A stretch of DNA of 64,000 nucleotides from Sphaerochaeta sp. (GTDB lineage: Bacteria > Spirochaetota > Spirochaetia > Sphaerochaetales > Sphaerochaetaceae). The translations under genes were made by a program, and so were the position numbers. Positions 1 to 64,000 of this stretch are shown here, one piece after another. How positions within the stretch are numbered: position 1 is the first letter of the stretch; each line of letters opens with the position of its first letter. The notes beneath the pieces are model-generated. The model saw only the letters and a program-made list of their open reading frames with translations, made no database searches and was not told where the DNA came from. The stretch covers positions 62,001-126,000 of the forward strand of contig JAKVPA010000001.1 of NCBI GenBank assembly GCA_022482495.1, given 5' to 3'.

Positions 1-447
1 TCCTTGGGAGTAATCGGGGAAGGGGAGGTGGTCTTGTGTGATCTGTTGCTTCCGCCAGGTATTACCGAAAAAGACGTACAAGAACGCTTGCAGGCTTCGT
101 TGACGGAAGGGTATACCATTACGGGCGTCCTGTTCCTTCCCCATGATCCCACAGGAAAGAAACAGACGTTGGCTCCGTACATGAAGGGCTCGTTGTATCG
201 GATCGATACACGGGGAAACAAAGAGTATGACCAGATCCTGGGAACCAGAAAGGAAGTTACCAAAACCGGTGAACACCAGTATGAGATCCAGACGGCAGGG
301 GAGACCAACCTGGTCAAATCCTTGTTCGGTCCGGATGCTGACAAATTCAAAATCGCCAGTGATATCCAGATGACGCGTGTCAGGATATACGCCGGTGATT
401 TGGAACATGACTATCTTTCATTCTTCCGGGAGAAGTTCAAGCTTTAG
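1..447 (+). CDS. C-terminal part of a probable radical-SAM-associated protein (DUF2344-like), 5' truncated by window edge
   Basis: The reading frame is open from base 1 and ends with TAG at 445-447, so the gene starts upstream of the window. The visible 148 residues resemble the DUF2344 domain (TIGR03936), found fused to or beside B12-binding radical SAM proteins. The match rests on the run LPPGITEKDVQERL, a short loop, and then LPHD before a strand beginning with SLYRID. The catalytic radical SAM part would lie outside the window. A TTG at 4-6 could be mistaken for a start but has no ribosome-binding site and would begin mid-domain. The gene converges on mazG with a 4-base overlap and no terminator. 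The assignment is by pattern similarity only and could be wrong. Confidence 0.5.
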   Translation, partial: SLGVIGEGEVVLCDLLLPPGITEKDVQERLQASLTEGYTITGVLFLPHDPTGKKQTLAPYMKGSLYRIDTRGNKEYDQILGTRKEVTKTGEHQYEIQTAGETNLVKSLFGPDADKFKIASDIQMTRVRIYAGDLEHDYLSFFREKFKL

Positions 448-1298
448 TACGTGGTTGGCTCTTGATGGTGTTTGCCTTTTGTCTCAACTGATTTGACTTT
501 GTCCCACAGATCGTTTTCCTCATTGACGTGTTCTTTGTCCAGAGGAATATTGTCTTTGGCTGCAAGCTTGACCACCTCGTTGAATCGACGTTCGAACTTG
601 TCATTGGCACGGTGCAGGGCAGTGGAGGCGTCAACCCCCAAGTGCCGTGCAAGATTTACAACGGCAAACAGCAAATCACCGACTTCCAATTCCACTTCAT
701 CCTGGACACGATCCAATGCGGTGTCCGCTTCGATGACCTCATCCAGTTCTTCACACACTTTATCGATGATGCCTTGTTTTTCCGACCAATCGAATCCTAC
801 TTTGACGGCTTGTTTTGAGATTTCCTTGCAACGTTCCAGCGGAGGCATGGAGTCGGGGACACGGGAGAAAAAGTTGTCGGGATTCGGTTTCTTGCCTTCC
901 ACTTCAATCTTGATCTTGTTCCAGTTCTCCAAGACTTCCGTGGTGTCTTTCACCTTGACGGAACCGAACACATGGGGATGTCTGCGGTACAGTTTCTCAC
1001 TGATGTCGTTGACCGATTTCACGATGTCGAAATCGGGCTTTTCAGCGTGCATCTCCATCAGGAGAACCACGTTGAACAACACGTCACCCAGTTCTTCAGA
1101 TTGTTCCTTCAGGTCGTTTTTGTACAGAGCGTCCTGATATTCATATACCTCGTCATGCATGTTGCTTGCGATGGTTTTGACGGTTTGTTTCCGGTCCCAC
1201 GGACAGCCTTCAGGGCTACGGAGCATTCTGGCCATATCATACAATTGCATCAACGCCTCAGAGAGGGTTGCTTTCGGTTCATACACATAGTTGATCAT
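444..1298 (-). CDS. mazG: MazG nucleoside triphosphate pyrophosphohydrolase
   Basis: This 284-residue protein hydrolyses (d)NTPs to NMP and pyrophosphate, a cytosolic house-cleaning role. It has two tandem MazG folds, as in E. coli MazG. The N-terminal copy starts near residue 15 (LRSPEGCPWDRKQT) and has the metal-binding acidic motifs DEVYEYQDA and EELGDVLFNVV. The C-terminal copy (about residues 165-255) has EELDEVIEA and EVGDLLFAVVNLARHLG. The ATG at 1296-1298 has no Shine-Dalgarno sequence, but TATACT lies only 6 nt upstream, so the mRNA may be leaderless. Its stop overlaps the convergent gene at the window edge. It is the last gene before the AT-rich lipoprotein locus and is probably transcribed alone. 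Confidence 0.95.
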   Translation of the reverse strand: MINYVYEPKATLSEALMQLYDMARMLRSPEGCPWDRKQTVKTIASNMHDEVYEYQDALYKNDLKEQSEELGDVLFNVVLLMEMHAEKPDFDIVKSVNDISEKLYRRHPHVFGSVKVKDTTEVLENWNKIKIEVEGKKPNPDNFFSRVPDSMPPLERCKEISKQAVKVGFDWSEKQGIIDKVCEELDEVIEADTALDRVQDEVELEVGDLLFAVVNLARHLGVDASTALHRANDKFERRFNEVVKLAAKDNIPLDKEHVNEENDLWDKVKSVETKGKHHQEPTTY

Positions 1299-1304
1299 AC
1301 CACG

Positions 1305-1333
1305 AGTATACCAACTTTCCCCGCACCTGTTCC
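1305..1333 (-). promoter_or_regulatory. Candidate promoter of mazG, leaderless type
   Basis: On the minus strand a perfect-looking -10 hexamer, TATACT (1310-1305), is followed by CGTGGT and then the mazG ATG. The -35 position 17 nt upstream holds GGAACA (1333-1328), which matches consensus only in its last three bases. With the usual 6-8 nt from -10 to transcription start, the first transcribed base would be the A of ATG or very near it. Confidence 0.5.
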
Positions 1334-1392
1334 ACAGAAAGGGAAATGCTCATTGCTAGTTTACAGAATATATATTATATACATTAATAATA

Positions 1393-2168
1393 TTATGTTG
1401 ATTGATTCAGTTTGATATATCCAAGGTATTTCAGCGAACTCCAAAAGATATTGTTGAACGATGTCCCCGATGAGTCATAATCGGGGGAAATGCAAAAGGC
1501 TGCATATATATAAATTATGGGATCACTTGATACTGCCGAAAAATCGTCAGTAAAGGATGTAACATTATGAAACGTAAGATTATTATCTTTATAACGGTAC
1601 AAGTTAGCACCAACAGAAAGCTGAGAAGTATAAGAAGAAGAATCGAATGAAAGCGAAAAAAAACCTGATGACTTATCATAAGTGAGCTTTGCATCGGTTA
1701 ATTCTGCAAAGAGACCAGAATTTGATGCCAACATATATTGTTGAGCTCTGAAATCTTGTCCATCTGCGCCTCTAAAAGCATATAACGTTCGTTGTTTTCC
1801 GTTTAATGTAAAAGAAACCACCTCATTTGAGGTGATAGGTCTTCCTTGTGTGATCGTTGGAATATACTTATTTGCAAACGCTGATTCTACCGTCGATCCA
1901 GAAGAGAAACTATTAATTTCATCGGCACTTATTCGCCAATCGTATAAAAAAACATCACTGCAGGACCAACGCCTGCATAGTCTTCATAGTTAGAAGTGGT
2001 TACAACAAGTGAAGAAATTGAAACTTCTGTATTCGTTGTTTTTCCTGTATTAAACGTATAATCATCTGAATCCAAATACAAAATCGTTGGTATTCCACAA
2101 CTGGTTAAGGCAACAAAAACAAAAAAGGCGGCAATGAACAGAACTGCCTTGCTGCATGTCTGTTTCAC
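1393..2168 (-). pseudogene. Putative lipoprotein of unknown function, split by a frameshift at a T7 run
   Basis: The first part (2168-1929) starts with GTG and encodes a 79-residue peptide with a type II signal: a hydrophobic stretch ending in the lipobox-like ALTSC (Cys24). In it, seven Ts (minus strand, at about 1946-1952) precede a premature TAA. Reading one base back after the run opens a frame that runs without a stop through NSFSSGSTVES to the stop at 1393-1395. This joins both halves into one protein of about 258 residues. I recognise no family. Base use is clearly more AT-rich than the neighbours. The GTG start overlaps the stop of the upstream TPR gene (GTGA), so it is the last gene of the rpe-rpsA operon. 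Decay, phase variation or a one-base sequence error are all possible. Confidence 0.6.
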
Positions 2169-2893
2169 GCCGCCCTTCCCTTCCCCTGGTTGGGGATAAT
2201 CCTCACAACGTCACCACGATGGTTTTTCGCCAGCTTGGCGTACTCACTGTTGTGGAATTGGTCGATCAACTGCTGGAACGTCGCTTTCGCAAGCGTCACG
2301 TCCCCTTTCTTCTGTTCCAGACGTCCCTGGTTGAACAATGCTTTCGGTGCTTCCGCAGCAGTGGTCTGATATTCATCCCACACTTTGGTGTAGTACTCAA
2401 GCGCCGTAGCGTCGTCTCCACTGTCCTCAGCCGCTACTGCCGCATTGGTCAGGGAAAGCGAACCAAGATACGTTTGTTTGGAAGCTTCGTAAATAGCGTA
2501 GAACCCGGTCTTCGCCGTCTCATAATCCTTGTCGTCATACGCCATGGTGGCAAGCAGATACTGCGCTTTCAGCGCCGGATAGGTTTTACCCTTGGACATG
2601 GACTCCAACTGGCTCTTCAGATCAGAATACTTGGTCTTGTAGTCATCCGTAGTCTTGTCCAGTGCCATGACCTGGGAATACGTTGATTCCAATTGGTCGA
2701 TCTTGTCAAACGCCTTCTCAAGATTGTTGGAACGAACCGTATCTACAATGATCAACGTGATCACTGCGACGAGAATCGCAACGCCAACGGCGATCAAGAC
2801 ATACTTATACGTATCAAGGAATGAATTGACTTTCCCCTCGACGACTTCAGTCTTGGTGATGTCAACGTCTCCTTTCTTGCTTTTGTCACTCAT
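2165..2893 (-). CDS. Membrane-anchored tetratricopeptide-repeat protein
   Basis: This 242-residue protein has a charged cytoplasmic N-terminus of about 30 residues, one membrane helix (about residues 31-52, YVLIAVGVAILVAVITLIIV) and a helical domain with degenerate TPR pairs. Clear pairs sit around residues 107-145 and 165-232, the last ending in TFQQLIDQFHNSEYAKLA. The layout resembles YfgM-like inner-membrane TPR proteins, which help envelope protein folding, but homology to YfgM itself is not shown. It lies directly downstream of rpsA (72-nt gap with a hairpin) and overlaps the next lipoprotein gene by GTGA. Translational coupling suggests a shared envelope role with that lipoprotein. Confidence 0.75.
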   Translation of the reverse strand: MSDKSKKGDVDITKTEVVEGKVNSFLDTYKYVLIAVGVAILVAVITLIIVDTVRSNNLEKAFDKIDQLESTYSQVMALDKTTDDYKTKYSDLKSQLESMSKGKTYPALKAQYLLATMAYDDKDYETAKTGFYAIYEASKQTYLGSLSLTNAAVAAEDSGDDATALEYYTKVWDEYQTTAAEAPKALFNQGRLEQKKGDVTLAKATFQQLIDQFHNSEYAKLAKNHRGDVVRIIPNQGKGRAA

Positions 2894-2925
2894 GCTTAAA
2901 CTCCGATCGGCGAGTGCCGAACAGA

Positions 2926-2948
2926 TTCAGGCGGCATATCCGCCTGAA
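2926..2948 (-). promoter_or_regulatory. Hairpin between rpsA and the TPR gene
   Basis: Positions 2926-2934 and 2940-2948 form a perfect 9-bp inverted repeat (TTCAGGCGG / CCGCCTGAA) with a 5-nt loop. No T-run follows on the minus strand, so it does not look like an intrinsic terminator. It could act as an RNA-processing or stability element that separates the highly expressed rpsA message from the downstream genes. Confidence 0.45.
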
Positions 2949-2965
2949 CCGTTCCAGCAAACCCG

Positions 2966-4744
2966 TTATTTTTGCGTCTCAGGCTGGGCTTCAGGAGCTT
3001 CAGCAGGCTTTTCTTCCTTTGGCGCTTCCTTCTCCTCTTCCTCATCCTTCTTGGACTTCATCAAATCAGCCAGGCTGAACGTATCGCTGTCGTCATGATC
3101 ATTGTTGATCGTGTACTTGGCGATTTCGCTCTGCTCACTGCGCTTGACCATTTCCTTGATGGACAGGGAAAGTTTCTGCGTCGTCGGATTGCATTCAATG
3201 ACCATTGCGGTGATCGGGTCACCAACTTTGAACTTCTTCAGAACGTCGTCGGTATACTCTTCATCAGGTCCAACCAGGTTGAACTTGCTGATCAAACCTT
3301 CGATGTCACCAGGAACCTTGACGAACACGCCAAAGTCAGTGACGTTGGAGATCACACCGCTGATCGTGCTGAACTTCGGATAATCGTGGCGGAGTTGCTG
3401 CCAGGGGTTCCCCTCCAGCTGCTTGACGCCAAGCTTGATCTTCCGATTCTCCGGCTCGACCTTCAGGACGACCACGTCGATCACATCGCCTTCCTTGCAG
3501 AAGGAGGCCATGTTCTTCACTTTCTTCGTCCAGGAGATGTCGTCGATATGCAGGAACCCGTCGATGCCTTCCTCAAGGTTGACGAACGCGCCACTGTTGG
3601 TGATCTTCACCACCGGCTTGGAAAGCGTCATGCCAACCGGATACCGCTCGGCAATGGTGTCCCACGGATTTTCCTGCAGCTGCTTCAGGCCCAGTGAAAC
3701 CCGTTTCTTGTCCAGATCGTATCCCAGAATCTTCGCCTCAACCACATCACCGACTTTCAGGATTTCGCTGGGATTGTTGATCCGCTTGGTCCATGACATC
3801 TCGGAAATATGTGCAAGGCCTTCAATGCCCGGCTCCAGCTCGATGAACGCACCGAAGTTGGTGATCTTGGTAACCTTCTGCTTGATCACATCGCCGACAT
3901 GGTAATGCTGCTCGAAGGTCGTCCACGGATCCTCACTCATATGCTTCAAGGAAAGGTTGATCTTCTGCGTCTCGGGATCAATATTGATCAACCGAAGCTG
4001 GACAACCTGCCCTTTTTTGACGAAATCTTTCGGCCGGGTCACATGACCCCAGCTCATATCGTTGATATGGAGCAGCCCGTCGAATCCGCCCAGATCAATG
4101 AACGCTCCAAAGCTGGTGAACGATTTCACCACACCTTCGACGACATCACCGATCTTCACGTTTGCGAAGAACTTCTCTTTGTTTTCCTTGATCTTCTGGT
4201 CAAGGTATTCACGGCGGTTGACCACGCTCTTCAGCTTGGCACCGCTATGGAACTTGTCGATCATGAAATAGTCGGAGACACCGATCAGAGATTCGGGATC
4301 CTCGACACGGACGACATCAGCCTTGGAGAGTGGGCAGAACCCACGGTAGTCGCCACCAAGATCAACTTCATATCCGCCTTTGATCACCTTGTCGAACTTA
4401 CCCATAATCGGGGTATGGTTCTCGCTGGCTGCCTTCAACTCTTCCGTGCGCTTCTGGTAATCGGCCCGCTTCTTGGAAACGACGATCTGACCGCCCTTCC
4501 CTTCTTTCTGTACGATGACTACTTCCACCTTGTCACCGACATTGGGAATTTCCGTGAATTCCGAGCGGGGAATCCTACCCTCGCTCTTATAGCCGACGTC
4601 CAAAAACACCGTCTCGTCATTTACCTGGACAACAGTACCGGTCACGAGCTGACCGTCTTCGATTTCATCAAGAGATTTAAGATACGCATCCTGCATCTGC
4701 TGCAGTTTGGTTTTCTTTTCATCCATTTCTTTCTCTTCGTCCAC
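2966..4744 (-). CDS. rpsA: 30S ribosomal protein S1
   Basis: S1 binds mRNA on the small ribosomal subunit and helps initiation. The 592-residue product has six S1 (OB-fold) repeats. Four are easily seen from their shared core: FGAFIDL-GLLHINDMSW, FGAFIELEPGIEGLAHISEMSW-type, GAFVNLEEGIDGFLHIDDISW-type and FGVFVKV; the first two are more divergent. The tail after about residue 560 is rich in Glu, Lys, Pro and Ala. The GTG at 4744 is chosen because AGGAG sits 7 nt before it; the longer frame would overlap cmk and adds a basic stretch unlike S1. It follows cmk by 25 nt. As I recall, cmk and rpsA are fused in Treponema pallidum; here they are separate. Confidence 0.95.
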   Translation of the reverse strand: MDEEKEMDEKKTKLQQMQDAYLKSLDEIEDGQLVTGTVVQVNDETVFLDVGYKSEGRIPRSEFTEIPNVGDKVEVVIVQKEGKGGQIVVSKKRADYQKRTEELKAASENHTPIMGKFDKVIKGGYEVDLGGDYRGFCPLSKADVVRVEDPESLIGVSDYFMIDKFHSGAKLKSVVNRREYLDQKIKENKEKFFANVKIGDVVEGVVKSFTSFGAFIDLGGFDGLLHINDMSWGHVTRPKDFVKKGQVVQLRLINIDPETQKINLSLKHMSEDPWTTFEQHYHVGDVIKQKVTKITNFGAFIELEPGIEGLAHISEMSWTKRINNPSEILKVGDVVEAKILGYDLDKKRVSLGLKQLQENPWDTIAERYPVGMTLSKPVVKITNSGAFVNLEEGIDGFLHIDDISWTKKVKNMASFCKEGDVIDVVVLKVEPENRKIKLGVKQLEGNPWQQLRHDYPKFSTISGVISNVTDFGVFVKVPGDIEGLISKFNLVGPDEEYTDDVLKKFKVGDPITAMVIECNPTTQKLSLSIKEMVKRSEQSEIAKYTINNDHDDSDTFSLADLMKSKKDEEEEKEAPKEEKPAEAPEAQPETQK

Positions 4745-4769
4745 TTGATTTCTCCTGATCCTAAATTTC

Positions 4770-5420
4770 CTATTTATTACCGTTTTTACACGAAAAAATA
4801 GCAGATAACACTGTCTCACAAACCTCATCCATAGTCAAGTACGATGTGTCGACATACAATGCATCTGGAGCGATTTTCAACGCTCCGACAGCCTTGTTTC
4901 GATCGATTTCGTCCCTCATCCGGATGACGTCCAGCACCTGTTCATAACTCCCGTTTTCCGGGTGTTGCTTGAAGCGTCGCATCGCCCTGACTTCCGGCTT
5001 TGCGTCGAAGTAACATTTCACATCGGCGTTGGGGAAAACCACCGTCGTGATGTCCCTTCCTTCAGCGATCACATCCATCCCTTTGGCGATGGCACGAAGC
5101 TGTTCGTTGACGTAGGAACGAAGCGGCGCGTAGGTGCTCACCTGGGCCACCGCAGCGTCCACCTCTGGGGTGTGCAGTTTGTCCTCCACACTCTTTCCGT
5201 CAATGCAGATCTCCCCGTTCTCCACGGAGAGTTTGATCTGTCTGGCGTGCTCCAGTACGGAAGGGAGATCGGAAACATCAGCCCCAAGCCGTTGCTGGTT
5301 GTACGTATAGGCACGATAGAACGAGCCGCTATTCAAATAGTAGAAGCCGCATTTGTCTGCAATCATGCGGGCAATGGTGCTCTTGCCTACCCCGGCAGGT
5401 CCGTCGATGGCGACGATCAT
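4770..5420 (-). CDS. cmk: Cytidylate kinase
   Basis: Cmk phosphorylates CMP and dCMP with ATP in pyrimidine nucleotide metabolism. The 216-residue protein has the P-loop GPAGVGKST (residues 7-15), the NMP-binding segment LNSGSFYRAYT, and the Cmk signature IAEGRDITTVVFP with the arginine and aspartate that contact CMP. The LID/adenine region contains EVRAMRRF and the conserved DxIDRNKAVG-type segment near residue 170. The ATG overlaps the rluB stop (ATGA). The cmk-rpsA pairing is widespread in bacteria and supports the call. Confidence 0.95.
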   Translation of the reverse strand: MIVAIDGPAGVGKSTIARMIADKCGFYYLNSGSFYRAYTYNQQRLGADVSDLPSVLEHARQIKLSVENGEICIDGKSVEDKLHTPEVDAAVAQVSTYAPLRSYVNEQLRAIAKGMDVIAEGRDITTVVFPNADVKCYFDAKPEVRAMRRFKQHPENGSYEQVLDVIRMRDEIDRNKAVGALKIAPDALYVDTSYLTMDEVCETVLSAIFSCKNGNK

Positions 5421-6142
5421 TCCACGGCCTCCTTGACCAGATCCTCGATCTCCTTCGGTTCCAGACGGCGGTATGCGCCCATCTTCAGTTCCCCCAGATG
5501 GATGGATCCGATTCGGGTGCGCTGCAACTGCTTCACCTCATAGCCGAAGTAGGAGAAAATCTTTCGGATTTCCCGGTTGCGTCCTTCGGTAAGGATGATT
5601 CTGGCCACCCTGCGGTTGATCACTTCGTACGACTTGATGGTGTACGGCCGGTTGGAATCCACATACACGCCCTTTCTCGCCTCTTCCAGATCACCCTTGC
5701 GGATGTCCAGGTCGGTCTGCACCAGATACTCTTTCTCAATCCCATGGGACGGATGCATGATCTGGTTTGCCGTCTGGCCGTCATTGGTGAACAGCACCAG
5801 TCCGGTGGAGTCCTTGTCCAACCGTCCGATGTAGAAAAGCAGGCTCCGGTCTGGGATGTCGATCAAATCCCGGGCGTACAGCCGTTCATTGGGATCGTAG
5901 TTGGTGCACACATACCCCTTTGGCTTGTTCAGCGCGAAGTAATAGGTCATTTCCGCTGGTTCAACGGCCTGCCCGTCCACCGTCACCGCATCATCACGGT
6001 CAACTTTGGTCCCCAGTTCGGTGACCAGTTTGGTGTTTACCTTCACCCGTCCGCTGGTGATCAATTCCTCGCAGCTTCTGCGGGAACCACAGCCACTCTT
6101 GGCCAGGTAAGCCTGCAGTCTGATGGGATACTCAATTTTCAT
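5417..6142 (-). CDS. rluB: Ribosomal large-subunit pseudouridine synthase, RluB family
   Basis: This enzyme isomerises a specific uridine of 23S rRNA; the family also includes RluE, RluF and RsuA, so the exact target is inferred. The 241-residue product has an N-terminal S4 RNA-binding domain (about residues 5-60, LAKSGCGSRRSCEELI). The catalytic domain has GRLDKDSTGLVLFTNDG, whose Asp is the nucleophile, and EGRNREIRKIF near the C-terminus. The ATG at 6142 is chosen because AAGGAAGG lies just upstream; the frame extends 73 codons further but that part is not S4-like. It overlaps the scpB end by 11 nt and cmk by ATGA. Association with scpAB is common. Confidence 0.9.
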   Translation of the reverse strand: MKIEYPIRLQAYLAKSGCGSRRSCEELITSGRVKVNTKLVTELGTKVDRDDAVTVDGQAVEPAEMTYYFALNKPKGYVCTNYDPNERLYARDLIDIPDRSLLFYIGRLDKDSTGLVLFTNDGQTANQIMHPSHGIEKEYLVQTDLDIRKGDLEEARKGVYVDSNRPYTIKSYEVINRRVARIILTEGRNREIRKIFSYFGYEVKQLQRTRIGSIHLGELKMGAYRRLEPKEIEDLVKEAVE

Positions 6143-6740
6143 CCGTTCCTTCCTTGTCCTGCCCCTGGGTTTTCTCCCCAAACCGTTCTGCGTCGATCTC
6201 AGACAGCTTGGGCAGTTCGCTGATCGATGAGATATGAAATTCATACAGGAACTTGCGGGTTGTTCCGTACAGGCAGGGATGCCCGATGACATCTTTTCTG
6301 CCAACCACTTTGATATACTCGCGCTCGCGAAGCAGCTTGACGATGGTATCGCTTGCCACACCCCGGATGTTGTCGATCTCCCTGCGGGTCACCGGCTGGC
6401 TGTACGCCACGATGGAGAGCGTTTCCATCGCCGCTTTGGAGAGCCTGCGTTCCACTTTCTTCCCATAACTGGATTTGAGTTTTCCAAACAGGTCACTGGA
6501 GGGAGACAGCAGATAACCACCCGGGTTTTCGTTGACGGTAAGTCCGTGGAAAAAGAGGTTGTAGTGATCGGCAAGTTCATCCACCGCGTCTTTCAGTTCC
6601 GCTTGGGTCAAACCGGTCATCCGCGCCAGCTTTTCCTTCTCAACCGGTTCATTTTCCAAAAACAGGATCACTTCCACCAGCCGGGCGTTCTGACTGAGTA
6701 CCGGTCCGGATTGCTTCTGCATCTTCTCTTTGGCCATCAT
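6132..6740 (-). CDS. scpB: Segregation and condensation protein B
   Basis: ScpB is the winged-helix kleisin-associated subunit (kite) of the bacterial SMC condensin complex and acts on the nucleoid. The 202-residue protein has two winged-helix domains. The first starts at VEVILFLENEPVEKEKLAR (residues 23-41). The second includes LSKAAMETLSIVAYSQPVTR and REIDNIRGV, the most conserved ScpB segment. The C-terminal tail is acidic and variable. The ATG overlaps the scpA stop (ATGA), as expected for subunits of one complex. Confidence 0.94.
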   Translation of the reverse strand: MMAKEKMQKQSGPVLSQNARLVEVILFLENEPVEKEKLARMTGLTQAELKDAVDELADHYNLFFHGLTVNENPGGYLLSPSSDLFGKLKSSYGKKVERRLSKAAMETLSIVAYSQPVTRREIDNIRGVASDTIVKLLREREYIKVVGRKDVIGHPCLYGTTRKFLYEFHISSISELPKLSEIDAERFGEKTQGQDKEGTDEN

Positions 6741-7708
6741 GCACCATCCTTGTCATCGTCCAGGGGGATGATCTCCTCCTCGACCTCGTCATCGTAAGCA
6801 AGTTCCTTGCCATCCTCCCGCTTGATGCCTTTGTCATCGTGCAGCGGTCCTTTGACCTGCTCTGTTTCATCCACCGTGGAGAAGTTGTCCTCTTCCTGGA
6901 AGCCATGCTCCACCATCTCATCATACTGGTCGTCGATCTCGTCCGCTTTGGATGCGTCGAAATCCTGAGGACGCTGGATGATCATGATGGTCCCGTACGG
7001 CTCCTCCTGATGGATGACGATCTTCTGCAGTTTGCAGCATTCCAGAATCGCCATGAACGAGCAGACGATGTCAAGCTTGCTGTCCATGTGGACGATGACA
7101 TCCTCCAAGGTAAGCTTGTCCTTTGTCTCAAAGAGTTCATCCATCAGGGCGATCTTCTCACTTACCGTAACGCTTTCATAGACGTTGAACACTTTGTTGG
7201 GCGCAATGGTACGCATCAAACTGGTGAACGTTTCCAGCAATTTCTGAAGCGTCACGTCCTGGAACAAATCCTGGTCGGAGAACGGAAGCATGAACGCGCT
7301 TTCCTTGCGGGCGATGGCGATGTCGCCCCCCACTCCACCGGTTTCCAAGAGCTGGGTGTACTTCTTGAACTTCTGGTATTCGATCAACTGCTCGACCAGT
7401 TCCTGCCGTGGATCCTCATATTCCTCGTCAAACTCAACGTCCACGGGAAGGAGCATCCGGCTCTTGATGGACAACAGTTCCGCCGCCATCTTGTAGAAAC
7501 TGGTCATCGTGCCAAGATCCATATCCTGATGGCTGGAGAGATAGTCGATGAACTGGTCGGTGATCTGGGCGATGGGGATATCGTAGATGTTCATTTCGGA
7601 CTGTTGGATCATGTACAACAAAAGTTCCAACGGTCCGTCAAACTTCAGCGACGGTGAATGAAAATTCTTGCCATCATTGGTGGTGAAACGGATATCTGCA
7701 TCGGCCAT
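6737..7708 (-). CDS. scpA: Segregation and condensation protein A (kleisin)
   Basis: ScpA is the kleisin that bridges SMC heads. The 323-residue protein is longer than the typical 240-270. The N-terminal kleisin region includes FDGPLELLLYMIQQSEMNIYDIPIA (quoted in part: LELLLYMIQQSEMNIYDIPI), followed by the helix MAAELLSIKSRMLLP that contacts the SMC neck. The winged-helix end (about residues 205-255) is followed by an unusually long acidic C-terminal extension of about 70 residues rich in Asp and Glu. That tail has no clear family counterpart. The gene starts 56 nt after recA and overlaps scpB by ATGA. Confidence 0.93.
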   Translation of the reverse strand: MADADIRFTTNDGKNFHSPSLKFDGPLELLLYMIQQSEMNIYDIPIAQITDQFIDYLSSHQDMDLGTMTSFYKMAAELLSIKSRMLLPVDVEFDEEYEDPRQELVEQLIEYQKFKKYTQLLETGGVGGDIAIARKESAFMLPFSDQDLFQDVTLQKLLETFTSLMRTIAPNKVFNVYESVTVSEKIALMDELFETKDKLTLEDVIVHMDSKLDIVCSFMAILECCKLQKIVIHQEEPYGTIMIIQRPQDFDASKADEIDDQYDEMVEHGFQEEDNFSTVDETEQVKGPLHDDKGIKREDGKELAYDDEVEEEIIPLDDDKDGA

Positions 7709-7733
7709 TGTGGGCAGTATACCAAGAAGCGGA

Positions 7734-7755
7734 CCCTCCCTGCAAGGAAGGAGGG
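7734..7755 (-). terminator. Weak hairpin after recA
   Basis: CCCTCC (7734-7739) pairs with GGAGGG (7750-7755) around a 10-nt loop, between the recA stop and the scpA start. On the minus strand no U-run follows, so efficient termination is unlikely. It may attenuate transcription or protect the recA message. Confidence 0.25.
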
Positions 7756-7764
7756 CCGTATCAC

Positions 7765-8859
7765 TTACGATTGTGCTGCGTCTGGTGCGGTTTTTGGTGT
7801 CACGGCCTCTTCAGGCTTCTGGCCTTTGGGCGGGAACATCATGGCACGGAGCTTGTCGGAAAGGTCCTTGGTAAGATCCGGGTTGGATTTCAGATAATCC
7901 AGCGTGCGGTCCCTTCCCTGCCCGATCTTCTCTCCGTTCAGGCTGTACCACGAACCGCTCTTCTCGATCATGCCGTACTTCAACGCGGCGTCCAGCACGG
8001 AACCGACATAACTGATGCCCTCGTTGAACATCAGATCCAGTTCGACTTTCTTGAACGGTGGGGCCACCTTGTTCTTCACCACTTTGACGCGGATCCGGTT
8101 GCCGATCACTTCATCCTCGCTCTTGGAAATCGTCTCGATCTTCCTGACGTCCAAGCGAACCGACGCGTAGAACTTCAGGGCGTTTCCACCGGTGGTCGTC
8201 TCCGGGTTGCCGAACATCACGCCGATCTTCATACGAATCTGGTTGATGAAGATGATCAACGTATTGCTCTTGGCCAACAGGCCGGTGAGCTTGCGGAGCG
8301 CCTGGCTCATCAAGCGGGCCTGCAGCCCCATGTGGGAATCGCCCATGTCTCCGTCAATTTCCGCCTGCGGGGTGAGCGCCGCCACCGAGTCGACGACAAT
8401 GATGTCCACCGCGCCGCTCCGTACCAGCGATTCACAGATTTCCAGGGCTTGCTCCCCGCTGTCCGGCTGGCTGATCCACAGCTCGTCAATATTCACCCCA
8501 AGTTTCTTGGCGTAACTGGGATCCAACGCATGCTCGGCGTCGATGAACGCCGCGATGCCGCCGAGTTTCTGGCTTTCGGCGATGGCCTGCAAGGCAAGCG
8601 TCGTCTTGCCGCTTGATTCCGGCCCATAGATCTCCACCACCCTGCCACGAGGATACCCACCGATGCCCAACGCCTCATCCAACAGCAAAGAACCGGAAGG
8701 GATGCAGGCGATGTCCATCGCCTTCTGGTCATCCCCCAGTTTCATCAAGGAACCTTTTCCGAATTGTTTCTCGATCTGGCTGCGGGCCGCTTCCAGCGCT
8801 TCGAGTTTTTCCTTGTTTTCTTCCGGCTTACCGGTCCCTTGGGTTGTCGCTTTCGCCAT
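7765..8859 (-). CDS. recA: Recombinase RecA
   Basis: RecA forms ATP-dependent filaments on single-stranded DNA for homologous recombination and, where present, SOS induction. The 364-residue protein has the normal family length. It carries Walker [10 protein letters not shown], Walker [11 protein letters not shown], loop L1 around [20 protein letters not shown] (20 residues), loop L2 around [17 protein letters not shown], and the C-terminal domain ending with a Lys-Pro-Glu-rich tail. The ATG at 8859 is preferred over a start 10 codons upstream because GAAGGAG precedes it at 6-7 nt. It lies 45 nt after dtd. I see no convincing SOS box upstream, so regulation would come from the rpe operon promoter or an unseen internal one. 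Confidence 0.97.
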
Positions 8860-8904
8860 ACCTGACTCCTTCAATGCATCTACCAGCAAAGCGCCGGCGT
8901 TGGT

Positions 8905-9342
8905 CTATCGTTCCAGGACGAACGTCACCGGACCGTCGTTGGTGTAGGTGACCATCATGTGGGCACCAAACCGCCCATGGGCTACAGTATAGCCCAATCC
9001 GGTGAGATAGGAAAGAGCTTTACTATACATTTGGTTAGCCTTTTCTGGGTCCTCGGCATCATCGTAACTGGGGCGGTTTCCTTTGTGCAGGTTGGCGCAC
9101 AGCGTGAATTGGCTGACCAAAAGAATCTGACCATGCACGTCATCCAAGCTGAGGTTCATCTTGTCATTGGCGTCACGAAACATGCGGAGTTTGACCATCT
9201 TGTCACAGATCCACCGCATCTGCTCTTCCGTATCACCTTTCTGCACGCCAAAGTAGACCAGAATTCCTTGGGAAATGGAACCGATCAACGCGCCGTCCAC
9301 CGTGACGGTGGCGTCTTGCACACGTTGGATGACGCATCTCAT
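8905..9342 (-). CDS. dtd: D-aminoacyl-tRNA deacylase
   Basis: Dtd removes D-amino acids mischarged on tRNA, a translation proofreading step in the cytosol. The 145-residue length is typical. The two active-site motifs are present: LLVSQFTLCA near residue 80 and TNDGPVTFVLE at the C-terminus, the latter carrying the Gly-Pro pair that excludes L-aminoacyl substrates. The start overlaps the rpe stop (ATGA), so translation is probably coupled to rpe. Confidence 0.95.
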   Translation of the reverse strand: MRCVIQRVQDATVTVDGALIGSISQGILVYFGVQKGDTEEQMRWICDKMVKLRMFRDANDKMNLSLDDVHGQILLVSQFTLCANLHKGNRPSYDDAEDPEKANQMYSKALSYLTGLGYTVAHGRFGAHMMVTYTNDGPVTFVLER

Positions 9343-10019
9343 TGGGAAAGCGCCTCATCGGCCAGACGGATCATCTCGTCGGCGAACGCGGCGCGGTCAT
9401 CGCTGCTGAAGAACGCTGAGCCGCAGACTGCCACATCGGCCCCTGCAAGGACGGCGTCGGTGATTGTCTTTTCGTTGATGCCTCCGTCCACACTGACCAG
9501 ATACCCATACCCTTCATCATCACGGATCTGGGCAAGATCGCTTACCTTGTGCAACGTGCTGGGGATGATCTGTTGTCCGCCGAAACCAGGGTTGACCGTC
9601 ATGACCAGCACCAGGTCGCAATCCTCCAGCACCGGCTCGATCATGCACACCGGAGTGGATGGCACGATCGCCACCCCTGCCTTGCATCCACAACTGTGGA
9701 TCAGTTGGAGCACCCGATGCAGATGGACGGTCGCCTCGGCATGTACGGTGATGTAATCACAGCCGCTCCGTGCGAACAATTCGACGTACTTTTCCGGTTC
9801 ATCGATCATCAGGTGAGTGTCGTACACCAATGAGGAACAGGGTTTCAAGTCCTGGATGAATTTCGGTCCGAACGTGATGTTCGGGACAAACCTGCCGTCC
9901 ATCACGTCGAAATGAATCCATTTCGCCGCGCTTTGGTTGATCGTCTCAAGCTCTTCCGCCATCCGGGAAAAGTCAGCGGAAAGGACGCTCGGAGCCAGAA
10001 TGAGTTTGCTATGTTCCAT
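9339..10019 (-). CDS. rpe: Ribulose-phosphate 3-epimerase
   Basis: Rpe interconverts ribulose 5-phosphate and xylulose 5-phosphate in the pentose phosphate pathway. The 226-residue TIM barrel shows LAPSVLSADF (residues 7-16), the metal-binding WIHFDVMDGRFVPN, THLMIDEP, VMTVNPGFGGQ and the phosphate-binding VDGGIN and AGADVAVCGSAFF. The ATG at 10019 fits the family start; the longer open frame upstream runs into the promoter region. No proper Shine-Dalgarno is present; TATAAC ends 6 nt before the ATG. It is the first gene of the long rpe-to-lipoprotein operon. Confidence 0.95.
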   Translation of the reverse strand: MEHSKLILAPSVLSADFSRMAEELETINQSAAKWIHFDVMDGRFVPNITFGPKFIQDLKPCSSLVYDTHLMIDEPEKYVELFARSGCDYITVHAEATVHLHRVLQLIHSCGCKAGVAIVPSTPVCMIEPVLEDCDLVLVMTVNPGFGGQQIIPSTLHKVSDLAQIRDDEGYGYLVSVDGGINEKTITDAVLAGADVAVCGSAFFSSDDRAAFADEMIRLADEALSQ

Positions 10020-10025
10020 ATTCCT

Positions 10026-10054
10026 GTTATACCAACACTCACCCGGTTTTGCAA
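10026..10054 (-). promoter_or_regulatory. Promoter of the rpe operon, predicted leaderless
   Basis: On the minus strand TTGCAA (10054-10049) and TATAAC (10031-10026) are separated by exactly 17 nt. Only six bases, AGGAAT, separate the -10 element from the rpe ATG. The predicted transcription start therefore falls at or within one base of the start codon. Confidence 0.65.
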
Positions 10055-10055
10055 C

Positions 10056-10084
10056 TTGCTTCTTCAGCGAAAGCATGGTATATT
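10056..10084 (+). promoter_or_regulatory. Promoter of greA
   Basis: TTGCTT (10056-10061) and TATATT (10079-10084) are separated by 17 nt on the plus strand. The predicted start near 10091 gives a leader of almost 90 nt before the greA ATG, with a strong AGGAGG. It lies back to back with the rpe promoter; the two -35 elements are one base apart. Confidence 0.6.
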
Positions 10085-10178
10085 GTACACAGATTGAGAC
10101 AAGCATTCCGAGCTGGCGCACAGTCAGCCCGGTTTGTTTTATGGCGGGAAAAAACCGTGTATTTTCAGGAGGCTTGGC

Positions 10179-12908
10179 ATGCAAGCAAACGACATTGAGA
10201 AAGCCCTGCAGGAAGAGCAATGGACAAGGGCTCAGATCGGAACATTCACCCTTGGGTCGTTCCAACAGTTGGACGAGATGATCGCCCCGCTTGACGACGA
10301 CACGCAGAACGAGGTGAAGGCGTTCTGTGACAAATACCTTGCCGAAAACCCAAAGAGCATCGTGGCGCTGTACGTTTCCGGCTCCCTTACGTTGAAACGG
10401 CACAGCCAGGAAGACAACATCAACCTCCTCAACCTGATCCAGATGTTCATCGACATCAAGAAATGGAACATTGTTGAGTACCTATGCCAAAAAATCCTTT
10501 CCGTCAGCCAGAACCGGCATGCATTGCGTCTGTTGGCCACCTGTTATCAGCAGCAAGGTGAAGTGGACAAGATGTTCGCGACCTATGAGCAGGTGATCAA
10601 GGCGGACCACGATGAGATTGACATCGTCAAGCAGTTGGCTGAACGCGCCAAGGCCAAGGGGGATACGGAAAAAGCCCTCGGGTTCTCCAAGATCGCGTTC
10701 GAGCGGAACCTGAACAAGCATGACATCACCGCGCTCCGTTCGCTGTTCGATGACATTCTTTCGTTGTGTCCAAATGATTTCGAATATTTGGTGGGCGCGG
10801 CGGAAAAAGTATCCCTGCAGAGCCCGTCCATCGGCATTGCGGTCCTCAGGGACATCGAGGCGCAGTTCAAGAACGACGTGGAGAAGCGTATTTTCTGTGA
10901 GAAACGAATCCTCGGGTTGGACAAGGAAGACGTTCTTGCCAAACAGAATCTTGTGGAGAGCTACAAGACCAAATACAAGGATCACAGCAGGCTGAACAGC
11001 TGCCTGGAAGAGAGTTCACTCACTTCCGGATACACCCGTGATGTGCTGACCGCCATCGAAGAGTTTGAAAAGAATATTTCTTTTGACAAAGGCACGTTCG
11101 TTTATCAGGAATCCACCAAACGGCTTGGAAGGATCCGCAGCATCGACGACCATATGGTGGTGATCGATTTTGTCCATCAGAAAGGGAACGAAGGGACGCA
11201 GATGACGCCTGCCATGGCCTTCCGCAGCCTGAAGGCGCTCCCCAAGAGCCATATCCTTGTGTTGAAAGGGTGTGTCAGCCATGACAAACTCCGGGACAAG
11301 ATCATGTCGGACGTCCCCTGGGCGCTTCACATCCTCTTTGAAAGTTTTGATGGTACCTGCTCAATGAAGCAGATCAAGAAGGAACTGTGTCCCGAACTGC
11401 TTTCTGACAGCCAGTGGACCACCTGGTCACGGACAGCCAAAGGCATTCTGATGACGGACGAGCACTATGATGTATCGCCGGAAACCGACGCGTTCATCCT
11501 CAGGCCTACTCCGGTCACCTATGATGAGAAGCAGCTTTCCATCTTCAATTCCCATGAGAAGTTCAACGACAAGGTCAAGGATCTGAAGAAGTTCCTCAGC
11601 GACAAGGGGAATACGGACAGCGAATCGTTCTATGCGATGATCCAGTACTTCTCCAAGATTCTTGAGGCGAGAAAGGATCAAAGTTCCGCCGATCCGGAGA
11701 CAATGGGTTCCTACCTGTTGTTGGACGACCTGCTGAACCAGAAGAAGTTCACCTTCATCAAGATTCCGCAGGAAGTCAGTTTTTCCTCGCTGACCAAGGA
11801 CTGCACGATGGACAAGTTCGTTGCGTTGTTCAAGAGCGTCGACGATCCTGACTTGAAAAAATGCTTCATTGACTGGACGGTGGAGACTCGGCCGGATTGG
11901 AATGAGATCCTGCTCCTTCTCTTCCCCCACTACCTGACCAGCTACATCCCGGACATCTACCGCAGCAAGAAACGCAGCGGCGAGTTCGAGAAGGTGTATT
12001 CCCTGGCCGTCAATGAGTACCGTGATTATTCCAACATGCTGATCTACTTGATCAAGAACACGCCGCAAAAGACGTGGGAGAAAGCAGGCATCAGCCAGGA
12101 AAAACTGCTGTTCACCGAACTTGAGGTGATTGATTTCCTCAACCACAAGATCGACGCGAAGGTGGATGGACAGGAGAGCAGCACCAATGTCAAGGTGTTG
12201 ATGGAGCGTCTGTTTGGCAAGAATAAAAAGAATGATGACGGTCTTGTGTTCATTACGTTGGGGAAAGGGGATGAGGAGTTCGCCCGGAAGATCGACAGCC
12301 TGGTGCACAGTTGCTTCAATCTGGATCCTGGCATGAAGATCTATGTCCGGCACATTATTCAGGAACGATATCCTTCCCTGCAGTTCAACGACACACCGAA
12401 GGAGATCAACCGTGATGCGGTGATCCCCACCGGATGGTTCTGTTCCCGTTCTGCTTTGGAAGCGAAGAAGAAGGAGCTGGACAACATCCAGCATGTGATT
12501 CTTCCCAAGGTTGCGACGGACATCGCCGTAGCCCGTGAGAAAGGTGATCTCCGGGAAAACAGCGAGTACAAGTACAGCAAGGAACAGCAACAGTTCTACA
12601 ACACCCGGGCCCAGTCATTGAAGGAAGAGATTGACAAGGCGATCGTGGTGACGAAGGACAAGGTGGATCCTTCCCGCACTTCGTTCGGCACCAGCGTGCT
12701 GTTGACGGACAACAAGAGCGGACAGGACATCAGCTACACGTTGATGGGTCCGTGGGATTCCGATCCGGACAAGAATGTGATCAACATCCTCGCTCCGATG
12801 GGCAACGCGTTGCTCAACAAGAAGGAAGGGGAACGATTCAAATTCGACGTGAACGGACAATCCTACGACTACACCATCAAACAGATTACCGTGCATGATT
12901 TCTCGTAA
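10179..12908 (+). CDS. greA: Transcription elongation factor GreA with large N-terminal helical domain (spirochaete type)
   Basis: GreA stimulates transcript cleavage by backtracked RNA polymerase. Only the last 150 or so of 909 residues are classical GreA: the coiled coil starts near ALEAKKKELDNI and carries the tip motif AREKGDLRENSEYKYSKEQQ, whose acidic residues reach the polymerase active site. The C-terminal FKBP-like domain ends the protein. The N-terminal 750 residues are helical, with TPR-like repeats near residues 80-180. Large GreA proteins of this layout occur in Borrelia and Treponema. The ATG at 10179 is preceded by AGGAGG at 6 nt. The gene is monocistronic, ending in a strong terminator. 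The extra domain's role is unknown. Confidence 0.93.
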   Translation: MQANDIEKALQEEQWTRAQIGTFTLGSFQQLDEMIAPLDDDTQNEVKAFCDKYLAENPKSIVALYVSGSLTLKRHSQEDNINLLNLIQMFIDIKKWNIVEYLCQKILSVSQNRHALRLLATCYQQQGEVDKMFATYEQVIKADHDEIDIVKQLAERAKAKGDTEKALGFSKIAFERNLNKHDITALRSLFDDILSLCPNDFEYLVGAAEKVSLQSPSIGIAVLRDIEAQFKNDVEKRIFCEKRILGLDKEDVLAKQNLVESYKTKYKDHSRLNSCLEESSLTSGYTRDVLTAIEEFEKNISFDKGTFVYQESTKRLGRIRSIDDHMVVIDFVHQKGNEGTQMTPAMAFRSLKALPKSHILVLKGCVSHDKLRDKIMSDVPWALHILFESFDGTCSMKQIKKELCPELLSDSQWTTWSRTAKGILMTDEHYDVSPETDAFILRPTPVTYDEKQLSIFNSHEKFNDKVKDLKKFLSDKGNTDSESFYAMIQYFSKILEARKDQSSADPETMGSYLLLDDLLNQKKFTFIKIPQEVSFSSLTKDCTMDKFVALFKSVDDPDLKKCFIDWTVETRPDWNEILLLLFPHYLTSYIPDIYRSKKRSGEFEKVYSLAVNEYRDYSNMLIYLIKNTPQKTWEKAGISQEKLLFTELEVIDFLNHKIDAKVDGQESSTNVKVLMERLFGKNKKNDDGLVFITLGKGDEEFARKIDSLVHSCFNLDPGMKIYVRHIIQERYPSLQFNDTPKEINRDAVIPTGWFCSRSALEAKKKELDNIQHVILPKVATDIAVAREKGDLRENSEYKYSKEQQQFYNTRAQSLKEEIDKAIVVTKDKVDPSRTSFGTSVLLTDNKSGQDISYTLMGPWDSDPDKNVINILAPMGNALLNKKEGERFKFDVNGQSYDYTIKQITVHDFS

Positions 12909-12918
12909 TCGCACACAG

Positions 12919-12953
12919 ATGGGCCGGGGAACCGGCCCATTTCCTCCTTTTTT
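12919..12953 (+). terminator. Intrinsic terminator of greA
   Basis: ATGGGCCGG (12919-12927) pairs perfectly with CCGGCCCAT (12932-12940) around a GGAA tetraloop. A pyrimidine-rich tract with six Ts at about 12948-12953 follows. It lies 11 nt after the greA stop and is the clearest terminator in the window. Confidence 0.85.
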
Positions 12954-13007
12954 CGATCTTTTCTTTTTGGCCAGGTGTAGTTTTTCTCACAATAATACAA
13001 AAACTAT

Positions 13008-13036
13008 TTGAGTACGTTTCCGTTTAATGCTACTAT
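13008..13036 (+). promoter_or_regulatory. Candidate promoter of the GH2-type gene
   Basis: TTGAGT (13008-13013) and TACTAT (13031-13036) are spaced by 17 nt. Transcription would start near 13043, giving a short leader of about 15 nt before the GTG start. The flanking sequence is AT-rich. I see no convincing palindromic operator. Confidence 0.5.
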
Positions 13037-13057
13037 TTCGCAGAGTGCAGGTGCAGC

Positions 13058-14770
13058 GTGAACAACAACGGATATCCAAGGCCTCAAATGGTAAGAGACA
13101 ACTGGCAAAGTCTCGATGGTGTCTGGTATTGCGCATTTTCACGGGAACACACCATCCCTGATGAATTCGATACGACGATCATCGTGCCTTTTTCCCCTGA
13201 AACAGAGCTTTCCGGCGTAAAACGCGTTTTGTTGCCGGAAGAAAGCCTGTTCTACCGAAGGACATTTTCCTACCATCACAAACCAGACACCCGGGTGCTG
13301 CTCCACTTCCAGGCAGTGGACCAGGAATGCGTTGTCTTTCTCAATGACAAGACCCTTGGTTCCCATATTGGCGGATACATCCCCTTTGGGTTTGACGTGA
13401 CACCGAACATCAGGGATGAGAATGAGCTTGTCGTCATCGTGACGGACAAACACGACCGCTCTCCCCTTCCCAAGGGAAGACAACGTCTCAATCCCGCTCC
13501 GAACTGCACCACGGCGCAAAGCGGCATCTGGCAGACTGTATGGTTGGAGACGGTACCGGAAACGTATATTTCTTCCCTTACCGTGACTCCTGACTTGGAT
13601 CACCAGTGTTTTTCCCTTCAGGTGACAACCAACAAGGAAACCTCCGATCCCGTGACAATCACCTATGACGGAAAGACCATTTCCGCCTTGAGCAACATCA
13701 AGGTAACCTGTCTTCTGCAACAGCCCCACCCTTGGAGCCCGGAGGATCCCTTCCTGTATCCGGTTGCCGTTACCTGTGGGGAGGATACGGTACAGACCTA
13801 TGTGGCGATGCGTAGTTTCCGTATGAAGGATGGGGTCATTTTCCTCAATGGAAAACCCTACTTCCACCATGGCGTATTGTACCAAGGGTATTGGAAAGAA
13901 GGATTGTACACCCCACCCGACGACCAGGCGGTGGAGAATGACCTGATGGGCATCAAGGCGTTGGGGTTCAATACGATTCGGTTGCACCAGAAGGTGGAGA
14001 CGTTGAAGTGGTATCATCTCTGCGACACGTTGGGCTTGCTCGTTTGGCAGGATATGCCCTCAGGCGGAGTTGTCAAACCACGTGGCTTGGGCACCTTCCC
14101 GCTGATGCTCCGTCCAAGCAAGGCGGATGACACCAAGAAACATGCCTTTCTTGGCAGTGATGACCGCACGTACCGTTTGGAATTCCTGGCGGAACTGAGA
14201 GGAATGATCCGTCTTTTGTACAACTGCCCTTGCGTTGAGATGTGGACATTGTTTTCCTGTGGATTGGGCCAGTTCGATTCAACACGACTGCAGGCCCACG
14301 TCAAGGCGTTGGATGGTTCCCGGTTGGTCAATCCCACCGACGGCGTCTATGACCAGGGCTCCGGAGATGTGCATGCGGAACACCTTCCCTCCCTGAAATA
14401 CCATATGCGTCCTGACGCCCATCAACGCGCCGTGGTGATCTCTGATTTCGGAGGATTCTCCATCGGCGCAAAGACAGGCTTCGCGTATCATGCCGTCAGC
14501 AATGAAACGGCGTACAACCAGGCTTTGGTCTCCTTGTACCAGAATGTGGTGGCACCCGCGAAACAACAAGGATTGGCCGGGTGTGTCTACACCCAGTTCC
14601 ATGATACGGAAACGGAATCGGATGGGTTGGTGTCGTACGACCGCAAACAGGTGAAGGTCACACCTGAGACCGCATCAATGATCCGATCGTTGCTTTTTCA
14701 GGACGGTCAGGAACGGAATACGGAAGATACGGTAGCTCAACAGAACCACCAGACATCCCGTCAAGCCTAA
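13058..14770 (+). CDS. Glycoside hydrolase family 2-like protein with altered active site
   Basis: The 570-residue protein has the three GH2 domains. A sugar-binding jelly roll covers about residues 1-180 (PRPQMVRDNWQSLDGVW near the start). An immunoglobulin-like domain ends near residue 270, and a TIM barrel starts with FLNGKPYFHHGVLYQGYW. GH2 enzymes hydrolyse beta-galactosides, glucuronides or mannosides using two glutamates. In related proteins the acid/base lies in F-N-E-G-W-G-Q-F; here the segment reads LFSCGLGQFD, so Asn-Glu is Ser400-Cys401. The usual nucleophile in EFGG is Asp463 in ISDFGGFS. No signal peptide is visible. The GTG start fits homologous N-termini but has a weak ribosome-binding site. 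The last 96 nt overlap murJ. Hydrolase activity is doubtful; substrate unknown. Confidence 0.85.
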   Translation: MNNNGYPRPQMVRDNWQSLDGVWYCAFSREHTIPDEFDTTIIVPFSPETELSGVKRVLLPEESLFYRRTFSYHHKPDTRVLLHFQAVDQECVVFLNDKTLGSHIGGYIPFGFDVTPNIRDENELVVIVTDKHDRSPLPKGRQRLNPAPNCTTAQSGIWQTVWLETVPETYISSLTVTPDLDHQCFSLQVTTNKETSDPVTITYDGKTISALSNIKVTCLLQQPHPWSPEDPFLYPVAVTCGEDTVQTYVAMRSFRMKDGVIFLNGKPYFHHGVLYQGYWKEGLYTPPDDQAVENDLMGIKALGFNTIRLHQKVETLKWYHLCDTLGLLVWQDMPSGGVVKPRGLGTFPLMLRPSKADDTKKHAFLGSDDRTYRLEFLAELRGMIRLLYNCPCVEMWTLFSCGLGQFDSTRLQAHVKALDGSRLVNPTDGVYDQGSGDVHAEHLPSLKYHMRPDAHQRAVVISDFGGFSIGAKTGFAYHAVSNETAYNQALVSLYQNVVAPAKQQGLAGCVYTQFHDTETESDGLVSYDRKQVKVTPETASMIRSLLFQDGQERNTEDTVAQQNHQTSRQA

Positions 14771-16222
14771 CGCACAGGTAATGCCAAAGTTGCGCCATGT
14801 GGAGCCCTCTCCCCACCACAACGGTGTGATGTTCCGGTAGACGATGCAGAGGACGGCCAGCGGAAGATTGGCCAGAAGGATTCTTCCCAATGCCTTTCCC
14901 AATCTGAGGTCTTTTGCGATGGCATACACATCACGCACCGAGAACATCATCAGAGCCAACGCCACCAGGAACCCGATGTTCCCTGCAATGGCAAGAGAGA
15001 CGACGGTATAGCCAAGGTGAAGGAAAAGCCAGGAGCAGAATATGTCAATTCCGGTCTGGATTGCCGTCAGGATCAATACCAAACGATACCGGTCCACACT
15101 GTAACAGCATTTCTGGAAAAACCCATACCATGCGATGAACGGCATTCCCCAGAGAAAGGCGCGCACTACGCGAGATGTAAGCAACGCAACCTCTGCGGTG
15201 AATGCGCCACTTTGGAGAATGGTACTGACGCATTCCTGGGAGAGCGTTCCGATGACCAGCGAGGAAGGGATCAAAAAGGTCGCAAGGTACTCCAGGCCTT
15301 TCCCCATTTCATCGGTAAGGCTCGCTCTGTCTCCTCTAGCCCAGGAACCGCTCATCAATGGAAAATAGACGGTGGAGATGGCGGTGAGGAAAATCCCATA
15401 GGGAGTCTGCCAGAAAATCGTCGCGTTGCTCAACGCCGTGACGGATCCTTCCGCCATCATCGATGCGAAACTGAATGAAACCTGTTGTCCGATGATCTGG
15501 ATCACCGAAGCGCCGATGACGATCACCCACCGATGGATGACTTGTCCGAACGTTCCATCCGGTGGCCGGAAAGAGAACCGGATCCGGTAGCCCATGTGAT
15601 GGATGGCGATGATGCTGTATCCCAACTGCAGGAAGCCCCCGATCATCACCGACCAGCCCATGGCCTGCGGCGTCCGCCCATACCACACGCCGAAGATTAC
15701 GGCAAAGGAGAACAGAAGCGGCGAAAAGGATGCGGCGAAGAACCGCTGGTGGCACTGCAGCATGCTGTTGGTGATGGTGGACAGGCTGATGGCTCCCAGG
15801 AATACCATGAAAAACGGAAGAAGGCTCCCTCCTAGAAGCACCCCTTCCTTGGGGAAATCCGATACCGCCTGGATCACCGCGCTTCCCGTCCATCGGGCCA
15901 TGAGGACAAGCATGACGAACAACACCGTCTGCCAGGTGAACAACAGGTTGAGCAATGAATTGGTTTCTTTGCGGCGTTCCTCGTCGATCAACCGGGAGAA
16001 CACCGGTACGTAGGCCGATGACATCGCGCCTTCGGCGAACAGCTTGCGGAAGTTGTTGGGGATGTTGTACGTGAAGTTGATGACATCCCCCACCATGCCG
16101 GATCCATACACCGATCCGATCACCTTCGCCTTGACGATGCCCAGGAGCCTGCTCGCCAAGGTGAGGATCATTACGGTCAGGCTGTGGCGCTCATCCTTCG
16201 GTTTTTTGGGAGAAGCGCTCAA
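14675..16222 (-). CDS. murJ: Lipid II flippase MurJ
   Basis: MurJ moves the peptidoglycan precursor lipid II across the inner membrane. The 515-residue polytopic protein has about 14 hydrophobic segments of the MVF/MOP superfamily. The N-terminus carries SRLLGIVKAKVIG and DVINFTYNIPNNFRKLFAEG, diagnostic for MurJ. The TTG at 16222 has AAGGA 5 nt upstream, inside the last 32 nt of tgt. The gene is the last of the pnp-dut-lptF-lptG-tgt-murJ series and its 3' end overlaps the convergent GH2 gene. MurJ presence implies a peptidoglycan wall. Confidence 0.94.
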   Translation of the reverse strand: MSASPKKPKDERHSLTVMILTLASRLLGIVKAKVIGSVYGSGMVGDVINFTYNIPNNFRKLFAEGAMSSAYVPVFSRLIDEERRKETNSLLNLLFTWQTVLFVMLVLMARWTGSAVIQAVSDFPKEGVLLGGSLLPFFMVFLGAISLSTITNSMLQCHQRFFAASFSPLLFSFAVIFGVWYGRTPQAMGWSVMIGGFLQLGYSIIAIHHMGYRIRFSFRPPDGTFGQVIHRWVIVIGASVIQIIGQQVSFSFASMMAEGSVTALSNATIFWQTPYGIFLTAISTVYFPLMSGSWARGDRASLTDEMGKGLEYLATFLIPSSLVIGTLSQECVSTILQSGAFTAEVALLTSRVVRAFLWGMPFIAWYGFFQKCCYSVDRYRLVLILTAIQTGIDIFCSWLFLHLGYTVVSLAIAGNIGFLVALALMMFSVRDVYAIAKDLRLGKALGRILLANLPLAVLCIVYRNITPLWWGEGSTWRNFGITCALGLTGCLVVLLSYRIFRIPFLTVLKKQRSDH

Positions 16223-17324
16223 GGTAATCCTTCTTGAATTGGGTGAACCGGTCTTCGGCGATGGCCGTTCGGACCCGCTCCATCAAGCGATGGAAATAGG
16301 CAAGGTTGTGTTCGGTTGCCAGCATCCCGCCAAGCATCTCATTGCATTTCACCAGATGGTGCATGTAACCACGGGTGTATTCCCTGCAACAAGTGCAGTC
16401 ACAGTCAGGATCCACCGGAATCATCTGTTCTGCGAATTTGGCCTTTTTCAGCGTCAGAACCCCATCATCGGTAAAGACGGCGCCGTTACGCGCCATGCGG
16501 GTTGCCAGAACGCAATCAAACAGGTCGATGCCGTTCTCAACCGCTTCCAGGATATAATCGGGGCTCCCGATGCCCATCACATACCGTGGCTTTTCCTTGG
16601 TGACGCAGGAAGCCGTGTAAGCAAGCATGTGGCGGAATGTCTCCGGCGTCTCACCGACGGAAAGCCCGCCGATGGCAACTCCCGGGAAATCCATCCCGCT
16701 GATCGTCTCCGCGCTGATCTTCCTCAGGTCCTCATAGAAATTCCCTTGTACGATTCCAAACAGATTGCCAGGAAACGACTTCCCCAGTTCCTGTTTGCGT
16801 TTCAGCGCCCGCTCTGCCCATGCGTGGGTGATCTCCATCGCCTTGACGGCGTTGCGGTACGGAATATCCGGCTCGGTGCACACATCCAGGCACATGGCGA
16901 TGTCACTGCCAATGACCGATTGGATGTCTACCACCTTTTCCGGCGTGAAGACATGGCGGGAACCATCGATATGGCTTTGGAACTTCACGCCGTCCTGTTC
17001 AATCTTTCTCAAACCGGAGAGGGAGAATACCTGGAACCCGCCACTGTCCGTCAGGATGTTCCCGTCCCAGTTGCAGAAGCGATGCAGGCCTCCATACGTC
17101 TTCAGAACCTCGGTGCCCGGACGAAGGTACAAGTGATAGGTGTTTGCCAAGATCAGGTTGTACCCGATCTTCCGAAGCGTATCATGATAAATCCCTTTGA
17201 CCGTGCCGTTGGTCCCCACCGGCATGAACGCCGGAGTGACCACATCCCCATGGGGAAGATGCACCCGTCCCAGACGGGCTGCACTGTGGGCGTCCTGATG
17301 CGTCAATGTGTAGATGCTATCCAT
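16191..17324 (-). CDS. tgt: Queuine tRNA-ribosyltransferase
   Basis: Tgt exchanges guanine-34 for preQ1 in GUN-anticodon tRNAs, a step of queuosine synthesis; queA at 41880-42920 acts next. The 377-residue protein has the typical length. It contains the substrate pocket ILTDSGGFQVFSL with a catalytic Asp, GGLSVGE, DLFDCVLATRMARNG with the nucleophilic Asp region, and the zinc site CDCTCCREYTRGYMHHL (three Cys plus a His). The ATG at 17324 overlaps the lptG stop by 8 nt and is preferred over a TTG four codons upstream. Confidence 0.96.
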   Translation of the reverse strand: MDSIYTLTHQDAHSAARLGRVHLPHGDVVTPAFMPVGTNGTVKGIYHDTLRKIGYNLILANTYHLYLRPGTEVLKTYGGLHRFCNWDGNILTDSGGFQVFSLSGLRKIEQDGVKFQSHIDGSRHVFTPEKVVDIQSVIGSDIAMCLDVCTEPDIPYRNAVKAMEITHAWAERALKRKQELGKSFPGNLFGIVQGNFYEDLRKISAETISGMDFPGVAIGGLSVGETPETFRHMLAYTASCVTKEKPRYVMGIGSPDYILEAVENGIDLFDCVLATRMARNGAVFTDDGVLTLKKAKFAEQMIPVDPDCDCTCCREYTRGYMHHLVKCNEMLGGMLATEHNLAYFHRLMERVRTAIAEDRFTQFKKDYLERFSQKTEG

Positions 17325-18414
17325 GTGTCCATCCAAATACCAAGCGTTGCAAGACTGCGATACATCCTATCACAATCATCGGAATTACCATACCCCAAAG
17401 CGCCGGAATCACGCCCTGCCGGGCAAGGAGCAACGTCAGCATCTGCGTGACGTAGTAGATCACGGCAATGCAGACGGACATGATGATGGTAAGCAAAAGG
17501 ACATTCTTCTTGAACCGGTACGAGATGGTGCATGCGATGAACAGCATGACCAGAGGCGTCAGGCACCCAAGAATCCGTTGGATGTAGTCGATCCGATAGC
17601 TGGTCCAAGCGCTTCCGTTGGTCTCTTTCATCCGCTCCAGGAACGTACGCGCAGCGGAAAGCTCCATTGTCTTGACATCTTCACTGTTATCCCGGAACAA
17701 GTCAGGCTTCATCGTGATCTTCGGATCCTGGTACGTCGCCTGGCGTGAGATGGATAACCGCATCCCGTCGTACGTCACGGTGGTCACCGTACTGTCTGTG
17801 AATACCCAGAGGTTCCGTTCCGCATCCCACCGCGCGGAAGGAGCCTCCACCTTGGTCTTCACCCTTCCTTTTTCATCCTGGACCAGCAACGTGACGCGGG
17901 AAAGCGTGTGGCTCCGGTCATCATATTTGCGTGCGTGAATCACATACCGTTCTTCGCGGTCGCTCAGCGTGATGTTCCTGCTGTCCCTGGTGGAGGAAAG
18001 CCCCAGATACTGTTCCAACATCGCCGTCCGCTGTTTTTCCATGGGAATGGCGATCTTCTCCTGCAATCCAAACTGCATCATGCAGCAAAGCATCCCCAGT
18101 GCCAATACCGGCAGGGCGATTGCTCTCCCACTGAACCCCGCATTGTACAGACAGATCAACTCATTGTTGGCCGTCAATTGGCTGAAGGTGAATGCTGCGG
18201 CAAATAAGAGCGAAGGCGCCAACGACTGGATCAGCGCTGTCGGGACATACAGCAACGCGGAAAGCAGGATTACCGGAAACGGCACGGCGTTGCTGACGAA
18301 GCCGTCCAGGTTGGTGAACAGTTGGACGGAGACCAACATCAACGTGCAGAGCAGCATGGTCACCAGAGCGGTCTTTACCACTGACCCGACGACGTACCGA
18401 TGGACCACTTTCAT
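17317..18414 (-). CDS. lptG: LptG-type permease (YjgP/YjgQ family)
   Basis: LptF and LptG form the membrane part of the ABC transporter that extracts lipopolysaccharide-like lipids from the inner membrane. The 365-residue protein has two or three N-terminal helices (from about residue 10), a periplasmic jelly-roll domain (about residues 120-270) and three C-terminal helices. RYVVGSVVKTALVTMLLCT starts the first helix. The ATG at 18414 overlaps the lptF stop (ATGA), and the far longer frame upstream is antisense-like coding inside lptF. Assignment of G versus F follows gene order. No LptB or LptC is visible, and many spirochaetes lack classical LPS, so the cargo is open. Confidence 0.82.
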   Translation of the reverse strand: MKVVHRYVVGSVVKTALVTMLLCTLMLVSVQLFTNLDGFVSNAVPFPVILLSALLYVPTALIQSLAPSLLFAAAFTFSQLTANNELICLYNAGFSGRAIALPVLALGMLCCMMQFGLQEKIAIPMEKQRTAMLEQYLGLSSTRDSRNITLSDREERYVIHARKYDDRSHTLSRVTLLVQDEKGRVKTKVEAPSARWDAERNLWVFTDSTVTTVTYDGMRLSISRQATYQDPKITMKPDLFRDNSEDVKTMELSAARTFLERMKETNGSAWTSYRIDYIQRILGCLTPLVMLFIACTISYRFKKNVLLLTIIMSVCIAVIYYVTQMLTLLLARQGVIPALWGMVIPMIVIGCIAVLQRLVFGWTHG

Positions 18415-19649
18415 CGCTTCGCCACCTTGAGCAACAACAGTCCCAAACAGAACAGGATCATGTCCGGCATCCAGATGAACACCCAGGGATCCATCGGGGT
18501 CTCGAAGATTTGCAGTTGCGCGAAAAACAGCAGGTACCAGTAGGCGACGGAACTGAGCATCGCCACGGCGAAACCGACCAACCGTCCGTGACGGATCCGC
18601 AGGTACGCCATGGGGAACGTCAGGAATACCAGGAGAAAGCATGCCAGGGAAAGGGCGAACTTCTTCTGCAGTTCCGCGCGATAGTACTGGTAGTAAAACG
18701 CGATGGGAGGAGCGTTCTTTCGCTGTTGGTACTCCTTCCATCCGGAATTGAATTCCTCAGGTGACGTTGTGGTGGCAAGACTCCCCCATTGCCGTCTGAG
18801 ACGGTTCTGCCAGGATGCCCTGTCCTGCAGAAGGCCTTGTTGTTTCTCTTTGCTTTTCGCTTGAAGCTCGTGGATGGAAAGCTGGCTGGGGAGCGTGTTG
18901 GAAATCTGGGGAACCTGGGAAGAAAAATCCAAGGACAGATACGCTTCCTTTGCGGTAACGATACTCCAGGAATCCCGCTTCTGCGGATCGGTCATCAGAA
19001 TGGTTGGTTGGTCAACCGTCATGCCATAGACAAACGACGTGGGATCCTCCCAACGGATGGTCGCCTTGGGGGACGTGAGCGCCTCCTGCTCCTGTCCTTG
19101 CTCTCCGGTGGTGAACATCACCAGGTCGTGGACGGTAGAGCCTTCCGCCTGTCCGATGGAAAGGACGCGGTCGCCGATGGTATTGGAAGCGTAGCTGGCC
19201 AGTTCCAACGTGGGAAGATCTTTCATCATCTCCACGTACAGGTCCTTGTATGCCCGGCTGCTGGCGGGCAGCAGACGATCGGCTGTCACCAGGGTCAGCG
19301 CGGAAAGCGCCAAGGCAAACACGCAGATCGGAGCGAACACCTGTTTCATGCTGATGCCGTTGGATCTCATGGCAAGAATCTCACCGGTGGTGGAGAATTC
19401 TCCGATCACCATGGCGGATGCCGTCAATGAACTGAACGGAAACGTATACAACAGGAATTGAGGAATGGCAAGGACCACCAAGTGGAAAACGTTTCCCAAG
19501 GAAACGTTCTTCACCAATACCTTTTGGGCGATCAACAGGATCTGGTTGATGAAAAAGATGAAGAAAAAGAACGCGAACGCGACAAGGAGGCTGGAGAGAT
19601 ACTCACGCCCCACATATCGGTGCACCAATCGGTAACGTCCGCCCACCAT
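18411..19649 (-). CDS. lptF: LptF-type permease (YjgP/YjgQ family)
   Basis: Partner of the downstream LptG-type protein. The 412-residue protein has N-terminal membrane helices from about residue 18 (VAFAFFFFIFFINQILLIAQ, 20 residues) and the family motif TGEILAMRSNGIS at the cytoplasmic loop that contacts the ATPase. A long periplasmic domain (about residues 130-300) and three C-terminal helices follow. The ATG at 19649 has AGGAG 6-7 nt upstream, within the end of dut. The gene pair follows dut with a 1-nt gap. Confidence 0.85.
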   Translation of the reverse strand: MVGGRYRLVHRYVGREYLSSLLVAFAFFFFIFFINQILLIAQKVLVKNVSLGNVFHLVVLAIPQFLLYTFPFSSLTASAMVIGEFSTTGEILAMRSNGISMKQVFAPICVFALALSALTLVTADRLLPASSRAYKDLYVEMMKDLPTLELASYASNTIGDRVLSIGQAEGSTVHDLVMFTTGEQGQEQEALTSPKATIRWEDPTSFVYGMTVDQPTILMTDPQKRDSWSIVTAKEAYLSLDFSSQVPQISNTLPSQLSIHELQAKSKEKQQGLLQDRASWQNRLRRQWGSLATTTSPEEFNSGWKEYQQRKNAPPIAFYYQYYRAELQKKFALSLACFLLVFLTFPMAYLRIRHGRLVGFAVAMLSSVAYWYLLFFAQLQIFETPMDPWVFIWMPDMILFCLGLLLLKVAKR

Positions 19650-19650
19650 C

Positions 19651-20091
19651 TCACACTCCTGTGGAACCAAACCCTCCTGAACCCCGTTCCGTTTCGTCCA
19701 GGCTCTCCACACATTGGAAGGATGCTTTGGTGTAGGTTGCGAACACCATCTGTGCGATGCGATCCCCATCATGGACGAGGAACGGCGCTTTGCCGTGATT
19801 GATCAACAACACGCACACCTCACCACGATAATCCGCGTCAATCGTTCCGGGACTGTTCAGTACCGTCACGCCAGAACGGAACGCCAAACCGCTCCGTGGC
19901 CTGACCTGTGCCTCATATCCAGGAGGCAACGCGATGGCGATTCCCGTAGGGACTTTCGCATACTCACCCGCGGGAATCTCCAGAACGCCATCTGGAAGGG
20001 ATGCGCACAGGTCGCACCCGGCGCTTCCTTCCGTCTGGAAGAGCGGGGCTTTCGCCCCGGCCCGTAAAAGACGATATCGGACAACCATCAC
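19651..20091 (-). CDS. dut: Deoxyuridine 5'-triphosphate nucleotidohydrolase (dUTPase)
   Basis: Dut hydrolyses dUTP to dUMP, keeping uracil out of DNA and supplying dTMP synthesis. All five motifs of the trimeric family are present in 146 residues: [37 protein letters not shown] and the P-loop-like [10 protein letters not shown]. The frame starts with adjacent GTG (20091) and ATG (20088) codons, both overlapping the pnp stop; the ATG may be the real start. The order pnp-dut matches other spirochaetes and Firmicutes only loosely, so function rests on motifs. Confidence 0.96.
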
Positions 20092-22196
20092 TTCTTCTGT
20101 TGTTCGATCGCGTCAATGTAGGAAAGATTCAAGCGGTTCTGCCGATCGATCTCGATCAGCTTCACCGGCACCTGCTGTCCGACCTTCAGCACATCCTCCA
20201 CATGCTCCACACGTTTGCGTGAAAGCTTGGAAATGTGGCAGAGACCTTCCTTGCCAGGCAGAATCTCGATGAATGCGCCGAAATCCATGATGCGCTTCAC
20301 CGTACCCTGATAAATCCGCCCTACTTCCGGTTCCTCGACGATGGCTCCCACCAGTTCCTTGGCTTTCTGGGCCGTGGCGCTGTTCGGAGCGTAGATGGTA
20401 ATCGTACCATCATCATCAATGTTCACCTCCGCGCCGCTCTGCTGGGCGATCGCCTTGATCGTCTTGCCACCAGTGCCGATCACCGCGCCGATCTTCTCCT
20501 CGTCCACTTTCATGGTAAGGATCTTCGGAGCGTACGGGCTGATCTCAGCGCGCGGTCCGGGCAGGCACTTCGTCATGATGCCCAGGATGTGCAGACGGCC
20601 ACGTTTTGCCTGATCCAACGCCTGGTGCATCAGTTCGGGAGTGACGCCAGCGATCTTGATGTCCATCTGGAACGCGGTGATTCCGCTTTCCGTTCCGGCA
20701 ACCTTGAAGTCCATGTCACCCATGTGATCTTCTTCGCCGCAGATATCAGAGAGGATACGATAGTTCTCGTAATGCTCGCCTTCGGTGATCAAGCCCATGG
20801 CGATGCCGGCGACCGGCTTCTCAATGGGAACACCCGCGTCCATCAACGAAAGGCATCCGCCACAGACGGAAGCCATGGAAGACGAACCATTGGATTCCAT
20901 GATGTCGGAAACCACACGCGTGGTGTACGGGAACTTGTCCTTGCCCGGATAGACGGCCTGCAGGGCGCGCTGGGCAAGATGGCCATGGCCGATCTCACGT
21001 CTGCCAAGGGTCAGTTTGCCGGTTTCACCAACACAGTACGGCGGGAAGTTGTAGTGCAGCATGAAGTTGGAGAAACTCTTCGCTCCATCGATGTTGTCGT
21101 ACATCTGCTCATCCTGCTCGGTTCCCAGCGTCGTGGTGGCGAGGCTCTGCGTCTCACCACGGGTGAACAGCGCCGAACCATGGGCGCGCTGCAGCACACC
21201 CACTTCGCAGGTGATCGGTCTGATCTCATCCAGATGACGTCCGTCGATACGGATGCCGTCCTTCAGGATGGATTCACGAAGCGTGTCGCGCTCCAGATCA
21301 AGGATCATCGTGGCAAGCTGTTCCGGACGCTTGGAATCAACCGCAACCAGATCGGCGTATTTCTCCACCATCTGAACGCGGACGGCGTCAATAGCCTCTA
21401 CTCTGTTCTGTTTGCCTTTGGTGAACGTAGCGGTCTTTACCAGCGGCGCGGCTTCCTTCTTGATCGGCTCAAGCCAGGACAGATCCGTCTTGGCTTCCAA
21501 CACGGGGAGCTTCTGCTTTCCCGCGATCTTCTGCAATTCCATCTGTATTTCGCACAGCTCTCTGATCACCGGCTGGGCAGTGTTGATCGCTTCGATCATC
21601 TGCTCTTCACTGACCTGCTTGGCTCCACCCTCAACCATGGTGATGCCATCATGGGTGCCGGCGACAACAATGTCCAGCGTGGAGGCGGCAATCTGGGAGA
21701 AGGTCGGGTTGACGATGTATTTCCCCTCCACCATGGCGACACGGACTGCGGCGATCGGACCGCCGAACGGAATGTCACTGATCGTGACCGCAGCGCTCGC
21801 TGCGTTGATGGCAACCACATCCGGTGTGTTGTTCTGGTCCGCGGAAACAACCGTCGGGACCACCTGAATCTCACGGCCGAACGCCGGATCAAACAGAGGC
21901 CGCATCGGACGGTCAATCAAACGGGACACCAGGATCTCTTTGTCTTTCGGCTTTGATTCCCTTTTCAGGAATCCGCCGGGGATCTTGCCGGCGGCATAGT
22001 ATTTTTCGTTGTACTCTACGGAAAGCGGGACATAGTCCAGCGGTTCCGTCGGCGCAGCGCCACAGCAAACCGTCGCGATGACCGCGCACCCGTCATAGGT
22101 GGCGAACACCGCCCCGTTTGCCTGTTTGGCGATCCGTCCGGTTTCGAACACCAGATCGTGCTCACCAATCTTCATTGAAACTTTCTTAACTTCCAT
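20088..22196 (-). CDS. pnp: Polyribonucleotide nucleotidyltransferase (PNPase)
   Basis: PNPase degrades RNA phosphorolytically from the 3' end. The 702-residue length is typical. Two RNase PH domains (about residues 10-230 and 310-545) flank a helical linker; phosphate-binding and catalytic residues lie in the second copy near FTRGETQS and [20 protein letters not shown] domain ([18 protein letters not shown]) and an S1 domain ([20 protein letters not shown]) end the protein. AGGAAG precedes the ATG. It follows rpsO after a terminator hairpin, the same arrangement as in E. coli. Confidence 0.97.
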
Positions 22197-22257
22197 AACT
22201 TCCTACTTCTTTCTTTGTTCTTTGTGCTTCTAACGATCAGATCCTGCGAAACAACAC

Positions 22258-22286
22258 AAAAACCGGCTATGGGTTGGAATAGCCGG
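22258..22286 (-). terminator. Intrinsic terminator between rpsO and pnp
   Basis: CCGGCTAT (22263-22270) and ATAGCCGG (22279-22286) form a perfect 8-bp stem with an 8-nt loop. On the minus strand five Us (22262-22258) follow directly. It sits 30 nt after the rpsO stop and 61 nt before pnp, so it should partly separate the rimP-rpsO operon from pnp. Confidence 0.75.
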
Positions 22287-22316
22287 AGCGTGTATATCCT
22301 GGGATGCGATTTCCAC

Positions 22317-22583
22317 CTATTTTCTCAAACTGAGATCTGCGATCAGCTGACGATAACCTTCAAGGTCCGTCCTTGCCAGATACTTCAGCAAGCTTCTCCG
22401 CTGGCCTACCAATGTCAGCAAACCGCGCTTGCCGTTGGTGTCCTTCGGATTGTTCTTGAAATGGGTCTGCAGGTCATTGATCCTCGCCGTCATCAGCGCG
22501 ATCTGTACCTTGGTCGAACCCGTGTTCTTCTCGTCACCACCAAACTTGGTGATGATCTCTTGTTTCTGCTCTTTGGTAATCAT
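22317..22583 (-). CDS. rpsO: 30S ribosomal protein S15
   Basis: S15 is a primary 16S rRNA-binding protein. The 88-residue product starts with MITKEQKQEIITKFG and shows the conserved RINDLQTHFKNNPKD, a loop with the rRNA-contact residues, then GLLTLVGQRRSLLKYL. The ATG at 22583 overlaps the ribF stop (ATGA) with AGGAG upstream; the frame extends 22 codons further but that part is ribF coding. The truB-ribF-rpsO-pnp order is a widely conserved cluster. Confidence 0.97.
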   Translation of the reverse strand: MITKEQKQEIITKFGGDEKNTGSTKVQIALMTARINDLQTHFKNNPKDTNGKRGLLTLVGQRRSLLKYLARTDLEGYRQLIADLSLRK

Positions 22584-23410
22584 GTGCCACTCCTCTTCAG
22601 CAAGTCGAGCGTCTTGATCCTCACGGTACCGCTTAACGTAGATTTCCATGGAACCATCAGCGTGTCGCCGTCCAACCGCACGACCACATCTGATGCCGAG
22701 CCATCAGAATACTCCAGCTTCGCCTGATACGTTCCTGCCAACGGCAGAATCTGCTCAAACGAACCCGTTCGGTACCACAGGCAATCGTCATGGATTCTTA
22801 ACGAATATCGTGTCAAGTCCAAGCCATATGGCCTGCCGAGCATCTCCTGGACTTGTTCCAGGTCGCCCTCGGTGAGCTTTTTTCGAACCAGCGTGCTACT
22901 GATGACCTCTCCATCGTCCAACCGAACCGGTGAAGGAATCACCACCTGACACTCAGGGTCGCGTTGGTGCAGGTATTCCTGCAGCTCTCCAGGTCCGGCA
23001 CACGAAGCCGGCGTACCGCAGCGGAAATCTTCACCAACCACCATCATCTTGACCGTACAAATCATATGGACAAGGTTCAGGAACTCACTCGCAGACAGTT
23101 TACTGAAATCAGCGGAAAAGTCAATGACAACGAGGTTGTCCACCTCCATCTTTCTCAACGTTTCCTCAAATTGCTGGTCGGTAAGCAATTTTCCATGGAT
23201 ATCCTCCTCACTGGTGAGGTATTTGGGGTTGCGGTTGAACGTGATGACCATCGACTGCCATCCATGGGCTTTGGCCGCCTGGACGCAGGTGTTGATGATC
23301 ATCTGGTGGCCTCGATGCAAACCATCGAACACACCGATGCAGATGGACATTGGCACTTGGCTCAAAATGGGAAATTCAACCAGATGCATGAAATCGGCTC
23401 GTTTCATCAT
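22580..23410 (-). CDS. ribF: RibF-like FAD synthetase without a canonical riboflavin-kinase domain
   Basis: RibF normally makes FMN from riboflavin and then FAD. The N-terminal adenylyltransferase domain is intact: GVFDGLHRGHQ (residues about 26-36), VGEDFRCG, and ISSTLVRKKLTEGDL, then MLGRPY. After this point a normal RibF has a flavokinase barrel with a G-K-x-x-G-x-P-T-A-N motif. Here about 85 residues follow without that motif, although LPLAGTYQAKLEY resembles a strand of the same fold. The protein is 276 residues against about 310. It probably keeps FMN adenylyltransferase activity, while kinase activity is doubtful. The ATG overlaps the truB stop. Confidence 0.85.
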   Translation of the reverse strand: MMKRADFMHLVEFPILSQVPMSICIGVFDGLHRGHQMIINTCVQAAKAHGWQSMVITFNRNPKYLTSEEDIHGKLLTDQQFEETLRKMEVDNLVVIDFSADFSKLSASEFLNLVHMICTVKMMVVGEDFRCGTPASCAGPGELQEYLHQRDPECQVVIPSPVRLDDGEVISSTLVRKKLTEGDLEQVQEMLGRPYGLDLTRYSLRIHDDCLWYRTGSFEQILPLAGTYQAKLEYSDGSASDVVVRLDGDTLMVPWKSTLSGTVRIKTLDLLKRSGT

Positions 23411-24288
23411 TCATTCCCTCGTATCTGGCAGACGATTTTTCGTCTGCGTACATCAACGACATACCGAAGCATGCCATCCTTATCATACACGATGCCCCAC
23501 TTCGGGGAAAGCGTTGCATCCCCTCCAAACAGATGGGAAGGAATCGTTCCGTTGTCCATCCATTTGGTGTCCGATGAATCAATCTGGAATTTTTCCGTCT
23601 GGGGAAGCCGGAGCAGCAATTCCCCCCGCTTTCCAATCATATCGCCCAGTCCCTTGGTATCTTCGGCGCTGACCGCCTCATCCAAGCGATACGGTCCGAC
23701 GGCGGTTCGTTGGAGAAACGAAAGGCTGGCGCAGGAGCCACAGGCATGCCCGAGATCCCGTGCAATGGAACGGATATACGTGCCTTTGCTTACCAGAAGT
23801 TCACAATCAAGATCCCTGCCATCATACGCTGTCACCTTGAACTCGTGGATTGTCACCGGCCGGCTCTCCATCTCCACCGTCACGCCTTGACGTGCAAGGA
23901 CACTGGCCCGCTGTCCGGCGACGTGAATCGCCGAATAGACAGGAGGCGCCTGAAGAATTGGTCCCAGAAACTGTTTGTTGATCATCTCGTTGATCGTTTC
24001 CAACGATGGGGGATCCGCTTGTTTCACCACCTCTCCGGTAGGATCCAGCGTATCTGTTTCCGAACCAAAACGGATCACGGCGTGATACCGTTTGTCAAGG
24101 CCGAGAAACAGCGGATTAAGCCGCGTCATGGAACCGGTCAACACCACAAGCAAACCCTGGGCGAACTTGTCCAGGGTCCCGGTATGTCCGACCTTGCGGT
24201 CAATACTCCGTTTGATGGCGCCCAACGAAACGAAACTGGTCACTCCGCTGGGTTTGTCCACCAACAAGACTGAAGCGTTACTTCCCAT
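23407..24288 (-). CDS. truB: tRNA pseudouridine-55 synthase
   Basis: TruB makes pseudouridine 55 in the T-loop of tRNAs. In the 293-residue protein, GHTGTLDKFAQGLLVV holds the catalytic Asp40. DKPSGVTS near the N-terminus, YHAVIRFG, VYSAIHVAGQRA and KGTYIRSIARDLG match conserved TruB segments. A C-terminal PUA-like region (about residues 235-293) is short but present. The start overlaps the rbfA end by 11 nt. It lies between rbfA and ribF in the conserved nusA-infB-rbfA-truB cluster. Confidence 0.96.
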   Translation of the reverse strand: MGSNASVLLVDKPSGVTSFVSLGAIKRSIDRKVGHTGTLDKFAQGLLVVLTGSMTRLNPLFLGLDKRYHAVIRFGSETDTLDPTGEVVKQADPPSLETINEMINKQFLGPILQAPPVYSAIHVAGQRASVLARQGVTVEMESRPVTIHEFKVTAYDGRDLDCELLVSKGTYIRSIARDLGHACGSCASLSFLQRTAVGPYRLDEAVSAEDTKGLGDMIGKRGELLLRLPQTEKFQIDSSDTKWMDNGTIPSHLFGGDATLSPKWGIVYDKDGMLRYVVDVRRRKIVCQIRGNE

Positions 24289-24631
24289 CGGTCAATGAAT
24301 CAATCAGGCGATTGACCTTCTCCCCTTCCACCAATGAGGAATCCATCTTGAACGTCAGCACCGGCGTGTTTTTCGTACGAAGGAACGCGCCGACTTTCTT
24401 CTGGATGAAACCATGGGCGGACTGCAACGCCGCCACACTCTTCTCCAGTTGCTCCCGTGGCAACGGAGAGGAGATGAAGACGGTGGCGTAGGCGTTGTCC
24501 ACGGAAAGCTCCACACGGGTGACGGAACAAAGCGTGGACAGGTTAGGATGCTTGATCTCGCCTTTGACGATCATCATGCTGATCGCCTGCATCAGGCGGG
24601 ACTCAAGCCGTTCCTGACTGTACTGGCTCAT
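24278..24631 (-). CDS. rbfA: Ribosome-binding factor A
   Basis: RbfA is a small KH-fold protein needed for late 16S rRNA processing and cold adaptation. The 117-residue protein has the usual order: ERLESRLMQAISMMI at the N-terminus, VTRVELSVDNAYATVFIS in the centre and FLRTKNTPVLTFKMDSSLVEG near the end. It lacks the long tail found in E. coli. Its start overlaps the infB stop by ATGA. Confidence 0.95.
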   Translation of the reverse strand: MSQYSQERLESRLMQAISMMIVKGEIKHPNLSTLCSVTRVELSVDNAYATVFISSPLPREQLEKSVAALQSAHGFIQKKVGAFLRTKNTPVLTFKMDSSLVEGEKVNRLIDSLTDGK

Positions 24632-27408
24632 GATTTCTTCTCCTGCTCTGCGGCAACCGGCCCTTTGCCATCGTCCAGCTTGCGGGCTACCTTCTCCATC
24701 TCAACCGCCTCCAGCACGTCTCCGACCTGCAGATCCTGGAAATTCTCCAGTCCGATACCGCATTCGAAACCTTCGGCGACTTCCTTGGCGTCATCCTTGA
24801 ACCGCTTCAGCGAAGAGAGTTTGATCAACTCCTTGCTGACCTGGATGTTGTCCCGCACCACACGGAAGAAGCAATCCCGGGTGATCTTCCCACTGGTGAC
24901 CATACAACCGGCAATGGTGCCGATCTTGGGCACATGGAACGTCTCCCGAACTTCCGCCGTACCGACATCCACCTCTTTGGTGATCGGGCTGAGCATGCCT
25001 TCCATGGCAAGCTTCACGTCGTCAACCACATCGTAGATGATATTGTACTTGCGGATCTCCACCTTTTCTTCGGCGGCAAGGGCAAGCGCACGTGGCGTCG
25101 GGCGGACATTGAAACCGATGACCAAGGCATCCGAAGCGGCCGCCAACGAGATATCGCTCTCGATGATGGCGCCAGCCGCGGCGCGGATCACTTCCAGTTT
25201 GATCTCCGGTGTGGAGAGCTTCTCCAACGCGCCCTGCAACGCTTCGACAGAACCCTGCAAATCGCCTTTGATGACGATGTTCAGCGTCTTGATGTTGCCC
25301 TCGGCGATCTTTTCGCCCAGGTTGGCCAACGTCACCTTGTTCGGGTTGTTCGCCGAAGCGCCCAGCCGTTCCAGTTCCTGCCGTTTCGTACCAATCGTTC
25401 TTGCCTGTTTCTCGTCTTCCGTCACTTGGAACGGATCACCAGCGTTGGGGACATCGGAAAGACCGATGATCTCCACCGGCGTGGACGGCCCTGCTTCCTG
25501 GATCCGCTGTCCCTTGTCATTGAAGATGGCACGGGCACGGCCCGGATAAATGCCGGCTACGTAGTAATCCCCGACATGCAGCGTCCCTTTTTGGATCAGC
25601 AACGTGGCGACGATGCCCCGTCCCTGGTCGATGCGGGATTCCAACACCCTGCCTTCGGCACGACAGGACGGATTGGCCTTCAGCTCCATCATCTCCGCCT
25701 GGAGCAGAATGGTATCCAACAGTTCGTCGATTCCCTGTTTCTTCAACGCGGAAATACGGCAGTACAGCGTCTGGCCACCCCATTCTTCGGGGATCAAGCC
25801 AATGTCAGAGAGCTGCTGCATGACACGTTCCGGATTCGCTTCGGGGAGATCACACTTGTTGATCGCCACGATGATGGGGACCTTGGCCGCCTTTGCGTGG
25901 TCGATGGCTTCCCGTGTCTGGGCCATCACCCCATCATTGGCGGCGACAACCAAGACGACGATATCCGTCACCTGAGCACCACGGGCACGCATCATGGAGA
26001 ATGCCGCATGACCCGGAGTATCCAGGAAGACGATGTCCCCTTTCTCAGGGATCGTAACCTTGTAGGCGCCGATGTGCTGGGTGATCCCACCATATTCGCC
26101 TTCGGCGACATGCGTCGAACGAATGGCATCCAACAGTTTGGTCTTGCCATGGTCGACGTGCCCCATGACGGTGACGATCGGAGCCCGGGGAACCATCAGT
26201 TCCGGAGAATCCGGCGTGTTTTCGATCAACGTCTCATCGTACAAGGAGACCTTGTGCACCTGGCATCCATATTCTCCGGCGATGATGGCGGCCGTATCAT
26301 AGTCGATCGACTGGTTGATCGTCACCATCATCCCCATCTTGAACAGTTTGGCGATGATGTCACTCGCTTTGAGGTTCATCTTCTTGGCGAGATCGGCAAT
26401 GACGATGGAATCCATGATGTCGATGGACTTGGGAACCGCGGCGAGCTTGGCCGCCTCCTGCTCCTTGCGGCGCTGGATCTGAAATTCCTTCTCTTCCTCG
26501 GCGTCACGTTTCTTGTAATCCTCACGCTTTCGGAAGTTCTTTTTCGGCGTGCGCGCCTGCTCGCTCCCCAACTCGTTCATGCCACCGGCAGGCCGGCCAC
26601 CACCCTGTCCGGGTCTGCCGCCAAATCCAGGCCGGTTACCAAATCCCGGTCTGCCCGCCCCTGGACGGAACCCGCCCTGGCCGTACGGCTTGCTCCCGTA
26701 GTTGTTGCCATACTGGCGCGGCTGATACCCACCCTGCCCGTTACCGTACTGTCGCGGTTGATATCCGCCTTGGCCATTGTTTCCATAGGGACGCGGCTGG
26801 TATCCCCCTTGGTTATTGTTGCCATATTGGCGCGGTTGATATCCGCCTTGGCCGTTGTTCCCATAGGAACGCGGTTGGTATCCACCCTGTCCTTGGGGAC
26901 GGTTGCCATACGGGCGGTTCTGGTAGGAACCATACCCGCGTTGCACCGGTTTGCCACCGACGACACCGACCTGACGGGGGCCGACGGAAGGTACGACGCT
27001 CTCGCCCTGTGCGGCGCCAGGATTCTGGCTCTGCCACTGGGCATGATCCTTCACTGACTGTCCCTGCCCCGGAACCGGCGGCAGGTTGGTCGGATGAATG
27101 ATCATTGGTCCGTTGTGCAGCGGTGAATTGGGGACTTGCCGGTTCGTGCGACGCACCACCTGCACCGCCGGTTTCTGCACCGACGGTTGCGCGGGATTTG
27201 CCGCCTGCTGTTCAACAGGGGTCTCCTTCGGGGATTGCGGTTCCGCCACGGAAGGAGCAGGTACCGGTTTTTTTGCAACCACGACCTTCTTCTTCACAAT
27301 GATGATCTTCCGCTTTTCAGGAGCCTTCTGTTCGGCTGGCTGTTCTTTCTGTTCACCTGGTGTCACCACGTGCTTGATCAACGTAACTTGGGACTTCGTA
27401 TCTTCCAT
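24628..27408 (-). CDS. infB: Translation initiation factor IF-2
   Basis: IF-2 is the GTPase that recruits initiator tRNA. The 926-residue protein has an N-terminal region rich in Lys, Pro and Gln (1-155), then a Gly-Tyr-Gln-Arg-Asn repeat region (about 157-275). A charged linker and the IF2_N domain (about 325-385) follow. The G domain carries GHVDHGKT (416-423), DTPGHAAF and NKCD; domains II-IV complete the protein. GAGAGGG lies upstream of the ATG. The gene is 21 nt after nusA. The repeat-rich linker is unusual and may be a disordered RNA-binding segment. Confidence 0.97.
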   Translation of the reverse strand: MEDTKSQVTLIKHVVTPGEQKEQPAEQKAPEKRKIIIVKKKVVVAKKPVPAPSVAEPQSPKETPVEQQAANPAQPSVQKPAVQVVRRTNRQVPNSPLHNGPMIIHPTNLPPVPGQGQSVKDHAQWQSQNPGAAQGESVVPSVGPRQVGVVGGKPVQRGYGSYQNRPYGNRPQGQGGYQPRSYGNNGQGGYQPRQYGNNNQGGYQPRPYGNNGQGGYQPRQYGNGQGGYQPRQYGNNYGSKPYGQGGFRPGAGRPGFGNRPGFGGRPGQGGGRPAGGMNELGSEQARTPKKNFRKREDYKKRDAEEEKEFQIQRRKEQEAAKLAAVPKSIDIMDSIVIADLAKKMNLKASDIIAKLFKMGMMVTINQSIDYDTAAIIAGEYGCQVHKVSLYDETLIENTPDSPELMVPRAPIVTVMGHVDHGKTKLLDAIRSTHVAEGEYGGITQHIGAYKVTIPEKGDIVFLDTPGHAAFSMMRARGAQVTDIVVLVVAANDGVMAQTREAIDHAKAAKVPIIVAINKCDLPEANPERVMQQLSDIGLIPEEWGGQTLYCRISALKKQGIDELLDTILLQAEMMELKANPSCRAEGRVLESRIDQGRGIVATLLIQKGTLHVGDYYVAGIYPGRARAIFNDKGQRIQEAGPSTPVEIIGLSDVPNAGDPFQVTEDEKQARTIGTKRQELERLGASANNPNKVTLANLGEKIAEGNIKTLNIVIKGDLQGSVEALQGALEKLSTPEIKLEVIRAAAGAIIESDISLAAASDALVIGFNVRPTPRALALAAEEKVEIRKYNIIYDVVDDVKLAMEGMLSPITKEVDVGTAEVRETFHVPKIGTIAGCMVTSGKITRDCFFRVVRDNIQVSKELIKLSSLKRFKDDAKEVAEGFECGIGLENFQDLQVGDVLEAVEMEKVARKLDDGKGPVAAEQEKKS
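26701..26892 (-). repeat. Five tandem 39-bp repeats inside infB
   Basis: Codons 173-236 of infB encode five consecutive 13-residue units of the form GQGGYQPRxYGNN, where x is Ser, Gln or Pro. The third unit starts with Asn in place of Gly and the fourth is one residue shorter. The DNA units are similar but not identical, so they look like an old in-frame expansion under coding selection. Copy number could vary between strains. Confidence 0.85.
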
Positions 27409-27429
27409 TCTACCCTCTCTCAGATTCCC

Positions 27430-28905
27430 TTACTCTTCCACAAAGGAGAGACCCGTTCCGCAGTTCGGGCACACCGTCATGTCCGGTGTAACCGGTTTTC
27501 CACAGTTCGGACACACATACTGAGGCTGCGCCCCATCCGCATCTTCCTCGACGATATCAACGTTCTCGTTGATCGTATCGCGGATCTGCTGGATCTCCTC
27601 GTCAGAGAAATCACCATACGACTTCAGATCATCGTCGGTGAGATTGATGAATTCCTCGACACTGTAAATGTCATGGAACTGCAATTTCTTCAAAAGCATC
27701 GGATCAAGCGGCAGTTCGGAAAGCGCCACTTCATCATCCGCGACACCGCTTTCACGTTCCGAAGCAGGAACTTCCGGAGCGGAAGCTTCAGGCTGTACCG
27801 GCTCGCTCTGGCCAAAGATACTCTCCGCCTTGTTTCTGGCTTCGCTGGCGATATCCATCTCCTGGAACTGCGCCGGTGTCTTCACATCGATCTGCCAGTC
27901 GCAGAGCTTGTTGGCAAGCCGGACATTCAAACCTTGTTTCCCGATGGCAAGGGAAAGCTGGCTCTCATCCACAATGGCAACCGCCTGGAAAATATTCTTG
28001 TCAACGATCACCACATCCTCAACCTGAGCGGGGCTCAAGGCGTTCTTGATGTAGACGACCGGGTTGGGATCGTAGCGGAGGATATCAATCTTCTCCCCTT
28101 CGATCTCCGCCATGATCGTCTGAATGCGGTTTCCTTTCAGACCGACACAGGCACCGACGGGATCAATGTCCTCGCTTCTGCTCGCAACGGCGACCTTTGT
28201 CCGGTAACCGGCTTCACGAACGATGTTGACGATCTCGATCTGGTTCTGGGCGATCTCAGGGATCTCCATTTCAAAGAGCTTCCGCACCAACTCAGGGCTG
28301 GTACGGGACAAGGTGACACGCAGTCCGCGTTCCGCCTTTTCCACCGAATCCACATAACATTTGATTTTGTCGTTGGATTCATAGGATTCCCGAGGACTCT
28401 GGTTCCTCCGGGGAAGAATCCCTTCCGTCGTACCAATATCCACCATGATGTCGCCATTGAGCAGTTGCCGGCGGTAATAGCCGATAATGATCTGATGTTC
28501 CTTGGTCTTGTACTCATTGTACAAGGTATCCTTGGTGATGTCACGGAAGTTCTGGCGAGCGGTCTGCTTTGCGCTTTGCACGGAAAGCCGGTTGAACTGT
28601 GACGTATCGACAGGAATCAAAAGTTCATCACCGATCTCACAGTCAGGCCGGATTTTTCTGGCCTCTTCAAGTGGTATCTCCGTCACTTCGCTGTACCAGT
28701 TGTCCTCATCCACCACTTTCTTACGGGCAAGCACATCAACGGAACGATGGTCATCGGAAAACTGGATCTCACAGTTGTCCATTGTTCCGTACTTGCTCTT
28801 GTAGGCGGCTCTGAGAATGTTCTCGATCGTGTTGAGCACCAAATCTTCGGAGATGCCTTTCTCTTCCATCAACGCTTTCACCGCGTCGCCCAAATCAACT
28901 GCCAT
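27430..28905 (-). CDS. nusA: Transcription termination/antitermination protein NusA with C-terminal zinc ribbon
   Basis: NusA binds RNA polymerase and nascent RNA. The 491-residue protein has the N-terminal polymerase-binding domain (about 1-125) and an S1 domain (about 135-200, NGDIMVDIGTTEGILPRRNQ). Two KH domains follow (GACVGLKGNRIQTIMAEI; LAIGKQGLNVRLANKL), then an acidic region and a helix-hairpin-helix domain. The last 30 residues carry Cys465, Cys468, Cys479 and Cys482 in two CPNCG motifs, a zinc ribbon not found in standard NusA. The ATG at 28905 has GGGAGG upstream and overlaps rimP by 11 nt. Confidence 0.95.
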   Translation of the reverse strand: MAVDLGDAVKALMEEKGISEDLVLNTIENILRAAYKSKYGTMDNCEIQFSDDHRSVDVLARKKVVDEDNWYSEVTEIPLEEARKIRPDCEIGDELLIPVDTSQFNRLSVQSAKQTARQNFRDITKDTLYNEYKTKEHQIIIGYYRRQLLNGDIMVDIGTTEGILPRRNQSPRESYESNDKIKCYVDSVEKAERGLRVTLSRTSPELVRKLFEMEIPEIAQNQIEIVNIVREAGYRTKVAVASRSEDIDPVGACVGLKGNRIQTIMAEIEGEKIDILRYDPNPVVYIKNALSPAQVEDVVIVDKNIFQAVAIVDESQLSLAIGKQGLNVRLANKLCDWQIDVKTPAQFQEMDIASEARNKAESIFGQSEPVQPEASAPEVPASERESGVADDEVALSELPLDPMLLKKLQFHDIYSVEEFINLTDDDLKSYGDFSDEEIQQIRDTINENVDIVEEDADGAQPQYVCPNCGKPVTPDMTVCPNCGTGLSFVEE

Positions 28906-29395
28906 GGTCAATTTCCTCCCAACGATAGTCCAACTTTGCTTTCTGAATCTGCGGCAAAGCAACGCTCACGTCCGTTTCGTCCTTTCCATCCCCGATGGTG
29001 CACCGGGTGAGCGACAGGGTATTCCCGTCCCATCCCGCGATGTCCCCACGGAGATACTCCGCTCGTCCGCTGTCATACACACGGACGGTCCGTCCAACGA
29101 AAAGGCTGAACTCAAAGGGATCCTTGATCACTCTGAGCAGTCCGGGCGTGGACACTTCCATGTACAGATCACGGAGCGGACCGGCCGCTGCTTCCGCCAC
29201 GGGGTAGATGGCATGATACGCGCGTTCACAATCAGCGCTGTCCGCCTCTTTGCCTGCCCCGGTGATGAACACTTCCAACTTCACCTGGTTTCCATGCATC
29301 GTCTGATGAATCTCAACGATTCTCAGGCCAAGTGGTTCCAACAGTGGCTCGTAGAAAGTGAAAAGCGGGTTGTCCTGTAGTGTGCTTTTTTCCAT
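28895..29395 (-). CDS. rimP: Ribosome maturation factor RimP
   Basis: RimP assists 30S subunit assembly. The 166-residue protein has the N-terminal alpha/beta domain (LEPLGLRIVEIHQ, then KLEVFITG) and MEVSTPGLLRVIKDPFEFSLFVG, matching the conserved S-T-P-G-x-x-R region. A C-terminal SH3-like domain follows. It is the first gene of the rimP-nusA-infB-rbfA-truB-ribF-rpsO cluster, a widespread order. A terminator stands 17 nt upstream, so its promoter must overlap or lie immediately after that hairpin; TATAGA at about 29406-29411 is a possible -10 element. Confidence 0.92.
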   Translation of the reverse strand: MEKSTLQDNPLFTFYEPLLEPLGLRIVEIHQTMHGNQVKLEVFITGAGKEADSADCERAYHAIYPVAEAAAGPLRDLYMEVSTPGLLRVIKDPFEFSLFVGRTVRVYDSGRAEYLRGDIAGWDGNTLSLTRCTIGDGKDETDVSVALPQIQKAKLDYRWEEIDHGS

Positions 29396-29411
29396 ATGGT
29401 CTCTTTTCTAT

Positions 29412-29440
29412 AAAAAAGGGATGCGCCTTTCAGCGATCCC
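29412..29440 (-). terminator. Intrinsic terminator of the tamB-bamA-mutS-transglutaminase operon
   Basis: GGGAT (29418-29422) pairs with ATCCC (29436-29440). After a bulged G the stem continues with three more pairs (29424-29426 with 29433-29435) around a 6-nt loop. On the minus strand six Us (29417-29412) follow. It lies 37 nt after the transglutaminase stop and just before rimP. Confidence 0.7.
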
Positions 29441-29477
29441 CTTGCGAACGTATTGTAGGTTGTTCCATCTCCGTCTG

Positions 29478-30818
29478 TCAACCATGCAGGGTGAATTTCA
29501 CCGTATGTCTCTGATCAATCAACAAATCCCGGGGTATCGCCTCGTCGTCATACCACGCCTCCCCCTCCTGATTATCCGTAGGATCGGCGATCCATTGGCT
29601 TCGATTTGTTTCTTTCGAAGGCGCCAGAAGCAACGTACAGCACAGCCGCATCGGATCCAGGTTTCCAAAGTAATGATCCCACCGCTCCGTGGCTCCATCC
29701 CGATACGCCGAGCCGCCGAAAGAACAATCGGCATACCGTTCGGGAAGGCCGGGAATGGAAAAACGAGCCCAGTCATGGTTGGAAATGCCCTGTGGGGTGA
29801 CATACATGCCTCCCATCCATCCCGCCTTGATGCCGCTTGCCCGGCACAAATTGATGAAAAGCGCCGCTTGGATGCCGCAATCCCCCCGACGCATCGACGC
29901 GCCGTACTCGGCAAGGTTGGGGATCGTCTGGTACGAGGGCATGTAGGCATAGGAGACATGCGTGGTGATGTACCGGTAGATCAACCGCGCCCGGGTGATC
30001 GGATTGGGCTCGTCCCCGACAATGTTCTTTGCGAGATCTTCCAGATACCGACTCCGCACCAGGTAAGGAACCTGGTCCTTTCCATGCCACCAGGAAGGTT
30101 TGGCCAGCTTCTCCAGCTGGTCCATCGGGTGGTAGTCCATTGCAATGGTGTATCCGTATTCGATCCAGAATTCTTTGTTGGGAGTTGGCACTCCTCGAAA
30201 GTGTGCGCACCGACGATCCGAGGACGTGGCGTCCACCCCTACCAGCTCCCCGCTTTGCCTGAGAATCTTCAGTTGCTTGATGAAGGGACATCGCACCGGA
30301 ACCGGAAGATCGACGGATACGGTCTTTCCCTCCCTGATCGCTTCCTCCTTCAGGGAAAATCCGATGTGCACCACCACATCCGCTTCCCCCCTGCCCCGTT
30401 GTTTCATCCGGGCGATCATCTCATCCCGCAGGGCGATGTCCGTCTTGCGCTCTTCCGTAGGGACATCCTTCCTCAGGGTATCCAGAAACCTGCGATGATA
30501 GTGGATCGCCCCATCCACCAAGGAGAATGGAATGATCCCTTGGGTGCGAAGTTGCTCTAAATCCTTCATCGTCGCATCAGGGCGTATCGTCCGCAAGAGG
30601 GAAAGAGCCTCTGTTCCATCGTACGGGAAATCATGAGTCCGCAGTTCCAGCAGATGGTCTTCCAGTTCCAACCGGTTGCGCTCAAGGTCATCCACCTTGT
30701 CATGGGAAAGAAGATACGCGATCTCCTCCCTGGCTTTGGTGACGTATCCCGCTTGGGAAAGAAGCCGGACATCCTCTCGAAGAGGATAGACAAGACTGTC
30801 AAGATCGTTCGGTTGCAT
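29478..30818 (-). CDS. Transglutaminase-like superfamily protein, cytoplasmic
   Basis: The 446-residue protein has a papain-like transglutaminase core in its C-terminal half. The triad is visible: Cys in MRRGDCGIQAALF (about residue 314), His in SNHDWARFSIPG (about 350), and Asp in RYADCSFGG (about 366). The N-terminal half is helical and charged with no clear domain. There is no signal peptide or membrane segment, unlike many bacterial relatives. AAGGTG precedes the ATG. It ends the tamB-bamA-mutS series, 4 nt after the broken comF, and is followed by a terminator. Likely a protease or amidase; substrate unknown. Confidence 0.75.
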   Translation of the reverse strand: MQPNDLDSLVYPLREDVRLLSQAGYVTKAREEIAYLLSHDKVDDLERNRLELEDHLLELRTHDFPYDGTEALSLLRTIRPDATMKDLEQLRTQGIIPFSLVDGAIHYHRRFLDTLRKDVPTEERKTDIALRDEMIARMKQRGRGEADVVVHIGFSLKEEAIREGKTVSVDLPVPVRCPFIKQLKILRQSGELVGVDATSSDRRCAHFRGVPTPNKEFWIEYGYTIAMDYHPMDQLEKLAKPSWWHGKDQVPYLVRSRYLEDLAKNIVGDEPNPITRARLIYRYITTHVSYAYMPSYQTIPNLAEYGASMRRGDCGIQAALFINLCRASGIKAGWMGGMYVTPQGISNHDWARFSIPGLPERYADCSFGGSAYRDGATERWDHYFGNLDPMRLCCTLLLAPSKETNRSQWIADPTDNQEGEAWYDDEAIPRDLLIDQRHTVKFTLHG

Positions 30819-30822
30819 GGCA

Positions 30823-31354
30823 TCACCTTAGTGGAAATCGGATCATGATGCAAGGACGATCGCATACACTGGCAGAGGAATCCGAAGCTGGACGCGTTTC
30901 GCCGTCCGTGACGCTGGTCGACACGCAGAACAGGAGGGAATCGGACGGATACGGGGATGAGAACCGCAATGAACCTTTGGAGAGCATGGAAGCAACCACG
31001 TTTACGGGATCATATCCCGTTTTTTTGATGATCGCTTTGGGCGTCGGCAGTGGGACAAGCGTTGGATGAAAGGGAAGATCCTCCCGAACAAGATCGGCCA
31101 ACAACCGAGCCAGATGCCGTTCCCCTGCCATTCTGGAACCTGCTGACCAATGAAGAGACCGGCCCATAGGCATCGGTGAATCCGCCCAGATGATCAGAGC
31201 ACCAACGGCAGGGATATGCTGAATCCTCCACCGGACGGCCACAGACGGGGCAGCGGGACGAAAAACGATGACGGAACGTGGACTGTTCCACCAACAGACG
31301 GCAGGAATCACACAGCGGTTCGTCGGAGAACCGGTTACAGATCACACAGGTCAT
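30823..31354 (-). pseudogene. comF: ComF family protein, frameshifted and C-terminally degenerate
   Basis: ComF proteins combine a zinc-finger N-terminus with a phosphoribosyltransferase fold and are linked to DNA uptake. The first frame (from 31354) has the paired cysteines CVICNRF, CDSC, CPVCGRP and CRWC, then SSLVSRFQNGR. A GGGG run (minus strand, 31125-31122) shifts the frame. Dropping one G gives QNGRERHLARLLADL and LVPLPTPKAIIKKTGYDP, typical ComF sequence. After that neither frame yields the PRPP-binding V-D-D-V-x-T-T-G motif, so the end seems lost even after repair. The gene starts 13 nt after mutS. Confidence 0.7.
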
Positions 31355-31367
31355 GAGAGGAATACCA

Positions 31368-33980
31368 CTACGTGGTCGGTTTTGGTCGGATCATCTCCTT
31401 CAGACGCTGGATCAGCGCCATCGCTTCCAAGGGGGTCGACGCATTCAGGTCAAAATGGTCCAACAGATCGCACAGGGCGTCGTACTGGCGAAGCGATCGC
31501 GTCTCATCATCCGACAATACCGGTTCGGTGGAGAACAATGACGGCTGCGCGCTTGCCATGGTGTATTCCTCGTCATGGCGCTTCTGGAACGAACGGGCCT
31601 GCCGGAGCACCGGATACGGGATGCCGGCAAGCTTGGCCACATTCAGGCCATAGGAACTTTCCGCTACTCCTTCGATCACCTTGCGAAGGAAGATCACCGT
31701 CCCATTCTCCTCACTGACTTTCAGCGTCAGCCGCTGGATGCCAGGTATGTCCATGTCTGCCAGTTCATGATAGTGGGTGGCGAACAACGTCTTGCACCCC
31801 ATAGAAATCAGTTCGTTCATCACAGCGTAGGCGATGGCCATGCCATCCTGCGTGCTGGTGCCCCGTCCCAACTCGTCCACGATGACAAAGGAATTGCGTG
31901 TTGCCGTTCGAAGGATCAACGAGGCTTCCTGCATTTCCACAAGAAACGTTGACTCCCCTTTGGCCAGGTTGTCACTGGCCCCCACACGGCAGAACAGCCG
32001 ATCCACCGGACGCATCACCACGCTGGACGCCGGCACAAAGCTGCCGATCTGGGCAAGCAGGACGATCAACGCGTTTTGTCGAAGGTAGGTTGATTTGCCT
32101 GCCATGTTGGGACCGGTGATCAAACAGAACCGGTTTCCCTCTTCCGGCTCCTTCAGATCGTTGGGAACAAACAATCCCGCGTCCAGCTGGTCCTCCACCA
32201 CCGGATGTCTTCCCCCGGTGATGGCAAGCACATCCTGATCCACCAGCTGGGGTTTGTGATAATCTTTTTTTCGGGCGGTAAGCGCCAAGGAAGAGAGCAC
32301 GTCGATACGGGACAGGAACCGGGCGATCTCTTTCAGGATGGCGCTCTGGGCGACACACTGGGCAAGCAACTGCTCATACACCTCTTTTTCCCTTGCTTCG
32401 GCGGCGAACCCGCTTTTCAGGATTTCCGTCTCAAGGGCGATCAACTCGTCCGTCGTATACCGTTCGGCGTTTACCAACGTCTGCTTGCGATAGAACGAAG
32501 CAGGCACGCGATCCGTCTGGCCTTTGGATACTTCCATGTAGTGGCCGATGATCTTGTTGGATGACAGTTTGATCGTCGTGATGCCGGTTTGTTGCTTCAC
32601 TTTCTCAAGGTACGCATCCAGCATCCCCTTCCCGTTGCCTTTCAATGAGCGGAGCCGGTCAAGTTCCGGGTCGAACCCGTCGTTGATCACCTGCCCTTCG
32701 GCAAATGGTCCCTGTGTCTGTTCATTGATGCCCTTGGCGATCCGTCCCATCACTTCCAACAGGCCGTTGAGATTTTCTTTGGTAAGCTCCGGAGAAAGGA
32801 GCCCTTGCAGCTTGGAGGGGTTGGTGTCCAGAAGCCGAACGAAACAACTGACCGTCTTCTGGATGCCGACCAGATCCTGGGGGTAGGATCGATGCATGGA
32901 AATCCGGGTGGAGAGACGCTCCAGATCCAGCGCTTCCTTCAGAATGGTGCGCACCGCATCACGCTCGTCATTGTGGTCATAATACCAGGCGACCCACTGC
33001 TGTCGTTCAAGAATGTCCTGTTTCCGTACCAACGGGAAGGAGATCCAGTTTTTCAACATCCGGGCTCCACCGCTGGTCACCGTCTGGTCGATGGAGGAGA
33101 ACAGCGTGAACCGGCTGGAGCCGTCCTGTTGGTTGGTCAGCAGTTCCAGATTTCTTCGTGAGGATTCATCAATGACCAGATACGTGCCTTGGGAGACGGA
33201 ACCATATCCGGTGATCTGTCCCAGGCTTGCCTTGGCGGTGTCTTCCAGATAGGAGAGCAACGCGCCTCCGGAAAGAAGCGACGGATCATTCTCCTCAAAC
33301 CCGAATCCCTTCAGGTTGGTCGTCCCGACTTGGGCGCACAGCGCCTTGTACGCCTGCTTCTGGTTGTACATCCAATCGGGAAGCTTGGTGACCATGGCGC
33401 CCCGAACATCCACCACCGCCTGGAAATCCGGATGGAGGAAGTAATCATCCTCACCGACGAGAATCTCCCGGGGCCGCACCTGCTCAAACAGGGAAAGAAG
33501 CGAGGCGAACCCACGGTCCAACGGAACCGTCGTCATCACGAAATCCCCGCTGGTGATGTCCGCATAGCTGACGGAAAGCTCTTTCCCATAGGCGACGGAA
33601 AGAACGTACGAGCTTTCCTTGGCATCCAGGAAATCATCATCAACCACCGTGGCCGGCGTCACCACCTGGATTACTTCTCGTTTTGCCAACTGCCGGGAAT
33701 CCTGGGTCAACTCCAACTGCTCACAGATGGCGATCTTCTTGCCAAGGTCCAAAAGGCGCCGGATATAGCTTTTCGCCGCATGGAACGGGATGCCGCACAT
33801 CGGTCGTCCCGCGCGATGGGTCAAGGTAAGATTGAGAAGCCGAGACACCTCAATGGCGTCATCGTCGAACATCTCATAAAAGTCACCCAGGCGGAAAAAC
33901 AACACCTTGTCCTTGTTCTTTTCCTTGATGGACCGGTACTGGACCATCATCGGTGTGACTTTTTCTTCTTCCTCGTTCAT
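31368..33980 (-). CDS. mutS: DNA mismatch repair protein MutS
   Basis: MutS recognises mismatches and starts repair with MutL. The 870-residue protein has the mismatch-binding FYE motif in FRLGDFYEMF (domain I), the connector, lever and clamp regions, and an ABC-type ATPase. The ATPase carries GPNMAGKSTYLRQNA (Walker A), DELGRGTSTQDG (Walker B and signature) and ATHYHEL. The C-terminus includes the short beta-clamp or dimerisation region. The ATG at 33980 overlaps the bamA stop (ATGA) and is preferred over a TTG one codon earlier. No mutL is in the window. Confidence 0.96.
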   Translation of the reverse strand: MNEEEEKVTPMMVQYRSIKEKNKDKVLFFRLGDFYEMFDDDAIEVSRLLNLTLTHRAGRPMCGIPFHAAKSYIRRLLDLGKKIAICEQLELTQDSRQLAKREVIQVVTPATVVDDDFLDAKESSYVLSVAYGKELSVSYADITSGDFVMTTVPLDRGFASLLSLFEQVRPREILVGEDDYFLHPDFQAVVDVRGAMVTKLPDWMYNQKQAYKALCAQVGTTNLKGFGFEENDPSLLSGGALLSYLEDTAKASLGQITGYGSVSQGTYLVIDESSRRNLELLTNQQDGSSRFTLFSSIDQTVTSGGARMLKNWISFPLVRKQDILERQQWVAWYYDHNDERDAVRTILKEALDLERLSTRISMHRSYPQDLVGIQKTVSCFVRLLDTNPSKLQGLLSPELTKENLNGLLEVMGRIAKGINEQTQGPFAEGQVINDGFDPELDRLRSLKGNGKGMLDAYLEKVKQQTGITTIKLSSNKIIGHYMEVSKGQTDRVPASFYRKQTLVNAERYTTDELIALETEILKSGFAAEAREKEVYEQLLAQCVAQSAILKEIARFLSRIDVLSSLALTARKKDYHKPQLVDQDVLAITGGRHPVVEDQLDAGLFVPNDLKEPEEGNRFCLITGPNMAGKSTYLRQNALIVLLAQIGSFVPASSVVMRPVDRLFCRVGASDNLAKGESTFLVEMQEASLILRTATRNSFVIVDELGRGTSTQDGMAIAYAVMNELISMGCKTLFATHYHELADMDIPGIQRLTLKVSEENGTVIFLRKVIEGVAESSYGLNVAKLAGIPYPVLRQARSFQKRHDEEYTMASAQPSLFSTEPVLSDDETRSLRQYDALCDLLDHFDLNASTPLEAMALIQRLKEMIRPKPTT

Positions 33981-36564
33981 CAATAAATCGTCTGCGTGAT
34001 GGCCAGCACCAGCTTCAGGCCACTGTTCTCATTGCTGTTGGCGAAAATGCTTCCACCAACCCAGGTGGGATCGGAACCGGAAAGCCACTTGGCGTTCTTC
34101 ACCAGATACAAGCCCAGCGGGAAGCCGGGAATCTTCAGCTTGATGCCAGCACCCATGGAGAAGTACCAGTTCAACGCGGAGAATCCCTGGGTAAGCGCTT
34201 CGTCGTACGTCGACGTCACCGCCGTGGCGCTGGCGTAAACCTCCCAGTTCAGAACACCGGAGACCAGAGGGGGCCCCAATGGAAAGCTGGTTATCCCACA
34301 GGAAGCTCTGGTCATAGAGGACGGAGAAACCACGGCCGGTGTTCATGCCATCGATGTACAGCATCTCATACCGGGTCGCGCCGATCTTCGGATCATACCA
34401 GTTCCATCCGGTTCCTACGCCATAGTAATCGTCCGTATTGTTCCAGAACTGGGGAAGCATCCAGCTGACCGTGGTGGTGGAACCCAACACGACATTGGCG
34501 TCCTTCTCCCCCAGCTTGTAGGTGAACAGGGAACGATACCAGGAGAAACTGGTGGTGTTCTTCAGGTAGTTGGAAAGACCACCGAGAATGCCGCCGGCAT
34601 AGGAGAACTGGTTGCTGATCACATAACCTTTGGTAGTGTTTTCCTTCAAGTCCCGTCCATCCCACGTGGCGGTAAAGCTGAGCTTGTTGGAGAACTGCCA
34701 CTTCTCGTGATACTTGGTCATCAGATACTCGAACGGGTCATACAACGTCTCGTCGTAGAACGCACGGTTCAATCCGACGGAAAGCCCGCCGCCCAGCGTG
34801 AGGCTTCCCGCGTCAAACATGAACGTGTAGCCGCTGTTGTACCCGACGGCGATCCTCAGGTAATCGTAGCTCATCAGATACCGGCTCATCGGGTTGGCTT
34901 GGTCGGCGGCAAGATACGCCGTATAGCTGCCATACCCCTTGCGGATATGCCTGGTAGAAATCGTCAGAATCGTGACCGGTGTAATACTTCGAACCGCCAC
35001 GCTGCAGACCGTTGGTTTTTGACACCCTGCTGAACGACAAGGAAACGTTGTTGCTCCACCGTTTGTCCCCTACCCAATCGTCCCCGAAGCTGATCTCCGC
35101 TTCCTGGGTGTCCGGGCTGAGCGTCGTCGAGATGGAAAGGTCACGTCCCGTGCCGGCAACGTTCTTGTCTGACCACTGGACGAACCCGGAAATGGGGAAC
35201 GAGTCAACCGTACCACCGAATGTGGCACCGAACTGGACGGACATCTGGTTGCCCTCGGTGACGGTGAAGATGGGGATGACGGTGTTTTCCTCCGTCCCGT
35301 CGATCACATTGACCTGCACGTCGGTGACGATCAACGTGTTGTAGATGTTTTGGGCGCTCTTCTGCAGCTTCGCCTTGGAGAACACATCACCCACTTTGAA
35401 CGCCATCTCCCGCATGAACACGTACGGCTTTGTCTTTGTCAGTCCTTCCAGCCGGATCTCGCTGATCGTCGCCTGGGGAGCTTCGGTGATATGCAACAAG
35501 TATGTGATGACATGGTTCTTCTCGTCACGCTGCATCTCAGGGACGATGTTGTTGTGCACGTATCCGTTGTTCCAGTATTCATCGGCGATCGCGGAGATGA
35601 TCGACTCGACCTTCTCCTTGTTGATCACATCCCCGACTGCCAAGGTCACGTTTTTCTGCAGTTCCTCGTCCGAAAAGATGGTGTTCCCGTCGGTGATGAC
35701 ACCACCAAACTTCCACTGTTGTCCTTCGGAGATCACATAGGTGATCCTCAGGTGCTGGTACTTGTCTTTCTCGTCTTCCGCCGGCAAGGTCTCCACCTTG
35801 ACGTCGGTGATCGCCCCGTCAACGTATCCGTTGTTCAGGTAAAATGCAACAAGAGCGTCCTTGTCCTTCTGGATGTTCGCTTCCTGGAAGTACCCTGCGG
35901 TGAAATAACTGGAGGTCTTGGTGGTAAGTTGCTTCTTCAACGTCTGGGAAGCGATGTGCTCATTGCCTTCGAACACCACCTCCTGGACCTTCTTCTGCGG
36001 ACCTTCCACGATCGTGTACGTAATGGAACTGCTGTTGCCCTCTTCATCATCCTTCTGGTCAGCCGTTACCGTCGCTTCGGAGAATCCGTTGGTGTGGTAC
36101 AGATCAAGGATCGCCAGACGGGAAGCCTCGACGGCCTGCTTCTGGACGAAATCCCCTTCCTTCAGGGACAACGCGTCCCTGATCTTCGAGTCTTTCATGT
36201 TCTCGTTGCCGGTGAAGGTCAACGATTTGACCACAGGCAGCTCATAGAAGGTGATGTCAAGCACCAGAGCGTCACTGCCATCCGTTGCGCGTTGGGCGTC
36301 GGCAAGGAAATACAGGAAGCTGTTGGTGGCGTACAGATCAGCCTGGAGCTGGTTGTACAAATCATCGGTGAACACTTTGCCTTGGTAGTTGAACTCGATG
36401 TCTTCGATGGTGGACTGCTTCACGTTGACCAACCCATGGTTGACGAACCGTGAGATGACCTGCCCTACATACCAAGGGTCCCCATCAGCTGCGAACACCG
36501 GAGGCGCAAGCACCAACAAGACGCATATCAACGCCAAAAGGCCAATCTTTTTGGGGTTTCCCAT
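33980..36564 (-). CDS. bamA: Outer membrane protein assembly factor BamA, interrupted by two +1 frameshifts
   Basis: BamA inserts beta-barrel proteins into the outer membrane. A signal peptide (residues 1-25, cleavage after PPVFA) is followed by five POTRA domains (about 26-425), then the 16-strand barrel. Frame 1 covers about residues 1-542. At GGGG (minus strand, 34938-34935) the frame shifts, and dropping one G continues YPQGYGSYTAYLAADQ. At a C4G5-type run (34269-34277) it shifts again into SGVLNWEVYASATAV. The repaired protein has about 860 residues and ends LAITQTIY, a normal aromatic barrel terminus. GAGAGGAG precedes the ATG, 18 nt after tamB. Because BamA is essential in diderms, sequence errors are more likely than real breaks. 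Confidence 0.9.
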
Positions 36565-36582
36565 CGAATACTCCTCTCTTGA

Positions 36583-39500
36583 CTAACGCAACACGATACG
36601 TTTGGTTACACTGAACCCTATCGTATCCAAAATCTGAACCAGCGACAACTCATTTGGCTGGGTAAACAGCGAGTAGGTGCACAGCGGCGTGTCCCAATCC
36701 AGGGAGATTTCCAGATTCAGCGCAAGGTCGTTGACCAAGAACGGCGTACGCGCCTTGCCGGAATTCCGGTCGATCGCCGTCAAATGGAGCAACGCCTGGA
36801 GGAACATGTCCCGACCAAGATACTTGCCCATGAACACCGTGGTATTGTTGAGATACCGTGCAAGCGGACTGATCGTCATGGCGCTGGAACCAGGAAGCGC
36901 GTCAATGATGATGTTCTGAAGGACGTTGCTGTGCAGCGAGAACATATCCAAGCCCAGCGACGTCCGGATCGTCTCCGAAAGGTCGGTCATCGAGCCTTCC
37001 CTGATCCACCCCATCCGCTGGGCGACATCAGTGGCTACCGTGGCGAGCGACGCGACCCGGTACAGGCTGACGTCCCCATACGCTTCCGACGGCAGAATGC
37101 TCTGGCCGAGCAACGACATGATCTCCTCGATGTTTTTCTGCGGACTGCTTTCGAACGTCGGGTTCAGGTTGGGCAACGTGCTGTTCTTCAACACCAGATA
37201 GATGTCCACCGGAGTTCCGGTGTCGTCATAGGTGCGCATCCGCGCCCTGAGGTTGAGAATCGGCTGGAAGGTTTCTCCCCCATTGTTGAACGAAACGGAA
37301 CCTTCGGTGATGAAGAAGTTCTTCTGGAAGTAGAAGATCTCCCCGTTGCGGATGGACAGATCCCCCTGCATCTGGAACTGTTTGTTCAGGTGGTCGTATT
37401 TCATGTGCAGCGTCTGACCTTCCTGAAGCGTCGCGGAGAACATTGGATTCGGCGTGTTCGGGTAGAACAGCCGGTTGTTCTTTCCCATGGTCAACGTGAA
37501 GTCCGTACTGGTGTCCGGGGAAGAGACGTACCACGGCGGGCAGTCCTTCAGGCCGATGGTCATGTCGGTGTTTTCCAGAAGAGCGGATCCACTTGAGTAG
37601 GTTCCGCGGGTCGCCGTGGAGATGAGGCGCATATTGCCGCTGACGGACGAGTGCATCTCAATTTGCGAATCGGTAATGGGAAGATAGAAGTTGATCTTTC
37701 CATCGGGGAAATTGATGTCGGTGACAATGGAATCGAACGAAAGGCCGTTGAGATTGAAGGTCAGCTGCATCGTCCCGCTTGCCGTTCTGCCTGAGGTGTT
37801 GGTGATGTACGCCGGTTGCAACGCAGAAGAAATGGTCGAACCATCCGCCCAAAGAAACAGGTTGCGAGCATAAATCGTCTCATCGGGAAGGAAGAACGTG
37901 GTCATGGACAACGCGTCGCACCAAGCGGAACCGTAGACCTGGACGGAAGCAAGCGGTCCGGAGAGATACAGCGTGCCTTTCGCCGTACCCTCCCCCACGA
38001 CGAATGCGGGATCACGCATGAACTTGTTGATCCACGTGACGTCAAGCGTCGCGTCGGCAAGCGTGACGGCGAGGTTGGATGGATCCAGACGTCCCTTCAA
38101 ATGGAATCCAAACCCCGCCGCCGAGGAATCCAGCACAAGGTCAGCCTGTTTGCTGGAAATGTCATACCATCCGTTCAGTGTTTGTCCAATGAACTTCAAC
38201 CGGGACCCCTGCAAGATGATGTCCATCGTGGTCTGGTCGAGATCGGGCATTGTCCTTCCCAGCACATCCAAATTACGGGCGTCCACCGTCATGGAGAATC
38301 CCTTGTCCCGAAGGGAGGATGGCAACGAACCGATGTCAAGCAAACCTTCCAGCACAGGAATGGTCCCCGTCAGGGAAACATCCACCGACGACCCATGGGG
38401 AGTGACGATATCGATGGAGTTCGGGTTCTCCACATGGAACGAACTTTGGACGGATCCGCTGAACATGTTCCAGTCAAACGTAAGATCAGAGACCTGGAAT
38501 CCTTGGTAGGAAATCGTTCCGGAGGAGAGATGGTATGCATCATCGGCTACGATCAGGTCTCCGGAGAGGGAGAGGTTCTCCCCTTTGCCTTTGAAGGTCC
38601 CTGAGAAGTTGCGGGTATGTTTCAGATCGGTGTCCCCGACAAGGGAAAGGGAAGCGGTGAACGGAATATTGCCCGGAAGGATTCGGGAAAGGTCGAACGA
38701 GCGGAGATCGGCCATCACCTGGAAGACATCCTTGGTCCGTTCCACGTACAGATCAAGCAGTTGTTCCGCCCCATCCGTTGCGTGAATGGTGAAGGAAAAC
38801 GGATCCGCAAACCGTTGTTGGGCGTTTTCCTGAAGTGGGGTGCCATCGTAGGATACGAACCCTTGATACGAAACCGTTCCATCGGAAACCGTCACGTCTT
38901 CCGCTTGGATGCGTTGCGGGTTGACATGGAAGGCTCCGCCGAACTGATAGGAATACCCGTTGAGGACCACGCCGCTGACCAATGCGTTGGTCGTGTCGAA
39001 CGCCCAATCCGTTTTGGTGGTATAGCGCATCACCACATTCCCGGTGGCATTCGCATCGGAAAGCGTCGGTGTGGTGGGAAATGGCAGATGATCCAGGTCA
39101 AGGTGCAGCACCAGCGGGTTCTTCACATACCCTTGTAGCGTGACAGCCGTACCGCTGTTCGCTTCCAACAACTGGTTTTCCAGAGTGTAGCGAAATGTGA
39201 TGGGATACGTTTGGTCACCGGCATGCAGTTCCGCCTGGCTGGAAAACGCCGTGGCGTCCTGCATCAGCTTTCCTTCCAGCCTAAAAGAGGGGAAGCGGCT
39301 GCTTGTCGTGAGGTAATCATACAACAGTGCGTCCGAGTTCTCCAGTTTGATGGTAAGCAACTCATTGCCTGTCTGTGTGTTGGCGATCTCGATGGTGCCG
39401 GAGGGCAACCATTTGCCCACCTTCATCGTCCCCTGGTACAACAAACGGTAATCCATGACGCCCAGCGTGAATGAATCGACGTTCAGCACATCATCCTTCA

Positions 39501-41190
39501 GTTCTCCCTTGCCTGTGATACCGGTGGAGAAACGGAAGGCGCCGAACTTCAGGTTGGCCATGCTCAGATCGAACTGCACCTGCCCGCTCTTCTGGATGTC
39601 GGTGTACAGGTGTAGGTTTCCGTTGAGCAGACTGGAATCATCCACGTACGGCGTTCCAAACGGCAGATAGGTGTGGATGATCCGGGTGAACGCCGCCAAC
39701 GAAAGATCTTTGGCGTGCGCGTCCATATCCAACACTGGGCTGCCGCTCTCCACATGCTCCAGCAGTGCGGAGACGGACAGGTTCACCCCGCTCTCCAGTT
39801 CCACACGGATGCTCTTCTCGCCTTCTTTGCTCTGGTGGTAACTGACGTCGGCATTCATGGCAAGATCCAGCCAGTTGAACGACAGTTGCCGCAGGTTTGC
39901 CGTCAGGTCAATACCGTCGGAGAAGACGAAATTCCCATCAACAGATGAGGTAACCGAAAGATCCCGTTCATCGTCCCCATACTGCAGGTTCCCGGTCAGG
40001 GAAAGCGTTGTGTGCTCCCAGTCGGTTCCTGTTCCCGAGAAAGAGAAATCATCCAGCGCGACCGTTTGTCCTGCCTGGGCGTATTCCATCCGGGACACCA
40101 AGCCGTGTACGGAAAAGGAAGCGCCCTTCTGCCAGGAAGCGGTGATGTCCGGGCTGTGGACGGTGACCGTCTGGGACCCGAAGGTGACGGAGGTCGGATG
40201 CTCCCCGTCATTGGTGACCAGTCGGGCCAGGTACTGTGCTGATCCTTCCCCCTGTTTTCTGGAGAACGCGATGGTGCTTGGGGGAAGCTGGAACGAAAGG
40301 CTTCCATTGGTTCCTTGGCCTTGTTGAAGTGAAATCACTCCGCCTTCCGGCTGGAATGAAGAATCCATTTTCATATTTGTCAAGGAAAGAAGGGGTATCG
40401 AGATGGTGTATGGGACGATATCAAGCTGCAATTGGTTTGCCGATGCTTCGATCCCATACGTGTTGGACGCATCCGGCCGCATGTTCGCGATGAGGTTGGT
40501 CATGCCAAACGAGACGCCGGACCAGCTGCCCCCAACCGCGGCTGTCTGCACATTGGCGTTTCCCGCCTGATCCCCGTACAGCGTGATGCCACGGAACACC
40601 AGACGGTCGGTTTCCTGATGGGTTACGGTAAGCGTGGTGATCGTTCCGCTGGCCGATGCGAAGCGCACGCCGTTGTACAGGCGAAGCCGGACATCCGCAC
40701 CCTCCGCCGTCCCGGAAATATCACCAAGATTGAACGTTACGTTCCCGTCATGGATGTTTGCCAGGATGGAGGGGAGACGCGTCGCGGAGGATGGAGCCGC
40801 TTGCTCATCGGAACGATCGGCATCCAGAGAGATCGTCGCCATGGGATTATGGATGTCAAGGGTTACCTGACCTTTGCCGGAAAACAGTTTTCCCGCAAGG
40901 GAGAGAAGGCCCCCATCGGCAACGATCCGTTCTGAACGGATATCCGTTTGTCCTGTCTTGATGGTGACATCCTGCAATACCAACCGAGAAAACAACGTGC
41001 GGTCGACATGCGCCACCTGGACCTGGTTCTCCCCACTCTGGGAAAGATGGTGGAAAAACGCGTCAGAGCAAAAGGTTGTTGGATTGATGATTTCCAACCC
41101 GATCACCAGGTATGCGGAGAGCGCGGCGAACAACAACGTCATCGCCAACGCAGGCACGATCTCCCTGATGGTCGTATGGTATTTCATCAT
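36583..41190 (-). CDS. tamB: TamB family translocation and assembly protein (DUF490)
   Basis: TamB-type proteins form long beta-taco bridges from inner to outer membrane and help barrel assembly or lipid transport. The 1535-residue product has one N-terminal membrane helix (about residues 10-35) and a very long beta-rich repeat region. The conserved C-terminal DUF490 domain includes FFITEGSVSFNNGG, PILNLRARMRTYDD and YLGRDMFLQALLHL. ATG 41190 is followed by a second ATG; neither has a Shine-Dalgarno, and TATACT lies 5 nt upstream. It precedes bamA by 18 nt. In Borrelia TamB is reported to interact with BamA, which fits this pairing. Confidence 0.88.
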   Translation of the reverse strand: MMKYHTTIREIVPALAMTLLFAALSAYLVIGLEIINPTTFCSDAFFHHLSQSGENQVQVAHVDRTLFSRLVLQDVTIKTGQTDIRSERIVADGGLLSLAGKLFSGKGQVTLDIHNPMATISLDADRSDEQAAPSSATRLPSILANIHDGNVTFNLGDISGTAEGADVRLRLYNGVRFASASGTITTLTVTHQETDRLVFRGITLYGDQAGNANVQTAAVGGSWSGVSFGMTNLIANMRPDASNTYGIEASANQLQLDIVPYTISIPLLSLTNMKMDSSFQPEGGVISLQQGQGTNGSLSFQLPPSTIAFSRKQGEGSAQYLARLVTNDGEHPTSVTFGSQTVTVHSPDITASWQKGASFSVHGLVSRMEYAQAGQTVALDDFSFSGTGTDWEHTTLSLTGNLQYGDDERDLSVTSSVDGNFVFSDGIDLTANLRQLSFNWLDLAMNADVSYHQSKEGEKSIRVELESGVNLSVSALLEHVESGSPVLDMDAHAKDLSLAAFTRIIHTYLPFGTPYVDDSSLLNGNLHLYTDIQKSGQVQFDLSMANLKFGAFRFSTGITGKGELKDDVLNVDSFTLGVMDYRLLYQGTMKVGKWLPSGTIEIANTQTGNELLTIKLENSDALLYDYLTTSSRFPSFRLEGKLMQDATAFSSQAELHAGDQTYPITFRYTLENQLLEANSGTAVTLQGYVKNPLVLHLDLDHLPFPTTPTLSDANATGNVVMRYTTKTDWAFDTTNALVSGVVLNGYSYQFGGAFHVNPQRIQAEDVTVSDGTVSYQGFVSYDGTPLQENAQQRFADPFSFTIHATDGAEQLLDLYVERTKDVFQVMADLRSFDLSRILPGNIPFTASLSLVGDTDLKHTRNFSGTFKGKGENLSLSGDLIVADDAYHLSSGTISYQGFQVSDLTFDWNMFSGSVQSSFHVENPNSIDIVTPHGSSVDVSLTGTIPVLEGLLDIGSLPSSLRDKGFSMTVDARNLDVLGRTMPDLDQTTMDIILQGSRLKFIGQTLNGWYDISSKQADLVLDSSAAGFGFHLKGRLDPSNLAVTLADATLDVTWINKFMRDPAFVVGEGTAKGTLYLSGPLASVQVYGSAWCDALSMTTFFLPDETIYARNLFLWADGSTISSALQPAYITNTSGRTASGTMQLTFNLNGLSFDSIVTDINFPDGKINFYLPITDSQIEMHSSVSGNMRLISTATRGTYSSGSALLENTDMTIGLKDCPPWYVSSPDTSTDFTLTMGKNNRLFYPNTPNPMFSATLQEGQTLHMKYDHLNKQFQMQGDLSIRNGEIFYFQKNFFITEGSVSFNNGGETFQPILNLRARMRTYDDTGTPVDIYLVLKNSTLPNLNPTFESSPQKNIEEIMSLLGQSILPSEAYGDVSLYRVASLATVATDVAQRMGWIREGSMTDLSETIRTSLGLDMFSLHSNVLQNIIIDALPGSSAMTISPLARYLNNTTVFMGKYLGRDMFLQALLHLTAIDRNSGKARTPFLVNDLALNLEISLDWDTPLCTYSLFTQPNELSLVQILDTIGFSVTKRIVLR

Positions 41191-41195
41191 CGCAA

Positions 41196-41224
41196 AGTAT
41201 ACTGCAAAGGAGGGTGTTTGCCAC
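41196..41224 (-). promoter_or_regulatory. Promoter of tamB, predicted leaderless
   Basis: On the minus strand GTGGCA (41224-41219) and TATACT (41201-41196) are 17 nt apart. Five bases (TTGCG) separate the -10 element from the first of two adjacent ATG codons. The start of transcription should fall on one of these ATGs. Confidence 0.55.
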
Positions 41225-41272
41225 CACTCCAACGCTCTTCCCCAGAACTATTTTTTCAGGTAGGATGCTGGT

Positions 41273-41887
41273 ATGCGCGACGTGTGGAACAATTTCATCG
41301 TGTTGGAAGGACTGGATGGTGCGGGAACCACCACCCAATTGCATGCTCTCTCCGCTCGTTTCCAGGAGAAACAGAAATCGGTATTCGTCACCTGTGAGCC
41401 GACGGAAGGACGAATCGGGACGATCATCCGGCAGGCGCTTCGCAAGGAAATCATTCTCTCCCAACTGCAGCTGGCCCTTTTGTACGCCGCCGACAGGGAT
41501 GAGCATGTACGGGCTATGGGCGCCCAGCTGAAACTGGGGACTCCGGTCATTTCAGACCGTTATCTGTTCTCCTCGCTGGCCTACCAGGGAGTTGATCTTC
41601 CCTACCCGTTCGTCGCGTCGCTCAACGAAACATTCCCCATGCCCTCCGTTGTGTTCTTCATCGACACACCGGTGGAGGAATGCCTGAGAAGAATCGAAGC
41701 CAGGGGACAGGCAAAAGAGCTGTTTGAGATCCAGACGTTCCTGGAGAAAGTCAAACGGAACTACGAACAAGCCTTTTCCGATCTTCCCTCCGACTCCACG
41801 ATGATCCGCATCGACGGAACGCTGTCCATCGAAGCGATCACCGGGGAGATCAGCCGGCAACTGGCGACCCGCAGCATCCTCACTTGA
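41273..41887 (+). CDS. tmk: Thymidylate kinase
   Basis: Tmk phosphorylates dTMP to dTDP. The 204-residue protein has the family architecture: LEGLDGAGTTTQ (P-loop, residues 11-22), EPTEGRIG for dTMP binding, SDRYLFSSLAYQG with the catalytic DR pair, and a LID region near RRIEARGQAKELFE. The P-loop lysine is replaced by Thr19. Lysine-less loops of the GAGTxTQ type are annotated as Tmk in other phyla as far as I recall, so activity is likely retained. An AGGA sits 7 nt before the ATG, and TAGGAT could also act as a -10 element. The gene overlaps convergent queA by 8 nt. Confidence 0.9.
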   Translation: MRDVWNNFIVLEGLDGAGTTTQLHALSARFQEKQKSVFVTCEPTEGRIGTIIRQALRKEIILSQLQLALLYAADRDEHVRAMGAQLKLGTPVISDRYLFSSLAYQGVDLPYPFVASLNETFPMPSVVFFIDTPVEECLRRIEARGQAKELFEIQTFLEKVKRNYEQAFSDLPSDSTMIRIDGTLSIEAITGEISRQLATRSILT

Positions 41888-42920
41888 TGAACATCGCGTC
41901 CCCATAGCTGAAGAAATGGTATTTCTCCTCTATGGCGTGCTGATAAGCGGCGAAGATGTGGTCTTTGCCCGCGAATGCGGACACCAACGCCAATAGGGTT
42001 GATTCCGGTGTATGGAAATTGGTCAGAAGCTGGTCCACCACATGGTAGGTGAAGCCTGGCTTGATGAACAGGTTGGTACGCGCCCAGCCGCTGCGGACCA
42101 GGCCCGTTTGCGGATCATAGGCGCTTTCCAGCGTCCGGACACTGGTTGTGCCGGTGGCGACGACCAAACGTCCTGACCGCTTTGCCGTGTTGATCGCATC
42201 AGCTACTTCCGGAGTTATCTCGTACCGTTCAAAATGCATGTGGTGGTCTTCCAGGTTTTCCGTACGTACCGGAAGGAACGTCCCAGGCCCGACGTGCAGT
42301 GTCACTTCCACGATGTCACATCCGCGTGCCTTTACGGCATTGAGGATCGCCTCGGTGAAGTGCAACCCCGCCGTCGGAGCGGCAACCGACCCTTCTTCCT
42401 TGGCGTACACCGTCTGATACCTGCTCTCATCGTTGAAGTCATCGTCCCGTTTGATGTACGGGGGAAGCGGTACGTGTCCGAGCTTCTCAAAAAACGACTC
42501 GTCCAGAGGTTGGGAAAACGAAACGGTACGGGTATCGTCCGGGTTTTCCTTGATGATCGTCCCTTCATATGAAATCGTCCCATCCGGGCTCTGGAACGTG
42601 TAGCGTTTTCCTAGATGCTGTCGCTTCGTTTTGGTGACCATCACCTGCCAGCTGTGATCCAGATTCTCCTCGAGGAACAGGAACTCCACCGTTCCTCCGG
42701 TTTCGCTTTCTGCGTAGACCCGTGCCTTGCGCACCTTGGAATTGTTGACGACCAACAGGGATCCCGGGGTGAGAAACGACGGGAAATCGGCCATCATGGC
42801 GTCTTGATATGCTCCTGTGGTACGATCCAGCACCAGAAGCCGGTCATCGCCGCGCCGGTCAGCCGGTGTCTGGGCGATCAACTCTGGCGGCAAATCAAAA
42901 TAAAAGTCCTTGGTCAGCAT
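41880..42920 (-). CDS. queA: S-adenosylmethionine:tRNA ribosyltransferase-isomerase
   Basis: QueA transfers the ribosyl part of S-adenosylmethionine to preQ1-34 of tRNA, giving epoxyqueuosine. The 346-residue protein shows [12 protein letters not shown] at the start, [14 protein letters not shown], the glycine-rich [15 protein letters not shown], and the C-terminal [20 protein letters not shown] region (20 residues). AAAGAGGA precedes the ATG, which lies inside the last 26 nt of ruvB. Linkage of ruvAB and queA is common. The product acts after Tgt (16191-17324). Confidence 0.96.
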
Positions 42921-43974
42921 GTGATTCCTCTTTGTTGGTTTCCTTCAGACCCAGTACGGCATACGCCTTCGACGTGACGACACGTCCCCGTGGGGTGCGT
43001 TGCAGGTATCCCTGCTGGATCAGATAGGGTTCGTAGAAGTCTTCCAGGTTGGTGCTGTCATTCTCGCCGATGGCGATGGCAAGCGTGTCCAACCCGACCG
43101 GACCTCCCCGATAGTTGTCAATGATGGTGTGCAGAATATTCCGGTCCTGCTCTTCCAGTCCGTTCCGGTCGATCCCCATTTTCTCCAGACCGATGCCGAC
43201 GATCTTCTTGGTGATCGTCCCATCCCCCAGCACCACGGCGAAATCCCGAAGGCGCTTGAGAATCCGGTTTGCGATACGCGGCGTTCCCCGGCTGCAATGG
43301 GCAAGCTCCGCGACGGCGTCATCGTCGATCTTCACCGAAAGAATCTTCGCCGACCGGCTGATGATGGACGCAAGCTCGGCGTCATCATAGTAGGACAGAT
43401 GGCAGTGGATGCCGAAACGTGAGATCAACGGGGAGGCGACGCCACCGGCTTTGGTTGTCGCTCCGATCAACGTGAACTTGGGGATGGGGATGCGCATGGT
43501 GCGTGCCGCCGGCCCCTGTCCGATGACCCAGTCGATCTCAAAATCCTCCATGGCGATGTACAACATCTCTTCGATTGCTGGTTTCAACCGATGGATTTCA
43601 TCGATGAAGAACACGGAGTTCTCCGTCACATTGGTCAGGATGCCGGCAAGATCCTTCGGTTTGTCCAGTGCCGGCGCGCTGGTCATCCGGATCTCCGAAC
43701 CCATCTCGTTGGCGATGATCGACGCAAGGGTTGTTTTCCCCAATCCCGGAGGACCGATCAGAAAGGTATGGTCGAGTGGCTCGTGCCGGCTTTTTGCCGC
43801 CTTGATGTATACGGAAAGATTTTCCTTGATCTGCGGTTGTCCTTGGAAATCCTTCAGCATCTTTGGCCGAAGGATATTCTCCTGCTTGTCATCCTCACGT
43901 TGAAACTCCGTGGAAACGACAGAATTCTGCTGCAGCACCTGCAGATCTTTGATGGAATCCTCAAATTCCGCCAT
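42895..43974 (-). CDS. ruvB: Holliday junction branch-migration helicase RuvB
   Basis: RuvB is the hexameric AAA+ motor that drives Holliday junctions held by RuvA. The 359-residue protein has Walker [12 protein letters not shown], Walker [10 protein letters not shown], sensor 1 in [10 protein letters not shown] and the arginine finger near [11 protein letters not shown] small helical domain ([17 protein letters not shown]) and a winged helix ([20 protein letters not shown]) follow. It starts 3 nt after ruvA. Confidence 0.97.
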
Positions 43975-43977
43975 GGC

Positions 43978-44601
43978 TTACCCCAGATTCCGGATGGCCC
44001 GCTGGAAGACGAACGTCTCCTGGTCGGCCAACGACAAGCCTTGAAGTGCCTGCCGGTTTTCCTCTACGATGCGGGTGACGGTATCCTCCACCCTCCTGCG
44101 GTCATATCCCATATCCATCAGGCCGTCCACCACTTCATTGAACGGGACGATTCGATTCTGGGAGGCGGCATGTTCCGATTCCTCTTCCAGCACCAGTTTG
44201 TTCCGAAGCTGGAGAATCATCTTCTGGGCGGTCTTGGGACCTACTCCCGGTACGTTGGAAAGAAACTTCACATCACTCTGGTCCAACGCCTTGGCAAGAT
44301 TCTCCACCGTGATGCCGGAGAGGATTTTCAGCGCCTGTTTGGGACCGATGCCACCAACGCTCTGCAACTGGTTGAACGCTTCCCGTTCCCATTGGTCGGC
44401 AAACCCATACAACAACATGCTGTCTTCGTGGTGGGACAACACGGTGAGGATGCGGACATTCTCCCGATCTTTCCCGGCAAGAGAGCCCAACCGGGATGCG
44501 GTTTGTCCGCTGACGATCAAAGAATACTCCACATAGCCCGAGCGAATGACCACTTCCTGGTCATTGACGCTTACAATGTCTCCTGTGATTGCGTTGATCA
44601 T
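43978..44601 (-). CDS. ruvA: Holliday junction DNA helicase subunit RuvA
   Basis: RuvA binds four-way junctions as a tetramer and loads RuvB. The 207-residue protein has an OB-fold domain (MINAITGDIVSVNDQEVVIR), two helix-hairpin-helix motifs (QLQSVGGIGPKQALKILSG; FLSNVPGVGPKTAQKMI) and a C-terminal three-helix domain that contacts RuvB. The ATG at 44601 fits the family start; the open frame extends far upstream into ruvC. A GGGACAGG precedes the ATG, and TATAAG lies about 16 nt upstream, so an extra promoter is possible. Confidence 0.95.
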   Translation of the reverse strand: MINAITGDIVSVNDQEVVIRSGYVEYSLIVSGQTASRLGSLAGKDRENVRILTVLSHHEDSMLLYGFADQWEREAFNQLQSVGGIGPKQALKILSGITVENLAKALDQSDVKFLSNVPGVGPKTAQKMILQLRNKLVLEEESEHAASQNRIVPFNEVVDGLMDMGYDRRRVEDTVTRIVEENRQALQGLSLADQETFVFQRAIRNLG

Positions 44602-44665
44602 TTCCTGTCCCTTTCCGCTTATAATCTGTATACTGGTCCAGTGTACCACAGCCTGCGCCCAACGC

Positions 44666-45166
44666 CTAGGGCTTTGGACGACCCATCTGGTCATCCGTGG
44701 CGACGAATGTGGCCAGACAGAGCGCGGCGGCCAAAGCGTCCGCGGCATGGTCCGGTTTGGGAATGGCGGGCAGTCCCAAGAGGATCCGCACCATCTGCTG
44801 CACCTGGTTCTTGTCGGCCGAACCCACACCGGTGATGGTCTGTTTGATCGTCATCGGACTGAACAGGCGGGCGGGAATCTGCTGCAGCGCCAGTTGATGG
44901 CACGCAGCGCCGATCACTTTCGCCACGGAAATGGCGCTGGAAATGTTCTTGGTGAAGAAAATATCCTCCATGCCACAGACATCAATCTTCTGGTCGATGA
45001 CCAGCTGTCCGATGGCATTGGCGATGGTATGGATGCGCATCTGGTCGGCCATATCCGGCGTCGTCCTGATGACACCATACGAAACAGGCCGGCGATGCTG
45101 TCCATCCGTTTCGACAACACCCCAGCCTGTCTCTGCATATCCTGGATCAATTCCCAGAATTCTCAT
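44666..45166 (-). CDS. ruvC: Holliday junction resolvase RuvC
   Basis: RuvC cleaves Holliday junctions symmetrically. The 166-residue protein keeps the catalytic acids: Asp7 in ILGIDPGYAETGWG, Glu in CGMEDIFFTKN, and the C-terminal pair in DHAADALAAALC. The start follows the yebC stop by 3 nt with GAAGAG upstream. yebC-ruvC-ruvA-ruvB is a common cluster. Confidence 0.96.
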   Translation of the reverse strand: MRILGIDPGYAETGWGVVETDGQHRRPVSYGVIRTTPDMADQMRIHTIANAIGQLVIDQKIDVCGMEDIFFTKNISSAISVAKVIGAACHQLALQQIPARLFSPMTIKQTITGVGSADKNQVQQMVRILLGLPAIPKPDHAADALAAALCLATFVATDDQMGRPKP

Positions 45167-45169
45167 CGA

Positions 45170-45913
45170 TCACTCTTCAGGATCCTCATAGTCATCAGGC
45201 AACTCAAGGTTGGTCGCCACGCTTTGCACATCATCCAGATCCTCAAGGCGTTCGACAATCTTCATCACCTTCTGCGCTTTTTCCTTGTCCAGGAGAATGG
45301 TTTGGTCAGCGATTTTCTCGATCTCACCGCTTTCCTGTTGGAAACCAGCTTTCTCCATCGCCGCCTGCACGGCAGGGAAATCCGCCGGAGACGTGGTCAC
45401 CTCGATGACACCGTCATTGGTGACGACATCCTCGGCTCCCGCTTCCAACGCGGCTTCCATGATCTGGTCTTCGGTGTATTTGGACGCATCGTATTCCAGA
45501 ATGCCTTTCGTCTTGAACAGATAGGAAACGGAACCGGTGGATCCCAACGAGCCACCGTTTTTGGTCAACGTGGAACGAACATCACTGGCGGTCCGGTTCT
45601 TGTTGTCCGTCAAGGCATCGATGATGATGGCAATTCCACCAGGAGCATATCCCTCGTAGGTAAGCTCAAAGAACTCCGTGTTCCCAAGCTCTCCGGATCC
45701 CTTCTTGATCGCCCGCTCGATGTTGTCTTTGGGCATGTTCTCCAGCCTCGCCTTCAGGATGGCGGTGCGGAGAGCCGCATTGGATTCAGGATCAGATCCG
45801 TTCTTCGCCGCGACGGAGATCTCTTTGATCAGCTTCGTGAACTTCTGGCCGCGCTTTGCATCAGCGATTCCTTTTTTGTGTTTGATGGTAGACCATTTGC
45901 TATGGCCGGACAT
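45170..45913 (-). CDS. yebC: YebC/TACO1 family protein
   Basis: YebC proteins are linked to relief of ribosome stalling at proline-rich stretches; older work describes DNA-binding regulators. The 247-residue protein begins with the hallmark MSGHSKWSTIKHKKG and has AKNGSDPESNAALRTAI, then YEGYAPGGIAIIIDALTDN, matching the conserved core. AGAGGT precedes the ATG at 6 nt. It is the first gene of the ruv cluster, with a candidate promoter upstream. Confidence 0.93.
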   Translation of the reverse strand: MSGHSKWSTIKHKKGIADAKRGQKFTKLIKEISVAAKNGSDPESNAALRTAILKARLENMPKDNIERAIKKGSGELGNTEFFELTYEGYAPGGIAIIIDALTDNKNRTASDVRSTLTKNGGSLGSTGSVSYLFKTKGILEYDASKYTEDQIMEAALEAGAEDVVTNDGVIEVTTSPADFPAVQAAMEKAGFQQESGEIEKIADQTILLDKEKAQKVMKIVERLEDLDDVQSVATNLELPDDYEDPEE

Positions 45914-45972
45914 GTTTGGACCTCTTTCTTAGGTAAAGATTCGTATTTCGTGAAAAAACTAGCAACTAAAGT

Positions 45973-46002
45973 AACGTAGCATAAGAAGGGAAAACCGGTC
46001 AA
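45973..46002 (-). promoter_or_regulatory. Candidate promoter of yebC-ruvCAB-queA
   Basis: On the minus strand TTGACC (46002-45997) and TACGTT (45978-45973) are 18 nt apart. TACGTT is the same -10 sequence seen for lepB. The leader would be about 50 nt and includes a good Shine-Dalgarno, unlike the predicted leaderless starts. Confidence 0.35.
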
Positions 46003-46014
46003 GGGGAAACAGGC

Positions 46015-47145
46015 CTACAACATCATCGCAAGGCGCAATATCACCTCATCCAGCACCATCATCCCTTGTTCTGACAATGAAAAAGCCTGATCGTTGTCAT
46101 GAAACCACTCCAAAGGGAGAGCGCGGATCACGGAATGGAACATCCCGTCGAACGACTGATGGAACCGCGCTTCAAACCGCTGTTTGTCGATGCCCCAGAT
46201 GGTGCGCAGGTTGGTCAGCAGGAACTCTTCCATCTCCTCCGCCCCAGTCAACTTCCTCTCTTTATATCCCGATCCCACCTTGCCATGGGCGAAGGCTGAA
46301 AGATTCTGCGTGTTGCTCACTTCAGTAAACCCTTGGGGGAGCTGGAGACGGGACGCCGCATGGCTGCCTAACCCCAGATACGGCTGCAGACGCCAATAGC
46401 GGAGATTGTGCTGGCAGAACGCCCCATCCCGGGCGAAGTTGGAAACCTCGTAATGTACAAACCCTTTCTCCTTCAGATGATTCCAGACGGCAAACAGCAT
46501 GTCCGCCTGCAGGTGTCCGTCCGGCATCCGCATCTCCCCCGCCCTCACCCTTCGGGCAAGCGCGGTCTTTGGTTCCAGGGTAAGGCTGTAGACGGACAGA
46601 TGATCAGGATCGGAGACGGCAAGCAGTTGGTCGATGTCATCCGTCGCATCGGCAATCGTCTCCGTCGGGATGCAGGTGATCAGATCAAAATTCACCTGGA
46701 TGCCATAGGAAGCTTTCAAATTCATCAACCGCGCGATGCCACGCTCGTTCGTTTTCCTGTCACTGTTTCGCCCAAGCAAAGAAAGAAAGTCGGGACGCAT
46801 GCTCTGGATCCCCATGCTGACCCTGCTGACAAGGCCTTCGGCGAACAGCGGTTCGTACCGCTCCTCCAACGACTCAGGATTCATCTCCACCGTCGTCTCC
46901 CTGCTGGGGCCCGCGGCTTTGAGAAGGGATGCGATCTCTTCCGAGGGAAGACAGAACGGATTCCCCCCTCCCAGGAAGATCGTATCAAACGGACCATACT
47001 TCTTGACGGATTCCTCAATCTCCCGTCGTAACCTTTCGATATAAGGCGTGTGGAGATCTTTCCATGTACCGTATTCCTCACTGTAGAAAGCGCAGTACGC
47101 GCACCAACGGGTGCAGAACGGAAGATGGAGGTACAGACTGGTCAT
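46015..47145 (-). CDS. hemW: HemW-like radical SAM protein
   Basis: HemW is a radical SAM protein related to coproporphyrinogen oxidase HemN and is described as a heme chaperone. The 376-residue protein has the cluster motif in PFCTRWCAYCAF (three Cys), SAM-binding TIFLGGGNP (usually GGGTP), EMNPESL and SMGIQSM. The HemW-type C-terminal domain starts near HYEVSNFARDGAFCQHNLRYW. No heme synthesis genes are visible, so the substrate is uncertain. The ATG overlaps the lepB stop. Confidence 0.88.
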   Translation of the reverse strand: MTSLYLHLPFCTRWCAYCAFYSEEYGTWKDLHTPYIERLRREIEESVKKYGPFDTIFLGGGNPFCLPSEEIASLLKAAGPSRETTVEMNPESLEERYEPLFAEGLVSRVSMGIQSMRPDFLSLLGRNSDRKTNERGIARLMNLKASYGIQVNFDLITCIPTETIADATDDIDQLLAVSDPDHLSVYSLTLEPKTALARRVRAGEMRMPDGHLQADMLFAVWNHLKEKGFVHYEVSNFARDGAFCQHNLRYWRLQPYLGLGSHAASRLQLPQGFTEVSNTQNLSAFAHGKVGSGYKERKLTGAEEMEEFLLTNLRTIWGIDKQRFEARFHQSFDGMFHSVIRALPLEWFHDNDQAFSLSEQGMMVLDEVILRLAMML

Positions 47146-48143
47146 TTGTTTCCGAGATACGAGATGCGGGAGAGCGGCCAGAAGCGGAACAGGACACGTC
47201 CGTTGACATTCTTCTGCCAGACCGGTCCGAAGTACCGTCCGTCCCTGCTGTTGTCACGGTTGTCGCCCAGCGGCAACACCTGGCCTTTCCCGACGTACAG
47301 CCCTTCCTGGTACACGGCGCTCGCCGAACGTGCTGCACTGTCACTGGGATCAAACAGCGTTTTTGTGCGGCTGCGGGCCGCTTCGAACTGATACATGTCT
47401 TCAGGATATCGGGTGTTCTGCAACGTGCCATAGGCGGAGGCGAGATAGCCGGGTGTCTGTTTCACCCCAAGTTCCTGGTAGGCGTACAACGCACCCCACG
47501 CCTTGATGCCTTCGTACTGTCCTTCATCAAGGGATCGGATCGGAGCCTCGGAAAGACCGTTTTCCTTTCGAAAGGAATTTTCCGTCTGGAACGTGGTGGA
47601 TCCAGCTTTGCGGATCATCACGTTCCCTTCGTTGAAACGGATCACTTCTTCCGGGAAACCCACGGCGCGCTTGACCAGAAGGCGCTCCGCCACCGATCCA
47701 TCCTCGTTGCGGTCGATGTTCACCAACGTGAACGTACCGCTGTAGATGAACTGGGAGAGCACATTGAAGAACACGCCCTTGTTTGGGTATTCCGGATTAT
47801 AAAAGGTAATGATGTTGTCCCGATGGACCATCCGGTTTTTGGTGCCGATCTTCCTGCCGGCGGAATACAATTCCAACCCATAGCTGTTCTTCCCGACGAA
47901 CACCCTGTCCCCGATCTCCAATGTGTGGACCATTGAGGGGGAAGGGATGACAAACAGCTGGAACAGATACTGGTTGATCAGAATCACCACCACGATGGCG
48001 AACAGCAACGCGTCCAACCAGGAAAGCAACTCACCGACAAACGTACGGGGCTTTTGATTGGCTTTCTGGTATGCCTTGCGCGCTTTGCGCAACGTGAGGT
48101 ACGTTTCCGTCTTGGTCTGGATGACGAGCAGGAACTTGTTCAT
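47142..48143 (-). CDS. lepB: Signal peptidase I
   Basis: LepB cleaves signal peptides of exported proteins at the outer face of the inner membrane. The 333-residue protein has a basic cytoplasmic segment of about 45 residues and one membrane helix (about 47-66, LLFAIVVVILINQYLFQLFV, 20 residues). The catalytic Ser sits in IPSPSMVHTL and the general-base Lys in LLVKRAVGFP. The S26 signature GDNRDNSRDGRYFG follows. An insertion of about 100 residues lies between the last two motifs. The ATG at 48143 has no Shine-Dalgarno; TACGTT ends 7 nt upstream. hemW follows by ATGA. Confidence 0.93.
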   Translation of the reverse strand: MNKFLLVIQTKTETYLTLRKARKAYQKANQKPRTFVGELLSWLDALLFAIVVVILINQYLFQLFVIPSPSMVHTLEIGDRVFVGKNSYGLELYSAGRKIGTKNRMVHRDNIITFYNPEYPNKGVFFNVLSQFIYSGTFTLVNIDRNEDGSVAERLLVKRAVGFPEEVIRFNEGNVMIRKAGSTTFQTENSFRKENGLSEAPIRSLDEGQYEGIKAWGALYAYQELGVKQTPGYLASAYGTLQNTRYPEDMYQFEAARSRTKTLFDPSDSAARSASAVYQEGLYVGKGQVLPLGDNRDNSRDGRYFGPVWQKNVNGRVLFRFWPLSRISYLGNK

Positions 48144-48150
48144 ACATCGG

Positions 48151-48179
48151 AACGTAGCACAACCAGCCGCAGTTGACAA
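48151..48179 (-). promoter_or_regulatory. lepB promoter, predicted leaderless, sharing its -35 element
   Basis: On the minus strand TTGTCA (48179-48174) and TACGTT (48156-48151) are 17 nt apart, and the ATG follows after 7 nt. The -35 hexamer overlaps that of the opposite promoter on five of six bases. Confidence 0.65.
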
Positions 48180-48201
48180 GCGTATGGGCAACAAGTACTT
48201 T
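48173..48201 (+). promoter_or_regulatory. Promoter of the FGE-like gene, near-leaderless, sharing its -35 element
   Basis: A consensus TTGACA (48173-48178) is followed after 17 nt by TACTTT (48196-48201). The ATG comes 9 nt later, leaving a 5' leader of about 0-3 nt and no Shine-Dalgarno. Confidence 0.7.
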
Positions 48202-48210
48202 AGAGTCACT

Positions 48211-49650
48211 ATGAAGCACCCAGCTGAACTCCCTGAAGTCGACCCTGTCCATCTCAAACCATTTTTGGGAATGCAGCCGGGCCTGTATCTGTTGATCCTC
48301 TACCTTCTTCTCATCGCCGCGGTGCTCTTTGTGATCGGGTTCCTGCCGGGGGTTGTCCGCGGTGGGCGGTATGTCACGTTCCAAGGTACGCTCTCTGACA
48401 GCGGCGTGTACGTGGATGACATCTATCTCGGATCCACCGATTACCAGTATTTCATTGGCTCGGGAACGCATCAGATTACCGTGAGGAAAGCGGATATCGT
48501 AGTGACGCGCATCAACCTTTCCATCGACCATCCGGTGTTCTTCACCTGGCTGTTCCATCGCACCAGAAGGGTGGACCTTCCCATCACTGAAACGCTCAGC
48601 CAAGCGGAAAAACAAGCCATCATCCGTTTCGACCTTGAAGAAATCGCCCGGTACAGCGCCATCACGACGTTTGACAGCGTGACGGTCTACCCTCCCCTGT
48701 TCGCCAACCTCCAGACGGATGTGGAAGAATTGGGAATCGATCCCTCGGTCTATGGTCTGGCTGGCGCCTACATCACCAGCAATGAGATGTATCAGGACGC
48801 AAAGTCCGTCACCACGGATGACACGCTGTTCATCAAGGAACTCTCCGTGGCCGGCACGTTGTTTGGAGAAGAGGCGAGCAATGGAATGGCAGGAGAACCG
48901 GCGGTCCTCACCGAGACGGACCGCAAACGGGTTTCGCTGGATGCGGGGGACTTCACCATTGACGGCATCGCCTACCAATCCGCCACGTTCGTCATGGGCG
49001 GGGAAACAAAGGCTTCCTATCCCGATGTCAACCAGGCGGGTGTGACGCTGGATGTTCCTTCGTTCGCCATCGCGACGCTTCCCGTCTCCCAATGGCTATG
49101 GGCGCGATTCATACAGGACAACCCAACGTGGGCCAAGACCAATGTCAAGGAACTGTCGGAGCAAGGTTACGTGGATGAAAACTACCTGGCTTCCTTGACG
49201 TTAACCACTGCATTCTCCCCGACGGGAAGACCGGTGTACAACATCAGTTACTCCGCGGCGCAGGCGTTCTGCCAGTGGCTTTCCCTTCTGACCGGGAAAG
49301 AAGTGTTCCTTCCCAGTGAGGCACAGTGGAGCCTTGCGGCGCAAGGAGTTACCGATTACCGGCAGACATTGACGCTGGATGATGATGGCTCGACTACCCC
49401 CTCTTCCCTGCTTGGGGGCGTGTGGGAATTGACGGATACCCGCTACATTCCCCTTTCCCGTCTCTGTGGGTACACGGAAATCCACCAGCTTGCCGACCGC
49501 TGGAATATGGATGGGGATGTGATCGTCAAAGGCGGAAGTTATCTGAACAGTGGCATCACGGCATCCCAGGTCGGTGTCGTACGGCGTGAAGCGTGCGGAG
49601 ACCAACTGGGAGTGCGCATCGCATGGACGGTGGACAATGGGAAAAATTGA
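48211..49650 (+). CDS. Membrane protein with formylglycine-generating-enzyme-like domain
   Basis: The 479-residue protein has a short cytoplasmic N-terminus, one membrane helix (about residues 25-46, YLLILYLLLIAAVLFVIGFL, 20 residues), and a PEGA-like beta domain (about 52-130, GVYVDDIYLGSTDY). A C-terminal FGE/SUMF1-type fold (about 280-479) shows LPVSQWLWARFIQDNP, SAAQAFCQWLSLLTG, LPSEAQWSLAAQG and VKGGSYLNS. Catalytic FGE uses two conserved cysteines; near the C-terminus only REACGDQLGVRI is seen, so enzymatic activity is doubtful. It may be a ligand-binding or envelope protein. The ATG at 48211 is set by the promoter; an ATG at 48184 is alternative. It overlaps smpB by 14 nt. Confidence 0.7.
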   Translation: MKHPAELPEVDPVHLKPFLGMQPGLYLLILYLLLIAAVLFVIGFLPGVVRGGRYVTFQGTLSDSGVYVDDIYLGSTDYQYFIGSGTHQITVRKADIVVTRINLSIDHPVFFTWLFHRTRRVDLPITETLSQAEKQAIIRFDLEEIARYSAITTFDSVTVYPPLFANLQTDVEELGIDPSVYGLAGAYITSNEMYQDAKSVTTDDTLFIKELSVAGTLFGEEASNGMAGEPAVLTETDRKRVSLDAGDFTIDGIAYQSATFVMGGETKASYPDVNQAGVTLDVPSFAIATLPVSQWLWARFIQDNPTWAKTNVKELSEQGYVDENYLASLTLTTAFSPTGRPVYNISYSAAQAFCQWLSLLTGKEVFLPSEAQWSLAAQGVTDYRQTLTLDDDGSTTPSSLLGGVWELTDTRYIPLSRLCGYTEIHQLADRWNMDGDVIVKGGSYLNSGITASQVGVVRREACGDQLGVRIAWTVDNGKN

Positions 49651-50110
49651 CAAAAACGAGTTCAAGTTCTTGCAGAAGAACAAGAAAGCATATTTCAACT
49701 ATGAGATCGTGGAAGATCTGGAATGTGGCATTTCTTTGGAAGGAACCGAAGTGAAATCCATCCGGGAAGGACGGTTTTCGTTTGGTGACAGCTATATCAC
49801 GGCGGATGAACACGGCCTGAAGTTGATCGGTTTCACCATCCAACCGTACACGCATGGGAACATCAACAACCATGAACCTACCAGAACCCGGAGGCTGCTT
49901 GCCCATAAGATGGAGATCAAGCACCTCAGACGCAAAGTGGATGAGCGTGGTTTCACGCTCGTTCCGCTGGAAGTCTACCTGAAAGGGAATTTGGTGAAAA
50001 TGAAGATCGCCCTCTGCCGCGGCAAGAATGTCCGCGACAAGAAGGAAACGATCAAAGCCCGCGACATGGAGCGAGACACCCGTCGCGAGCTGAAACAACT
50101 GCAGTACTGA
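49637..50110 (+). CDS. smpB: SsrA-binding protein SmpB
   Basis: SmpB works with tmRNA to rescue stalled ribosomes. The 157-residue protein has the typical OB-fold: KKAYFNYEIVEDLECGISL, GTEVKSIREGRFSFGDSYI, then NNHEPTRTRRLLAHKMEI and VPLEVYLKGNLVKMKIALCRG (partly quoted). It ends with a basic helix KKETIKARDMERDTRRELK. GGTGGA lies upstream of the ATG at 49637. The stop abuts the fadD stop in a TGATCA palindrome. No ssrA gene is in the window. Confidence 0.96.
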   Translation: MGKIDKNEFKFLQKNKKAYFNYEIVEDLECGISLEGTEVKSIREGRFSFGDSYITADEHGLKLIGFTIQPYTHGNINNHEPTRTRRLLAHKMEIKHLRRKVDERGFTLVPLEVYLKGNLVKMKIALCRGKNVRDKKETIKARDMERDTRRELKQLQY

Positions 50111-51862
50111 TCAATCGCCGTACATCTTGTGGACCAGGAACCGTTTGACCTTCTTGGTGGAGGTCAGCGGAAGCGGTTCATAGGTAACCAACACCCGGGT
50201 GATCTTCTTGTACGACTGGAGATCCCGGTTCACTTCCTCGACGATATCCTCCATGTGCTTCTGGATCACCTTCTCCCACGAATCAGGATTGGCTTCCTTG
50301 GTTGCCTTGGTATACGCTGCGGATGGGTAGATGATGGCACGGATGCCTTCGCTCTTCGTCTCCTTGTCGATCAGATAACTGGTCACGCAGATGGTATCAA
50401 TATCATCGTACAGCTGGAAATGATCCTCGATCTCCTCGGGGAAGACGTTCTTGCCGCCTTCGGTGACGATGATGTTCTTCGCCCGTCCGGTAAGGAACAG
50501 ATAGGATTCGTCATCCTGGTGTCCGACGTCCCCGGTGTTCAGCCAGCCATCGTCAGAGAGCACTTCCTTGGTGGCTTCCTCGTTATGGTAGTACCCCTGC
50601 ATGATGTTCGGTCCCTTGATGTAGATCAGGCCGTTTCCATCTGAATCAGGATCCACGATCTTCACCTCTTCCTGCAGGAACTTGGTTCCCACGGATGTTT
50701 CCTTGTAATGCCAGGGTGGATTGAGATGGGTGATGGGGCTTGCCTCGGTAAGTCCATATCCCTGAACAAAATCAATACCGAGCTGGTTGAAATGGCGCAA
50801 GGTGGAAGCAGGAAGCGGCCCTGCTCCGCAGATGCAGATCCGGTTGGTGTCCAACGAAAGTTTTGCAAGAAGTCCTTTGAACATTTTCTTTCCGATATTG
50901 ACGCCAAACATCTTCTTCACCAAGCCGGAGAAACCCATCAAGAACCGCACCACACCGTAGACGACGATGCCTTTCTTCCGGATGCCAGAGAGCAACGCGC
51001 CAATCATTTTGTTGAACAGCATCGGCACACCAAGGAACATCGTCACCTTCCCCTCATGCAGTTCCTTCAGCATGATGCTGACGATGAGCCGTTTGCCGAA
51101 CACGCAAGAAGCCCCCACCGACCAGGTCTCAAAGAAGACAGCAACCATGGTGTATGCGTGATGAATGGGAAGAATCGCGTAGAATACATCCGATTCATAC
51201 AACGGCATGTAATACGTACAGATGAAGGTATCGGAGATCAGGTTGCGATGGCTCAGCATGACGCCCTTGGGAGTACCCGTCGTACCGCTGGTGAACAGGA
51301 TGGCTGCGGTATCCGTCTCCACTGCCTTTTCACGAGGCAGATTCTCCTTCTCGATGCAATCAAATACATAGGGATGGTCAGGATCCCCTTTTTCCAAGGA
51401 GAACTTTCCTTTCAACCCTACCTTGCCATCCTTGTCGATGTCGTTGATCCGTTCCTTGTCGATGAACAGATAGGAAACTCCAGCGAACGCCATGAGCTTC
51501 TCCATCTCATCATCATGCAACGCATAATCCAGCGGCACGATGATCGCGCCACTATAGGCGATGCCAAGATAGGCGATGGCCCATTGCGGACTGTTTTTTC
51601 CGGAAACGGCGACTTTGTCACCTTTCTTAACTCCAAGCTTCACCAGGTAGTTGCCTATTGCGGTCACCAGTTCGTGCACTTGGGTGTAATCGTATTCCTC
51701 TTTTTCGGGAATGATGGACGTGAAGCATTTGTTGTGTGGAAACCTTTTGGTACTCAGGTCAAAAAGCTCTGGAATGGTCGGCCACTCCCCTTGGAAATCC
51801 GTTCCTCGGTATTGGTCCAACACTTTCCAAGGGTAGACATCCTTATATTTGTTTTTGGCCAT
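50111..51862 (-). CDS. AMP-binding long-chain acyl-CoA synthetase-like protein
   Basis: The protein activates a carboxylic acid with ATP and transfers it to CoA, or to another thiol. The 583-residue product has all ANL family motifs: ILFTSGTTGTPKGVMLSHRN (A3, 20 residues), GYGLTEASPI (A5), GWLNTGDVGHQDDESY (A7), GRAKNIIVTEGGKNVFPEEI (A8, 20 residues) and STKKVKRFLVH with the A10 lysine. No signal peptide is visible. GAGGAG is 9 nt before the ATG. The substrate is inferred from overall similarity to FadD-type enzymes; medium- or branched-chain acids are possible. It stands alone on its strand. Confidence 0.88.
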   Translation of the reverse strand: MAKNKYKDVYPWKVLDQYRGTDFQGEWPTIPELFDLSTKRFPHNKCFTSIIPEKEEYDYTQVHELVTAIGNYLVKLGVKKGDKVAVSGKNSPQWAIAYLGIAYSGAIIVPLDYALHDDEMEKLMAFAGVSYLFIDKERINDIDKDGKVGLKGKFSLEKGDPDHPYVFDCIEKENLPREKAVETDTAAILFTSGTTGTPKGVMLSHRNLISDTFICTYYMPLYESDVFYAILPIHHAYTMVAVFFETWSVGASCVFGKRLIVSIMLKELHEGKVTMFLGVPMLFNKMIGALLSGIRKKGIVVYGVVRFLMGFSGLVKKMFGVNIGKKMFKGLLAKLSLDTNRICICGAGPLPASTLRHFNQLGIDFVQGYGLTEASPITHLNPPWHYKETSVGTKFLQEEVKIVDPDSDGNGLIYIKGPNIMQGYYHNEEATKEVLSDDGWLNTGDVGHQDDESYLFLTGRAKNIIVTEGGKNVFPEEIEDHFQLYDDIDTICVTSYLIDKETKSEGIRAIIYPSAAYTKATKEANPDSWEKVIQKHMEDIVEEVNRDLQSYKKITRVLVTYEPLPLTSTKKVKRFLVHKMYGD

Positions 51863-52362
51863 ATACTAGTTCTCCTCTTTCTCGCAAAACCTGTAAATAA
51901 CTTCGTGGATTCAAGAAAATGATATGAATTTACTAGTCATAAAACGAACAGTATACCAGTTTGCCTAATTATGCAAGAAGTGGGTGTTTTCTTGTGGTTC
52001 GTCATTCCTATTGGCCAGCATAACTCGTCGGTATACATGATTGTTCCTTGCATCCATGAAAACCTGAACACCCCAATCTCCCACCATACAGAAACGGTCA
52101 GAGGCTCAAAGCATCCCTTGAAGGTGTCATTGGGGAAAGGGATAAAGTGAAGCATCCTCAACGAAAGAATGAGGAAGAATCAGTCTGGCACGTTTTCTCC
52201 TCTCCTGCCGATAGGAAGATAAGGTGCAAAAACCATCATGACGCAACGAACCTCTGATCGTTGCGTTCAGAATTGCCGTGTTGATGATTCCGGTCCATTT
52301 CATGAATCGGGTGATTTCAAAGCAAATGGCAGGCGTGGTACTCTTCAAGGAAGAAGGGTTGC
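51863..52362 (-). other. Intergenic region between mgtC and the acyl-CoA synthetase gene
   Basis: This 500-nt stretch holds no gene I can support. Near 51930-51990 minus-strand elements TTGCAT and TATACT could form a promoter for the downstream acyl-CoA synthetase gene, with 15-nt spacing. Short frames such as 52366-52127 and 52161-51937 show no recognisable protein and no ribosome-binding site. The hairpin at 52241-52266 is listed separately. Confidence 0.5.
52241..52266 (-). terminator. Hairpin downstream of mgtC, possible terminator
   Basis: ACGCAACGA (52241-52249) pairs perfectly with TCGTTGCGT (52258-52266) around an 8-nt loop. On the minus strand five Us follow only after an 8-nt gap. 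It lies about 97 nt after the mgtC stop, so it may end that transcript, though the spacing is not ideal. Confidence 0.4.
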
Positions 52363-53064
52363 TCAATACTCTTCGATCAAAATGATTCCCTCACAGGTCT
52401 GCATTTGTTCCAGAACCTGGGCATGGGTAAGATTCTTCTTGTATGAGATGGTAAGCAACACGGATTGGGTGGCTGCGGATTGGCTTGCGGTATCGAAGTC
52501 ATCGATGCTGAACTGTTTTTCCTTACACATCTTCAAGAACGGAGTAAGGTCATTCATTGAGCGAAACAGAATGAATACATGGACTGTTTTCGCTTTCATG
52601 ATGAACCGGTGTTCAAAGTGTTCCATTACCGTCATGCAGAAGAAGATTGCGGCACAGGTTATCAAAGCTCCATAAATGAATCCCGCCCCGATGGCCAGGC
52701 CAAGACATGCAGACGCCCAAAGTCCGGCAGCAGTCGTCAGTCCTTTGATCTGGCGATAGCCGGTGAACAGGATTGTCCCCGCACCGAGGAAACCGATGCC
52801 ACTGACGACCTGCGCTCCGAGCCGGGTGATATCCGTCTGCCCTATTTCCGCCGCGATGTACTGGCTTGTCATGATGGTGAGCGCCGCCCCCAGAGAAACA
52901 AGCATGTACGTCCTCACTCCGGCGGGTCTCCGTTTCCGAGTGCGTTGCAAACCAAGAATTCCACTGCACACTAAGGCAAACAATACTTTGACAATGACCG
53001 TACCCGTGGTTAAGTGCGCCATATTCATTCCAAAAAACACATTCGGTACAGAAACTACCATCAT
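52363..53064 (-). CDS. MgtC/SapB family membrane protein
   Basis: MgtC-type proteins are inner-membrane proteins linked to growth at low magnesium. The 233-residue protein has four or five N-terminal helices with family landmarks: GILGLQRTRKRRPAGVRTYM (20 residues), ITRLGAQVVSGIGFLGAGTI (20 residues) and TTAAGLWASACLGLAIGAG. An ACT-like cytoplasmic domain (about 155-233) follows. GGAGG lies 8 nt before the ATG, with a downstream in-frame ATG (Met13) possible. No magnesium riboswitch or leader peptide is evident in the short leader. It borders the AT-rich island. Confidence 0.88.
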   Translation of the reverse strand: MMVVSVPNVFFGMNMAHLTTGTVIVKVLFALVCSGILGLQRTRKRRPAGVRTYMLVSLGAALTIMTSQYIAAEIGQTDITRLGAQVVSGIGFLGAGTILFTGYRQIKGLTTAAGLWASACLGLAIGAGFIYGALITCAAIFFCMTVMEHFEHRFIMKAKTVHVFILFRSMNDLTPFLKMCKEKQFSIDDFDTASQSAATQSVLLTISYKKNLTHAQVLEQMQTCEGIILIEEY

Positions 53065-53100
53065 AGGGCTTTCCCTCCTTCGTCACTGAAAGTGGCAGTA

Positions 53101-53109
53101 ATCATACCA
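53101..53109 (-). promoter_or_regulatory. Extended -10 promoter of mgtC
   Basis: On the minus strand TGGTATGAT (53109-53101) is an extended -10 element. The -35 position (TGGTAA, 17 nt upstream) is weak, as is common with extended -10 promoters. The leader is about 30 nt and has GGAGG. Confidence 0.45.
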
Positions 53110-53640
53110 AATCTGAGAAAAATTACCAGACTCAGTAGGTCCAATTTCACAAGAAAAAAATCAGCAACAAATTGTGTATATTCTTAATACTATAGTGTTT
53201 GTGATATTATTACATGTATATACATTGATAATAATTAAATTTAGTAAATAATAGCATTCTTAGTTTGTAATAAGAAATATGAAGACAATACTTCAAGAAA
53301 TTTTACTGCATATGTAAATATATACATTTTAACTATTCCTTGATAGTGTTATTTCTTTGTATAAAAAGTGTCTAAATTAATGCCATATTATAATTTTATA
53401 TATATTATTAATAGTTATATATTAATATAAATTAATACATATCTATTTTTTCAATACTTGATATATTCTTCATATGCTATGTAAATACTATAATTATGCT
53501 TATCACAAATTTGTTTAAGTACTTACATTTACAATGTACGTATATTAAATCTCTTGATTCTTTATAATCGAGGTTATATTATGTTTATATAGAAAGAATT
53601 ATTACGGTTATAACAATCAGATTTTTTTGGTCGAGAAATC
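53110..53640. other. Very AT-rich island without supported genes
   Basis: About 530 nt of A/T-dominated sequence with runs such as TATATATTATTAATAG lie between mgtC and the integrase. It differs sharply from the rest of the window. No protein frame of useful length, tRNA or strong hairpin is visible. It probably is the non-coding left part of the integrated element, or a silenced region that binds nucleoid proteins. Confidence 0.6.
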
Positions 53641-53646
53641 CTCATA

Positions 53647-53670
53647 TTTGCACATATGTTTGCACATATG
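53647..53670. repeat. Two tandem 12-bp repeats before the integrase gene
   Basis: TTTGCACATATG occurs twice without a gap (53647-53658 and 53659-53670), 25 nt before the integrase ATG. Each copy contains the palindrome CATATG. The position suits an operator, or arm-type binding sites of a tyrosine recombinase. Confidence 0.7.
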
Positions 53671-53695
53671 AAGAAGAAAGTAAGGGAATGATGGG

Positions 53696-55150
53696 ATGAT
53701 CAAGAAACGGCCGTTCACACTGACACGGGTACACCATGGGGAAACATCATCGTGGTATGTACTCTTCCGCGACCCACAAACAGGGAAACGGATGAACAAG
53801 AAAAGCATTGAGGTGCTCCGGAAAGAAATGGGAGACCAAACGGTTGAGCCGCTTCTCCGTAAAGAAGACGCCGAAGCGCTTTGTGCGCGTTATCTGGAAC
53901 GTTCGCTTCATACCGCACCGACACAACGAACGGTAGCGAGCTATATGATGGAATTCTATGATTGGGATACCAGTCCGTATATTGCGCGACGCCGTACGCT
54001 GGATCCCGAATCCATCTCAAGGGATTACATGGCGACACGAAAGAATCTGCTTCTCAACCACGCCATTCCTCTCTTCCCACCCACACTGACATTGGATCAC
54101 CTAACGGTCGGCGTGTTGGAAGATCTGCAATATCATCTGGTGGCGTCTGGAAAACTTGCAAAGAATACGGTGAACATGATCATGCAGGCAGTGTTGTTCG
54201 CCCTGCGGGAAGCACAACGGCGAGGGGAGATTCCCCAACAAGTTTTGTTGTCCATCCAACCCCTGAAGGCGAAAGAACGAATCCGTGGGGTAATGACGGA
54301 AACGGAAACCCATGCGTATCTTCAGGCGGCGAAGAACATGCAGAACAAACGCATCTGGCTATCCGCCACCGTATCCCTCCTCACGGGAATGCGCAGCGGT
54401 GAATTGCGTGCGCTGACTGCTCGGCAGATCGGCGACGGTTTCATCACCATCGACCGGGCGTATGCCGATCTCCAGGGGGAGAAACGCCCCAAGGGCAAAA
54501 AAACGCGTATCGTACCCTGCCCCCAGTTCCTCTGTGACCAGTTACGGGACTTTGCCCACACCAATCCGTATCGTTTCAAAGAAACATTGGTGTTTTGGAG
54601 TGCGAAGGGAGGTTCCTACGTATCTTCCCATTATTTCTGTGAAATCTTTCATCGAGCTTTGAGGGAAGCGCATATCCTGACCAAAGAAGAAATTTCTCAA
54701 CGGAACATCACGTTCCACTCATTCCGCCATATGGCCAATACGCTGCTTCGGGGATCGGTGGATGAATACGTGCTCAGGATGACCATCGGGCACTCCAGCG
54801 AGCAGCTCTCTGATCTCTACACCCACCTCTCGCAGAAAGCGCTGGAGAACGTAGCGCTTGCGCAGAAGAACAACATCCTCCTCTTGGTGGAAACCTCAGA
54901 TGCCGAGACTCCAAGCCAGGCAACGATTGAATCTTCCCCCATGTGCTCATCCACTTCAAAACAGGAAAGCACGTTCGCCTTGGGACAAAAGTTCTTCAAA
55001 TCCTGGGCGATGTTCCCTCCATGGGTTCCATCGTGGGTGCAGAACGGAATGATGGTCTTCCCTGCGCAGGAAAACGTATCCAGAAACGTGGCGATCGGAG
55101 GTGCGAAGGTTCCATACCAATTGGGGGTCCCGATGAACAGCGTGTCATAG
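53696..55150 (+). CDS. Tyrosine recombinase (phage-type integrase) with an aberrant C-terminal tail
   Basis: The enzyme family integrates and excises mobile DNA. An N-terminal SAM-like core-binding domain (about 60-185) precedes the catalytic domain. The expected residues are present: Arg233 in LTGMRSGEL, His341, Arg344 in HSFRHMA, His366 in IGHSS and Tyr375 in DLYTHLS. The normal end should come near residue 395-405. The frame continues for about 80 more residues antisense to flavodoxin codons, so the native stop seems lost at a junction near 54905-54915. AAGGGA precedes the ATG. No excisionase or other phage gene is visible; this may be a remnant. Confidence 0.88.
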   Translation: MIKKRPFTLTRVHHGETSSWYVLFRDPQTGKRMNKKSIEVLRKEMGDQTVEPLLRKEDAEALCARYLERSLHTAPTQRTVASYMMEFYDWDTSPYIARRRTLDPESISRDYMATRKNLLLNHAIPLFPPTLTLDHLTVGVLEDLQYHLVASGKLAKNTVNMIMQAVLFALREAQRRGEIPQQVLLSIQPLKAKERIRGVMTETETHAYLQAAKNMQNKRIWLSATVSLLTGMRSGELRALTARQIGDGFITIDRAYADLQGEKRPKGKKTRIVPCPQFLCDQLRDFAHTNPYRFKETLVFWSAKGGSYVSSHYFCEIFHRALREAHILTKEEISQRNITFHSFRHMANTLLRGSVDEYVLRMTIGHSSEQLSDLYTHLSQKALENVALAQKNNILLLVETSDAETPSQATIESSPMCSSTSKQESTFALGQKFFKSWAMFPPWVPSWVQNGMMVFPAQENVSRNVAIGGAKVPYQLGVPMNSVS

Positions 55151-55359
55151 GTATTCCATGCAATGTCCATCGGTTTCAACGCCGGCATGGCGTTGTTCCT
55201 CAGGTCTTTTGCGGCTCCTTCCATCACGGTATCCTCGTGGGTCAGGTAGGGGGTGGCCGTCTCCAGCCGGACCACTGGCACCTGCGCCGCTTTTCCAATG
55301 AGGTTGGCAATATGTTCCGTCATCCCGGTGCGGGAATAGTACACTACGATCGCATGCAT
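54817..55359 (-). CDS. Flavodoxin family protein with replaced C-terminus
   Basis: Flavodoxin-like proteins carry FMN and transfer electrons, or reduce quinones and disulfides. The N-terminus has the FMN phosphate loop YYSRTGMTEHIA. GTPNWYGTFAPPIATFLD and IPFCTHDGTHGGNIAQDL match the isoalloxazine-contact loops. The recognisable fold ends at AWLG (about residue 150). The last 30 residues, with CASATF, are antisense to the integrase catalytic end, so the native stop was lost at the same junction. A GAGGAAAA precedes the ATG, and TATACT at about 55379-55384 is a candidate -10. Function may survive because the fold is nearly complete. Confidence 0.82.
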   Translation of the reverse strand: MHAIVVYYSRTGMTEHIANLIGKAAQVPVVRLETATPYLTHEDTVMEGAAKDLRNNAMPALKPMDIAWNTYDTLFIGTPNWYGTFAPPIATFLDTFSCAGKTIIPFCTHDGTHGGNIAQDLKNFCPKANVLSCFEVDEHMGEDSIVAWLGVSASEVSTKRRMLFFCASATFSSAFCERWV

Positions 55360-55415
55360 CTCTTTTCCTCAGAACCATAGTATAACGGTTCCTGCCTCTT
55401 TTTGCATTACGGTTG

Positions 55416-55444
55416 TTTGCACGATTCCCCATTCTCGCTACACT
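55416..55444 (+). promoter_or_regulatory. Promoter of the MATE gene, predicted leaderless
   Basis: TTTGCA (55416-55421) and TACACT (55439-55444) are 17 nt apart. The ATG follows after 8 nt (GTACCATC), with no Shine-Dalgarno sequence. Confidence 0.5.
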
Positions 55445-55452
55445 GTACCATC

Positions 55453-56802
55453 ATGAAGCAGGTTGATTTTTCCCGAGGTTCCATTACCCAGAATGTCGCG
55501 CAGGTAGCTGTCCCAATGCTTGTCGCGGATCTTCTCAGCCTGCTGTACAACATCGTCGACCGGATCTACATCGGACGCATTCCCGGAGAAGGAACCATCG
55601 CGCTTGCCGGAGTCGGCCTCTGTTTCCCCATCATCACCTTGATCCTCGCGTTCACCAGCCTGTACGGTGTGGGTGGTGCACCCATCTGCGCATTCCATCG
55701 TGGCCAAGGAGACAAGGTTTCTGCAGAGCGGGTGATGAATACCTCGTTCGTCCTGCTTTGCACGACAGGAATCGTACTGATGGTGATCGCCTACCTGACC
55801 ATGCGCCCCATGCTTTTTGCGTTCGGCGCCTCGGATGTCACCATCCAATATGCCATTCCGTACCTCCAGATTTACCTGTATGGCACCATTCCATCAATGA
55901 TCGCATCGGGCATGAATCCGTTCATCAACGCCCAAGGATTCCCCGGCGTTGGGATGCTGACCATTTTCATCGGCGCGCTCGCCAACATCGTGCTCGACCC
56001 CCTGTTCATCTTCACCTTCGGCATGGGGGTCCGAGGAGCCGCCATCGCCACGGTGATCTCCCAATGTCTTTCCATGGTGATCGTCCTGGTGTTCCTTACC
56101 CGAGGAAAGGCGGAACTGCGTATCCTCCCTTCGGTATTCCGTCATATCCGGCAAAAGGATGTGGGAAACATTGTCGGCCTGGGATTTTCCAGTTTCATCA
56201 TGAAGTTCACCAACAGTCTTGTGGCAATCGTCTGCAACATGATGCTTTCCTGGTATGGCGGCGACACCTACATATCCATCTACACCATCATCTCTTCGGT
56301 ACGCCAGATCCTGGAGGTACCGGTAGGATCATTCACCGATGGTTCTTCCCCGGTGATCAGCTTCAACGATGGAGCGAAGCGGTATGACCGGGTCAAGGGA
56401 GCCATACGCATCGCAACACTCTGGGCGGTGGGCTACACCGCGGTGATCTGGCTTCTGATCTTCATCCGTCCCGGGATGTTCATCCGTATCTTCAGTTCTG
56501 ACGACGCGCTGGTACAGGAAGCATCGGCTGCCATGCACCTGTATTTCTTCGCCTTCTTGTTCCAGTCACTGCAGTCCAGCGGACAGAATGTGTTCAAATC
56601 CTTGAACATGAAAAAGCAGGCCATCTTCTTTTCCTTGTTCCGGAAGGTGATCATGGTGGTGCCCCTGACGTTGATCCTCCCCCGCTTCCTTGGTTCCAAC
56701 GGGGTATTCCTCGCCGAGCCGATCTCCAATCTGATCGGAGGTTCCGCCTGTTTCCTCACCATGTACCTGACCGTGTATCGGAAATTGGGGACTCAGATCT
56801 GA
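55453..56802 (+). CDS. MATE family efflux transporter
   Basis: MATE proteins export cationic drugs or metabolites in exchange for sodium ions or protons. The 449-residue protein has 12 predicted membrane helices in two six-helix bundles. VADLLSLLYNIVDRIYIGRI near residue 20-40 (20 residues) and GVGGAPICAFHRGQGD match the N-terminal half. FINAQGFPGVGMLTIFIGAL and GMGVRGAAIATVISQ follow. The ATG at 55453 is set by the N-terminal family pattern (QNVAQVAVPMLVADL) and the promoter distance. The substrate is unknown. It overlaps the convergent MFS gene by 10 nt within a palindrome. Confidence 0.9.
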   Translation: MKQVDFSRGSITQNVAQVAVPMLVADLLSLLYNIVDRIYIGRIPGEGTIALAGVGLCFPIITLILAFTSLYGVGGAPICAFHRGQGDKVSAERVMNTSFVLLCTTGIVLMVIAYLTMRPMLFAFGASDVTIQYAIPYLQIYLYGTIPSMIASGMNPFINAQGFPGVGMLTIFIGALANIVLDPLFIFTFGMGVRGAAIATVISQCLSMVIVLVFLTRGKAELRILPSVFRHIRQKDVGNIVGLGFSSFIMKFTNSLVAIVCNMMLSWYGGDTYISIYTIISSVRQILEVPVGSFTDGSSPVISFNDGAKRYDRVKGAIRIATLWAVGYTAVIWLLIFIRPGMFIRIFSSDDALVQEASAAMHLYFFAFLFQSLQSSGQNVFKSLNMKKQAIFFSLFRKVIMVVPLTLILPRFLGSNGVFLAEPISNLIGGSACFLTMYLTVYRKLGTQI

Positions 56803-57992
56803 GCTTTCTTTTCCCGTTTTCCCAAAGCGAACATGCCGATCCCTTCCCCGATGAACGCTACAAGGGACACTGCGCCGACCACGGACAGCGCGACGTTGAA
56901 CGAATACCGCTGGTACAACCAGCCACCTGCAATCACGCCGGTGATGCTTCCCAGCGCCAACACCGTCTCATGCACTCCTGCCCGTTTGGAACGATGCAGC
57001 GCGCCTGAAATACCATGGAACATCGACATCGTGTAGGCACAGGCGAACAACACGCCAATGGACAGGAAATACCAGGACAACGCGAATTTTCCCTGGAACA
57101 ACGGAGCGATGAACGAAGTGACGGAAAGGGCCAGGGGAATCAAAATGATCATGGGTCGGTTGAACCTCCAGCGGTTGGTCCGCCCCAGCAACAGAAAGAC
57201 GGCGCAGGTGGAGAACCCTCTGACCAACAGCAACGCACCGGTCACCTTCTCATTTACGGCCAGCACATCCTGGGCATACAGCGGGAAGGTGTTCCCCACC
57301 ATGCAGACGGCAGCGTTGGCCAATGCCGCGTTGATCCAGCAGAAGAATCGTAACGGAGTGCTTTGGTCGGTTTTTCCTTCCTGTCGGTTCTGCACCGTCT
57401 CGCTCTGCGTCGCGCGGATGGAGGGGTTGACCGTCGCCATCACCAAAAGGAACAACGTGATGACCAGGTATACGATGATGGTGAACCACATCGCCGTGAA
57501 GGTGGAATGGGAAACCAACACGCCCCCGACATAGGAAGACAACCCGGCTCCGATGCTCCAGGAAAAGTTGAAGCTTCCTGTGGCCACACTCAACGCCCTG
57601 CCTTCCTTGCCACGGGAAAGCCACATCTCTACGGCAGGCCAAAGCAGGCTGTTGCACAATCCATAGATGAAAATGTACAGGTATGCGAGCCCAAGGCTGC
57701 GTGTCTGCAGGAAAAGGAACAGCAATACGCTCATTCCGACCAGCGAAATGCTGACACAATAACGGGGTTTCAGGGAACGGATGATCGGGGTGAAACACAT
57801 GCATCCCAAAAAGTAGGAAAAGGTGCTGAGTGATACGGAGAACCCAATGGAAGAGGGAGAAAGACCGAACACTCTCCGATAATGATACACCAGGGCGAAT
57901 CCCATGACTGAACCGGCTATGTTCAGCCAGAAACTCGCCACATCGAGCACGGCAAGCTGTACTCGATCACTGCGATCCAAGGTGTTGGCCAT
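56793..57992 (-). CDS. Major facilitator superfamily transporter
   Basis: The 399-residue protein has 12 hydrophobic segments. The A-like motif of MFS proteins is weak, but GLCNSLLWPAVEMWLSRGKE (20 residues) and the N-to-C repeat of six helices support the family. The central loop around residue 195-215 is hydrophilic (RQEGKTDQS). The ATG at 57992 is preferred over a GTG nine codons earlier because a -10 element ends 9 nt upstream. Substrate unknown. It lies downstream of the peptidase operon but has its own promoter. Confidence 0.85.
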   Translation of the reverse strand: MANTLDRSDRVQLAVLDVASFWLNIAGSVMGFALVYHYRRVFGLSPSSIGFSVSLSTFSYFLGCMCFTPIIRSLKPRYCVSISLVGMSVLLFLFLQTRSLGLAYLYIFIYGLCNSLLWPAVEMWLSRGKEGRALSVATGSFNFSWSIGAGLSSYVGGVLVSHSTFTAMWFTIIVYLVITLFLLVMATVNPSIRATQSETVQNRQEGKTDQSTPLRFFCWINAALANAAVCMVGNTFPLYAQDVLAVNEKVTGALLLVRGFSTCAVFLLLGRTNRWRFNRPMIILIPLALSVTSFIAPLFQGKFALSWYFLSIGVLFACAYTMSMFHGISGALHRSKRAGVHETVLALGSITGVIAGGWLYQRYSFNVALSVVGAVSLVAFIGEGIGMFALGKREKKAQI

Positions 57993-58001
57993 ACCTGGTA
58001 T

Positions 58002-58030
58002 GGTATAGCGGAAAATCACCTTGGACGCAA
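58002..58030 (-). promoter_or_regulatory. Promoter of the MFS gene, predicted leaderless
   Basis: On the minus strand TTGCGT (58030-58025) and TATACC (58007-58002) are 17 nt apart. The ATG follows after 9 nt (ATACCAGGT). The leader would be about 1-3 nt. Confidence 0.45.
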
Positions 58031-58066
58031 CTACAAAACCACCTTACAAACGATGTCAGAAAAACC

Positions 58067-59143
58067 TCAGAATGCTGCGATGGCCTTTTCGTCCAACCGC
58101 TTGAGGATCTCCACCGCCAGTTTCACGCCATTGTGGAAATCTTCCATGGAAGAATACCCATAGTGGGTATGGGCATAGCGGACGGGAATGCCGATGACGA
58201 TCACCGGGACGCCTCCGTTGGACAGATGGATCGCCGATCCATTGGTCGCTCCACCGCTGCGCACCGCAGCCTGGGTGGGAATGCCAAGTTCCTTGGCAAG
58301 GTCCAGCGCGTATTTTTCAAAGCGTGGGTTGGTGATCATCTTCGCGTCAATGTACCGAAGCATCGGACCTTTGCCCAGCGCTGTCTGCACCTGATATTCG
58401 GGCAACACCGTGTCATCGGCGGGACATCCTTCAAAACAGATGGCAATGGAAGGCTTGACCCGTTGGCAGGTCACCGCCGCGCCACGGCACCCTACTTCTT
58501 CCTGGGTGGCGAACGCTCCGGTGATATTGACCTTCAGGTCAGCACCTTCCAGCTCCCGCATCGTCTCGATGATGGAGGCGCAACCCATCCGGTTGTCAAA
58601 CGCCTTGCCCATCAACACCTGGTGGATCGGGTCATAGCTTGTTGTGGCTTCCGGCACGATCGGGGCACCGGGATCAATCTTGAAATCATCCGTCACTTCA
58701 CTGAGACTTTTCGCCCCGACATCGATGAACAACTGGGAGGGATCCAGCGGTGCCTTACGCTCCGCTTCCGTCATGAAGTGTGGCGGTTTGGAACCGACGA
58801 GACCTTGGATGTACACGCCTTCCCTGTTTTTGATCCGCACCAGATGGGCGGGAATGTTGGTCGCGACCCATCCGCCGATGGTGATGAACTCAAGCATGCC
58901 ATCAGGCCGGATGCATTTGACCATGAAGCCGACTTCGTCGGTATGGGCGTCAAGCTGCACCATCGGGAGTCCTTTCTTGTTTCCCCGACGCTCGACGTAG
59001 ACGTTCAGCATGGAATCGACGGAAACCTTGCCAAGACTGGCGGATTCCTGTTTCACCAACGCCACCACTTCATCCTCGAATCCGGAGATGCCGTTGGCGT
59101 CACACAACCGTTTGATCAATCCAATTTGTTCTTCTCTCTCCAT
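58067..59143 (-). CDS. M42 family metallo-aminopeptidase
   Basis: M42 enzymes are dinuclear zinc or cobalt aminopeptidases that assemble into tetrahedral particles and trim peptides. The 358-residue protein has all ligands in place: His in QLDAHTDEVGF, Asp in GKAFDNRMGC, the Glu pair in ATQEEVGCRGA, Asp in CFEGCPADDT and His in RYAHTHYGYSS. A PDZ-like insertion lies at about residues 70-170. AAGGA is 3 nt before the ATG. It is the last gene of the peptide locus, 12 nt after the M55 gene. Confidence 0.92.
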   Translation of the reverse strand: MEREEQIGLIKRLCDANGISGFEDEVVALVKQESASLGKVSVDSMLNVYVERRGNKKGLPMVQLDAHTDEVGFMVKCIRPDGMLEFITIGGWVATNIPAHLVRIKNREGVYIQGLVGSKPPHFMTEAERKAPLDPSQLFIDVGAKSLSEVTDDFKIDPGAPIVPEATTSYDPIHQVLMGKAFDNRMGCASIIETMRELEGADLKVNITGAFATQEEVGCRGAAVTCQRVKPSIAICFEGCPADDTVLPEYQVQTALGKGPMLRYIDAKMITNPRFEKYALDLAKELGIPTQAAVRSGGATNGSAIHLSNGGVPVIVIGIPVRYAHTHYGYSSMEDFHNGVKLAVEILKRLDEKAIAAF

Positions 59144-59155
59144 ATATCCTTCTTC

Positions 59156-59995
59156 TCACACATAATCACGATATTTTCCGCTGATGATCGCCGTCACCAG
59201 AATCATGCGCATGATGTCGGTGAACGAGTCGCTCTGGTAGCGTATGGTCCGTCCGGTGGGGCGTTCCACTGCGGGGATCATCGAGACGGCATCCGCCATC
59301 ACCGTGGTCACCAGATCCATCTCAAGCGTCACCGGCGTGTTTGCCTTGACCAGCGGGAATTTCTTCTCCTGTTGACGGGCGATCATCTCCCGCACCGCCT
59401 TTCGGAACTTCGGCTCCAGATTCTCCGGGCTGTACATCTTGGCGGCAAACCGGCCGAGTCCTTCCTTGGTACGCACGTACACAGGTTTCAGAGCGGTATC
59501 CTGCAACTCCCGTTCCAGCACATCATCCCCACTGACAAACCCCAGTGGCACGCCAAACTGCGCTGCGTAGAAACAATTCAGTTCCACTTCCCCAACCGGC
59601 GTTCCGTTGATCCTCACGGCATACAGGCCGGAACTGCTGTACGAATGATCCATCACGCCAAACTTGCTGCCGATCATCGGATGATAACCGACCAGCATCA
59701 GCAGATCGTAGGACGAATCCAACGTGGCGAGCATGTAATCCTGCCGGGGATAGCCTTCCACCATGGTGATCCGCTTGTCGGTGAACACGCCGTAGGGAAG
59801 ATTCTCCCCTCTGCTATGGGAATCACACAGCGTCACTTCCTCCAGATCCGGACAACATTGAAACAGCTCGTCCAGAATCCATCCCAACTCACGGATATAC
59901 GCCTTGCCGGCGAAGGAAGGATCGGTTTCCATCTGTTTCCAACTGGTGACTCCGGACAGCCCTTCCGTATCAAGACTGATGAACACACGTTTCAT
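59156..59995 (-). CDS. M55 family D-aminopeptidase (DppA-like)
   Basis: Bacillus DppA of this family releases N-terminal D-amino acids, mainly D-Ala, from peptides. The 279-residue protein shows the metal-binding SLDTEGLSGV at residues 7-16, LCDSHSRGENLP and GYHPMIGSKFGVMDHSYSS, with ligands Asp9, Glu11, His and others. AAGGAG lies 6 nt before the ATG at 59995. No signal peptide is present, so it acts in the cytosol on imported peptides. Its place behind a dipeptide transporter mirrors the Bacillus dpp operon. Peptidoglycan-derived D-Ala peptides are a likely but unproven substrate. Confidence 0.9.
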   Translation of the reverse strand: MKRVFISLDTEGLSGVTSWKQMETDPSFAGKAYIRELGWILDELFQCCPDLEEVTLCDSHSRGENLPYGVFTDKRITMVEGYPRQDYMLATLDSSYDLLMLVGYHPMIGSKFGVMDHSYSSSGLYAVRINGTPVGEVELNCFYAAQFGVPLGFVSGDDVLERELQDTALKPVYVRTKEGLGRFAAKMYSPENLEPKFRKAVREMIARQQEKKFPLVKANTPVTLEMDLVTTVMADAVSMIPAVERPTGRTIRYQSDSFTDIMRMILVTAIISGKYRDYV

Positions 59996-60005
59996 CGCAT
60001 ACTCC

Positions 60006-60875
60006 TTAGGAAATATGGTTCTTGATGAACTGGTACCCATTCCCTTCTTCCTCAAGCACCTTTTCCAAATCCTGCATTTTCACCCCTTTCTGCTGTACCA
60101 GAAGCAGGTTCTTCAACACCTGTGCCACAGCGACGAATCCAACAAACGAATTGAGCGACAACACCGATTTCCGCCCGAAGAACACCACGTCATCACTCAT
60201 CGGATACATCGGACAGGAGGGGGAGTCCGTAAACAGACACACTTTCGCCTTCTGTTGTTTCGCATAGTTGACGATCTGCCATCCCTCCGGAGAATACGAA
60301 GGAAGCGTCAGCAGCATCACATAATCCCTTTCTGTCAGTTGGTTCAACCTGACCATGTAATCAGAGACGGATCCTCCCAGGAACATCACGGGGCGTTTGG
60401 TCAGAGGGATCAATTGGCGGGAGAACAGATGCGCGACGTCGGCGCTTGCGCCAAATCCCGCGACAAACAACTTTTCCGCTTCTTTGATGTGTTTTACCAC
60501 CTGACCCAACGTCTCCGCCTTGATCCGTTCCTGACAATCCTTGATGTTGGCGATTTCGTTTCCAAACAGTTCACTCACCTGCAGGGTGACAGGCAGCTCA
60601 TCCAGTTTGGACAACGCAACCTGTTTTTCGTCGGCGCTCCGGCTTCTGATCTCCCGTGAGACGCATTCACGCATCTCCTTGTATCCGGAGAACCCCAGCA
60701 TTTGGGAGAACCGGACCACCGTTGCGTTGCTCACCCCAAGGATCCGCCCCATCTCGTTGACGGAGACAAACCCCAGGTTGAACATGTTCTCCAACAAAAA
60801 CAGAGCTATCTTCCGGTAGGTTGGGGACATCCCTTCCATTTTGCTTTTGATCGCTTCACTCACCGTCTCTGGCAC
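60006..60875 (-). CDS. RpiR family transcriptional regulator
   Basis: RpiR regulators sense sugar phosphates or related ligands. The 289-residue protein has an N-terminal helix-turn-helix (about 20-75, NEMGRILGVSNATVVRFSQM, 20 residues) and a C-terminal SIS domain (about 115-250, VAGFGASADVAHLFSRQLI). The GTG at 60875 has AAGGAG at 7 nt and sits inside the end of the creatininase gene. It lies within the operon it probably controls. The SIS ligand could be an amino-sugar phosphate such as a MurNAc 6-phosphate derivative, given the peptide context, but this is inference. Confidence 0.9.
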   Translation of the reverse strand: MPETVSEAIKSKMEGMSPTYRKIALFLLENMFNLGFVSVNEMGRILGVSNATVVRFSQMLGFSGYKEMRECVSREIRSRSADEKQVALSKLDELPVTLQVSELFGNEIANIKDCQERIKAETLGQVVKHIKEAEKLFVAGFGASADVAHLFSRQLIPLTKRPVMFLGGSVSDYMVRLNQLTERDYVMLLTLPSYSPEGWQIVNYAKQQKAKVCLFTDSPSCPMYPMSDDVVFFGRKSVLSLNSFVGFVAVAQVLKNLLLVQQKGVKMQDLEKVLEEEGNGYQFIKNHIS

Positions 60876-61629
60876 AAGAACACTCCTTGAATTTTTCAAG
60901 AAACCGCACGACATAGTCAGCAACCGCCTGAAGCATCTCCCCTCCCCAGGAAGCAGCCGCCTCGGTGGGTGAATCCGGCCCCCACCATCCGTTATCCGTG
61001 GTGCGTGACACTCTGCGGGGTATTGTCACGTCCACACCCTCCAACCGCTGGGTATGCAATCCACTTGCGGAAAATCCCGGACCTATGGAAGTGATCGGAT
61101 TGGGAGCGTCCAATTGGGATGCATCCACCCAGTCCGGGTTGATGGCCATCACCGCCGCCGTCTCCTCCGCTCCTCCATGTCCCCCTCCCCATTCCTTCTT
61201 GATCTGTCCCGCCATTTTCCACCAGTTCAGTTCGGCGAGCAACGCGCCTTTGTCATGCAACGCGTACCCGACCGTCTCGATGGCAGGACTGTTCCCCCCA
61301 TGTCCGTTAAGGATAACGAATTTACGGGCACCATATCCATACAAACAGGAAGTGATCTTTTCAAGAAGTTGGGTAAGCAGATCAACCCCGAGGCTTACCG
61401 TCCCGGGGAAACCGACGAAATAATCACACGCACCGTACGGAAGTGTCGGTGCGACCAACACATCACTCTTTTGCTCCACCAGGGAAACCAAGTGGTCAGG
61501 CACCAGAAAATCCGTCCCAAGAGGGTTTTGTCTCCCATGGCACTCCACGCTTCCCAACGCGAACATCACCATATCATGGGTCTGGAAGTACGTTTGTACT
61601 GCCGGCCACGTCATCGTCGCCATTCTCAT
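60856..61629 (-). CDS. Creatininase family amidohydrolase
   Basis: The family includes creatinine amidohydrolase and enzymes that open small lactams or amides with two metal ions. The 257-residue protein shows the ligand motifs GSVECHGRQNPLGTD, LNGHGGN and GGHGGAEETA, with Glu, His and Asp placed as expected. The ATG overlaps the oppF stop (ATGA) and has GGAG 6 nt upstream. Some family members act in pathways that break down cyclic or modified peptides. The true substrate here is unknown, and creatinine is unlikely. Confidence 0.85.
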   Translation of the reverse strand: MRMATMTWPAVQTYFQTHDMVMFALGSVECHGRQNPLGTDFLVPDHLVSLVEQKSDVLVAPTLPYGACDYFVGFPGTVSLGVDLLTQLLEKITSCLYGYGARKFVILNGHGGNSPAIETVGYALHDKGALLAELNWWKMAGQIKKEWGGGHGGAEETAAVMAINPDWVDASQLDAPNPITSIGPGFSASGLHTQRLEGVDVTIPRRVSRTTDNGWWGPDSPTEAAASWGGEMLQAVADYVVRFLEKFKECSCARDGE

Positions 61630-62621
61630 ATGCCACTCCTTCCGGGAAAATGACAGGCAACCAGATGCCAACCCCGATCAACGAGAGGCGGAGCCTCCCG
61701 GGTGCAGATTTCCTGACAGAAAGGACAGCGTTGGCTGAACGCGCATCCTTTGGGGATATCCAACGGACTTGGCGGCTCTCCCTTGATGGTGTACACACGG
61801 TCCCGATTGAGCGGATCCATCACCGGCGCCGCCTTGATCAAAATGGAGGTATACGGATGCAGCGGATGGGCGAACACCTCCGATGTTCTTCCCAGCTCTA
61901 CAATGCTTCCCAAGTACATCACCGCCACCCGGGTGGTGATGTAGTGGACCAGGTGCAGGTCGTGGGAGATGAACAGGATGGTGAGATCCAATTCTTTCTG
62001 CAGATGGGAGAGCAGGTTGATGATCTGGGCGCGGATGGAGACATCCAGCGCGGAGACCGGCTCATCCGCCAGCACCAGATCGGGCCGGGTGGCCAAGGCG
62101 CGGGCGATGCCTACCCGTTGCCGCTGTCCTCCGGAGAACTCTCCGGGATAGCGGTCGGCAGAGTCCATGCTCATGCCACAGAGTTCCAGGAGCCGAGCCA
62201 CTTCCTCATGCACGTTCTCCTTGGGTACGATGTGATGGACGGACAACACTTCGGCAATCGTCTCGTACACCGTCATCCGGGGGTTGAGCGACGAATAGGG
62301 ATCCTGGAAGATCATCTGCATGCTCTGTCGCTGCGTCCTGAGCTGTCTGCCCTTCAGATGGGTGATGTCCTTCCCTTTCAGCCAGACCGAACCGCTGGTC
62401 GGTTCGTACAAACGTATGATGCTCTTTGCCAGTGTGCTCTTCCCACATCCTGACTCACCGACCAACCCAAGGCTCTCCCCTTTGCGCACGGAAAGATTCA
62501 CATCGTTGACCGCCTTGACATACCGCTTGGGTTTTCCGCTCAGGGAATCCATGATGGTCCGCTTTACGGGAAACCACATGCACAAGTCTTTGACTTCCAT
62601 CAATGGTTTGTCAGGTTGCAT
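61626..62621 (-). CDS. Dipeptide/oligopeptide ABC transporter ATP-binding protein, OppF/DppF type
   Basis: One of the two ATPases that power peptide import. The 331-residue protein has Walker [14 protein letters not shown]-loop MQMIFQDPYSSLNPRM, signature SGGQRQRVGIARAL, Walker B LVLADEPVSALD and switch His in ISHDLHLV. The C-terminal oligo_HPY region, CAFSQRCPFCQEICTRE, carries cysteines of the kind that bind a cluster in this subfamily. GGAGG precedes the ATG at 62621. It overlaps oppD by 11 nt. Confidence 0.94.
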   Translation of the reverse strand: MQPDKPLMEVKDLCMWFPVKRTIMDSLSGKPKRYVKAVNDVNLSVRKGESLGLVGESGCGKSTLAKSIIRLYEPTSGSVWLKGKDITHLKGRQLRTQRQSMQMIFQDPYSSLNPRMTVYETIAEVLSVHHIVPKENVHEEVARLLELCGMSMDSADRYPGEFSGGQRQRVGIARALATRPDLVLADEPVSALDVSIRAQIINLLSHLQKELDLTILFISHDLHLVHYITTRVAVMYLGSIVELGRTSEVFAHPLHPYTSILIKAAPVMDPLNRDRVYTIKGEPPSPLDIPKGCAFSQRCPFCQEICTREAPPLVDRGWHLVACHFPGRSGI

Positions 62622-63636
62622 CAGATGCCTCCTCAGGTACGGTGATGATTCCGGCAAATGAGGCCGTACGATCCAGGTGATGGCAACGCACCAGGTGTCC
62701 TTGGGATATTTCTTTCAGTTCCGGACGGCTCTGGGAGCAGGCACCGTCGGCGTACCGGCAACGTGGCGCGAACGGACAGCCGGCAGGAAGGTCCGCCAGG
62801 TTTGGGGGATTGCCTTGGATCACCTCAAGATCCGAGCCTACCTTGCGCTGATCGGGAACGGAACCCATCAGCGCATAGGTGTACGGATGACGGGGATGGG
62901 CGAACAACGTGACCACATCGGTCATCTCCACGATGATGCCAGCGTACATCACGGCAACTTTGTCACACATCTCGGCTACCACACCCAAGTCATGGGTGAC
63001 GAGAATGATGCTCATGCCCAGTTCCTGCTTGAGATTTCCCAGCAGTTTGATCACCTGGTCCTGGATCGTCACATCCAGAGCGGTGGTCGGTTCATCAGCG
63101 ATGAGCAGTTTCGGGCGGGAACAGAGGGCGATGGCGATCATGGCCCGCTGGCGCATACCGCCGGAGAACTGATGGACGTATCCGTTGATCCGCTCTTCCG
63201 GTGACGGAATACCGACCAGACGAAGCATCTTCAAGGATGCCTGGTACTTCTCTGCTTCCGTCATTGAGGTATGGCAGAATGCTTCCCGCATCTGTTTTCT
63301 GATGGATATGACCGGATTCAGGCTGGTCATCGGTTCCTGGAAGATGATGCTGATCTCCTTCCCCCGGATATTCCTCAGCTCCGTTTCAGGCATCGTGACG
63401 ATGTCGTTGCCTTGGTAGAGAATCTGTCCTCCAACGATCTTCCCCGGTTTTTTGATCAACCGAAGGATGGCCCGGCAGGTTTGGCTCTTCCCGCATCCCG
63501 ACTCCCCCACGATCCCCAAGGTCTCATGCCGGCCGATGAAAAAACTCACTCCGTCCACCGCCTTGACGGTTTCCCGTTTGGTGACAAACTGTACGCGAAG
63601 ATCTTTTACTTCCAACAACGGTTCTTCCATGCTCAT
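62611..63636 (-). CDS. Dipeptide/oligopeptide ABC transporter ATP-binding protein, OppD/DppD type
   Basis: The 341-residue protein is the partner ATPase. Motifs: [14 protein letters not shown] (Walker A), [14 protein letters not shown] (Q-loop), [15 protein letters not shown] (signature), [12 protein letters not shown] (Walker B) and [10 protein letters not shown] (switch His). The C-terminus has [19 protein letters not shown], the cysteine-rich oligo_HPY end. The ATG overlaps the oppC stop (ATGA). The D-type assignment rests on gene order and the helical segment between Q-loop and signature. Confidence 0.94.
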
Positions 63637-64000
63637 ACCCTCTTCGTCCTGATCAGATCGGCGAAACTGTCACCAACCAGACTGAACCCGATGCCGGTGA
63701 TGGCCATCACCAGGCCGGGGAAGAATGTGATCCACCAGCCATAACTGATGTAGGCTCTTCCTTCGTTCATGATGGCGCCCCATTCCGGAGTGGGAAGCTG
63801 GACGCCAAGCCCCAGGAAGCTCATGCTCGCGCCGGTCAGCATGCAGAGCACCACGTCACTGGTGGCGAAGACGATGGATGAGCTGATCACATTCGGCATG
63901 ATGTGCCGGAGCAAGATCCGTTTGTCAGAGAACCCCGCGACTTTCGCAGCCTGGATGTATTCTGAGTTCTTCACCGTCAACGTGTCACCTCGTACCAGTT
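63633..64000 (-). CDS. Dipeptide/oligopeptide ABC transporter permease, OppC/DppC type, truncated by window edge
   Basis: The C-terminal 122 residues of an inner-membrane permease are visible and the frame runs open to base 64000. The EAA-loop region reads YIQAAKVAGFSDKRILLRHI and contacts the ATPases. Two membrane helices follow, and GASMSFLGLGVQLPTPEWGA plus the tail [11 protein letters not shown] are typical for DppC. The TTG at 63980 is not the start. Substrate-binding protein and second permease should lie beyond the window. Confidence 0.92.
   Translation of the reverse strand, partial: LVRGDTLTVKNSEYIQAAKVAGFSDKRILLRHIMPNVISSSIVFATSDVVLCMLTGASMSFLGLGVQLPTPEWGAIMNEGRAYISYGWWITFFPGLVMAITGIGFSLVGDSFADLIRTKRV

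Follow-up and report, generated by a model that had tools for sequence, protein, structure and literature searches.

A predicted −35 element shared by two divergent promoters between lepB and an FGE-like gene, conserved across spirochaete families

Bacterial core promoter elements can be used on both strands of the same DNA. The bidirectional promoters have either a shared −10 element or −10 elements that overlap reciprocally, with transcription starts 7-25 bp apart (PMC10268837; PMC12825309); shared symmetric −10 promoters are the work of Warman et al. 2021, as cited in PMC11661796. Separate divergent promoters are not counted as bidirectional by these authors (PMC12825309). Another close case is the Pc/Pr pair of plasmid pLS20, in which the proposed overlap places the −10 of one promoter on the −35 of the other (PMC4207663).

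Here, we describe a locus of Sphaerochaeta sp. in which the common element would be the −35. It lies in a window of 64,000 nucleotides, the whole stretch of DNA that was analysed, corresponding to positions 62001-126000 of contig 1 of a draft genome of 2.25 Mb, of which 1.56 Mb were sampled for the genome-wide counts given below. The features, in window coordinates, are the following:

46015-47145, minus strand: hemW-like gene, from the ORF list, named by sequence resemblance
47142-48143, minus strand: lepB, signal peptidase I (S26), Pfam PF10502, E 9.6e-27
48144-48210, no strand: divergent gap between lepB and the FGE-like gene, 67 nt, occupied by both putative promoters
48156-48151, minus strand: predicted −10 of lepB, TACGTT, spacer of 17 nt, 7 nt to the ATG at 48143-48141
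48179-48174, minus strand: predicted −35 of lepB, TTGTCA, read from the sequence
48173-48179, both strands: predicted shared −35, TTGACAA, from the sequence and orthologue conservation
48173-48178, plus strand: predicted −35 of the FGE-like gene, TTGACA, read from the sequence
48196-48201, plus strand: predicted −10 of the FGE-like gene, TACTTT, spacer of 17 nt, 9 nt to the ATG at 48211-48213
48211-49650, plus strand: FGE-like membrane protein with PEGA-like and FGE-sulfatase-like domains, Pfam PF03781, E 1.6e-16
49637-50110, plus strand: smpB-like gene, from the ORF list, named by sequence resemblance

Our main reading, to which we give a probability of about 0.85, is that the 67-bp gap consists of two back-to-back promoters of the housekeeping sigma factor fused at their −35. 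Re-reading the sequence confirmed the coordinates and the two 17-nt spacings given by the first-pass annotation; of the two hexamers, TTGACA is consensus and TTGTCA is not, as it matches TTGACA at five positions out of six. Both −10 elements match TATAAT at three positions only (T1, A2 and T6), which is why a standard sigma-70 consensus scan of the region reported no promoter. On the lepB side, TGTGC ahead of the −10 forms a TGn extended −10, and promoters with a poorer −35 can be rescued by a TG in front of the −10. The gap leaves no space for a leader or a ribosome site on either side, and an Rfam search of the window returned no RNA. With −10 elements that are this weak (3/6 each) in the window alone, it is the comparison with relatives that settles how these putative promoters are to be read.

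The genes on both sides probably form two operons. The hemW-like gene overlaps the end of lepB, follows it on the same strand in 108 of 121 loci, and probably belongs to the lepB operon; the smpB-like gene overlaps the end of the FGE-like gene and is probably part of the FGE-like operon, and 81 of the 121 loci have it on the FGE side (the others mostly having too short a flank). The order hemW-lepB / FGE-smpB is widely kept among the loci compared, and the pairs lepB-hemW and FGE-smpB, both including housekeeping genes, are probably expressed together. The FGE-like protein has a hydrophobic N-terminal stretch, a PEGA-like domain, whose match is weak in the window protein and which is present in 10 of 15 orthologues, and a partial FGE-sulfatase domain; among solved structures, a profile matches the FGE-like part of the PorK/GldK lipoproteins. 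An in-frame ATG at 48184 was considered as the start of this gene and ruled out, as the alignment with relatives begins at 48211 and this choice would make the conserved −10 intragenic. Elsewhere in the class, several families have lepB followed by another LepB-like gene that is shorter (L116/L131, L111/L135, L114/L136 and L115/L137).

Relatives were gathered through a LepB alignment; the named ones are Sphaerochaetaceae and other Spirochaetales, such as Sphaerochaeta halotolerans, and in these, a divergent lepB/FGE pair separated by a gap of about 65 nt is the rule. TTGACA is invariant in 29 orthologues, a set anchored on TTGACA itself (a further locus, L028, is without it), and the seventh base is an A in 26 of them. 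A TAnnnT at a spacer of 17 is found in 28/29 orthologues on the FGE side and in 21/29 on the lepB side, where other spacers give 0-6 on either side; it is always the FGE side that has the consensus strand, and a TG often precedes the lepB −10. Across the family loci, the 7-mer and the outer positions of both −10 elements are rich in information, with low values, mostly 0-0.4 bit, in the spacers. For the first-pass annotation, close relatives that keep the gene order but have lost the element would have counted against the idea; when checked, the element proved to be retained.

The same gene pair and element are also found in other families of the class. For 106 distinct divergent loci, we took the best-scoring promoter on each strand without requiring any sharing. 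The two best −35 elements coincide in 81 loci: 79 in the TTGACAA register and two (L206 and L218) in which the shared element is TTGCAA, a true palindrome, with −10 elements retained on both sides. Four others (L010, L122, L125 and L151) were mis-scored, share the element in our other comparisons and were reassigned by hand, for a total of 85 loci out of 106. In these, as in the window, both strands have a −35 and a −10 spaced by 16-18 nt, and the elements overlap, as expected of overlapping divergent housekeeping promoters. The proposal of back-to-back promoters with one common −35 is, thus, strongly supported by conservation; the 21 loci that are without the shared element indicate that sharing is not indispensable. 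Twelve family labels include the shared state, which implies 12 changes on the LepB tree, where each of 500 shuffles required more; this state is likely ancestral; one has to keep in mind that the root of this tree is for drawing only and that several deep branches are long. Shuffling the lepB-proximal segment alone left 42% of sequences “shared”, TTGTCA itself being kept, so this null tests little and counts neither for nor against sharing. Two family labels, f19 and f24 (L121, L146-L148, L130 and L157-L169), are without the shared element; in f24, the LepB-like frame is longer (mostly about 570-660 aa), and the flanks that were fetched gave no FGE match. Recurrence in about a dozen spirochaete families suggests that selection maintains the arrangement. 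Such conservation shows the importance of both promoters, but not the usefulness of sharing itself.

If both promoters are active, TTGACAA would provide a consensus −35 towards FGE-smpB, and TTGTCA would serve lepB-hemW, where the TGn extended −10 probably compensates for the weaker hexamer. Region 4 of sigma would fit the 7-mer in a single orientation at a time, so that the housekeeping RNA polymerase would alternate between the two directions, setting the ratio of lepB-hemW to FGE-smpB and allowing interference between them, and a change in the 7-mer would be expected to affect both genes. The footprint of the holoenzyme prevents two polymerases from being bound at once, in agreement with the earlier proposal of one polymerase direction at a time. 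The “mutually exclusive” expression drawn from it does not follow: in E. coli bidirectional promoters, of which five were tested, basal activity was too low for steric competition, and interference was seen only when one direction was strongly active (PMC12825309). A regulatory switch is not required by the shared −35 account, nor is exclusive expression predicted by it.

The alternative that survives best leaves the anatomy of two fused promoters intact and concerns its value: both promoters would be real and their sharing functionless, a compact layout that was inherited, is hard to undo, as any change would harm both genes, and brings no useful coupling. We see the chances of sharing being without function as evenly balanced. 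Sharing has been lost several times while the gene pair was kept, as the 12 changes on the tree indicate, with new −35 elements for lepB arising nearby, and the little competition seen at basal activity in the E. coli shared-element promoters (PMC12825309) goes the same way. Against it, sharing was kept across the 12 family labels despite saturated spacers, and turnover to TTGCAA left the element shared, although neither observation proves usefulness. The more ambitious version of our reading, a deeply conserved promoter type in which a symmetric −35, rather than a symmetric −10, allows one site to serve two divergent leaderless operons and which is kept by selection for its effect on the ratio or the noise of lepB-hemW and FGE-smpB, is put forward tentatively and is rather doubtful.

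As the two genes diverge, each needs a promoter either in the gap or inside its neighbour. The FGE promoter could be the only real one, with TTGTCA and TACGTT accidental and lepB transcribed from inside the FGE-like gene. The lepB side is indeed the weaker one with respect to consensus, and its spacer-17 TAnnnT is kept less often among the orthologues; we nevertheless consider this explanation improbable. The seventh base of TTGACAA is needed by the lepB side alone; this base and the lepB −10 are conserved, unlike most spacer positions, and are lost together. Indeed, a lepB TAnnnT at 17 or 18 nt is present in 83 of 100 anchored loci, that is, in 83 of the 91 with the seventh A versus none of the 9 without it (Fisher p ~1e-8, uncorrected for kinship, related sequences not being independent). 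Moreover, where the element is unshared, lepB often has another −35/−10 pair equally far from its start (L185, L188 and L029); in the separated forms (L185, L186, L188 and L192), whose gap is longer (72-79 nt), the −35 of lepB is a new one, TTGCCA or TTGCCT, and has a 17-nt spacer of its own. Finally, L123, in which the FGE-like gene is not adjacent, retains TTGTCA-N17-TATGAT upstream of lepB.

Chance occurrence was estimated in the 1.56 Mb sampled, where TTGACAA is found at 154 sites; three of them have a TAnnnT at 16-18 nt on both sides, where first-order Markov sequences gave 0.1 on average, and only the one in the window sits between divergent genes. As TTGACAA is an inverted repeat of the 3+1+3 type (TTG-A-CAA), it could also be an operator, bound by a transcription factor governing both genes, rather than a −35, but we consider this very unlikely. 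The 7-mer matches the sigma-70 −35, most loci have a −10 at 17 or 18 nt on either side of it, and a dimer site would be expected to be longer; moreover, the double arrangement was seen in no other divergent gap of the 1.56 Mb sampled.

The two fused promoters would have a further consequence that the first-pass annotation missed. Polymerase starts about 7 nt past the −10, and the −10 elements lie 9 and 7 nt from their ATGs; both mRNAs should, therefore, be leaderless or nearly so, with transcription predicted to begin at each ATG or no more than a few nt away. Among orthologues, the distance from the −10 to the start is 6-11 nt on the FGE side; on the lepB side, it is 6-8 nt in 62 of 68 family loci, and lepB leaders can be longer outside the family. 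In the 1.56 Mb sampled, promoter-like −35/−10 pairs peak 6-9 nt from the ATGs of long ORFs (22, versus about 5 estimated from neighbouring distances), a peak suggesting a sizeable class of leaderless genes in this genome. Leaderless mRNAs are common in Leptospira interrogans, where about 440 were reported and transcription often starts no more than 10 nt from the start codon (PMC5243855). Starts close to the start codon are what is predicted for both genes here; those of Leptospira, which belongs to another spirochaete class, were mapped by experiment, whereas ours are placed from the position of the −10.

Our literature search, of incomplete coverage, found no described conserved shared −35, and there may be older work on individual overlapping pairs. 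Should both promoters behave as predicted, the locus would be a minimal unit, about 67 bp long and conserved in nature, with one 7-bp contact for two operons; it would extend the idea of bacterial promoter symmetry from the −10 to the −35 and make it possible to test polymerase competition cleanly, the transcripts not overlapping. Its natural variants (TTGACAA, TTGCAA and the separated forms) are material for relating sharing to expression ratio or noise.

Compared with known systems, the pLS20 Pc/Pr promoters (PMC4207663) are similar in that they are divergent, lie on the same DNA and cannot be bound at once; there, one of the promoters is weak and depends on the regulator RcoLS20, and a DNA loop is involved, whereas the lepB/FGE site has no known regulator. 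The likeness to the shared −10 bidirectional promoters is that of one near-palindromic core element used on both strands, with polymerase in one orientation at a time. In those promoters, the −10 is common; here, the −35 is common and the −10 elements are separate (48196-48201 and 48151-48156). Likewise, starts that are 7-25 bp apart there would be about 64 bp apart at the lepB/FGE site, pointing away from each other, and both this predicted distance and the separate −10 elements place it outside the definition of a bidirectional promoter (PMC10268837; PMC12825309).
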